32,820 nucleotides of DNA. Source: Armatimonadota bacterium (lineage in GTDB: Bacteria; Armatimonadota; Fimbriimonadia; Fimbriimonadales; Fimbriimonadaceae). The DNA is taken from assembly GCA_016223145.1 (NCBI GenBank), contig JACRPN010000003.1:1-32820 (forward strand), read 5' to 3'. Positions 1-32,820 of the stretch are shown piece by piece. A program made the translations under genes and the position numbers. Numbering within the stretch: position 1 is the first letter of the stretch; every line of letters starts with the position of its first letter. Under the pieces are notes generated by a model, which saw only the letters and a program-made list of their open reading frames with translations, did no database searches and was not told the origin of the DNA.

Positions 1-207
1 GAAAGTGAAGGGTGTGGAGTTGGTCCCTGTCCTTGACGCCACCTCCCCATAGGGCCAGTATTCCCAGGTGTCGGTCTTGTTCTGGGAGTTATCGAGCAGA
101 GCTGCCGTTGAGCCAAGAGGATCAGGCATATAGGCTCTCTCCGTACCTCCACGGTTCTCGTGGGTGATCATCCCACAGAAGTTGCTATAAACGACCGACA
201 TTGCCAT
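1..207 (-). CDS. RHS repeat-associated protein, 5' part (runs off window)
   Basis: This is an open frame of 69 codons from an ATG at 207 to the window edge, with an in-frame TGA just upstream at 226-228. The peptide contains MITHENRGGTERAYMPDPLG, then LGSTAALLD and WEYWPYGEV, which is the block that precedes the conserved RHS core in RHS/YD-repeat proteins. A Shine-Dalgarno AGGAAG lies 10 nt before the ATG. RHS proteins form a secreted shell around a variable C-terminal toxin. The short N-terminus, lacking the long YD-repeat shell, suggests an orphan or relocated RHS cassette rather than a full-size gene. It lies downstream of another RHS tip plus small membrane protein on the same strand, as in RHS tip arrays. 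The family call is firm; the extent and the product's toxicity cannot be judged because the C-terminus is outside the window. Confidence 0.75.
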   Translation of the reverse strand, partial: MAMSVVYSNFCGMITHENRGGTERAYMPDPLGSTAALLDNSQNKTDTWEYWPYGEVASRTGTNSTPFTF

Positions 208-217
208 ATTAACTACA

Positions 218-223
218 CTTCCT
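218..223 (-). promoter_or_regulatory. Ribosome binding site fixing the RHS start
   Basis: AGGAAG on the minus strand, 10 nt upstream of the ATG at 207. It supports a genuine translation start for the short RHS gene, rather than this being only the tail of a longer broken frame. Confidence 0.5.
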
Positions 224-257
224 GCTCAGACGCTTCAACAATGCACACCAATGGTGC

Positions 258-545
258 TTACCCTGCAGTTAGCTTGATGTGAATAAGGATCGCTCCGCAG
301 ATCACAAGAAAGGTAAGAATGAATAGCATTAATGGTAATAGTGTTTCGTAACTCCTCAGTCGACAACGCCAAGCTAAGTGTAGTTGCATTCCGGCAGCTA
401 GAAATAGCAGTAGTATCCAAGAAGTGGGCAAGTGTTTGCCTCCGAACCATAGGACTGCGAGAGTAACTCCAGTGCCACACAGAAGCACATTCAGCAAGAG
501 TTGACGATGAACAATGTGAGGCAAATAGACTCTCTCCGATGGCAT
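258..545 (-). CDS. Small membrane protein, candidate RHS immunity protein
   Basis: A 95-residue protein with three hydrophobic stretches (about residues 14-34, 40-56 and 70-92) and few charges outside the loops, so it is probably an inner-membrane protein. Its ATG overlaps the stop of the RHS tip gene (TAATG at 547-543), so translation is probably coupled. Position immediately behind an RHS C-terminal tip is the classical place for the cognate immunity gene, and membrane-embedded immunity proteins are known for toxins that attack membranes. I do not recognise a named family; the immunity role is inferred from position, coupling and size only. A decaying fragment of unknown function is the alternative. 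Confidence 0.55.
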   Translation of the reverse strand: MPSERVYLPHIVHRQLLLNVLLCGTGVTLAVLWFGGKHLPTSWILLLFLAAGMQLHLAWRCRLRSYETLLPLMLFILTFLVICGAILIHIKLTAG

Positions 546-1225
546 TACAATGGCACATCAAGTCTCTTGCTGAAAGGTCCATAGCCATCACAGCACTTGA
601 AGACGAATACTTGATGCCCAAACCCGTCAGGGTTGGGGTAGTAAATGGAAGACTCCTCGAAACACATACATGTACCGCTCTGGTTTAGGCATTGAATAGG
701 ACCCTCGACTTGAAGTGAGTGTTTTCGGTTTGACCAATCTTTCACTTGATCAAGGTACATGGAAAGGGAGCTCGCTAGGCAGCTGCCGAGACCTACAACC
801 GCTCCGCCTGTACCTACAGCGGCTGAGCCTCCTATCGCTCCCCATACGCCCAACGCTCCTCCTATCAGTGTGATACCCATCGAGACATCACCCAAACCAA
901 AGCCGCCGCCGTCATCTATAGGCAAGCCGCGGCGCTTCAGGAAGTCAATGATGTTGTTTGCTCCGCATATGTAGTATCGATCACACTCTACTGAGCCGCC
1001 AAATCCCATGCATTCGCAATGCCTTCTCTTTCCGCCGGGAATCCCATGTACGCCAGCCGGTTCGCACCCCTTGCATTCTGGCGGACACTTGCCGTCATGG
1101 AGGAGTCCAGTTGGATCAGCATAGCTATTGGGCTGATTGGACACGTAACCGTAGGCACTTACCTCCGGCCAAAACAGATCAACATTTAGCCAGCCGGGCC
1201 AGCCACCCTTCGGGTGGGTTTCCAA
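545..1225 (-). CDS. Orphan RHS C-terminal tip (candidate toxin part)
   Basis: The frame begins with the last piece of an RHS core: NVDLFWPEVSAYGYVSNQPN, then SYADPTGL, the motif after which the variable toxin domain starts. The upstream RHS shell is missing. About 185 residues follow: a Cys-containing stretch, a glycine-rich hydrophobic region (residues about 106-150) and a Cys-containing end (CMC, KCCDGYG). The only in-frame start is TTG at 1225; the frame is open back to a TGA at 1256-1258, and the codons before NVDLF are made of a REP-like palindrome (ETHPKGG, WPGW). The vestige VYDA upstream matches the YYDA of intact RHS cores, so the element appears to have landed inside a former RHS gene. 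It overlaps the next gene by 1 nt. I do not recognise the toxin fold. It may be a silent cassette rather than an expressed gene. Confidence 0.6.
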   Translation of the reverse strand: METHPKGGWPGWLNVDLFWPEVSAYGYVSNQPNSYADPTGLLHDGKCPPECKGCEPAGVHGIPGGKRRHCECMGFGGSVECDRYYICGANNIIDFLKRRGLPIDDGGGFGLGDVSMGITLIGGALGVWGAIGGSAAVGTGGAVVGLGSCLASSLSMYLDQVKDWSNRKHSLQVEGPIQCLNQSGTCMCFEESSIYYPNPDGFGHQVFVFKCCDGYGPFSKRLDVPL

Positions 1226-1267
1226 GGCATCGTAGACCCCGGGTGCCTGCCCCGATCATCGGGGCTG
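1194..1267. repeat. REP-like two-hairpin element, copy 1
   Basis: Contains a CCACCC/GGGTGG-type hairpin at its left end and a perfect GCCCCGAT/ATCGGGGC palindrome at 1249-1265. On the minus strand it is an inverted copy of the element at 1410-1484: both read as the GCCCCGAT palindrome, then CACCC, then CACCCGAAGGGTGGCT. Its left part is read in frame as part of the RHS tip. Confidence 0.7.
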
Positions 1268-1409
1268 CAAGAAGAACCTCCTCGTGAACGAAGCAATTGG
1301 GTTGCTCCATCTCCTTTTATTAATCTTACACCAACCTACTCCAGCTCGCTCCTGCCTTCTCGTTCTATTCTGTCGACATAGGCTCAGAAGCAAGTGGAAA
1401 CTCCAATTC

Positions 1410-1484
1410 CAGCCCCGATGATCGGGGCAGCCACCCGAAGCTACCTTTCCTCTGATTGCCCACCCGAAGGGTGGCTAGCCGGGC
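1410..1484. repeat. REP-like two-hairpin element, copy 2
   Basis: Palindrome GCCCCGAT...ATCGGGGC at 1412-1428, then CCACCC, then hairpin CCACCC-GAA-GGGTGG followed by CTAGCCGGG. It ends 1 nt before the rsgA stop codon and is an inverted copy of 1194-1267. The GCTAGCCGG foot is shared with the REP units near 32015-32687, suggesting related families. It may fold in the 3' end of the rsgA transcript. Confidence 0.7.
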
Positions 1485-1485
1485 T

Positions 1486-2577
1486 TTACGAACACACCTC
1501 CCCCAGCAGTCGCAAGTAGGTCTGGTAGCGTTCGCCAGACCCAGCACCGGACGCCAGTGCCGCCTTCACGCCGCAGCCGGGCTCGTGGTGGTGGGTGCAG
1601 TCGCGGAACTTGCACCGATACGCCTCGAACTCGGGGAAGCAGATGAGCAGTTCGGCCAGGCTCATCTTGCCGAGCCCAAAACTGCGGATGCCGGGCGTAT
1701 CGATGAGTCGCGTGCCGCCACCGACCTCGAAGAGCGAGGACGTCGACGTGGTGTGCGCTCCTCGGCCGTAGCCGGACATCAGGTCGCCCACCTTCGCCTT
1801 CAGGTCGGGGAACAGAGCATTCACGAGCGAGGACTTGCCGACGCCGCTGTGCCCGACGAACGCGCAGGTCCTTCCCGCCAGGGCCCCGCGCAGGGCGTCC
1901 AGACCCTCGCCCGATTGGGTCGAGCAGGCGTAGATGGGCACATCGAGCGCCGCATAGGGAACCGCTTTCTCCAGTTCGCTCTCCAACTCCTCGCCGCTGA
2001 GCAGATCGACCTTGTTGACGATCAGGAGCGGATCGGCGCCGCCGTGCTGAATGGCGATGAGATAGCGGTCGATGAGCCTGGGATGCAGCGGCGGGGAGGC
2101 CACCGACACTACGATGCACACCGTGTCCACGTTCGCGACGATCACCCGCTCTAGGTGGGGGTTGGCGACGTCGGGCCGTGCGAGCTTGGTGCGGCGGGGT
2201 TCCAACCCAACGACCTTGAGGTTCCCGCCGAAGTCGGCGATGTGGGCGAGGTCGCCGACCGCTAGGCGGTGGCCGTTGAGGTCGGCGGAGAGGGGAAGGG
2301 GTTTGGGGTTGAGGGTCTGGGGTAGAGGGTCTGGGAATGCCTGAAAAGTGGCGGTCTTGGGACCGACCCAGATGACCAGGCCAGTGACCGTTGGCAAAGC
2401 CGCGTTGGTGGGTGCATGGACAATCTCGACGAGGATGTCGCCGAGCGAGGTCCGACGCCCGCCCTTTGCCACGGCGAGCTTGCGAATCTTGGAGGCCTCC
2501 TTGAGTAGCTTGAGGCGCTCGTTGCCGTCGAGATGGCCCAGTTGGGCCGTGTGATAGGGTTGCTTCTTTCGCTTCAA
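1486..2577 (-). CDS. rsgA: Ribosome small-subunit assembly GTPase RsgA
   Basis: Circularly permuted GTPase of the RsgA/YjeQ family, which acts in late maturation of the 30S ribosomal subunit in the cytoplasm. The order of motifs is diagnostic: an N-terminal OB-type domain, then NKVDLL (G4), GHSGVGKSS (G1, P-loop), DTPGIRSFG (G3), and a C-terminal zinc site of the form C-x4-C-x-H...C (residues reading CKFRDCTHHHEPGC). The frame is open upstream to an ATG at 2679, but that extension translates a palindromic repeat (RHRLEACA) and low-quality sequence. I therefore prefer the TTG at 2577, which gives 363 residues beginning LKRKKQPY and has a weak GGAA upstream. The gene stands alone and its stop abuts a REP-like element. 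Function is firm; the start is uncertain. Confidence 0.93.
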   Translation of the reverse strand: MKRKKQPYHTAQLGHLDGNERLKLLKEASKIRKLAVAKGGRRTSLGDILVEIVHAPTNAALPTVTGLVIWVGPKTATFQAFPDPLPQTLNPKPLPLSADLNGHRLAVGDLAHIADFGGNLKVVGLEPRRTKLARPDVANPHLERVIVANVDTVCIVVSVASPPLHPRLIDRYLIAIQHGGADPLLIVNKVDLLSGEELESELEKAVPYAALDVPIYACSTQSGEGLDALRGALAGRTCAFVGHSGVGKSSLVNALFPDLKAKVGDLMSGYGRGAHTTSTSSLFEVGGGTRLIDTPGIRSFGLGKMSLAELLICFPEFEAYRCKFRDCTHHHEPGCGVKAALASGAGSGERYQTYLRLLGEVCS

Positions 2578-2650
2578 TGTGGTGTTCCGGTGGCGGGTCA
2601 GGGCGCAGACGCGCGAGGGAAGGGGGCCCCCGGAAAGGGTGATCGACGTA

Positions 2651-2671
2651 GCACAGGCTTCCAGCCTGTGC
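2651..2671. repeat. Palindrome GCACAGGCT/AGCCTGTGC
   Basis: Perfect 9-bp inverted repeat with a 3-nt loop (TCC), just upstream of rsgA. The same palindrome type is common as a dispersed intergenic repeat in large GC-rich genomes. In this window it occurs once. It is read through by the spurious upstream extension of rsgA. Confidence 0.65.
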
Positions 2672-2835
2672 CGCTTCACCTAAGAATTGGATTCAGCGGG
2701 CTACGCGGCAGCTGAACCGGAGGCGACGATATGGGCGGTCAAGGTGTTTCTCATATTCAATAGCCTCCAGTTGAAATTCGGACTCACATCCGTGCGGTCA
2801 TTATAGCGCACCTTTCGGCGGTAACCTGGGCCCAA

Positions 2836-4245
2836 ATGCTTTTGACTGCATTCACTCTCGCTATGGCCATACAGCAAACCCAGCAGCTTCAGCCCGTGAC
2901 GCCTGTTCCCCACAAACGCCAATTGGCTTGGCAGGGGTTGGAGACCTACGCCTTCTGTCACTTTGGGCCCAACACCTTTACCGACATGGAATGGGGCGAG
3001 GGCAAAGAGGATCCCAACCTCTTCAACCCGACGGACCTGGACTGCAACCAGTGGTGCAAGACCTTCAAAGACGCGGGCATGAAGCAGGTGATCATCACCG
3101 CCAAGCACCACGACGGCTTCTGCCTCTGGCCAACGAAATACTCCACCCATACAGTCGCCCAGTCCAAGTGGAAGGACGGTAAGGGCGACGTGTTGGCCGA
3201 GCTGCGCAAGGCGTGCAACAAATACGGGCTCAAGATGGGCGTGTACCTCTCGCCCTGGGACCGCAACCACCCGGCCTACGGTACGCCGGAATACAACCAG
3301 GTCTTCGCGAACATGCTCAAAGAGGTGCTGACGAAGTACGGCCCGATTTACGAAGTGTGGTTCGACGGCGCCAACGGCGAGGGCCCGAACGGCAAGAGGC
3401 AGGTGTACGACTGGGACCTCTTCATCAAGACCGTGCGTGAGTACGCCCCCGAGGCCGTGATCTTCAGCGACGCCGGACCAGACATCCGGTGGGTGGGTAA
3501 TGAGAGCGGCATCGCCGGGGAGACGTGCTGGAGCATGATGGACAGGGCCAAGGTCAAGATCGGCGGGTCGGATCAGGCCTATCTGAACGTCGGCGACGCC
3601 AAGGGCCCGGATTGGGTGCCTGCCGAGTGCGACGTCAGCATCCGCCCCGGGTGGTTCTACCACGCCGATCAGGACGCCAAGGTGAAGTCGCCCGAGGCTC
3701 TTCTGGACCTCTTTGAGCGCTCGGTGGGCCGCAACGGGTCGCTGCTGCTCAACGTGCCCCCCGACCGCCGCGGCAGGATCCACGAAAACGATGTGGCTGC
3801 CTTAATGGGCTTCAAGGAGCTGCGCGACGGGGTCTATGGCAAGAACCTGGCGCGTGGCGCGCGGGCCTCATGCCCCACGGGCGGCAGCCGCCCTGAGCAG
3901 AAGGGCCATTCGCCGGGCGCCGTCGTCGATGGCCGCACCACTACGTTTTGTTGGATCGAGAGCGCCGGCGGGTTTGGCGAGGTCTGGCTTGAGTTCAAGG
4001 AGCCGGTGGCCTTCGATCGGGTGGTGTTGCAGGAGCCGGTAGCGCTGGGCCAGCGGTGTGAAGCGTTCGTGGTCGAGGCAATGACAGAGCAGGGCTGGAC
4101 CGAGATCGCCAACGGCACCACGATCGGGGCCAAGCGCATCTTGAAAGCGACGCGTACGACAGCGACGAAGCTGAAGGTTGTGATTCGGAAGGGCCGGGGC
4201 GAGGCGGCGCTGAGCGAGATCGCGCTCTACAACTCGGGGCGCTAG
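2836..4245 (+). CDS. Secreted alpha-L-fucosidase (GH29) with C-terminal discoidin-like domain
   Basis: Glycoside hydrolase family 29 enzyme, expected to release L-fucose from glycans outside the cytoplasm. The N-terminal 12 or so residues are hydrophobic (LLTAFTLAMA), a plausible though weakly charged signal peptide. The catalytic barrel follows: YAFCHFGPNTFTDMEWG, then the DAGMKQVIITAKHHDGFCLW block typical of GH29, then YEVWFDGANG, whose Asp177 is the expected nucleophile. The WFDGANG form and SDAGPD block suggest the GH29-B type. Residues about 335-469 form a beta-rich region (VVDGRTTTFCWIE...LEFKEPVAFDRVVLQE) like the F5/8 type C domain attached to many GH29-B enzymes. No clear Shine-Dalgarno is seen; the frame is open upstream to a TAG at 2761, but no better start codon is apparent. 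The family assignment is strong. Confidence 0.93.
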   Translation: MLLTAFTLAMAIQQTQQLQPVTPVPHKRQLAWQGLETYAFCHFGPNTFTDMEWGEGKEDPNLFNPTDLDCNQWCKTFKDAGMKQVIITAKHHDGFCLWPTKYSTHTVAQSKWKDGKGDVLAELRKACNKYGLKMGVYLSPWDRNHPAYGTPEYNQVFANMLKEVLTKYGPIYEVWFDGANGEGPNGKRQVYDWDLFIKTVREYAPEAVIFSDAGPDIRWVGNESGIAGETCWSMMDRAKVKIGGSDQAYLNVGDAKGPDWVPAECDVSIRPGWFYHADQDAKVKSPEALLDLFERSVGRNGSLLLNVPPDRRGRIHENDVAALMGFKELRDGVYGKNLARGARASCPTGGSRPEQKGHSPGAVVDGRTTTFCWIESAGGFGEVWLEFKEPVAFDRVVLQEPVALGQRCEAFVVEAMTEQGWTEIANGTTIGAKRILKATRTTATKLKVVIRKGRGEAALSEIALYNSGR

Positions 4246-4289
4246 CTCTTCAATTCCTCGAACGAAAGAGCAGGCGTCATACTCGAACC

Positions 4290-5543
4290 ATGCCTCCGCG
4301 CGCGCTTGCCGTTTTGAACATTGGGCAATGCCTGACGCAGAGTGGCACACCAGGGCCGGGCGCCAGCGCTGAAGCGCGGCTCGGGGTCTCAAGGGTCGGG
4401 CTGCTGATCGAAGATGGGCGGATCGCGTTCGTGGGTCCGGACGCAGAGGTTGAGCGCCGCATGGCCGATGCCGATGTCCTCGACGCAGGAGGCAGACTCG
4501 TTTCGCCCGGATTGGTGGACGCCCACACCCACCTCGTGTTTGGCGGAAACCGGTCCCTTGAGTTTGAAAGGCGCTGCCAGGGAGCCACCTACCAAGAGAT
4601 CGCTTCTGAGGGCGGCGGGATCCTGGAGACGGTGCGGCAGACGCGCTCTCTCTCTGAGGACGAACTGATCGAACAGAGCAGAATTCACGCACGATGGATG
4701 CTGGAGTGCGGCACCACGACCGCCGAGGTCAAATCGGGCTACGGGTTGGACCTTGAGAATGAGCTTAAGATGCTCCGGGTCATCAAGCGGCTCAAAGAAG
4801 AGGGGCCGATGGACCTGGTGCCGACCTTTCTGGGTCTGCACGCGCTTCCGAAGGAGTTCAAGGGCGACCCCGAGGGATACATTGCGAGCGTTTGCGATGA
4901 GGTCTTGCCCGAAGTTGTTGCCCAGGGGCTTGCCGAATACGCCGATGCCTTCTGCGAGCCGGCATACTTCTCCCGAGAACAGGTCAGACGCCTCCTCGTT
5001 GAAGCCAAGAGGCGCGACCTGAAGCTGAGGCTGCACGCAGACCAACTCACGAATTCGGGCGGAGCCGAACTGGCTGCGGAACTCGGGGCCGTCACAGCCG
5101 ACCATTTGGAGCAGACGGGCGCAGAGGGGATTGCGGCCATGCGGCTTGCGGGGGTTCAGCCGGTGCTGCTTCCCGGCTCCGTCGCGGCGCTTGGGCACAC
5201 GAAATACCCCAACGCCCGCGCCATGCTCGATGCCGGCCTCGACGTCGTGCTCGCGACCGATTTCAACCCCGGCTCCTCGCCCATGCCGTCGCTTCCGATG
5301 GCCATGTCGCTTGCCTGCACGCACATGAAGATGACGCCGGCGGAGGCCTGGCTTGGGGTAAGCGTCCACGCGGCGCGTTCTTTGGGGAGGGCCCACGACC
5401 GAGGGTCGCTAGAGCCTGGCAAGCGAGCGGACTTCGTCGTGTGGGATGCCGCGGACTATCGGGAGGTCCCGTACTGGTTTGGGAGGAACGCGGCGCGCGA
5501 AGTCTGGATTGAGGGCATGCAGGCGATGTTTCGGGACGGTTGA
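4290..5543 (+). CDS. hutI: Imidazolonepropionase HutI
   Basis: Amidohydrolase of the histidine degradation pathway, hydrolysing 4-imidazolone-5-propionate to N-formimino-L-glutamate. Visible markers: DAHTHLVFGG (His79 and His81, metal ligands) preceded by VSPGLVD, FERRCQGATY, KSGYGLD, RLHADQLTNSGG (metal-ligand His), TADHLEQ, and ATDFNPGSSP with the metal-binding Asp. Length 417 is normal for the family (about 400-420). The N-terminus has an extra loop (GTPGPGASAEARLG) between the first strands. No other hut genes are adjacent in the window, so histidine degradation genes are presumably dispersed. The gap to the fucosidase is 44 nt, so co-transcription is possible but not shown. Confidence 0.95.
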   Translation: MPPRALAVLNIGQCLTQSGTPGPGASAEARLGVSRVGLLIEDGRIAFVGPDAEVERRMADADVLDAGGRLVSPGLVDAHTHLVFGGNRSLEFERRCQGATYQEIASEGGGILETVRQTRSLSEDELIEQSRIHARWMLECGTTTAEVKSGYGLDLENELKMLRVIKRLKEEGPMDLVPTFLGLHALPKEFKGDPEGYIASVCDEVLPEVVAQGLAEYADAFCEPAYFSREQVRRLLVEAKRRDLKLRLHADQLTNSGGAELAAELGAVTADHLEQTGAEGIAAMRLAGVQPVLLPGSVAALGHTKYPNARAMLDAGLDVVLATDFNPGSSPMPSLPMAMSLACTHMKMTPAEAWLGVSVHAARSLGRAHDRGSLEPGKRADFVVWDAADYREVPYWFGRNAAREVWIEGMQAMFRDG

Positions 5544-5852
5544 GACACGCCTCGCCGGGCTTGTGGCGCCCCTTACGTGGTGCAGAATCTCGGTGACGGC
5601 GAACCCAGGGCACGCGGGGCGCGACCCCGGGCTTCTCTCTGAGACCCCTTGCGGGGTCATCGCTCAACAATCTGCTTTGGGGGTTAGCATAACTCCTCGC
5701 TGCCACAAGTGGGTACCAAAGTCTCCAGCGGGCGGGGCGAGCTCCTTCGAACAGCCGGACTTTGCCTCAAAGCCCAACCTGAGCATGATGTTCGGACCAG
5801 GTTCAAGTAAAGTTTGCAGAAGCAACAAAATGGACAGAGGAGTGCAGTCGCT
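5544..5852 (+). other. Intergenic region before the RND operon
   Basis: I find no convincing gene here. It holds a hairpin GACCCC-TTGC-GGGGTC at 5643-5658, similar to the second stem of the REP units at the right end of the window. The following AT-richer stretch (about 5665-5700 and 5780-5830) is the likeliest place for the RND promoter, but no convincing -35/-10 pair is visible. Confidence 0.45.
5836..5842 (+). promoter_or_regulatory. Ribosome binding site AGAGGAG for RND adaptor
   Basis: AGAGGAG ends 10 nt before GTG at 5853. This favours that GTG as start over the TTG at 5814, which lacks an equally good site. Confidence 0.55.
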
Positions 5853-7661
5853 GTGAAGTCGGGTATCGGTTGGTTCGTTCTGGGTCTGGCGCTGATCGGG
5901 CTCGTGGCTTGGCGCTTCTCGACCAAGGACGCCGAGGCGTCGGAGCAGAAGCAGCAATCGGGACAGCGACGCGGCGGCGGCTCCTCGGTCGAGGTCGCCA
6001 CCGTCGTCGAGGGCTCGCTGGTCGAGACGATCGAGGCGGTCGGGACCGTCGAATCACCCTTCCGGGTGCAGATTTCACCCAAGGTTTCCGGGCGGGTCGA
6101 GTTCATCCAGGCGCGCGAGGGTGACTTGGTGGAACCCGGGCAGGTGATGGTCCGGCTTGATGAAACGGAGATTCGAGGCCAGGTTCTTCAGCAGCAAGCG
6201 AACCTAGCGGAGGCCAAGTCTCGGCTTGCGCAGGCCAAGCTGAACCAGATCCCGACCACCGTCGGCGTGTCCTCTCAGATCGCCCAGCAAGAGGCCAATC
6301 TGTCCAGCGCCAAGGCGGACCAGGAGCAGGTGGAGCGCAACTACGAGGCTCTGGTGGGGAACGCCAGGAGCGACGCGGCGGACGCGGAAGCGAGGCTGGA
6401 AGCCGCCAAGGCTCAAAGCAGGAACGCGCAGGCAGAGGTCGAGCGACAGACGGCATCGCTGAGCAACGCGAAGGCGAAGTTCGACCGGGCAAAGACCTTG
6501 TACGACAAGGGGTTCATTTCGGCTCAAGCTTACGACGACGCGCGAACGGCCCTCGACGTCCAGAAGGCCGCTCTGCGGGTCGCCGAGGGCCAGAAGTCGG
6601 CCGCCGAATCGGCGGTTCAGTCGGCGAATTCGGTGCTGAGCGCGCGCAAGAGCCAAGTGGACATCGTTTCTCGAAAGGGCAAGGCGGACATCGCCGCGGC
6701 CCAGGCCAAGGTGAAGCAGGCCAAGGCGGGCCTCGACCTCGCGCAAGCCAACAAGTCGATCCCTCCGGCGTTTCAGCAGAACCTCGAGGCGCTTTCAGCC
6801 GACGTCAATGTGGCGGATGCCCAGCTCAAGCAGGCGGAGTCGAGGCTTTCAGAGACCTCCCTAAAGTCGCCCATCAAAGGAACCGTGACGGCCCGCAGAG
6901 GCGAGATCGGCAACCTCGCAACCCCGGGACAGTCCATCATGGAGGTTCAGTTTCTGGACTGGGTCTATGTAACGACCTCGGTGCCCGTCGAAAGAACGAA
7001 AGACGTCAAGGAAGGGAGTGAAGCGACGCTGACGTTTGACGCCCTGCCTGGCCGGGAGTTCAAGGGACCGATCACCAATGTGAATCTGGTCGCGGATGCC
7101 CAGACGCGCCAGTTCAGCGTGCGCATCCGGCTGGAAAACCCAGGACGCGCCATCCGTCCCGGGATGTTTGGGCGCGTGCAAATCCCCACCGGCAAAGCGT
7201 CGTTTGGGCCGCTGGTTCCGCGCGAGGCGCTCACAGAATCCCCTGCCGGTCCCACGGTCGCGGTGATCGACGACAAGTTGACGGCGAGCGTTCGCTCGGT
7301 CAAAGTCGGCGCCACGGACGGTGCCAAGGTGCTCATTCTGGAGGGGGTCAAACCGGGTGAGAAGGTGGTGACCCTTTCCTATCAGCCGGTGCAGGACGGA
7401 AAGAAGGTGAGCCTCGGGAAGGCGGGGGATAGGTCCGGGGTCCGAGGTCCGAGGTCCGAGGAACGGAACGAAGGACGGAGGGACAAAGGGACTGGAGAAG
7501 GCACGAAGGGACAAGCGGACGGCGGCACTGGAGCGAAGTCTGAAAGCTCTGGGGCCCATGGGACAAGGCACTCCGTTTTGCCCGGGACTGAACTCATCGT
7601 GACCCGGGGTAAGGGAGCAGCAGAGGATCAAAGGGGCAAAAGGAAGGAAGGGGCCAAGTGA
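5853..7661 (+). CDS. RND efflux periplasmic adaptor (membrane fusion protein)
   Basis: AcrA/MdtA-type membrane fusion protein linking an inner-membrane RND pump to an outer-membrane channel. An N-terminal anchor (IGWFVLGLALIGLVAW) is followed by a lipoyl/barrel-sandwich half (QISPKVSGRVEFIQAREGD, then VEPGQVMVRLDETE), a very long Ala/Gln/Lys-rich alpha-helical hairpin with heptad character (residues about 105-320), the second lipoyl half (LKSPIKGTVTARRGEIGN, then QSIMEVQ) and the beta-barrel (ATLTFDALPGREFKGPI). With the GTG start it is about 602 residues, longer than usual adaptors (about 370-450), because of the hairpin and an abnormal tail. The last 75 or so residues (after QDGKKVSLGKAG) are low-complexity Arg/Gly/Glu/Lys, encoded by a heptamer repeat and adjoining purine-rich DNA. 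It overlaps the permease by 4 nt (GTGA). No TolC-like gene is nearby. Confidence 0.92.
   Translation: MKSGIGWFVLGLALIGLVAWRFSTKDAEASEQKQQSGQRRGGGSSVEVATVVEGSLVETIEAVGTVESPFRVQISPKVSGRVEFIQAREGDLVEPGQVMVRLDETEIRGQVLQQQANLAEAKSRLAQAKLNQIPTTVGVSSQIAQQEANLSSAKADQEQVERNYEALVGNARSDAADAEARLEAAKAQSRNAQAEVERQTASLSNAKAKFDRAKTLYDKGFISAQAYDDARTALDVQKAALRVAEGQKSAAESAVQSANSVLSARKSQVDIVSRKGKADIAAAQAKVKQAKAGLDLAQANKSIPPAFQQNLEALSADVNVADAQLKQAESRLSETSLKSPIKGTVTARRGEIGNLATPGQSIMEVQFLDWVYVTTSVPVERTKDVKEGSEATLTFDALPGREFKGPITNVNLVADAQTRQFSVRIRLENPGRAIRPGMFGRVQIPTGKASFGPLVPREALTESPAGPTVAVIDDKLTASVRSVKVGATDGAKVLILEGVKPGEKVVTLSYQPVQDGKKVSLGKAGDRSGVRGPRSEERNEGRRDKGTGEGTKGQADGGTGAKSESSGAHGTRHSVLPGTELIVTRGKGAAEDQRGKRKEGAK
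7432..7459 (+). repeat. Heptamer microsatellite inside RND adaptor gene
   Basis: Four tandem copies of GGTCCG(A/G), period 7, within the adaptor coding sequence, followed by purine-rich degenerate sequence. Copy-number change would shift the reading frame of the C-terminal tail. Confidence 0.8.
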
Positions 7662-10600
7662 ACATCGGCAGGTTCGCGGTCTCCAGGCCCGTAGCGGTCA
7701 CCATGCGCATCGCCGCGCTGGTGCTTCTAGGCTACATCTGCCTGATCCGGCTGCCAATCGACCTTCTTCCCAGGGTTGATTTTCCGACCGTGGCCATCAA
7801 CGTCAGTTGGCCCAACACCTCGCCCGAAGAGATGGAAACGCAGATCACGCGGCCCATCGAGCAGGCGATCTCCAGCGTCCAGGGTCTTTACCAGATCAGT
7901 TCGAACAGCTCGCCGGGCAGCTCCTTCGTTCGGGCCCAGCTCGACTACGGCACCAACATCGACCAGGCCTCGATTACGGTGATGCAGCTCGTTCAGCGGG
8001 CCAAAAGGGCGTTTCCGAACGACCCCAACATCAGCGAACCCACCGTCTTCAAGTTCGACCCGACGCAGATGCCAATCATCAGCTTTGGTGTGACGAGCAC
8101 CAAGCGGGACATGATCAACCTGCGCAGCACCTTGATCAATGAGGTCTCGCCGATCCTCGAAGCGGCCGGCGGGGTCGCGCAAGTGAACATCTCCGGCGGA
8201 CAGGATCGAGCGATCATGGTGGACCTCGATCCTGCAAAGCTCCGTGCACACGGCATCGCGATCGCCGACGTGTCGCGCCGCCTGCAGCAGGAGAATATCA
8301 GCCTTCCAGCGGGCTACACCCGAGAAGGGAATACGGAGTACAGCCTGCGGTCCATCGGCTATCTGAAGAGCCTCGACGATATTCGCAACGTCCCGTTGGG
8401 GCTCTTCAACGGCCAATTGGTGACGCTTGGGCAGGTCGCCACCGTTCGCGACGCCAGCAAGGACATCCGGTCCTATGTGCGCATGAACGGCAAGCCGGCG
8501 ATGTACATGACCGTCACGAAGCAACTGGATTCCAACACGGTTGACACGGCCAAGAACATCACCGACAAGATCGCCGAGATCGAGAAGCGCTATCCCGATA
8601 TGAAGTTTGGGGTGGCCTACAACCAGGCGACGTTCGTCAAGAGCTCCATCGAGGACCTCAAGCAGACCGCGATTATCGGCGCGACGCTCGCTATCCTGAT
8701 CATCCTGTTCTTTCTCAGGAACGTGCGCAGCACGTTCGTCATCGCGCTTTCGATCCCGACATCCATCATCTCGACCTTTGCGCTGCTCTACTTCTGCGGC
8801 TTCACAATCAACACCATCTCGTTGAGCGGGTTGGCGCTGGCGTGCGGTTTGATCGTTGACGATGCGATCGTCGTGCTGGAGAATATCTACCGGCACATCG
8901 AACGCGACAAGAAGCGATCGGCGGATGCCGCGGTCTCGGGCACCCAAGAAATCGTGCCCGCAGTGGTGGCATCCACGTTCACCGTCATGATCGTCTTCCT
9001 GCCGCTTCTCCTCATCAAGGGGCAATCCGGACAGACGTTCACGCAGTTCGCGCTCGTCGTGGTGTTCTCGCTGGCAGTGTCGCTGCTCGACGCGACGACG
9101 GTCGTGCCAATGCTGGCCTCGCGGATGGTCAAAGAGAGCGAGGTCATCGAGGAAGCGCACCCCGAGCTTCGCGAGGAGCGAGGCGTGAAGCCGGGTTGGC
9201 TGACCCGGATTTTTGACCGCTGCGGCGCGTTCTTCCACCGGCTCGACACAACCTATCGTGAGCGCCTGACCTGGGCGATCCACCACCGGTTGGCCATCGT
9301 TGGCGTGGCCTGTTTCGCGGTCTTGGCCGCCATGGCGCTCTGGCCCAGCGTGGGAAGAGAACAACTTCCCCAGACCGACTCGGGCAACCTTAACGTTCGC
9401 GTTCGACTCCCCGTGGGAACCGCCCTTTCCGTCACGGACGCCAAGATGAAGGCGATCGAGGCGATCATCGCCAAGGACCCAGAAGTTCAAACCTATGTGG
9501 CAGGCGCGGGGGCCAACGTGGGCATGCGCGGCGCGGGCGGCGGCTCGCCCAACGAGGGTGGCGCGACGGTGCTGCTGCGCGAACGCCGAAAGACGCCCAC
9601 CAACGACGTGGCTAGGCGACTTCAGGCACAACTCTCCAAGATCGCAGGCGTACGCGCGCAGGTTTCGCCTTTCGACATGGTCGCCAACATTCTGGGAGGC
9701 AACAACGCCTCAATGTCGGTGGACGTGTACGGCAGCGATCTAAAGACGCTTGCGGCGACGGCCAAGACGGTCCGCGACGCCATCGAGGGGATTCCGGGCC
9801 TGGTCAACCCGGACCTCAGCGTGCAGGACGCCTCGCCCGAGGTTCAGTGGAGCGTGGATCGCGAAAAGGCGCAGACCCTGGGCGTGAGCTTTTCGGACAT
9901 CGGCAACACGCTCTCGGCAGCCACGAACGGGTCCCTCTCGACCTACTACCAAGAGAACGGATTCCAGTACCCGATCTACGTGCAGGTTCCCATTGAAAAG
10001 CGCCTGTCGATCGAGGACCTCAAGCAGCTTCCCGTGACCAGGCTGACGTCCCGAGGATCGGATGCCGTGACATCGTCGCCGGCGCAGGTTCTGCTTGGGC
10101 AGGTGGCCGCTCCCGTGATTGGGATTGGGCCCAACCAGATTCAGAGGCAGAACCGCCAGCGCGTGATCAACGTGGGCGGACAGGTGATGGACCGGCCCGA
10201 AAGCGAGGTCGAGGCCGACATAGGGAAGGCGCTCTCGAGGGTCGCGTTCCCCGAAGGCACTTACTGGACTCTCGGAACGCAGCAACTCCAGAAGCAGAAG
10301 GAGTACTCGGGGCTCGGGCTCTCCGTCTTCCTTGCCATCGCCCTGATTTACATGCTGCTGGCCTCGCAGTTCGAGTCGTTCACCTATCCACTTGTGGTGC
10401 TGACCTCGGTGCCATTGTCGGCGATCGGCATGGTCCTGCTGCTCTTCCTTACAAACCGCGCGTTTGGGCTGACGGCATTCATCGGGCTGCTGATGCTCAT
10501 CGGCATCGTCGTCAAGAACGGCATATTGCTGGTGGACTACACCAACGTGCTGCGGCGGCGAGGCGTGCCTCGCGATGAGGCCGTGCTCACGGCGGCGCCC

Positions 10601-10873
10601 ACTCGGTTGCGCCCGATCCTGATGACGACGTTGGCCGCGATTCTGGGCATGATGCCCCTGGCCATTGGGATGGGACACGGGTCGGAGATCTACGTGCCCT
10701 TGGCGACCGCGGTGATCGGCGGCTTGGCCACATCCACAATGCTCACGCTGTTTGTGGTGCCTGTCGTATACCTCGTCGTGGACGATTTCACGCGCCGGTT
10801 TCGGAAGGACGATCAGGACCTTTATGCAGCCGAAACCGTCGAACCTACACCCGCGTCCGTGCCGGGATCTTAA
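7658..10873 (+). CDS. RND efflux permease (AcrB/MexB-like family)
   Basis: Inner-membrane proton-driven drug or metabolite exporter of 1071 residues, normal for the family. It starts at GTG inside the adaptor stop (GTGA), so translation is coupled. Markers: first membrane helix VTMRIAALVLLGYICLI, the porter-domain start LPRVDFPTVAINVSWPNTSP, a membrane-helix block with LACGLIVDDAIVVLEN whose Asp401-Asp402 pair matches the proton-relay aspartates of AcrB, and GIVVKNGILLVDY with Lys953 matching AcrB Lys940. Two large periplasmic loops flank the repeated six-helix halves. The substrate cannot be told from sequence; the aspartates and the absence of heavy-metal motifs favour the hydrophobe/amphiphile (HAE) branch, and the sequence style resembles the HAE-2/3 bacterial pumps. 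It ends 1 nt from the stop of the convergent gene. Confidence 0.95.
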   Translation: MNIGRFAVSRPVAVTMRIAALVLLGYICLIRLPIDLLPRVDFPTVAINVSWPNTSPEEMETQITRPIEQAISSVQGLYQISSNSSPGSSFVRAQLDYGTNIDQASITVMQLVQRAKRAFPNDPNISEPTVFKFDPTQMPIISFGVTSTKRDMINLRSTLINEVSPILEAAGGVAQVNISGGQDRAIMVDLDPAKLRAHGIAIADVSRRLQQENISLPAGYTREGNTEYSLRSIGYLKSLDDIRNVPLGLFNGQLVTLGQVATVRDASKDIRSYVRMNGKPAMYMTVTKQLDSNTVDTAKNITDKIAEIEKRYPDMKFGVAYNQATFVKSSIEDLKQTAIIGATLAILIILFFLRNVRSTFVIALSIPTSIISTFALLYFCGFTINTISLSGLALACGLIVDDAIVVLENIYRHIERDKKRSADAAVSGTQEIVPAVVASTFTVMIVFLPLLLIKGQSGQTFTQFALVVVFSLAVSLLDATTVVPMLASRMVKESEVIEEAHPELREERGVKPGWLTRIFDRCGAFFHRLDTTYRERLTWAIHHRLAIVGVACFAVLAAMALWPSVGREQLPQTDSGNLNVRVRLPVGTALSVTDAKMKAIEAIIAKDPEVQTYVAGAGANVGMRGAGGGSPNEGGATVLLRERRKTPTNDVARRLQAQLSKIAGVRAQVSPFDMVANILGGNNASMSVDVYGSDLKTLAATAKTVRDAIEGIPGLVNPDLSVQDASPEVQWSVDREKAQTLGVSFSDIGNTLSAATNGSLSTYYQENGFQYPIYVQVPIEKRLSIEDLKQLPVTRLTSRGSDAVTSSPAQVLLGQVAAPVIGIGPNQIQRQNRQRVINVGGQVMDRPESEVEADIGKALSRVAFPEGTYWTLGTQQLQKQKEYSGLGLSVFLAIALIYMLLASQFESFTYPLVVLTSVPLSAIGMVLLLFLTNRAFGLTAFIGLLMLIGIVVKNGILLVDYTNVLRRRGVPRDEAVLTAAPTRLRPILMTTLAAILGMMPLAIGMGHGSEIYVPLATAVIGGLATSTMLTLFVVPVVYLVVDDFTRRFRKDDQDLYAAETVEPTPASVPGS

Positions 10874-10874
10874 G

Positions 10875-11567
10875 CTACTTTCGCGTCAGGGTATAGCTGA
10901 CCTTCACCTGCTGCTCGCCGACCTGGACCAGCGTCTCCGCCGATCCGTACAGCACCTTGCCCGTCTTCACCTCGACCAGGAAGCGCGTCGGCTTGATGGC
11001 TTTTGCGATCGAGTCCTTCGGGTAGGTGCCGTCAATCCGAGCTGCCTCTTTGCCCTTGTAGGTTTCGAACCCGGCGAGCTGGTACCGAATCGGGATGGGC
11101 TGCCCACTGATCTCAAGGACGCCGCCCCATGAGTCCCCAATCTGAACGGCGCTCTTGGGCAGCACGACATGGGCGCTGCCTTTGGCGGCGATTTCCATGC
11201 CTGACATCCGAATCTTTAGCACCTGGCCCTGACGGTTCTGGATGAGCACCAGTTTGATGCCTTGAAGGCCCTGAAACTGGCTGTCCGCGCCCTGCATCGA
11301 GCCGCTGGCGGAGGCTGCGACCTTGGTGTAGTCCACCTCCCACTCCAGAGACTCACCTTTGACCTTGATGAGCTTCTCGGAGGTCGCCAGAGCCAAATCA
11401 ATCGCTCCTGAGCCGTCTCCTGCCTCGATGCGGCTGGTGAGCTCGTAACGAAACGTGTCCCCTTTCCTGCAGGTCACCGACAGGAGCCGCTTGCCCTGGG
11501 TTGCAAGGGCGCCAAGGGAAAGCGCGGCGAGGGCCAAGGCGATGCAGGTTCGGGTGGGGAGGTGCAT
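10875..11567 (-). CDS. Secreted beta-rich protein of unknown function
   Basis: 230 residues with an N-terminal signal peptide (RTCIALALAALSLGALA, cleavage probably near ALATQ). The mature part alternates hydrophobic and polar residues as in a beta-sandwich or barrel: GDTFRYELTSRIE, WEVDYTKV, QIGDSWGG, YQLAGFETYKGKEAARIDGT, FLVEVKTGKVLYGSAE. The GD-x-W element and the strand-Lys-Gly-x-x-Ala-x-x-Ile pattern resemble uncharacterised exported proteins of environmental bacteria, but I cannot name a family. It is separated from the upstream receiver-like gene by a strong terminator, so it must have its own promoter in 11568-11607. It is convergent to the RND permease with a 1-nt gap. Confidence 0.7.
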   Translation of the reverse strand: MHLPTRTCIALALAALSLGALATQGKRLLSVTCRKGDTFRYELTSRIEAGDGSGAIDLALATSEKLIKVKGESLEWEVDYTKVAASASGSMQGADSQFQGLQGIKLVLIQNRQGQVLKIRMSGMEIAAKGSAHVVLPKSAVQIGDSWGGVLEISGQPIPIRYQLAGFETYKGKEAARIDGTYPKDSIAKAIKPTRFLVEVKTGKVLYGSAETLVQVGEQQVKVSYTLTRK

Positions 11568-11607
11568 TCACAGGTAGGGACGGACCGAGCGCCACGGTTG
11601 TCCGCAC

Positions 11608-11634
11608 AAAAAAAAGAGGCCGGAGCGACCGGCC
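11608..11634 (-). terminator. Rho-independent terminator of the receiver-like gene
   Basis: On the minus strand a GGCCGG/CCGGCC stem with a 5-nt loop is followed by CT and then eight T residues (A-run at 11608-11615 on the plus strand). It lies 110 nt downstream of the gene ending at 11745. This is the only canonical terminator I see in the window. Confidence 0.8.
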
Positions 11635-11744
11635 CCATCCACAACTAACCAGGACGTGGCGCCACGAGATCGCGACGCCTCATGCGGTTTGACTGGAAGA
11701 GTGCCTCGCGTGTTTCCGGCGGTCGAAAAACCTGGTAATTAGGT

Positions 11745-12110
11745 TCAAACCCAGGTCGATGCGCGGCGGAAAATCTTGGCGTTGACGGGCCGGCGCACAT
11801 GGGCGAAAACAAAGTTTGGCCAGCCGGCCATGAAATCGAGTTCGTAGTCGTCCTCTGGCGCGATGAGGACCAGGGGCACGTCCTTCGCCCCATCGTGGCC
11901 CATCTTGGCCTGCGCGAATCGCTCGTAACCGGCGATCTTGTGGGGTTCATCGAGCGTTGCCAAGAGGTCGACGAAAAGGAGGTCGGCTTCATGGCAGCTC
12001 TCCAAGGCCTCGCTCCAATCCTCGAAGGTGGCAAAGGTATCCGAAGGGTGAAACCCTTCCTTCGCCGCCTCCACCAGGGCCGGGTCCTTTGTCAACAAAA
12101 CAAAGTACAT
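11745..12110 (-). CDS. Receiver-like (CheY-fold) single-domain protein
   Basis: 121 residues starting MYFVLLTKDPALVEAA (the ATG at 12110 has GGAG 5 nt upstream; a TTG lies directly before it). The layout fits a stand-alone response-regulator receiver: strand 1 YFVLLTKD, strand 3 ADLLFVDLLATLDEP with a candidate phospho-acceptor Asp, strand 4 VPLVLIAPEDD, and strand 5 FVFAHVRRPVN, where the usual Lys-Pro is Arg-Arg-Pro. The acidic pair after strand 1 is reduced to a single Asp and the conserved Lys is replaced, so it may be a pseudo-receiver that does not follow the normal phosphorylation cycle. It is transcribed divergently from the ECF sigma gene and ends at its own terminator. The fold call is by pattern and not certain. 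Confidence 0.55.
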   Translation of the reverse strand: MYFVLLTKDPALVEAAKEGFHPSDTFATFEDWSEALESCHEADLLFVDLLATLDEPHKIAGYERFAQAKMGHDGAKDVPLVLIAPEDDYELDFMAGWPNFVFAHVRRPVNAKIFRRASTWV

Positions 12111-12252
12111 CAAACTCCATTATGGATAGCCTGAGCGACCGGTGTCTGCACCCTGCAAGCAATTTTACGGGGCTTAGAGCGGCCATGCTGAAAAAACTGC
12201 TGTACCTGTCGCTCAAAAGTACGGATCCTGAGCATTTATCGGCCCAGGAGTG

Positions 12253-12258
12253 TATACT
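12253..12258 (+). promoter_or_regulatory. Possible -10 element of the sigma factor gene
   Basis: TATACT, 45 nt before the ATG at 12304, in an AT-richer part of the divergent gap. No good -35 is visible 17 nt upstream, so this is weak. Confidence 0.25.
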
Positions 12259-12303
12259 TCGTTGTAAGGAATAGGGCCTCGACAGAGGCTCGAAACCAAC
12301 CCG

Positions 12304-12903
12304 ATGAGCGCCATCACCGCCTATCCCTCGAGCCTCAGCAGCTTTCGATCCGACCGTAAAGTGCGGGAGTTTGAGCGGCACGTGGGCGAGCACCGCAGGC
12401 GTGCCTATTCCATGGCCCTGCAGCTCACGCGAAACCCCTCCGAAGCCGAGGACCTTCTTCAAGAGACGATGGTCAAGGCTTGGCGCGGCTACGAGAGCTA
12501 CCAGACGGGCAGGCCGTTTCTCAATTGGCTCCTCCGCATCATGCAGCGCGCCTATCTTGACTCCTTGAGACGAGAAAACCCGGTGCGCAAGGCAGAGTCG
12601 CTTCAGGCGCTCTCCCAGCCGTTCGAGGGCGACGCTCAGGAACTGCAGATACCCGACGTGGCCCCGGGGCCCGACGAGGAGGCGTTCCGCAAGGAGTACG
12701 CCGGGCAACTCAAGCTGGCCCTGGAGGAGCTTCCAAGCCTATATCGCGACGCATTGGCGATGTGCGACCTCGACGGCATGTCCTATTTCGAGATCGCCTT
12801 GGCCCAGAAGACCACTGTGGGAACGGTTCGCTCGCGGATCCACCGCGGCCGAAAGCTGCTTCGCGAGATCGTGCTCGAAAGAGCCTATTCGCTCCTGCCA
12901 TAA
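12304..12903 (+). CDS. ECF-type RNA polymerase sigma factor
   Basis: 199 residues with the two-domain layout of extracytoplasmic-function sigma-70 factors. Region 2 is YSMALQLTRNPSEAEDLLQE followed by TMVKAWRGYESYQTGRPFLN and WLLRIMQRAYLDSLRR (core binding and -10 recognition). A linker (about residues 97-125) follows. Region 4 is LPSLYRDALAMCDLDGMSY then EIALAQKTTVGTVRSRIHRG, a helix-turn-helix for -35 recognition. No anti-sigma gene with a zinc or transmembrane domain follows; instead def starts 9 nt after the stop, so a stress or growth sigma factor appears co-transcribed with the formylation pair. The intergenic gap before it is shared with the divergent receiver-like gene, which could be its regulatory partner; that is inference only. 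Confidence 0.9.
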   Translation: MSAITAYPSSLSSFRSDRKVREFERHVGEHRRRAYSMALQLTRNPSEAEDLLQETMVKAWRGYESYQTGRPFLNWLLRIMQRAYLDSLRRENPVRKAESLQALSQPFEGDAQELQIPDVAPGPDEEAFRKEYAGQLKLALEELPSLYRDALAMCDLDGMSYFEIALAQKTTVGTVRSRIHRGRKLLREIVLERAYSLLP

Positions 12904-12912
12904 TCCGGCCTG

Positions 12913-13449
12913 ATGGAGATCGTCGTTCCGGACGAATTCCGGTACCTCTACGAGTTCAGCTCAGAAAGGCCGGTAGTCAAGATTCCCGACCCGGTCCTGC
13001 GCAAGGCCGCGTCTCCCGTCGGCAAGATCACGCCGAAGACGCTTGGACTCATCGATGAGATGATCCGGATCATGAAGAAAGCCAACGGCGTCGGCTTGGC
13101 AGCACCCCAGGTCGGGGTCTCCCAGCGGCTCCTGATCCTCTCGCCTCCGGGAGTCCGGCCGACTCCCGTCATCAACCCCGTGCTCATCCACGCTGAAGGC
13201 GTCCAGATCGGGCAAGAAGGGTGCTTGAGCATTCCGGGGCTCTACGGGGACGTCGAGCGCGCGCTGCGGGTGGAGGTCGAAGCGCTGGACCGCAACGGCA
13301 GAAAGGTGGTTTACGAGCTTGAGGAGATGGCTGCACGCGTGATGCTGCACGAGATGGACCACCTGGATGGCGTGCTCTTTATCGACAAGGCCGACGTGTC
13401 CACCCTGCGCTGGGAGCACCCGGTGGGGTCGGCGGTCCCGGTCGAATGA
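12913..13449 (+). CDS. def: Peptide deformylase
   Basis: Metalloenzyme that removes the formyl group from the N-terminal methionine of new proteins. All three signature motifs are present: GVGLAAPQ (motif 1), EGCLSIPG (motif 2, metal-binding Cys) and HEMDH (motif 3, two metal-binding His and the catalytic Glu). The 178-residue length is normal to slightly long; about 20 residues (MEIVVPDEFRYLYEFSSE) precede the usual VVKIPDPVLR start, and no alternative start codon lies in between in good context. It overlaps fmt by 4 nt (ATGA), the classical def-fmt arrangement, so formylation and deformylation are made from one message. Confidence 0.96.
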   Translation: MEIVVPDEFRYLYEFSSERPVVKIPDPVLRKAASPVGKITPKTLGLIDEMIRIMKKANGVGLAAPQVGVSQRLLILSPPGVRPTPVINPVLIHAEGVQIGQEGCLSIPGLYGDVERALRVEVEALDRNGRKVVYELEEMAARVMLHEMDHLDGVLFIDKADVSTLRWEHPVGSAVPVE

Positions 13450-14366
13450 AAGTGGTGTTTTTCGGTACGGGAGAGTTCGCCGTCCCGGCTCTTCGCAGGA
13501 TCTCGGATCACGTTGTGCTAGCGGTTTCGCAGCCGGACCGCCCTTCCGGCCGGGGGCTGAAGGTCAAAGCGAGCCCGTTCAAGGAGGCGGCGATCGAGCT
13601 TGGGCTCGATGTGGCGACTCCCGAGAAGTGCAAAGAGCCCGACTTCATCGCGAGGATCGAAGCCCTGTCGCCAGACGTGCTCCTTGTTGCCGCCTATGGC
13701 CAGATCATGCCCATGCGACTATTCGATTGCGCCAGGAGGGGAGGAATAAACTTGCACGGTTCGATACTTCCGAAGCTCCGTGGCGCGGCGCCGATCCAGC
13801 GGGCGATCCTCGATGGCGAGCCCGAAACCGGCGTGACGCTGATGCAGATGGACAAGGGGATGGACACCGGCGACATCATCGCCATCGAGCGGACTCCGAT
13901 TGGCGCGGACGAAACGTATACGGAATTGCAGGATAGGCTATCTCATATCGCGGCCGGGATGGCAGCAGGCTTTCTGCCTAGGATCTGTGAAGGGAACTAC
14001 CCCCGCGTTCCCCAAACCCCCGACCTTGCCACGTACGCCCCCATGGTGACGAAGGCCGAGGCGGAACTCTCGTTCGAGCGGTCCGCCAGCCATGAGTACA
14101 ACCGGTTTCGGGCATTCACCGATCGCCCCGGCGCCTGGGCGCGCACGCGGTTTGGGAACGTTCGGGTCCGTCAAGCACGTTGGAGTCCGTGTAGGGCGCC
14201 GGCAGGTTCGATCCTGGCCGTTCAGCCGTCCCTACGTGTGGCGTTTGCGGACGGCGGCATGGAGTGGATCGAAGTGCAAGCGGAAGGCAAGAGGCCGATG
14301 TCCGGCCGCGATTTTGCGAACGGGCAGCGCCTCAAGGCGGGCGACAGCCTGCTCGCAGATGCTTAG
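13446..14366 (+). CDS. fmt: Methionyl-tRNA formyltransferase
   Basis: Transfers a formyl group from 10-formyl-THF to initiator Met-tRNA. It begins MKVVFFGTGEFAVPAL, has the PDRPSGRG loop, the catalytic INLHGSILPKLRGAAPIQRA block (Asn and His of the NxHxS motif) and MDKGMDTGDII with the conserved Asp. The C-terminal tRNA-binding OB domain (residues about 205-306) is less conserved, as is usual. Length 306 is normal. Its ATG overlaps the def stop. The reading frame continues cleanly to TAG at 14364-14366. Confidence 0.96.
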   Translation: MKVVFFGTGEFAVPALRRISDHVVLAVSQPDRPSGRGLKVKASPFKEAAIELGLDVATPEKCKEPDFIARIEALSPDVLLVAAYGQIMPMRLFDCARRGGINLHGSILPKLRGAAPIQRAILDGEPETGVTLMQMDKGMDTGDIIAIERTPIGADETYTELQDRLSHIAAGMAAGFLPRICEGNYPRVPQTPDLATYAPMVTKAEAELSFERSASHEYNRFRAFTDRPGAWARTRFGNVRVRQARWSPCRAPAGSILAVQPSLRVAFADGGMEWIEVQAEGKRPMSGRDFANGQRLKAGDSLLADA

Positions 14367-14410
14367 GCGATGTAGAATCGGAACGCCAATCCTCCCCCAA
14401 ACCAGGACCC

Positions 14411-15688
14411 ATGAACCAACCCAACCTCTCGGACGCAGGACAACCCCCCAAAATCGTGCAGCGGCGCATGGTGCGCTATGCCGCCGGCCTCATGTCCCTT
14501 GCCGTCATCGTGATCCTCTACCAGATGCTCAAGAGCTGTGGACAGGACATCGACTTGCCGCTCAGTGTGGACACGGCGGGGATGATCACGGCGGTGCAGC
14601 TCGATGGGAGCAACTCGAAGGTGGCGGTGATCGAGCCCGATGGGACGATTAAGTATCCGCCCGGGGCTTCGGCCGAATTCATCGAGCGCGATGCGATCTG
14701 GCGGCCGGACGGCAACCGGGTCTTCTTCACCTCCAACCGCACCGAAGGCAACTACAACCTGTTTCGATGGAATCTCGGAAGCGAGAAGGTGGAGCAGCGC
14801 TCGCTAGGGACGCGCAGCAAGTCGTCGCCGACGTTCCTGCCCGCCGGAGCAGACGGCGCAAACGACTCGGCGCTGCTGATGTCCGGCGGTTTTGTGCTCG
14901 ACTGCAATTTGAAAACCGGCGAGACGCGCCAGATTCTGCCGCCGGTCGTGCAGGAGCTAGGTGGAGGCGACGAGGGCGCAGGCGAGCAGCTAGGGGGCGT
15001 CTACAACAAGCTTGGGACGAGCTTCCGAACGGCAAAGTGGACCTTTGACAAGCGGTTCATCGTCGCGGTGATGCGCAGGGAAGATGGCAACGAGGCGCTT
15101 ATCGTCCAGGAGATGGGCGCCAAGCAGCCCATGCCCGTGGTCGCGGGCCGGCACATCGACATCGAGGTCAGTCCAGACTCGTCCAAGGTGTACTACTCCG
15201 TTCTGGAATTCCAGTGGCTTAGCCCGGCGGACGCGCCGCCGGAGTTCGTGAAGAACGGGCGCGTGACCACCCCGTACCGTCACGGCGTTTTCGCCATCGA
15301 CCTCGACAGGGCCGCACAGGAAGCCAACCAACCCATCGTCATGACGAAAGAGGACACCAGGGCAATCCACCGCATCTGCCTGTCGCCGGACGGGTCGATG
15401 CTGGCAGCGGTCCGCGGTTCCTACACTTCCGAGGGAGACCTGGAGCCGATGGAGCTGATTGTGTTTCCAACAGATGCGGCGGGAGGCTCGGCGATCACGG
15501 TGATCAAGCAGGGGAAGATTTTTGAGCCGAGTTGGGGCCCGAACAGCGATCTGCTTCTCTACATCGAGTCGGCAGGAGGGCGTCGCGCGATTCACACGAT
15601 CAGGCGGGACGGCAGCGACCCAAAGAACGTCACTGGAACCAAAGGCGACTTCGCCTGGCCCCGCATGAGCCCGCAGGGCGGGAAGTAG
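14411..15688 (+). CDS. Membrane-anchored TolB-like beta-propeller protein
   Basis: 425 residues from ATG 14411, which has AGGA 6 nt upstream; the frame is open further back into fmt but that part is an overlap artefact. A single membrane helix near residues 20-40 (YAAGLMSLAVIVILYQML) is followed by an exported domain with repeated propeller-blade signatures: IWRPDGNRVFFTSNR, IEVSPDSSKVYYSV, ICLSPDGSMLAAV, SWGPNSDLLLYIES, WPRMSPQGGK. These are the W/S-P-D-G-x-x-x-hydrophobic blades seen in TolB/WD40-like PD40 proteins. The partner is unknown. It is 44 nt behind fmt and may belong to the same operon. It converges with the RtcA-like gene, 8 nt between stops. Confidence 0.8.
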   Translation: MNQPNLSDAGQPPKIVQRRMVRYAAGLMSLAVIVILYQMLKSCGQDIDLPLSVDTAGMITAVQLDGSNSKVAVIEPDGTIKYPPGASAEFIERDAIWRPDGNRVFFTSNRTEGNYNLFRWNLGSEKVEQRSLGTRSKSSPTFLPAGADGANDSALLMSGGFVLDCNLKTGETRQILPPVVQELGGGDEGAGEQLGGVYNKLGTSFRTAKWTFDKRFIVAVMRREDGNEALIVQEMGAKQPMPVVAGRHIDIEVSPDSSKVYYSVLEFQWLSPADAPPEFVKNGRVTTPYRHGVFAIDLDRAAQEANQPIVMTKEDTRAIHRICLSPDGSMLAAVRGSYTSEGDLEPMELIVFPTDAAGGSAITVIKQGKIFEPSWGPNSDLLLYIESAGGRRAIHTIRRDGSDPKNVTGTKGDFAWPRMSPQGGK

Positions 15689-15696
15689 GGGGCAGG

Positions 15697-16758
15697 CTAC
15701 TTCCGGATCGTCACGACACCGGGGCCGCCTTCTTGCCCTTTGATCGTTAACCGGATCGGCAAGAACTGCTTGATCGCCCAGGCTGTCGTGAGGAACCGCT
15801 CCGTCAGACGATCCACCGTGAACACGGAGTCGCCGTCCGCCATCGCCAGAGCGGGGAGGATTTGGTCGGCGAGGAATGCGTCCACCGTCGCGCCAGAGGC
15901 CATGAACCGCCCCAGGCCGTCGAACGCCTGCTGCGCGATCGCCTCGATGCGGACGCCCTTGATACCCATCGCCGCTGCGCCGCCCAGGCCGTTCTCATAC
16001 TCGGCCCAGGCCGTCACAAAGGCGCCCGCGCCCTTGGAGGGCGCCTCGACCCAGAGGCATTGAACGTCCAGCCCCGCGTTGTGGGCCAGCCGCTCCAGGT
16101 GTGCCATGCCCCGTTCGCCCACGTTGTTTCCCACGTCGCTGGTGGTCACCACCGCCTTCACGGCAACCAGCGGCCCGCGTTCCGCGAAATTCAGACCGGC
16201 GAGCATGCTCGGCTCGACTTCCAGCTTCACCTCGCCCCTAGACCCCCGGCCCCAACCTGCCAAGTTGAGCTCTGGATACAAGTACAGCCCCATCCTCCGA
16301 AAGGCCTGCACGGTGACGTTCGCGTAGTAATCGAAGCTCAGGACGTGGTGGCCGAAGGTCTCGCCCTGGACCACCAGCGCCGAAAACATCCCGGACCGCG
16401 CCAGAACCGGCGCCAGCGTGTTTGCGACCACTAGCGCGCTGGCCAGCCCGGGGCCCTCCGGCGCGTCGTAGACGTCCACGATCTCATTCAGACCGCGCAC
16501 CCGTTGCGTGGGCATGAAGGCAAGCTCGGAGCTACGGAGTTCACAGCCCTCCAGTTCCGCCCCGCAGCATCGTGCCAGCGGCCGAATCAGAGAGATGTCC
16601 TCCGAATTGAGCCCCGGAAACTTGGTGTTGCCTCGAACGTCGGTGATCCTAGCGCCTTGCTGCGTGAGAGCGGCCATGGCGAGCGCCGCTCGAAGGAGCC
16701 CCCCGCCGCCCTCGCCATGCGAGCCTTCGAGGTGAACGGCGGAACGAGTGGGCGACAT
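15697..16758 (-). CDS. Divergent RNA 3'-phosphate cyclase-fold protein (RtcA-like)
   Basis: 353 residues. The N-terminal motif GSHGEGGGGLLRAALAMAAL is the RTC-family GEGGGQxLR signature, and the C-terminal LADQILPALAMADGD then KQFLPIRLTIKG matches the end of RtcA. RtcA converts RNA 3'-phosphates to 2',3'-cyclic phosphates via a His-AMP intermediate. The region that holds the AMP-accepting His of E. coli RtcA (His309, in CHLLTN) reads RFLTT here, with Arg321 at that place, and several substrate-side blocks are replaced (TKFPGLNSEDIS where RtcA has a PGLxxQH block; QGETFGHHVLSFDYY where it has GGTDNPSAPPADF). It therefore looks catalytically altered, like the non-cyclase Rcl1 branch, or a new subfamily. 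Its ATG overlaps the stop of the membrane protein gene upstream (TGATG), so the two are coupled. Confidence 0.8.
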   Translation of the reverse strand: MSPTRSAVHLEGSHGEGGGGLLRAALAMAALTQQGARITDVRGNTKFPGLNSEDISLIRPLARCCGAELEGCELRSSELAFMPTQRVRGLNEIVDVYDAPEGPGLASALVVANTLAPVLARSGMFSALVVQGETFGHHVLSFDYYANVTVQAFRRMGLYLYPELNLAGWGRGSRGEVKLEVEPSMLAGLNFAERGPLVAVKAVVTTSDVGNNVGERGMAHLERLAHNAGLDVQCLWVEAPSKGAGAFVTAWAEYENGLGGAAAMGIKGVRIEAIAQQAFDGLGRFMASGATVDAFLADQILPALAMADGDSVFTVDRLTERFLTTAWAIKQFLPIRLTIKGQEGGPGVVTIRK

Positions 16759-17846
16759 CAGATCTTGAGCTTGAAGATCGCGAACTCGATCAGCTTCAGG
16801 GCATAGGTGTAGACCACCACGATGAAGCAGATGAGGAGGAGTTCTTGGAACGGCAGACCGGAAGAGGCGCTCTGGATCACGTCGGCGTCCTTCTGAAAGG
16901 TCGCGCGGCCGATCATGCGGTCGATCCCGTCAAGTACGCCCATCGTTGCGGCAAGCAACTGGGGCCGGAACAGAAAATAGCCGCCGATGAAGCCAAAGGA
17001 AACCAAGGGCAGAACCAGCTTGTATTTGTGCTTCTGGTGCTCGTTATAGATGACGCACTGCATGCAGCGCTGATGCTTTTGCGCCAGGGTGAGCTGGTTG
17101 TTTTTGGGGATGTATTTCGAGGCCGAGACCTGATCCTTGGGGATCGTCCTTCCGCTCATCGCCTCGCGAATCACGGACTCCTCGCACATGCAGCCGACTT
17201 TCTCGCGCCAGCAGCACTTCCTTGCATGGAAGATCGGGCAGCGTTCACGGACGAATTTGCGGCAGAAGGGAAGCTGCCAGCACTTGCCCATGAACACATT
17301 CGAGATCTGCTCTTCTTCCTTGATGCCCTTGCCGTACTTGAGCTGATCGGCCCTCGAGCCGATCTTGGAGCGCATGGAGACCCGCTGGGCGATGTCGATG
17401 GTGGTCACGCCGATGGCGAGCAGCCCAAAGAGCGTGCCGGCAAGCTGAATGGAACCCAGCGCCTTTTGGCCGACGGGCCCGGGAACCATGCCGCTGCCGA
17501 AGAGGCTGGGCAGAAACAGCGGCGCAAAAAACAGAGCCGCCGCACCGACGAGTTGGAGAAACCCCAGCGTCTCCTCGCCCCAGAACGAGTAGGCCGTGCC
17601 AACGCCCAGCGCCAGCGACCCCGCGATTAGGAGCTTTTCAAAGAGCTGGATGTTGGAGATGGCTTGCTCGGGGCTCGCGCTGCCGCCACCCCCCGCGAAC
17701 GATGCGAACGTGAAAACCAAGAACCCGAGACCCAGCACGGTCGCGCCAAGACCCCCCCAAAGCAGGAAGCGGGCAGCACTGTCCAGGACGTCGCTAAAGA
17801 CGTCATTTGCTTCGGTTCGCTGTGGCTGAAAGTTCGGTGAACTCAT
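16758..17846 (-). CDS. Multi-pass membrane protein with cysteine cluster
   Basis: 362 residues; I recognise no family. Hydrophobic segments lie near residues 28-50, 70-88, 95-115, 132-152, 277-295 and 336-356, giving about six membrane passes. Between the fourth and fifth lies a charged soluble loop (about 153-276) with nine cysteines: Cys189, 195, 203, 211, 212, 219, 221 (spacing C-x5-C-x7-C-x7-CC-x6-C-x-C), then CMQC at 261-264, with several His nearby (HARKCC, QKHQRC, NEHQKH). This looks like a metal or iron-sulfur binding loop. It sits 47 nt behind efp and overlaps the RtcA-like gene by 1 nt, so the three are probably one transcript. The role is unknown; a redox sensor or metal handling are possibilities without direct support. 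Confidence 0.75.
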   Translation of the reverse strand: MSSPNFQPQRTEANDVFSDVLDSAARFLLWGGLGATVLGLGFLVFTFASFAGGGGSASPEQAISNIQLFEKLLIAGSLALGVGTAYSFWGEETLGFLQLVGAAALFFAPLFLPSLFGSGMVPGPVGQKALGSIQLAGTLFGLLAIGVTTIDIAQRVSMRSKIGSRADQLKYGKGIKEEEQISNVFMGKCWQLPFCRKFVRERCPIFHARKCCWREKVGCMCEESVIREAMSGRTIPKDQVSASKYIPKNNQLTLAQKHQRCMQCVIYNEHQKHKYKLVLPLVSFGFIGGYFLFRPQLLAATMGVLDGIDRMIGRATFQKDADVIQSASSGLPFQELLLICFIVVVYTYALKLIEFAIFKLKI

Positions 17847-17893
17847 CGGTTGCTCGGCCCCGAAACCGCGGCGTCCCTTGGGCTACATCTACG

Positions 17894-18463
17894 TTATTTC
17901 TTGACGCGCTCGAGATATGCGTCGGTTCTCGTATCGACCTTGACCACGTCCCCCACGTTGATGTGGAACGGCACATTCACCATGGCTCCAGTTTCCAGCT
18001 TCGCGGGTTTGGTGCTGCTGCCGCTAACGGTGTCGCCACGATACCCCGGGTCGGTCTCGACAACTTCGAGTTCGACGAAATTAGGCAGTTCGTATCCCAA
18101 AACTTCGCCCCCGGCTTCGAGGCTGGTCACTTCCATTTCTTCCTTGAGGTACTTGCCTTGTTCGCCGAGGCTCTCCTCAGTGACCGGAGTCTGCTCATAG
18201 GTGTCCAGGTCCATCAGGACCAGTTCATTGCCTTGACGGTAAAGGAACTGCATCTTCTTCTTTTCGATGAAAGCGGGTTCCACCTTTTCGCCTGAGCGGA
18301 AGGTCTTTTCCAGAGTCCGCCCGGATTTGACGTTGCGAAGGCGGGTGCGGATGAAAGCGCCGCCCTTGCCAGGCTTTACATGCTGGAACTCGACGATTGT
18401 GAAGATCTCGCCATCGAGATAGAAGTGCATTCCGTTTCGAAAGTCGCTGGTGTCAACCGCCAA
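17894..18463 (-). CDS. efp: Elongation factor P
   Basis: Translation factor that relieves ribosome stalling at polyproline stretches. 189 residues with the three-domain EF-P layout: KOW-like domain 1 with the loop HVKPGKGGAF, whose Lys33 is the site modified in many bacteria, central OB domain (FIEKKKMQFLYRQGNELVLMD), and C-terminal OB domain ending PFHINVGDVVKVDTRTDAYLE. It starts at TTG 18463, supported by GGAGGG 8 nt upstream; no in-frame ATG precedes the conserved start. No epmA, epmB or ymfI-like modification gene is in the window. It is the first gene of a likely operon with the cysteine-cluster membrane protein and the RtcA-like protein. Confidence 0.96.
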   Translation of the reverse strand: MAVDTSDFRNGMHFYLDGEIFTIVEFQHVKPGKGGAFIRTRLRNVKSGRTLEKTFRSGEKVEPAFIEKKKMQFLYRQGNELVLMDLDTYEQTPVTEESLGEQGKYLKEEMEVTSLEAGGEVLGYELPNFVELEVVETDPGYRGDTVSGSSTKPAKLETGAMVNVPFHINVGDVVKVDTRTDAYLERVKK

Positions 18464-18471
18464 GGTCCATT

Positions 18472-18477
18472 CCCTCC
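18472..18477 (-). promoter_or_regulatory. efp: Ribosome binding site GGAGGG fixing the efp TTG start
   Basis: GGAGGG on the minus strand with an 8-nt spacer to TTG 18463. A five-codon out-of-frame ATG (18470) overlaps the start but looks incidental. Confidence 0.65.
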
Positions 18478-18573
18478 GAACTCGATGAGTTCGCTGGCAA
18501 GGTTACCCGCATGGAACCTTGGGTTCAGAGTTTGATGGAGTGGGCGGGTAGTAGAGAGTGGGGTGTGAATGGT

Positions 18574-18677
18574 GAGATTGGTGAGGATGGTGAAAGTCGT
18601 GAGAGGGTGAGGATGGTGAGAGAATGAGATTGGTGAGGATGGCGAGAGTTGTGAGAGGGTGAGAGTGGTGAGAATCG
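18574..18677. repeat. 52-nt tandem repeat, two copies
   Basis: Copies 18574-18625 and 18626-18677 both begin GAGATTGGTGAGGATGG and differ at only a few positions. The unit itself is built from GGTGAGGAT-like purine-rich sub-repeats, giving a marked G/A strand asymmetry. Confidence 0.8.
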
Positions 18678-18694
18678 AAGCGTGACTTCAGCCC

Positions 18695-18744
18695 CTGCGA
18701 CCTGCGACCCTCCGGCATTCGTCAATCGTCAATCGTCAATCGTC
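18695..18744. repeat. Two adjacent heptamer microsatellites
   Basis: CTGCGAC twice at 18695-18708, and GTCAATC three and a half times at 18720-18744. Both have period 7, like the repeats at 7432 and 28443. Confidence 0.75.
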
Positions 18745-18768
18745 TGTTCACTGCGACCCTCCACCCCC

Positions 18769-18805
18769 CCCCCTCCTCCTCTCGCTTTACTCCAAGGGGA
18801 GGGGG
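18769..18805. repeat. C-rich hairpin, CTCCTCTCGCT family
   Basis: Stem CCCCCTCC/GGAGGGGG with a 21-nt loop containing TCTCGCTTTACTCCA. The minus strand of 28486-28522 has the same layout (TCTCGCTGCGCTCCA between CCTCCT and AGGAGG), so these are two members of one dispersed element. Confidence 0.6.
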
Positions 18806-18839
18806 CTTGCCAGACCCTAAGGACCCTTGTACCGCTGAC

Positions 18840-19961
18840 TCACGCCTTTGCGGCGAGTCGGCTGCCGATCAGCAGCCCAAAGGCGCCGACGGCCAACAGG
18901 ATCCCGCACGGCAGGACCATCTCCTGCACGCTGAAGCCTCTCCAGATGGCGCCCTCCAGCGATAGAACGGCCCACTTGGCGGGACTATAGTCGCTCGCCG
19001 CCTGCATCCATCCCGACATCGCCATCAAGGGCATCATCCCGCCGCCAAACATGTTGAACAGCATCATGAGGCCCCAAGACGCGCCGCCCACGGCGCGCTC
19101 GGTTCTGCCCATCACGCTGACCAGCATCATCAAGCCGGAGTAGCAGATCGAGATGCTCACCGAAGCGAGAAGGAACTGCACCGGATGATCCAGCGCTCGA
19201 ACCCCAAACACCAGGGACCCAAAGGCGATCAAGCCGACCGTTACAACCAGGGACGTGAGGAAGCATGCGAGCCCCTTGCCGGCAAGGAGTTGGCTCCGGC
19301 TGATCGGAGCGATCCAGAGCCGCTGAAGTGTGCCTTCCGTGCGCTCTTTGACCATTGTGGTGGCGAAAGTCGCGCAGACTGCCACCAGCGCCCAGAGCAT
19401 GGCCTGAGGAAACGAGACCTCGAACGGGGAACTAGGGTTAATGCCTTTTGGCTGCACAGAAACGCGCTCGACCCCGGTCCCCTGCTCCATGATCTGTGCC
19501 GCCATCGGCATCCCCTTGCCAAGCTCTTGGAACCAGGCTTGGCTGATGAGCCCCTCGATCATGCCCGACTCCATCTGCCGTTTCGGGTCGGCGCCCAACT
19601 GGATGAGCGGCGCATCGGGCGGGGTGAGCAGGGTCGCCTGTCCAAGGCCGGGCTTAAAAACTATGTAGGCGGCGAGATCGCCTTTGAGGACCTTCTGCCG
19701 CGCTTGCTCCATGCTCATTCGCTTCAGGCTGACTGCTTGCGTGGCTTCGAGCGCCTTGGCCATCGATCCGGCGCGCGCGCTGCCGTCCTGGTCGACCAGC
19801 GCTACAGCGATACGATTCAGACTGCCCGACTCCATGCCCCCGTACATGGAGCCGAAAAGCACCGCCATGACGATGGGGAACGCAGCAACCCAGATCAGGG
19901 ACGACCTGTCGCGAAACAGCAGCTTGATGTCTTTGAAAGCGATAGCGAGGATGGCGTTCAT
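18840..19961 (-). CDS. ABC-2 type transporter permease
   Basis: 373-residue permease of the ABC-2 family, partner of the ATPase that ends 9 nt upstream. The N-terminus is cytoplasmic then helix 1 (LIWVAAFPIVMAVLFGSMYGG), followed by a large extracytoplasmic domain (about residues 45-180) as in YhfI/NatB or LinearmycinR-type exporters. Five more helices then include MLWALVAVCATFATTMV, LACFLTSLVVTVGLIAFGSLVFG, FLLASVSISICYSGLMMLVSV and GILLAVGAFGLLIGSRLA. The block VKERTEGTLQRLWIAPISR is the typical ABC-2 coupling element. The substrate is unknown; these systems export drugs, peptides or Na+. It ends in the repeat-filled gap without a terminator. Confidence 0.9.
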   Translation of the reverse strand: MNAILAIAFKDIKLLFRDRSSLIWVAAFPIVMAVLFGSMYGGMESGSLNRIAVALVDQDGSARAGSMAKALEATQAVSLKRMSMEQARQKVLKGDLAAYIVFKPGLGQATLLTPPDAPLIQLGADPKRQMESGMIEGLISQAWFQELGKGMPMAAQIMEQGTGVERVSVQPKGINPSSPFEVSFPQAMLWALVAVCATFATTMVKERTEGTLQRLWIAPISRSQLLAGKGLACFLTSLVVTVGLIAFGSLVFGVRALDHPVQFLLASVSISICYSGLMMLVSVMGRTERAVGGASWGLMMLFNMFGGGMMPLMAMSGWMQAASDYSPAKWAVLSLEGAIWRGFSVQEMVLPCGILLAVGAFGLLIGSRLAAKA

Positions 19962-19970
19962 GGTCTTGGG

Positions 19971-20846
19971 TCAGTCGCGGAGGGTCCTTCCGGTCAGGTT
20001 GAGAAACACCGATTCGAGGTTTGGCCTTTCGATGTGAAGGCTCACGGTTTCAATTCCGGCGCTCTGGAGATCGGAGAGCGTCTTGAGGGGGTTGGTGGAC
20101 GAAATCCGAAAGCTCGTGCCTTCCCAGAAACCCTCGACCGGCGGTTCGCCCTCGATCGGCCTGAGCGTTTCGCCGACGATGGCCGAGGCCGTCGCGTGAT
20201 TCTTGAGGAGGTTTGGCACCGTATCGAGGGCCAGAATCTTGCCTGCGTCCATGATCGCCACGCGGTCGCAGAGCCTTTGAGCCTCCTCCATGTAGTGGGT
20301 CGTATAGATTACGGTCAGACCGTCCTTCTTGAGTTGCTCGATCCCATCGAAGATGTGGTTGCGCGATTGGGGGTCCACGCCGACGGTGGGCTCATCGAGG
20401 ATCAGAATCTCAGGCTGATGGATGAGCCCCGTGGCCAGATTGAGCCGCCGCTTCATGCCGCCGGAGTACTTGCCAACAAGGTCCCGTCTGCGGTCGTGCA
20501 GCCCCGCGAACCGCAAAGCCCAGTCCACCCGCTCGCGCAACTTCTGTCCCGAGAGGTTGTAGAGGCTCCCAAAGAACCGGAGGTTCTCCTCCCCGGTCAG
20601 GTCGTCATACAGCGCCACGGACTGCGGGCTCAGCCCGATCGATTGGCTCTTGCTCCTTTCGGAAGCGACGGCCACAGCGCCCGAATCTGGGCGCAGGAAG
20701 CCGGTGATCATGTTCAGCGTGGTCGTTTTTCCGGCGCCATTCGGCCCCAGAAGGCCGAAGACCTCGCCGCGTTCCACGCCAAAGCTCACGTCACACACAG
20801 CCACGTGCGCCCCGAACGACTTCCTAAGGTTACTGACTTCGATCAA
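19971..20846 (-). CDS. ABC transporter ATP-binding protein
   Basis: 291-residue ATPase of the ABC-2 exporter type. Walker A is GPNGAGKTT (residues 34-42), followed by the Q-loop region, signature YSGGMKRRLNLATGL, Walker B ILILDEPTVGVD and the switch His in YTTHYMEEA. The C-terminal 70 residues are the extension typical of drug/antibiotic-type ATPases. The start is TTG at 20846 with GAGGG 4 nt upstream. It is co-transcribed with the permease that follows 9 nt later. Confidence 0.93.
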   Translation of the reverse strand: MIEVSNLRKSFGAHVAVCDVSFGVERGEVFGLLGPNGAGKTTTLNMITGFLRPDSGAVAVASERSKSQSIGLSPQSVALYDDLTGEENLRFFGSLYNLSGQKLRERVDWALRFAGLHDRRRDLVGKYSGGMKRRLNLATGLIHQPEILILDEPTVGVDPQSRNHIFDGIEQLKKDGLTVIYTTHYMEEAQRLCDRVAIMDAGKILALDTVPNLLKNHATASAIVGETLRPIEGEPPVEGFWEGTSFRISSTNPLKTLSDLQSAGIETVSLHIERPNLESVFLNLTGRTLRD

Positions 20847-21019
20847 CTGGCCCTCGAACGAAGACTACTTGGTTCGCGGGCAAGGGGATGCAGGTGGCGC
20901 CGAAGGTCTCATCCGCGCGACCGGCCATCGAGCCGCATCAAACGACAAGAGTTTCGCCATATGGGTGGCCTTAGCCGACAAGGTGTGGAACAAGGAAATT
21001 GGGAGACAGTCTGCTACCG

Positions 21020-21382
21020 ATGATTCAGCGCATCAAGAGTCGCCATATCTGGGCGTTTACGCTCATCGAAATGATGATCGTCATTCTGGTCATCGGGATT
21101 CTCTTGTCGATTGCGGTTCCCCAGTGGCTCCATGCCCGAGAGAATAGCCGCTCGACGAGTTGCGTATCCAACTTGAAGCGGATTACCGACGCCAAGGAGC
21201 TCTTCGCGCACGAATCCAACATGAACACGGGCGATAACTGTGATATGTCGGACTTGTGGCCTGATTACCTGCAAGGATCGAATGCGCCTTCGTGCCCGGC
21301 GGGCGGCACGTACACTATCGAGGTGATCGGCAACGATCCAACGTGCAGCTACGTCAGCGCGCTGTTTCCCCATATCCTGTAG
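21020..21382 (+). CDS. Type IV prepilin-like protein
   Basis: 120 residues from ATG 21020 (a TTG at 20999 preceded by AAGGA is an alternative start). The leader MIQRIKSRHIWA is followed by FTLIEMMIVILVIGILLSIA, the class III signal recognised by prepilin peptidase; Glu5 is present and the residue before the cleavage site is Ala instead of the usual Gly, which is tolerated. After the hydrophobic helix comes VPQWLHARENSRSTSCVSNLKRI, typical of Gram-negative major pilins and pseudopilins. The end reads CPAGGTYTIEVIGNDPTCSY with a possible disulfide. It is short, stands alone with no pil or gsp genes nearby, and resembles the numerous dispersed prepilins of Armatimonadota and Planctomycetota. Confidence 0.88.
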   Translation: MIQRIKSRHIWAFTLIEMMIVILVIGILLSIAVPQWLHARENSRSTSCVSNLKRITDAKELFAHESNMNTGDNCDMSDLWPDYLQGSNAPSCPAGGTYTIEVIGNDPTCSYVSALFPHIL

Positions 21383-21480
21383 TTCGCATTTCAAAAGGCG
21401 AGGAGTCGCCCATACACGACTCTGCACGAGCTGGTGCAAGGTTCCAGGACTCCGCCCATCGCTTCAGCAGCACGGCCCGC

Positions 21481-21508
21481 CGGACCTTCCGGTCCGCCTC
21501 TCGCGAGG
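21481..21508. repeat. Two adjacent hairpins after the prepilin gene
   Basis: CGGACC-TTCC-GGTCCG followed directly by CCTC-TCGC-GAGG. No T-run follows, so this is not a canonical terminator. A 12-nt palindrome GTACGGCCGTAC lies further on at 21550-21561. The space between the two convergent genes (21383-21586) otherwise holds nothing I recognise. Confidence 0.5.
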
Positions 21509-21586
21509 GTTGATGGTAGGGCCGCAAGTCACGATGACTGCCCGATGCTGTACGGCCGTACCCCCAGAGTTTCTGCTTCGCCGCCC

Positions 21587-22822
21587 CTACTCATACCTTA
21601 GGCTCTGGACCGGGTCCTTGCGCGCCGCACGCACTGCCGGGAGCAGGCCGAAGACGCTGCCCACGAGGATGCAGGTGCCCAGCGCGAGGGAGACCGTGCC
21701 AAGGGTGATGAGCGGCTTGAGCGGGGTCCAGGCGCGAAGCGCCTCGCACGCCGCCCAGCTTAGCGCCAGGCCAAGCGTTCCGCCGGACACGGAGAGCATC
21801 AAGGATTCCAGCAGGAATTGTAGAAACACATCGCGCCGCTTGGCGCCGAACGCCTTGCGGATGCCGATTTCCTTCGTGCGCTCGTTGACCGACATCAGCA
21901 TGACCGTCATGATGCCGACGCCCCCGACCACCAGCGCAATCGAGGTCAGGCCCACCAGGAGCCACGACAGGATGCCCATCAGGCTGAAGGCGAACTTCTG
22001 AAGCTCGTCTTGGGTGAAAACCGTGAACTTGTCGCGCTCCAGCCTTTCGGCGAGGCAGCCCTCGATCCGCTTGACGAGTGCTTTGGGCTCCTCTCCTGCC
22101 GTAGACTGGATGAGGATTCGGTTGACCTGAGCCTCCGGCTGTTTTTCGCGGATGAGTTGAAACGGAACGTACATGAAGTTCTCGAAGCCGCCCATCGAGA
22201 TCAGCGACGTGCCCTCGAACTTCTTCCGGGTGACTCCGACGACCCGGTATGGCTCACCGTTGTAGACCACCGTCTTGCCGAGCGCGGGGAAATCGCCGAA
22301 GAGCTTTTTCTTGACGATCTCGCCAAGCACGCAGACGTTGGCGCGTTCGTCGCCGGGCGTCAAGGGGCCGCCTTCGAGAAAAAGCGGATTGCGGATCACG
22401 AACCAGTCCGGTTCGGTTGCGACGACCAGCGACGTTGGGCTAGTGGTGCTGCCTACACGGATTCCCCCGCCCACGAAGCAAAGGGCGGACGCATGCCGGA
22501 CGCCGTCGACCCCGCGAATCCGCTTCACATCCTGCTCCTCAAGGTAGCTGATGCCGAGGAGGCCCGGGTTCACCATCGTGTCTTCCTCGAAGTGGCCGGG
22601 AAGCACAAAGAGCAGGTCCACCCCAAACTCGCCGATCTCCCGCCCCACGTCGTCCTTCACGCCTGCGGCGATGCTCATGAGGAGCACGATCGCCAAGGAG
22701 CCCACGGTAATCCCGAGGGCGCTGAGCAGGGCGCGTTGACGCTGCTCGACAAGGCTTCGCATGGCCGCGGACAAGGCTCGGAGAAAGAGGGCCACGCCCA
22801 TTCTAACGAAGGCGGGTCTCAT
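21587..22822 (-). CDS. MacB/FtsX-type ABC transporter permease
   Basis: About 411 residues from ATG 22822 (open further to TTG 22852). The layout is that of the MacB family: one N-terminal helix (ALLSALGITVGSLAIVLLMSIAAG), a periplasmic core domain (residues about 60-280, with GVDLLFVLPG, FGDFPALGKTVVYNGEPYRVVGV) and three C-terminal helices in the FtsX domain, including VGGVGIMTVMLMSVNERTKE then IGIRKAFGAKRRDVFLQFL, the signature of this family. MacB-type pumps transmit mechanical force to extrude peptides, lipoproteins or toxins. The dedicated ATPase normally encoded next door is absent, so it must be elsewhere. Transcribed divergently from the LolA-like gene. Confidence 0.9.
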   Translation of the reverse strand: MRPAFVRMGVALFLRALSAAMRSLVEQRQRALLSALGITVGSLAIVLLMSIAAGVKDDVGREIGEFGVDLLFVLPGHFEEDTMVNPGLLGISYLEEQDVKRIRGVDGVRHASALCFVGGGIRVGSTTSPTSLVVATEPDWFVIRNPLFLEGGPLTPGDERANVCVLGEIVKKKLFGDFPALGKTVVYNGEPYRVVGVTRKKFEGTSLISMGGFENFMYVPFQLIREKQPEAQVNRILIQSTAGEEPKALVKRIEGCLAERLERDKFTVFTQDELQKFAFSLMGILSWLLVGLTSIALVVGGVGIMTVMLMSVNERTKEIGIRKAFGAKRRDVFLQFLLESLMLSVSGGTLGLALSWAACEALRAWTPLKPLITLGTVSLALGTCILVGSVFGLLPAVRAARKDPVQSLRYE

Positions 22823-22884
22823 GTCGTTTCCGGCACGAGGTCCGGGAACCAACGTGCGGGGTCAGGCAGTCTAAACTCCACGTG

Positions 22885-23700
22885 ATGAAGCTGAATCGAG
22901 CAATGCTGGCGGGATTGAGCTGCTTGGTGGCGGGCCAGGCGCTTGCGCAAGCGGACGCGCTGGTGCAAAACGGGCTCACCTGGCTGCGCACGCAGCCCAG
23001 CGTGTGGATCCGCGTGGACGGCGTGGACGACTATATCCAGTCGCACAGCTTTACCACAGACACCTTTTGGTACCAGACCGTTCAGCCCAGCGGACCGCTG
23101 ATCAAGCTGGAATCGACCGAGTATCGAGACGGCAGGCTGATCCGCAGGATCGTCGGCGACGGCAACACGCTCTGGGCGTTCGATCCGCTTCGAAACGAGT
23201 ATTCGGCGAAGGTGTATGGATCGCTCACGGGGGGGCAAAACCAGAACCTGCTCCGTGACCTGCTCACCGGATTCGGCTCTCACGCCACTGGAAACCTCGC
23301 CTCATCAGCCAGGCTCGTCCGTGAAACCTATGGCGGCGGCGCAGCGCTGTTCCGGCCCTGGGTCATCGGCTCGCAAAGCTGGGCGCTGATGGACCCTCAG
23401 TTCATGAACGACCCGATCGTGGGTACCAAGTGGACCTATCGCGCTTCTCCGGCCAGGCAGTTCGCGGTCTACTACGTCGCAGGGCCTCCGGCAAAGTCGC
23501 TCTCGTTCCAGTTCGACCAAAACTCAAAGTCTGGGGCATGGGAGCTTACGAACGTGTATGGCGCTGAGTCGAGCACGGTCGCTGGAAAAGACCGCCTCGT
23601 CTACTGGCACATGACGATCACGCCTGTTCTGCCGGCGACCGCGAACTTCGAGTTTGTGCCCCCGGCGAACGCGCGGCCAGTGGTTCGGTCCGGCGGGTAG
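22885..23700 (+). CDS. Secreted LolA-like protein
   Basis: 271 residues from ATG 22885 (a GTG lies directly before). The signal peptide (NRAMLAGLSCLVAGQALAQ) has a probable cleavage after ALA. The mature part resembles an open beta-barrel of the LolA/LolB or DUF2092 kind: WYQTVQPSG, IKLESTEYRDGRLIRRIVGDG, TLWAFDPLRNEYSAKVYG, and an end reading FEFVPPANARPV, close to the FxFxPPxGA ending of such proteins. LolA-fold proteins carry lipoproteins or measure lipid binding in the periplasm. It lies opposite the MacB-type permease, a class that includes lipoprotein movers (LolCDE), but they are divergent, not one operon. The assignment is by pattern. Confidence 0.65.
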   Translation: MKLNRAMLAGLSCLVAGQALAQADALVQNGLTWLRTQPSVWIRVDGVDDYIQSHSFTTDTFWYQTVQPSGPLIKLESTEYRDGRLIRRIVGDGNTLWAFDPLRNEYSAKVYGSLTGGQNQNLLRDLLTGFGSHATGNLASSARLVRETYGGGAALFRPWVIGSQSWALMDPQFMNDPIVGTKWTYRASPARQFAVYYVAGPPAKSLSFQFDQNSKSGAWELTNVYGAESSTVAGKDRLVYWHMTITPVLPATANFEFVPPANARPVVRSGG

Positions 23701-23703
23701 GGC

Positions 23704-24183
23704 TTACTTCCCGACGGCCCGGCGAATCGCGTCGTCGAGTTCCTTTTCCTCTCCGGGGTGGCCTTTCCAGATCATATTGCCGGCCTTGTCGATGACGAAA
23801 GCCTGTGGGATCGCCTCGACCTTGAAGGCGGCAAACGCTTTGCCGTCCGGGTCCAAGTAGATGCCGTAGCCGTGCGGGTCGGCCCTTTCGAACTCCTCGA
23901 CCGTGGCCCGCGCCTCTTTGGTGACGGCGACCACTTCGAGCCCATCTTTGCCGTACTTGCCCTGCATCTTGCGAATGATCGGTGTGACCTCTTTGCAGGG
24001 CCCGCACCAGGTCGCCCAGAACTCCAGCAACACGGCCTTCTCCTTGAAGTCGGTGAGCCTTACGATGCCCTTGGTGGCGGAGAGACCCTCGATCTGGACG
24101 TCCGGTGGTGGGCCCGCGCAGCCACAGCCCTCCAAAGCGGCGACGCAAAGCACGACGGAGAAGAGTGCGAGCAGGCGTTTCAT
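23704..24183 (-). CDS. TlpA-like thioredoxin-fold lipoprotein
   Basis: 159 residues. The signal peptide ends in a lipobox LEGC, giving lipid attachment at Cys20. The thioredoxin-like domain holds LLEFWATWCGPC with Cys60 and Cys63 as the redox pair, and AIPQAFVID with the cis-Pro. This class (TlpA/ResA) acts outside the cytoplasm as a thiol-disulfide reductase, for instance in cytochrome c maturation, or a peroxiredoxin-like role. Start ATG 24183 is preceded by AGGAAG lying inside the end of the AIM24-family gene, 2 nt upstream, so the two are coupled. The convergent LolA-like stop is 3 nt away. No ccm genes are in the window, so its partner is unknown. Confidence 0.92.
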   Translation of the reverse strand: MKRLLALFSVVLCVAALEGCGCAGPPPDVQIEGLSATKGIVRLTDFKEKAVLLEFWATWCGPCKEVTPIIRKMQGKYGKDGLEVVAVTKEARATVEEFERADPHGYGIYLDPDGKAFAAFKVEAIPQAFVIDKAGNMIWKGHPGEEKELDDAIRRAVGK

Positions 24184-24185
24184 CT

Positions 24186-24857
24186 TTAGCTTCCTTGAGG
24201 CACGAAGTGGCCGATCCAGGGCCCGAACGATTGGGGCGAACGGGTTTGTACATATAAGACGCCGGGACCGGTGAAATCCGCAACAAAACCCTCGCCGGAA
24301 GTGAACGATCCGAACAAACTGCGCGTGGCCGTTCGCACACGGTACTGCATGTGCTCCTCAAACGCCACGATGTGGCCGGTATCCACCACATACGGCTGGC
24401 CGTGCTCGAGCCGGATGCCATGGACCGCCCCAAATGCGCCCAGAAAGAGCTGCCCGTGGCCTGTGATGCGCATGATGAAGAGGCCTTCGCCGGCAAAGAG
24501 AGACTGGCCGCTCATGCGGGTCTCCAGCGTGAGCGATGTGTCTCCAGCAAGGTAGCAGCCGCTGGTAACCATGAAGCCATTTCCCTGGAGAGTCAACGGA
24601 AGGATATCGCCGATGGCTGCGGGTGCGAGGAGGACCTCGCCTGGCCCGTGGGAGGCGGTAAAGGTGGTCTGGAAGGCGCTTTCGCCCCCGAGGAGCCGTC
24701 CCAGGGCTTTGCCTAGGCCTCCGTGCATCTTGGAGTCGAGGGTGATGCTCGGGCTCATGCTGACCATGGCTCCGGCTTCGGCGCGGATGCTGTCGCCGGG
24801 CTCCATGAGCAGCCGGAGGCAGGAGAAAACGGGTTGGTAGAGGATTTCGTGGCGCAT
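24186..24857 (-). CDS. AIM24 / TIGR00266 family protein
   Basis: 223 residues of the AIM24 beta-helix family: MRHEILYQPVFSCLRLLMEPGD, RAEAGAMVSMSPSI, GLGKALGRLLGGESAFQTTF, DILPLTLQGNGFMVTSG, and the glycine-rich ending with LFGSFTSGEGFVADFTGPG then VLYVQTRSP. The family is widespread in bacteria and named after a yeast mitochondrial biogenesis protein; its bacterial function is undefined and it is often described as a lipid or tubular-vesicle associated protein. No membrane segment or signal is visible. It is followed 2 nt later by the TlpA-like lipoprotein, which is transcribed with it. Confidence 0.9.
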   Translation of the reverse strand: MRHEILYQPVFSCLRLLMEPGDSIRAEAGAMVSMSPSITLDSKMHGGLGKALGRLLGGESAFQTTFTASHGPGEVLLAPAAIGDILPLTLQGNGFMVTSGCYLAGDTSLTLETRMSGQSLFAGEGLFIMRITGHGQLFLGAFGAVHGIRLEHGQPYVVDTGHIVAFEEHMQYRVRTATRSLFGSFTSGEGFVADFTGPGVLYVQTRSPQSFGPWIGHFVPQGS

Positions 24858-24926
24858 GGTTCTACTTTGGGATACGGAGCACTAGGTTGGCAGGTTTTCT
24901 GATGCGAAGGGCGAAGGGGCATTGGG

Positions 24927-26474
24927 GTGTTGAATTCCAAGACGCATGGCCGTGAGCCCTTGATGCGGGGCAATCGCTTAGCCCATCACGCCTTCATCTC
25001 CTCATCTCCCCGCCCCTCCCCAAGGTATCCTTTCCCCTTGTCTGAGATTGCGGCGGAGCCTGAAAGTCAGAGCCTGCCACGCGAAAATGGAGCCAAAGTC
25101 GTCTGGGAGCTCGCGTGGCCTGTGGTTGCGCTCAACGTCCTTCAGACCATCAATGCCCTCTTGGATGTCGGCTTCGTCGGGCACCTGAACCAGGAGAGCC
25201 TTACCGCCTACGGCGCGGCCACCCCGGTCAATTTCACCCTGTTTACGCTGGCGATCTCCATAGCGGTCGGCACGACGGCCCTGGTGAGCCGAGCCTTCGG
25301 CGCCCAGCAGGTCGAGGAGTTCCGCATGGCCGCCAAGCAGGCGGTCTCGATCGGGTTGTTGGTGGGGGTGGCGCTTGGGCTGCTGGCGATGGTGCTGACC
25401 CGCCCGCTCGCGGGGCCGCTGCTCCCCGATGGGGCTTCGGCTGCGGTCCCTTACTTCGCGAACTACCTGTTTGTTTTTGCATTTAGTTTGCCCGCGACGG
25501 TGGTCATCCAGACGCTGGCGGCCTCGCTGCGAGGGATTGGCGACACGAAGAGCCCGATGGCGATCAGCGGCATCCAGATCGTGCTGCACATCTGCTTGAA
25601 CTTCATCTTCATCTTTCCTCAGCACAACCTGCCGGGCGGAATGGTGCTGCCTGGGTTCGGTTTGGGCCTGACCGGTTCGGCGCTGGCGCTGACCGTCAGC
25701 GGCTGGCTAGCGGCGATTGGGTATTTGGCTTATTCAGGAAAGACACCGCTCACCGAAGTGTGGAAGTTCGTGCGGCCCACTTGGCACTGGTTTGCCCGGT
25801 TGATGCGCATTTCGCTTCCTGCCGCGCTGATGGGGATGTTGAGAGTGCTTTCGTTCGGGCTCTTTCAGGTCATCCTGACCAAGTCCGCCGAGGGCGCAAT
25901 CGCCGTCCCGGCGATGAGGCCGGGGTTCGCGATCGAGAGCATCATGTTCATGCCGCCGTTCGCGATGTCGGCGGCTGCGGCCGCGCTGGTGGGGCAGAGC
26001 CTGGGAATGAAGCGGCCGGACCGTGCCGAGCACCTCGGCTGGGTTGCCGGCCATATGGGGGCGATCATCACCGTCTGCCTGTCGATCCCGGTCTTCATCT
26101 TTGCGCCGCAGATCGCCGGCGTGTTGATCGAAGGAAAGCCTGAGGTTGTGGCGGAAACGGCAAGGCTGCTTCGGTTCCTGGCGGTTACGGAGATTGGGTT
26201 CGCCTACGCGATGGTCATGCTCGGCGCAATGCAGGGCGCGGGCGATACGGTGCGGCCCCTCTGGATTACGGTCGTGTCGCTTTGGGGTGCGCGGGTTCCG
26301 CTGACCTGGCTGCTGGTACACGGTTGGGCAAGCATGCCGATCTTTGGGCCGATGATCGGGACTGGATTCGGAACCACGGGCGCGTGGATCGCGATGAGCT
26401 TCACCCAACTCCTGCAGGGCGGGCTGTCGATCATGGCGTTCAAACAGGGCAAGTGGAAAACGACGAAGGTGTAG
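24927..26474 (+). CDS. MATE family efflux transporter
   Basis: Na+- or H+-coupled multidrug/toxin exporter with twelve membrane helices. Markers: ELAWPVVALNVLQTINALLD followed by VGFVGHLNQESLTAYG, TALVSRAFGAQQVEEF, GIGDTKSPMAISGIQ at the end of the first half, and the repeat in the second half with AALVGQSLGMKRPDRAEHLG and GAMQGAGDTVRP. GTG 24927 has AAGGGG 7 nt upstream and gives 515 residues, longer than usual (about 450-480). The first 37 or so residues look unconserved, so ATG 24963 or TTG 25038 may be the true start. Substrate is unknown. Divergent from the AIM24-family gene. Confidence 0.93.
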   Translation: MLNSKTHGREPLMRGNRLAHHAFISSSPRPSPRYPFPLSEIAAEPESQSLPRENGAKVVWELAWPVVALNVLQTINALLDVGFVGHLNQESLTAYGAATPVNFTLFTLAISIAVGTTALVSRAFGAQQVEEFRMAAKQAVSIGLLVGVALGLLAMVLTRPLAGPLLPDGASAAVPYFANYLFVFAFSLPATVVIQTLAASLRGIGDTKSPMAISGIQIVLHICLNFIFIFPQHNLPGGMVLPGFGLGLTGSALALTVSGWLAAIGYLAYSGKTPLTEVWKFVRPTWHWFARLMRISLPAALMGMLRVLSFGLFQVILTKSAEGAIAVPAMRPGFAIESIMFMPPFAMSAAAAALVGQSLGMKRPDRAEHLGWVAGHMGAIITVCLSIPVFIFAPQIAGVLIEGKPEVVAETARLLRFLAVTEIGFAYAMVMLGAMQGAGDTVRPLWITVVSLWGARVPLTWLLVHGWASMPIFGPMIGTGFGTTGAWIAMSFTQLLQGGLSIMAFKQGKWKTTKV

Positions 26475-26590
26475 CCGCCGAATAGGCCCAGCTACAGCCC
26501 GTGCCCCGATGCACCGGTAGCCACACCCCGCACCCTGCGCCCGAGCGGCCCCAGGTACCCTGAGTCCAAACCCAAGAGGTTCCAATATCC

Positions 26591-27772
26591 ATGCAAGACG
26601 TCGTCATTCTCTCCGGCATCCGCACCCCGATCGGCGCTTTCGCAGGCGCGCTTTCGTCCTTCACCGCCCCGCAGCTCGGATCGATGGCCATCAAGGCCGC
26701 CATCGAGAAGGCCGGCATCACGAACGAGGACGTAGAAGAAGTGCTCTTCGGACACGTACTCCAGGGCGGCGTCGGCCAGGCTCCGGCACGTCAGGCAGCC
26801 ATTGGCGCGGGCCTGCCGGTCAGTGTGCCCTGCACGACCATCAACAAGGTCTGCGGATCTGGAATGAAGGCCGTGATGATGGCCGCGCAGGCGATCAAGG
26901 CGGGCGACGCACAGTGCATCGTGGCCGGCGGTATGGAGAGCATGAGCAACGCGCCTTACTTCTCGCCGAACGCCCGAACGGGCCTTCGCATGGGCGACGC
27001 CAAGCTCATCGACATGATGATCCACGACGGACTTTGGGACCCCTATAACAACATGCACATGGGCAGTTGCGGCGACCTCTGCGCACGCGAGCTTGGCTAC
27101 ACACGCGAGCAGATCGACGCCTTCGCCGTCGAGAGCTACCACCGCGCCCAGGCGGCCCAGAAGGAGTGCCGCTTCAGCGAGGAGATCGTTCCGGTCACCG
27201 TGCCCCAACGCAAGGGCGATCCGATCGTCGTTTCCGCCGATGAGGGCCCGTCCAAAGGAGGCGACCCCGAGAAGACGGCCTCGCTCAAGCCCGCGTTCGA
27301 CAAGGAGGGCGTGACCACTGCCGGGAACGCCTCTTCGATCAACGACGGCGGAGCAGCGCTTGTCGTGACTTCCGCAGAGTTCGCAAGCTCGAAGGGTCTC
27401 AAGCCATTGGCTAAGGTCGTCGCCTACGCGCAGCACGCCCAAAAGCCCGAGTGGTTCACGACCGCCCCAGCCGGCGCGATCGAGAAGCTGCTCGCCAAGA
27501 CCGGGCTTTCGGTCGCAGACGTGGACCTTTTCGAGATCAACGAGGCGTTCGCCGTGGTCGCCATGAACGTGAAGGATAAGGTCGGCATTCCGCACGAGAA
27601 GGTCAACGTCAACGGCGGCGCAGTCGCGCTCGGCCACCCGATCGGCATGACCGGCGCGCGGTTGGTACTTACGGCGATGCACGAGCTTCGGCGGCGGGGT
27701 GGGAAGTACGCCATTTCCACTCCTTGCATCGGCGGAGGGGAAGCCACCGCCGTCCTGATCGAAGCCCTTTGA
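26591..27772 (+). CDS. Acetyl-CoA C-acetyltransferase (thiolase)
   Basis: Condenses two acetyl-CoA to acetoacetyl-CoA or acts in the reverse direction; used for ketone-body, PHB, isoprenoid or fatty-acid metabolism. Length 393 is normal. Catalytic elements are NKVCGSGMKAV with the acyl-carrying Cys88, NEAFAVV, GGAVALGHPIGMTGAR with the catalytic His, and CIGGGEA near the end with the second catalytic Cys. The last motif normally reads CIGGGQG or CxGGGxG; the Glu-Ala variant is a small deviation. AAGAGG upstream of the ATG serves as ribosome binding site. No PHB or beta-oxidation genes adjoin it, so the pathway is not settled. Confidence 0.95.
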   Translation: MQDVVILSGIRTPIGAFAGALSSFTAPQLGSMAIKAAIEKAGITNEDVEEVLFGHVLQGGVGQAPARQAAIGAGLPVSVPCTTINKVCGSGMKAVMMAAQAIKAGDAQCIVAGGMESMSNAPYFSPNARTGLRMGDAKLIDMMIHDGLWDPYNNMHMGSCGDLCARELGYTREQIDAFAVESYHRAQAAQKECRFSEEIVPVTVPQRKGDPIVVSADEGPSKGGDPEKTASLKPAFDKEGVTTAGNASSINDGGAALVVTSAEFASSKGLKPLAKVVAYAQHAQKPEWFTTAPAGAIEKLLAKTGLSVADVDLFEINEAFAVVAMNVKDKVGIPHEKVNVNGGAVALGHPIGMTGARLVLTAMHELRRRGGKYAISTPCIGGGEATAVLIEAL

Positions 27773-27826
27773 GGCGGCCTGCGGGTTTTGGAAGGAGCCT
27801 CAGTCTTCGGTGGCGAACCTTGAGCC

Positions 27827-28438
27827 ATGGTCACCGCCGCCCTCTTCGTCGCGTCGCTCGCCGTGCCGGCCATCCTGCAAGACACTGCAATACAAACGCA
27901 CAAGGCCGATACTGGGGTCCAGATAGAACGACGTCCCCTCACCAAAGTCATGCGTACGTCAAAACCTTCGAGTTGGCAGCAGATCCTAAAGCAGCGATTG
28001 CCGCTTCTTGGCCACCGCAATTGGGTTTGCGTGGTGGATAGCGCCTACCCCTGGCAGAACTCTCCTGGAATCGAGCTGGTGGATACCGGCAGCGACCACG
28101 TGACCGTGCTCAAGGCAGTCTTGGCCGCACTCGGCAAAGCCCCGCACGTGCGCCCCGAGATCTTCCTGGACAAGGAGATCGACTTTGTGCCGGATGCCGA
28201 TGCCAAGGGGATCAGCGCTTTGCGCAAGCGACTGTTCGCGGCGCTGCCAAAATCGGGCGTCGAAAAGAAGCTCCATGAGGAGATCATCGCCGACCTCGAC
28301 AAGGCTGGCGGAACGTTCAAGGTGCTGATGCTGAAGACCACGCTGACTCTGCCATACACGTCGGTGTTTATGCGGCTGAACTGCGGCTATTGGTCGGATG
28401 GCGCCGAGAAGCGCATGCGCGGGAAGATGGGCGGATAG
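27827..28438 (+). CDS. Exported RbsD/FucU-fold protein
   Basis: 203 residues. The N-terminus (TAALFVASLAVPAILQ) is a likely signal peptide. The body has the RbsD/FucU pattern: LPLLGHRNWVCVVDSAYP compares with LGHTDTLVVCDAGLP of ribose pyranase, keeping the catalytic-site His and Asp; HEEIIADLD, then LKTTLTLPYTSVFMRLNCGY compares with the SPYANIILCAGV end of RbsD. RbsD and FucU are cytoplasmic sugar mutarotases/pyranases; an exported version could act on sugars in the periplasm, which would suit the neighbouring secreted glycosidases. Conserved block HVRPEIFLDKEIDFVPD is not in RbsD and defines a subfamily. The fold is inferred by eye; activity is unproven. Confidence 0.65.
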   Translation: MVTAALFVASLAVPAILQDTAIQTHKADTGVQIERRPLTKVMRTSKPSSWQQILKQRLPLLGHRNWVCVVDSAYPWQNSPGIELVDTGSDHVTVLKAVLAALGKAPHVRPEIFLDKEIDFVPDADAKGISALRKRLFAALPKSGVEKKLHEEIIADLDKAGGTFKVLMLKTTLTLPYTSVFMRLNCGYWSDGAEKRMRGKMGG

Positions 28439-28442
28439 TCCG

Positions 28443-28477
28443 ATTGCGGATTTCGGATTGCGGATTGCGGATTGCGG
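28443..28477. repeat. Heptamer microsatellite ATTGCGG x5
   Basis: Five tandem heptamers ATT(G/T)CGG, one with a G-to-T change, beginning just after the stop of the RbsD-like gene. Confidence 0.85.
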
Positions 28478-28485
28478 ATGGGGCG

Positions 28486-28522
28486 CCCCTTCCTCCTGGA
28501 GCGCAGCGAGAGGAGGAAGGGG
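28486..28522. repeat. 12-bp palindrome CCCCTTCCTCCT/AGGAGGAAGGGG
   Basis: Perfect 12-bp stem around a 13-nt loop GGAGCGCAGCGAG. The minus strand matches the layout of the hairpin at 18769-18805. The stem is strong enough to act as an RNA structure, but no T-run follows. Confidence 0.75.
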
Positions 28523-28826
28523 TTGGGGATGGAGGTCTGTGAGCGAAGCGAACTGTTCCGGGCTTTCGTGCCTTTGTGAGAGATCCCCTCGTCCGCTCGT
28601 TTCATTGAAGGTTGAGCTTCACTCTCATAAGCGTGGTTCTTTGGACCCTAAGCCCTCGCGAGAGGCGTCCAGTGGGCCGGATTCCGCACAGAGTCGCGAA
28701 GGTCGGAAAGACACAGAGGGTTAGCCGACTTGCCCTTTCTGCGTTCTCAGCGTGAACTCTGCGGTCCCCCGCGTGAAAGCACGATCTTCCGAAGGGGTTG
28801 AACCGTGCGACGTCGAATGGAAAACC

Positions 28827-31800
28827 ATGCCTAGACGCCCACTCACTCGCCGCGATGTACTCTCAGGGGCAGGCACCCTCGCCCTTGGCATGGCTCTTCC
28901 GAAGGAGCTCTCTGAGAAGCTAACAAGGGGCTTTCCAGGCTTGAAGCAAGCCACGCTGGTCCCAGCGGACAAGGGCCTTGACCCCAAGTGGGTGAAATCG
29001 CTCTTCGAACGGGGCAAACCGACCGTGTACGGCCCGGACGAGCTGAAATGGATCGGTATGCCGGTGGGAGGCATCGGCAGCGGGCAGGTGTACGTCGGCG
29101 GCGACGGCAAGCTCTGGTATTGGGATCTCTATGCGCCGGGGACGTCGAGCCAGTTCAACTCGGCGGGCGCGGGGCATTACGAACATCCGATGGACCCGGC
29201 GAGCGGAAAGAAGGGGATCGATATCAGCGTGCGGGGTCCCCTCTTCGGCAAGGGCCAACGGCGTGAGACCACTCAATCGGCCATCCTGCGGCCTCCCGTT
29301 GCTAAGTCCGTCACTGAGATAGTCGTGCACGAGAGTGCCCCATCGAAAAACGCCAAGTTGACGACGATCGAGGTCACCCAGGAGACCTGGACCCCCCTGA
29401 TTCCCCTTGACGCTGTCGGTTCGAGCTGGCCTTTGGCTGTACTGGAATGCACGATAAGGAACAAGAGCAAAACCGACGACACCGATCCGTTCATCAAGTT
29501 GGCCCTGCCCAATGAAATCGGCAAATACACGATTCCCGATATCGAGATCGAGAGAAGCGCTACCGAAAACCGATCGCCTGGGCTGGCGATGGCCATCCAT
29601 TCCGCCAAGAGCGCAGACCGGGCGCCCAAGGGCCCGGAACGTGCGCCGTTCGTTTTCGAGGACTTTGAGGATGGAACCTACAGTCGTTGGAAGGTCGAGG
29701 GCACTGCGTTCGGCAGTCGGCCCTTCAAGGTCGACGAGCTTCCCGATCGTCTCAAGACTCTTAAGCCAACCGGGACGTGGCTGGCGAACTCCCATGAGTC
29801 GCGGCATGGGGAGGACTCGCCAGCGTCCGACCAACACCTGGGCAAACTCACCAGTGCGGACTTCGTGATAGACCGGCCCTTCATTTCCTTCCTGATCGGG
29901 GGTGGCGCCCACGCAGGACGGACCTGTATGAACCTGGTCGTCGAGGGCAAGGTGCTCCGGACGGCCGTCGGCAAGAACCAAGTGCGGCTGGATTGGGCAA
30001 ATTGGGACGTGAAGGACCTACTGGGCAAGACCGCCCATCTTGAGATCGTGGACGCCGAAGCGGGAGGTTGGGGACACATTGTCGTTGACCGCATCGAGTT
30101 TCGGGATGTGCCTGTTTCCACCGTTGCGGACGTCTCATTGATGCCCGACTTTGGCACGATGGCGATCGCCGCACTGGGTTCTGGGATCGAGAAGGAAGCG
30201 CAGATCGGCGTTTTTCATGCTCCCGCCAACGAACCGCCGGCTTCAAACGGTGGAGTCAGTGTGGGCTTTCACCTCAAGCCCGGCGAATCCAAAACCCTCA
30301 CGTTCGTTGTCGCCTGGCACTTTCCGAACTTTGGGCCCAGCCCCGGCGAACTGGCCTCCATCACCGACATCGCCAAGCAGAAGAAGCACTATGCTAAACG
30401 CTTCAAAGACGCCGCGGACGTCATCCGCCAGTTCGCCAAGCGCAAGGACGAACTCTACGATAAGACCAAGCTATGGATCGATACTTGGTATGATTCGACG
30501 CTCCCCTACTGGTTCCTGGAGCGCGTGTACATTCCGCTGAACACCCTCCAGACGAGCACCGCCTGGTGGCTGGACAGCGGGCGGTTCTATGCTTTCGAAG
30601 GCGTGGAATGCTGCGCCGGCACCTGCCAGCACGTGTGGAACTACGCCCAGTCGGTCGCGCGCATCTTCCCCGAACTGGAGCGCGACACGCGCGAGCGCGT
30701 GGACTATGGTATCGGCTTTCGCGAGGACGGCGCGCTCGACTACCGCGCCGAGGCGCACAAGATCATCGCGCACGACGGCCAGTGCGGGACGATCATCCGC
30801 ACCTACCGCGAGCACACGATGTGCCCGGACGACAGCTTCCTCAGGCGCATCTGGCCGAAGGTCAAGAAGTCGGTCCAGCGCATGATCCAGGAGGACCCCA
30901 ACAAGGACGGCGTGCTGGAAGGCTGGCAATACAACACGCTCGACGCGGCCTGGAAGGGCAAGATATCCTGGATCAGTTCGCTGTATGCGGCGGCGCTGCA
31001 GGTCGGTGCGCTGATGGCCGATGAGATGGGCGATCCCGCCTTCGCCAAGGAGTGCCGCGCCATCGTCGCCAAAGCCCACGACGAGATCCCCAAGCAGCTT
31101 TTCAACGGCGAGTACTTCCAGATGGAGCGGGACGCCTCGGCGCCCCAGAGCGTGGGCTACGGGCCGGGTTGCCACGTGGACCAGGTGCTGGGCGACAGCT
31201 TCCTCTGGCAGATCGGCGTCGAGCCGGTGCTGCCGAGGGACAAGGTCAAGACCGCGCTCAAAAACCTCTACAAGTACAACTTCTCGCCTGACGCCGGCAG
31301 CTACCGCAACGCCATGCAGGCGGTCATCAAGGGCGGGAGGTGGTACGCCATGCCGGGTGAGCCGGGGCTGCTCATGACCACCTTCCCCAAGGGCGGCGCG
31401 GAGGTCGCCAGCGGCAAGGGCGCGGACACCTGGTCGGCGGGCTACTTCAACGAGTGCATGCACGGCTTCGAGTACCAGGCGGCGGCGCACATGTTCGCCG
31501 AGGGCCTGATCGAGGAGGGCATGACAGTGATCCGCTCGATCCACGACCGGTACAGCGCCAAGAAGCGCAACCCGTTCAACGAGATCGAGTGCGGCGACCA
31601 CTACGCACGCTCGATGGCGAGCTACGGCGCGTTCTTGACGCTATGCGGGTTCAGCTATCACGGCCCTCGCGGCAGAATTGGGTTTGCGCCGAAGCTCAAG
31701 CCAGAGAAGTTCAAAGCGCCATTCACGGCGTCCGAGGGTTGGGGGACCTACGAGCAGTCGCGTTCCTCAACCTCCCTCAAGGCTTCCTACGCGATCAAGT

Positions 31801-31991
31801 TCGGGCGGCTACGTGTTCGGGAGTTGACGTTCGAGGTCGCGCCGGGACTCAAGGTCAAGTCGGCGAAGGTCTCGAGAGGGAAGTACTCCTTCGGCTCGAC
31901 GATCCGGCAGGACGGCCAGTCCGTGACGCTGATCCTCGAAGGCCCGGTGCAGGTGGACGAGGGCGAAAGGTTGGAGACTCTGCTGGGATAG
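28827..31991 (+). CDS. GH116 family glycosidase with inserted sandwich domain, Tat-exported
   Basis: 1054 residues from ATG 28827 (open upstream to 28752, where the sequence looks non-coding). The N-terminus has a twin-arginine signal, TRRDVLSGAGTLALGMAL. The N-terminal beta-sandwich begins ELKWIGMPVGGIGSGQVYVG, typical of the GBA2/GH116 family. It is interrupted by about 155 residues (FEDFEDGTYSRWKVEGTAFG ... FISFLIGGGAHAGRTCMNLV ... GGWGHIVVDRIEF) that resemble a beta-sandwich found attached to GH32-like enzymes. The alpha-barrel follows: YAFEGVECCAGTCQHVWNYA, whose Glu594 fits the nucleophile, and YNTLDAAW, whose Asp706 fits the acid/base, by comparison with GBA2 and TxGH116. GH116 members cleave beta-glucosides, xylosides or glucosylceramide. 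The substrate here is unknown. It stands alone. Confidence 0.85.
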   Translation: MPRRPLTRRDVLSGAGTLALGMALPKELSEKLTRGFPGLKQATLVPADKGLDPKWVKSLFERGKPTVYGPDELKWIGMPVGGIGSGQVYVGGDGKLWYWDLYAPGTSSQFNSAGAGHYEHPMDPASGKKGIDISVRGPLFGKGQRRETTQSAILRPPVAKSVTEIVVHESAPSKNAKLTTIEVTQETWTPLIPLDAVGSSWPLAVLECTIRNKSKTDDTDPFIKLALPNEIGKYTIPDIEIERSATENRSPGLAMAIHSAKSADRAPKGPERAPFVFEDFEDGTYSRWKVEGTAFGSRPFKVDELPDRLKTLKPTGTWLANSHESRHGEDSPASDQHLGKLTSADFVIDRPFISFLIGGGAHAGRTCMNLVVEGKVLRTAVGKNQVRLDWANWDVKDLLGKTAHLEIVDAEAGGWGHIVVDRIEFRDVPVSTVADVSLMPDFGTMAIAALGSGIEKEAQIGVFHAPANEPPASNGGVSVGFHLKPGESKTLTFVVAWHFPNFGPSPGELASITDIAKQKKHYAKRFKDAADVIRQFAKRKDELYDKTKLWIDTWYDSTLPYWFLERVYIPLNTLQTSTAWWLDSGRFYAFEGVECCAGTCQHVWNYAQSVARIFPELERDTRERVDYGIGFREDGALDYRAEAHKIIAHDGQCGTIIRTYREHTMCPDDSFLRRIWPKVKKSVQRMIQEDPNKDGVLEGWQYNTLDAAWKGKISWISSLYAAALQVGALMADEMGDPAFAKECRAIVAKAHDEIPKQLFNGEYFQMERDASAPQSVGYGPGCHVDQVLGDSFLWQIGVEPVLPRDKVKTALKNLYKYNFSPDAGSYRNAMQAVIKGGRWYAMPGEPGLLMTTFPKGGAEVASGKGADTWSAGYFNECMHGFEYQAAAHMFAEGLIEEGMTVIRSIHDRYSAKKRNPFNEIECGDHYARSMASYGAFLTLCGFSYHGPRGRIGFAPKLKPEKFKAPFTASEGWGTYEQSRSSTSLKASYAIKFGRLRVRELTFEVAPGLKVKSAKVSRGKYSFGSTIRQDGQSVTLILEGPVQVDEGERLETLLG

Positions 31992-32014
31992 GAACCCTCC
32001 CGACCCTGGGTCCC

Positions 32015-32064
32015 CGACCCCGAAGGGGTCCCAGACCGCTAGCCGGATGTCGCAGACACCGGGC
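32015..32064 (-). repeat. REP unit C (inverted copy)
   Basis: Two hairpins (GACCCC-GAA-GGGGTC, and GATGTC-GCA-GACACC with one G-T pairing) joined by CCAGACCGCTAGCCG. It is an inverted copy of REP units A and B. A half-unit hairpin GACCCC-CAA-GGGGTC follows at 32090-32104. Together with A and B it brackets the transposase remnant. Confidence 0.8.
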
Positions 32065-32110
32065 ACGAACGGCGCACCTCCAACCTCCCGACCCCCAAGG
32101 GGTCGCACAT

Positions 32111-32495
32111 TCACTCGAAATACCGCTCGTCGATTTCGATCCCAAACTCCGTCAAGATCGCCCGGAGCTCATCGCCCGACGAAACGGTCCGATGGTGCCC
32201 TTCCTGATCGGCTATGTAATCGGCGACCTTCGAAACGTCTCCATGGCTAACGGTGAACGCCGCATAGCCCTCCTGCCACCGGAATCCCTCCCACGCAGTG
32301 GGTCGCCTGGACCCCAAGCAAGAGATCAACATGATCGGTTGTGCCTCCAATTTGGATGGAGAATGCGCCGAGTCCCCGAGCCGCACCGCCGAGGTAGGCA
32401 TGCAAATCATCCTTCCAATCAGGTGCGATGGAGGGTGCCCGGTGGAGGGTTGAGAAGATGACATGGATTCTTAGGTTGAGGTAGGTGGAGGCCAC
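32111..32495 (-). pseudogene. Decayed REP-associated tyrosine transposase (Y1/IS200-like)
   Basis: Two frames are needed. The first (GTG 32495 downward: STYLNLRIHVIFSTLHRAP, ... GTTDHVDLLLGVQAT) is the N-terminal half with the HUH region; the second (... WEGFRWQEGYAAFTVSHGDVS, then KVADYIADQEGHH ... GIEIDERYFE) is the C-terminal half with the catalytic-Tyr helix. The central stretch that normally joins HVHLL to WQEGY is missing about 25-30 residues, and the frame shifts there near 32310, so this is a broken gene. HUH has become H-V-D. In the RAYT class a single-copy transposase mobilises nearby REP hairpins; here REP copies lie on both sides. The family assignment is confident; the exact deletion end-points are not. 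Confidence 0.8.
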
Positions 32496-32548
32496 GAGGG
32501 GATTCTGGCACCCCTCCAGGGTGCCGGGTTGGGAATCGTCCTCGCAAG

Positions 32549-32596
32549 CCGGTGTCTGCGACACCCGGCTAGCGGTCTGGGACCCCTTCGGGGTCG
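32549..32596 (+). repeat. REP unit A
   Basis: Hairpin GGTGTC-TGC-GACACC, linker CGGCTAGCGGTCTGG, hairpin GACCCC-TTC-GGGGTC. It shares almost all bases with unit B and is inverted relative to unit C. A smaller 7-bp hairpin GGCACCC/GGGTGCC lies at 32507-32525, just upstream of the transposase start. Confidence 0.8.
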
Positions 32597-32638
32597 GAAT
32601 ACCCAGTTTCGGAGAAGTTAGGCGGGGGGATGATCATG

Positions 32639-32687
32639 CCCGGTGTCTGCGACACCCGGCTAGCGGTCTCGGATTCCTCCGGGGTCG
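32639..32687 (+). repeat. REP unit B
   Basis: Same first hairpin and linker as unit A (ends 43 nt upstream), but the second hairpin is degenerate (GATTCCTCCGGGGTC). Confidence 0.75.
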
Positions 32688-32711
32688 AGGGAATTGGGCG
32701 GTGGGCCCTGA

Positions 32712-32820
32712 TCACTTCTTGAACGCCATGACCTCCACGAGGTGGCGGCCGGTGTTGGCGGAGTTGGCGGTCATCGTCACGCGCAGATACCGGACCTCGC
32801 GGGGCTTGAACTTGCACTCG
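32712..32820 (-). CDS. C-terminus of a discoidin-domain protein (runs off window)
   Basis: The last 35 codons of a minus-strand frame ending in TGA at 32712-32714 read ECKFKPREVRYLRVTMTANS then NTGRHLVEVMAFKK. VRYLRVTMxxNSANTGRHLVEV is the closing strands of an F5/8 type C (discoidin) carbohydrate-binding domain, as found at the end of many secreted glycosidases. The gene begins outside the window. A longer frame exists on the same strand here in another phase but is a shadow. The family call is good; the catalytic part is unknown. REP unit B lies 24 nt beyond its stop. Confidence 0.65.
   Translation of the reverse strand, partial: ECKFKPREVRYLRVTMTANSANTGRHLVEVMAFKK

Follow-up and report, generated by a model that had tools for sequence, protein, structure and literature searches.

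The window, by which we mean the whole 32,820-nt stretch of DNA that was analysed (C3:1-32820 of a 3.87-Mb genome, 97% complete), contains an element that fills the 720-nt gap between two convergent genes, on the left a GH116 gene ending at 31991 and on the right a frame ending at 32712 that is probably, on a tentative reading, the C-terminal end of an F5/8 type C domain gene. Read along its transposase gene, which lies on the minus strand, the element starts with two repeat units, b and then a, each arranged as H1-CTAG-H2, continues with a hairpin H3, the start codon, the broken gene and the stop codon, and closes with an inverted H3, H2, CTAG and H1. The complete unit has three hairpins in roughly 100 nt, namely H1 (GACCCC..GGGGTC), H2 with nTAG at its foot (CC..GG), and the gene-side H3. 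Matches in the list are to R1, a covariance model built from 10 units of the source genome, and L011 is an intact relative of the transposase gene in the same genome.

32672-32686, minus strand: H1 hairpin of unit b, partly degenerate
32640-32659, minus strand: H2 hairpin of the second upstream unit b, with CTAG at 32660-32663 (R1 match 32572-32688)
32581-32595, minus strand: H1 hairpin of upstream unit a
32549-32568, minus strand: H2 hairpin of upstream unit a, with the CTAG tag at 32569-32572
32507-32525, minus strand: H3 hairpin, directly upstream of the start codon (within R1 match 32500-32597)
32111-32495, minus strand: remnant of a subclass-1.2-type Y1 transposase gene (from the Pfam halves, the frames and intact relatives)
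32090-32104, plus strand: H3 hairpin of inverted unit c, directly downstream of the stop codon (R1 match 32014-32113)
32043-32062, plus strand: H2 hairpin of inverted unit c, with CTAG at 32039-32042
32016-32030, plus strand: H1 hairpin of inverted unit c
5558-5660, minus strand: solo degenerate unit of the L011 subtype (R1 E 0.006)

An earlier note on this DNA had described two direct repeat copies and one inverted copy, and all three were recovered: the direct copies (32549-32596 and 32640-32687) are 92% identical, and the inverted copy (32014-32062) is 98% complementary over 49 nt to the copy at 32549. The two hairpins and the GCTAGC core that it had recognised are present, but they are not the whole unit, to which the third hairpin H3 (32507-32525 and 32090-32104) also belongs. 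The same note had placed 1410-1484 in the family because of a shared foot, and had suggested on that ground how the family spread. This stretch is not a member: it is absent among the R1 matches, and when aligned to 24 units it scored at most 24, within the shuffled range (95% point 25). The suggested link to the spread of the family is likewise unsupported; the bare GCTAGC is found at seven places in the window. The CTAG-bearing hairpins at 1405-1490, outside the repeat family, directly follow an rsgA-like gene and are possibly a terminator. The solo unit at 5558-5660, whose neighbours are an amidohydrolase gene and an HlyD-type gene, aligned to L181 with a score of 92 (33 or less for 200 base shuffles). 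The fold energies of three single window units were unexceptional when compared with shuffles (z -0.3 to -2.0); it is recurrence and covariation that speak for the hairpins.

The transposase gene has its N-terminal half in one frame and its C-terminal half in the next, with a loss near 32295, and Pfam Y1_Tnp matched both halves in different frames (profile positions 3-61 and 90-121), with scores of 21.1 and 20 bits that are slightly below the curated cut-off of 23. These data confirmed the internal deletion and frame break proposed in the earlier note, together with the change of the second catalytic histidine (HVH reads HVD). The loss is smaller than the 25-30 residues that had been estimated, amounting to approximately 56-59 nt (19-20 codons) and costing the frame as well: by hand count, the TH and GF codons are separated by 10 nt in the window gene, by 66 nt in L046 and by 69 nt in L045. 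In the other frame the tyrosine region can still be read. Given what is known of the chemistry of this family, the protein predicted from the window copy cannot work as a transposase; this copy is a fossil, and what makes it of interest is the family to which it belongs.

An IS200-class enzyme with relatives in several phyla

The element has the structure of a REPtron, with tagged palindromes on both sides of a transposase gene and further copies around the genome, and had been read as a decayed RAYT REPtron. That reading is right in structure, including the decay of the transposase, and wrong in enzyme class, since the intact relatives are IS200-class enzymes and not class-2 RAYTs in the strict sense. 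Two of them scored 61.4 and 65.7 bits with the IS200/IS605 model (cut-off 55), and with the NCBIfam model of REP-associated tyrosine transposases (NF047646) L045 reached 20.8 bits versus a cut-off of 80 and L011 gave no match. Intact relatives carry the subclass 1.2 signature (DH[IV]H, WQ, Y---Q--HH) instead of the class-2 Y motif, which ends in NP according to the text of Quentin et al. 2018 (PMC6006769). In ten aligned intact relatives of 136-151 aa, D54, H55, H57, W93, Q94, Y113, Q117 and H121 were invariant, H120 was shared by nine (L011 has R), and the C-terminal tail was present in all ten except the 136-aa L072, which is short in that part. The solved chains found, eight in all, were IS200-type transposases, e.g. 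ISHp608 (the others typed from terse names). In a tree that leaves 30 of its 55 inner branches open and has long IS605 rows, two Bacteroidota signature proteins fell among the relatives, and six longer Y1 genes of the source genome split from these proteins on long branches.

The source genome gave 12 Y1_Tnp matches (11 above cut-off), four of which are short relatives of the window gene (C5:138613, C11:195558, C5:206448 and C5:144745, the last matching without the N-terminal part of the profile). The gene at C5:206448, L011, has an intact frame and intact motifs, with a related unit on its flanks, in agreement with the suggestion of a sister enzyme. The GT[AG]G tag of REPtrons is found at the sister locus (GTAG) and not in the window (CTAG).

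Relatives of the window protein were present in 29 of 85 genomes of the family, source genome included, and a contig scan by motif patterns confirmed at least 573 relatives, the best 80 of which were kept as named loci. Judging from their titles, approximately 40 of these best 80 were from Verrucomicrobiota and approximately 20 from Planctomycetota, and the rest included Acidobacteria, Armatimonadetes, Bacteroidota, Proteobacteria, Sumerlaeota, Hydrogenedentota and Fibrobacteres; the named loci were chosen partly by subclass 1.2 motifs and are no independent test of motif frequency.

Tagged cores, inversion and covariation of the repeat units

We wrote a tagged-core rule (H1-gap-TAG-H2) on the family set, with 32 loci scored with the window (L012 and L066 dropped, no start motif) and 31 left after a 150-nt flank requirement, and applied it unchanged to the named set, where both flanks were available for 78 of the 80 loci (one of the 78, L106, duplicates the record of L070 in the family set). 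A tagged core in the expected orientation was found in 32 of 64 family flanks versus 5 in antisense, and in 80 of 156 named flanks versus 13 in antisense, with dinucleotide-shuffled flanks giving 14/310 and 15/780, respectively. Among the 78 named loci, 30 had it on both sides and 50 on at least one. The own upstream/downstream inverted pair of a locus beat every mismatched pair in 21/31 family loci and 55/78 named loci; the remaining 10 and 23 failed to do so, some of the failing family loci having broken frames, where the flank definition fails. Own direct pairs also ranked first (8/31 family, 24/78 named loci) because the hairpins resemble each other in either direction, and above the 99% point of mismatched pairs we found the own inverted pair in 51/78 named loci versus the own direct pair in 15/78.

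The geometry of the units was regular: the T of TAG followed the end of H1 at 7-9 nt in 90/110 units, the spacing between H2 and H3 was 18-24 nt in 79/102, and H2 started with CC in 101/110. The tag was TTAG in 49 of the 110 units, GTAG in 36, ATAG in 16 and CTAG in 9, only TAG being constant, by the rule used. The top triplets were AGC (37/64 family and 105/156 named flanks; 8 and 32 in antisense) and GCC (32/64 and 85/156), which score at least as high as TAG because the foot reads TAGCC in most units; some Verrucomicrobia units have CAGCC there. The three-hairpin form was plain on a Bacteroidota plasmid (L201), with a tagged core on both sides and H3 recognised by eye.

The R1 search for covariation covered 28 of 30 loci (L168 and L180 left out) and gave 41 matches, 29 of them distinct. 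In the resulting alignment, which was fitted to the R1 structure (the starting alignment had the L011 rows off by one in H1), 82.5% of cells pair versus 76.9% when shuffled, and two-sided changes are seen in 11 of 20 pairs versus 4.3 in shuffles. Slid controls were each lower on every measure; one of the five measures, further pair types, was reached by 39/500 shuffles.

The longer Y1 genes of the source genome were also considered as carriers of the three-hairpin unit, and rejected: eight loci were tried, of which seven had an open frame with an HUH motif and six had both flanks (the frames were chosen by script, and that of L020 is doubtful), and in these six loci the tagged core was one-sided in two and both-sided in none. 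Three of the longer Y1 loci, L014, L015 and L016, had strong inverted repeats of another type (scores 85, 63 and 57).

Dispersal of the units and nature of the element

The source genome holds repeat copies elsewhere, as the earlier note had expected, with at least 31 R1 matches at E<=0.001, 10 of which are the model-building units, and at least 37 at E<=1 (match counts are lower bounds, from up to 44 candidates scored per genome). When 24 units were assigned to subtypes, 15 were nearer the L011 type, 5 nearer the window type and 4 undecided, four of the 24 (L159, L160, L162 and L164) being the yardsticks themselves. R1 matches (E<=0.001) occurred in 29 of the 85 family genomes and followed the enzyme closely: units were present in 26/29 genomes with it versus 3/56 without it (Fisher p 2e-15, kinship not corrected for), the exceptions being G001, G020 and G042 (enzyme, no R1 matches) and G013, G039 and G056 (R1 matches, no detected enzyme). 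G056, with at least 13 R1 matches, has either orphan repeats or a missed gene.

Among the 150 matches listed, 99 units had no neighbour within 300 nt, and 27 neighbour pairs lay within that distance, 18 inverted and 9 direct. In pairs with gaps of 300-700 nt among the matches listed, 12/14 were oriented as in the element, and 11 of these 12, window and L011 included, hold a TnpA match. In three gene-less inverted doublets (L207, L208 and L209), six hairpins were recognised by eye, a short spacer standing where the gene would be. One locus, L205 (G007:C1:2391500-2392500), has an element-like inverted pair with a 441-nt gap and no recognisable TnpA. Outside the family, the ends of the L132 element (roughly 100 nt) recur elsewhere in five Verrucomicrobia genomes, several as inverted pairs (40 candidates scored per genome). 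The repeat arrays of L065 and L068, from two species of one genus, differ by one unit of ~115 nt, a copy-number difference that shows array change; the frame of the tnpA beside this array looks broken.

Taken together, these data make it likely that the window holds a decayed REPtron-like element of a REP-associated enzyme lineage of IS200 class (subclass 1.2 type). The alternative that survives best, though we consider it unlikely, is an IS200-type insertion sequence of the conventional kind, mobile as a whole, of which the solo repeats would be remnants. The element and IS200/IS605 insertion sequences (subclass 1.1) have the same enzyme class and both have hairpins near the ends, and movement as a whole would account for the homology among L132, L133, L134 and L151, which in five of six pairs spans from 125-135 nt before the start to 90-125 nt after the stop and ends near H1 (at +33 in L133/L134); syntenic locus pairs also occur (L112/L136, L054/L055, L057/L058). 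However, the ends are inverted here and are not same-strand hairpins, the gaps between them are gene-sized (387-553 nt) and so leave no room for tnpB, and the units outnumber the genes. Moreover, one long copy was found in each of the five Verrucomicrobia genomes (partial copies in three, one at a contig edge), and a near-identical second full copy was not found in those five genomes or in the source genome.

An ordinary REPtron of a class-2 RAYT, that is, a TnpA-REP with GTAG REPs, is still less probable and, as to the enzyme, already largely refuted. Although it would explain the tagged palindromes in inverted arrays, the dispersed singlets and doublets, and the GTAG tag of the L011 units, it is contradicted by the Y---Q--HH signature in place of NP-ending Y motifs, by the low REP transposase score of L045, by the IS200-type solved chains, and by the separate position of the six longer Y1 genes in the tree. 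Least probable of all is that the hairpins are transcription terminators or host-kept regulators at the RNA level with a gene trapped between them, which the position between convergent genes and the H3 hairpins adjoining start and stop codons would suit, and which is opposed by the recurrence of tag, spacing and gene-centred inversion across phyla, by the tracking of the enzyme by the units, and by the lack of any Rfam match at E<=0.01 in six loci.

The REPtron-like element of an IS200-class enzyme that we favour differs in part from each described system. Subclass 1.2, as presented in the text of Quentin et al. 2018 (PMC6006769), shares with the enzymes studied here the DHVH, WQ and Y---Q--HH motifs, a length of ~147-148 aa, a conserved C-terminal tail and a low copy number. 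That text lists the subclass with REP 'no', as generally lacking the terminal structures typical of IS200 and as mostly from Cyanobacteria and Bacteroidetes, whereas the relatives here are flanked by tagged three-hairpin units and come from Armatimonadota, Verrucomicrobiota, Planctomycetota, others, and one Bacteroidota plasmid (L201). For five class-2 subclasses, the same text describes canonical REPs, hairpins with a 5' GT[AG]G, no more than 1000 nt away from most of the genes. REPtrons and REPINs of class-2 RAYTs, in the text of PMC8266576 and PMC3116915, likewise have a tag at the hairpin foot, inverted doublets, dispersed singlets and the enzyme gene beside its repeats; here, in contrast, the enzyme is of another class, H1 and H3 are additional, and only TAG is constant, some units having CAGCC. 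TIRtrons with double palindromic inverted repeats (Di Nocera et al. 2013, PMC3733652) also have a Y1 gene between inverted repeats, some of which are dispersed palindromes, an arrangement that resembles the closely complementary repeats around the window gene, but enzyme class and tag differ: 20 of 26 examples are subclass 2.1 in the text of Quentin et al. (PMC6006769), and a TAG-tagged second hairpin is not described for TIRtrons in the text of PMC3733652, its figures and additional files aside. In the literature searched, those figures and files lying outside its scope, we found no earlier description of the three-hairpin unit together with a subclass-1.2-type enzyme.

If TnpA works like IS200/IS605 and REP enzymes, its substrate would be the tagged hairpin nTAG-H2 in single-stranded form, with the AG of the tag as a putative guide and cleavage at a CT-like dinucleotide. 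That AG is constant agrees with the guide model in the text of PMC8266576, where the AG of a GTAG tag pairs with the CT cut site. TnpA might then move or copy units in trans, spreading them singly and as inverted doublets without a gene, with the gene itself staying at approximately one copy per repeat type. This would be consistent with few copies of the window subtype, whose enzyme is dead, and more of the sister subtype, which has the intact L011 enzyme.

We lean slightly towards the broader view that this cross-phylum IS200-class lineage (subclass 1.2 type) represents a second, independent kind of REP system, built on an inverted and dispersed three-hairpin unit with an nTAG guide. If so, this second system would disperse as singlets and six-hairpin gene-less doublets, and would show how an insertion sequence can become a REP system while its IS200-class enzyme is kept. 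An IS200-class enzyme combined with REP-like tagged repeats would then be a natural intermediate, or a parallel invention, in the origin of REPs from insertion sequences. What seems new is the pairing of a subclass-1.2-type enzyme with tagged repeats in several phyla, the class having been recorded without REPs in the text of the earlier survey (PMC6006769). The variety of the tag may explain why a survey based on GT[AG]G would miss the units, 49 of 110 having TTAG, 16 ATAG and 9 CTAG. Finally, a tnpA with the same signature on a Bernardetia plasmid (L202), whose protein groups with that of L012, has repeated GCTGCGTAGCTGC palindromes on both sides, a repeat of another type.
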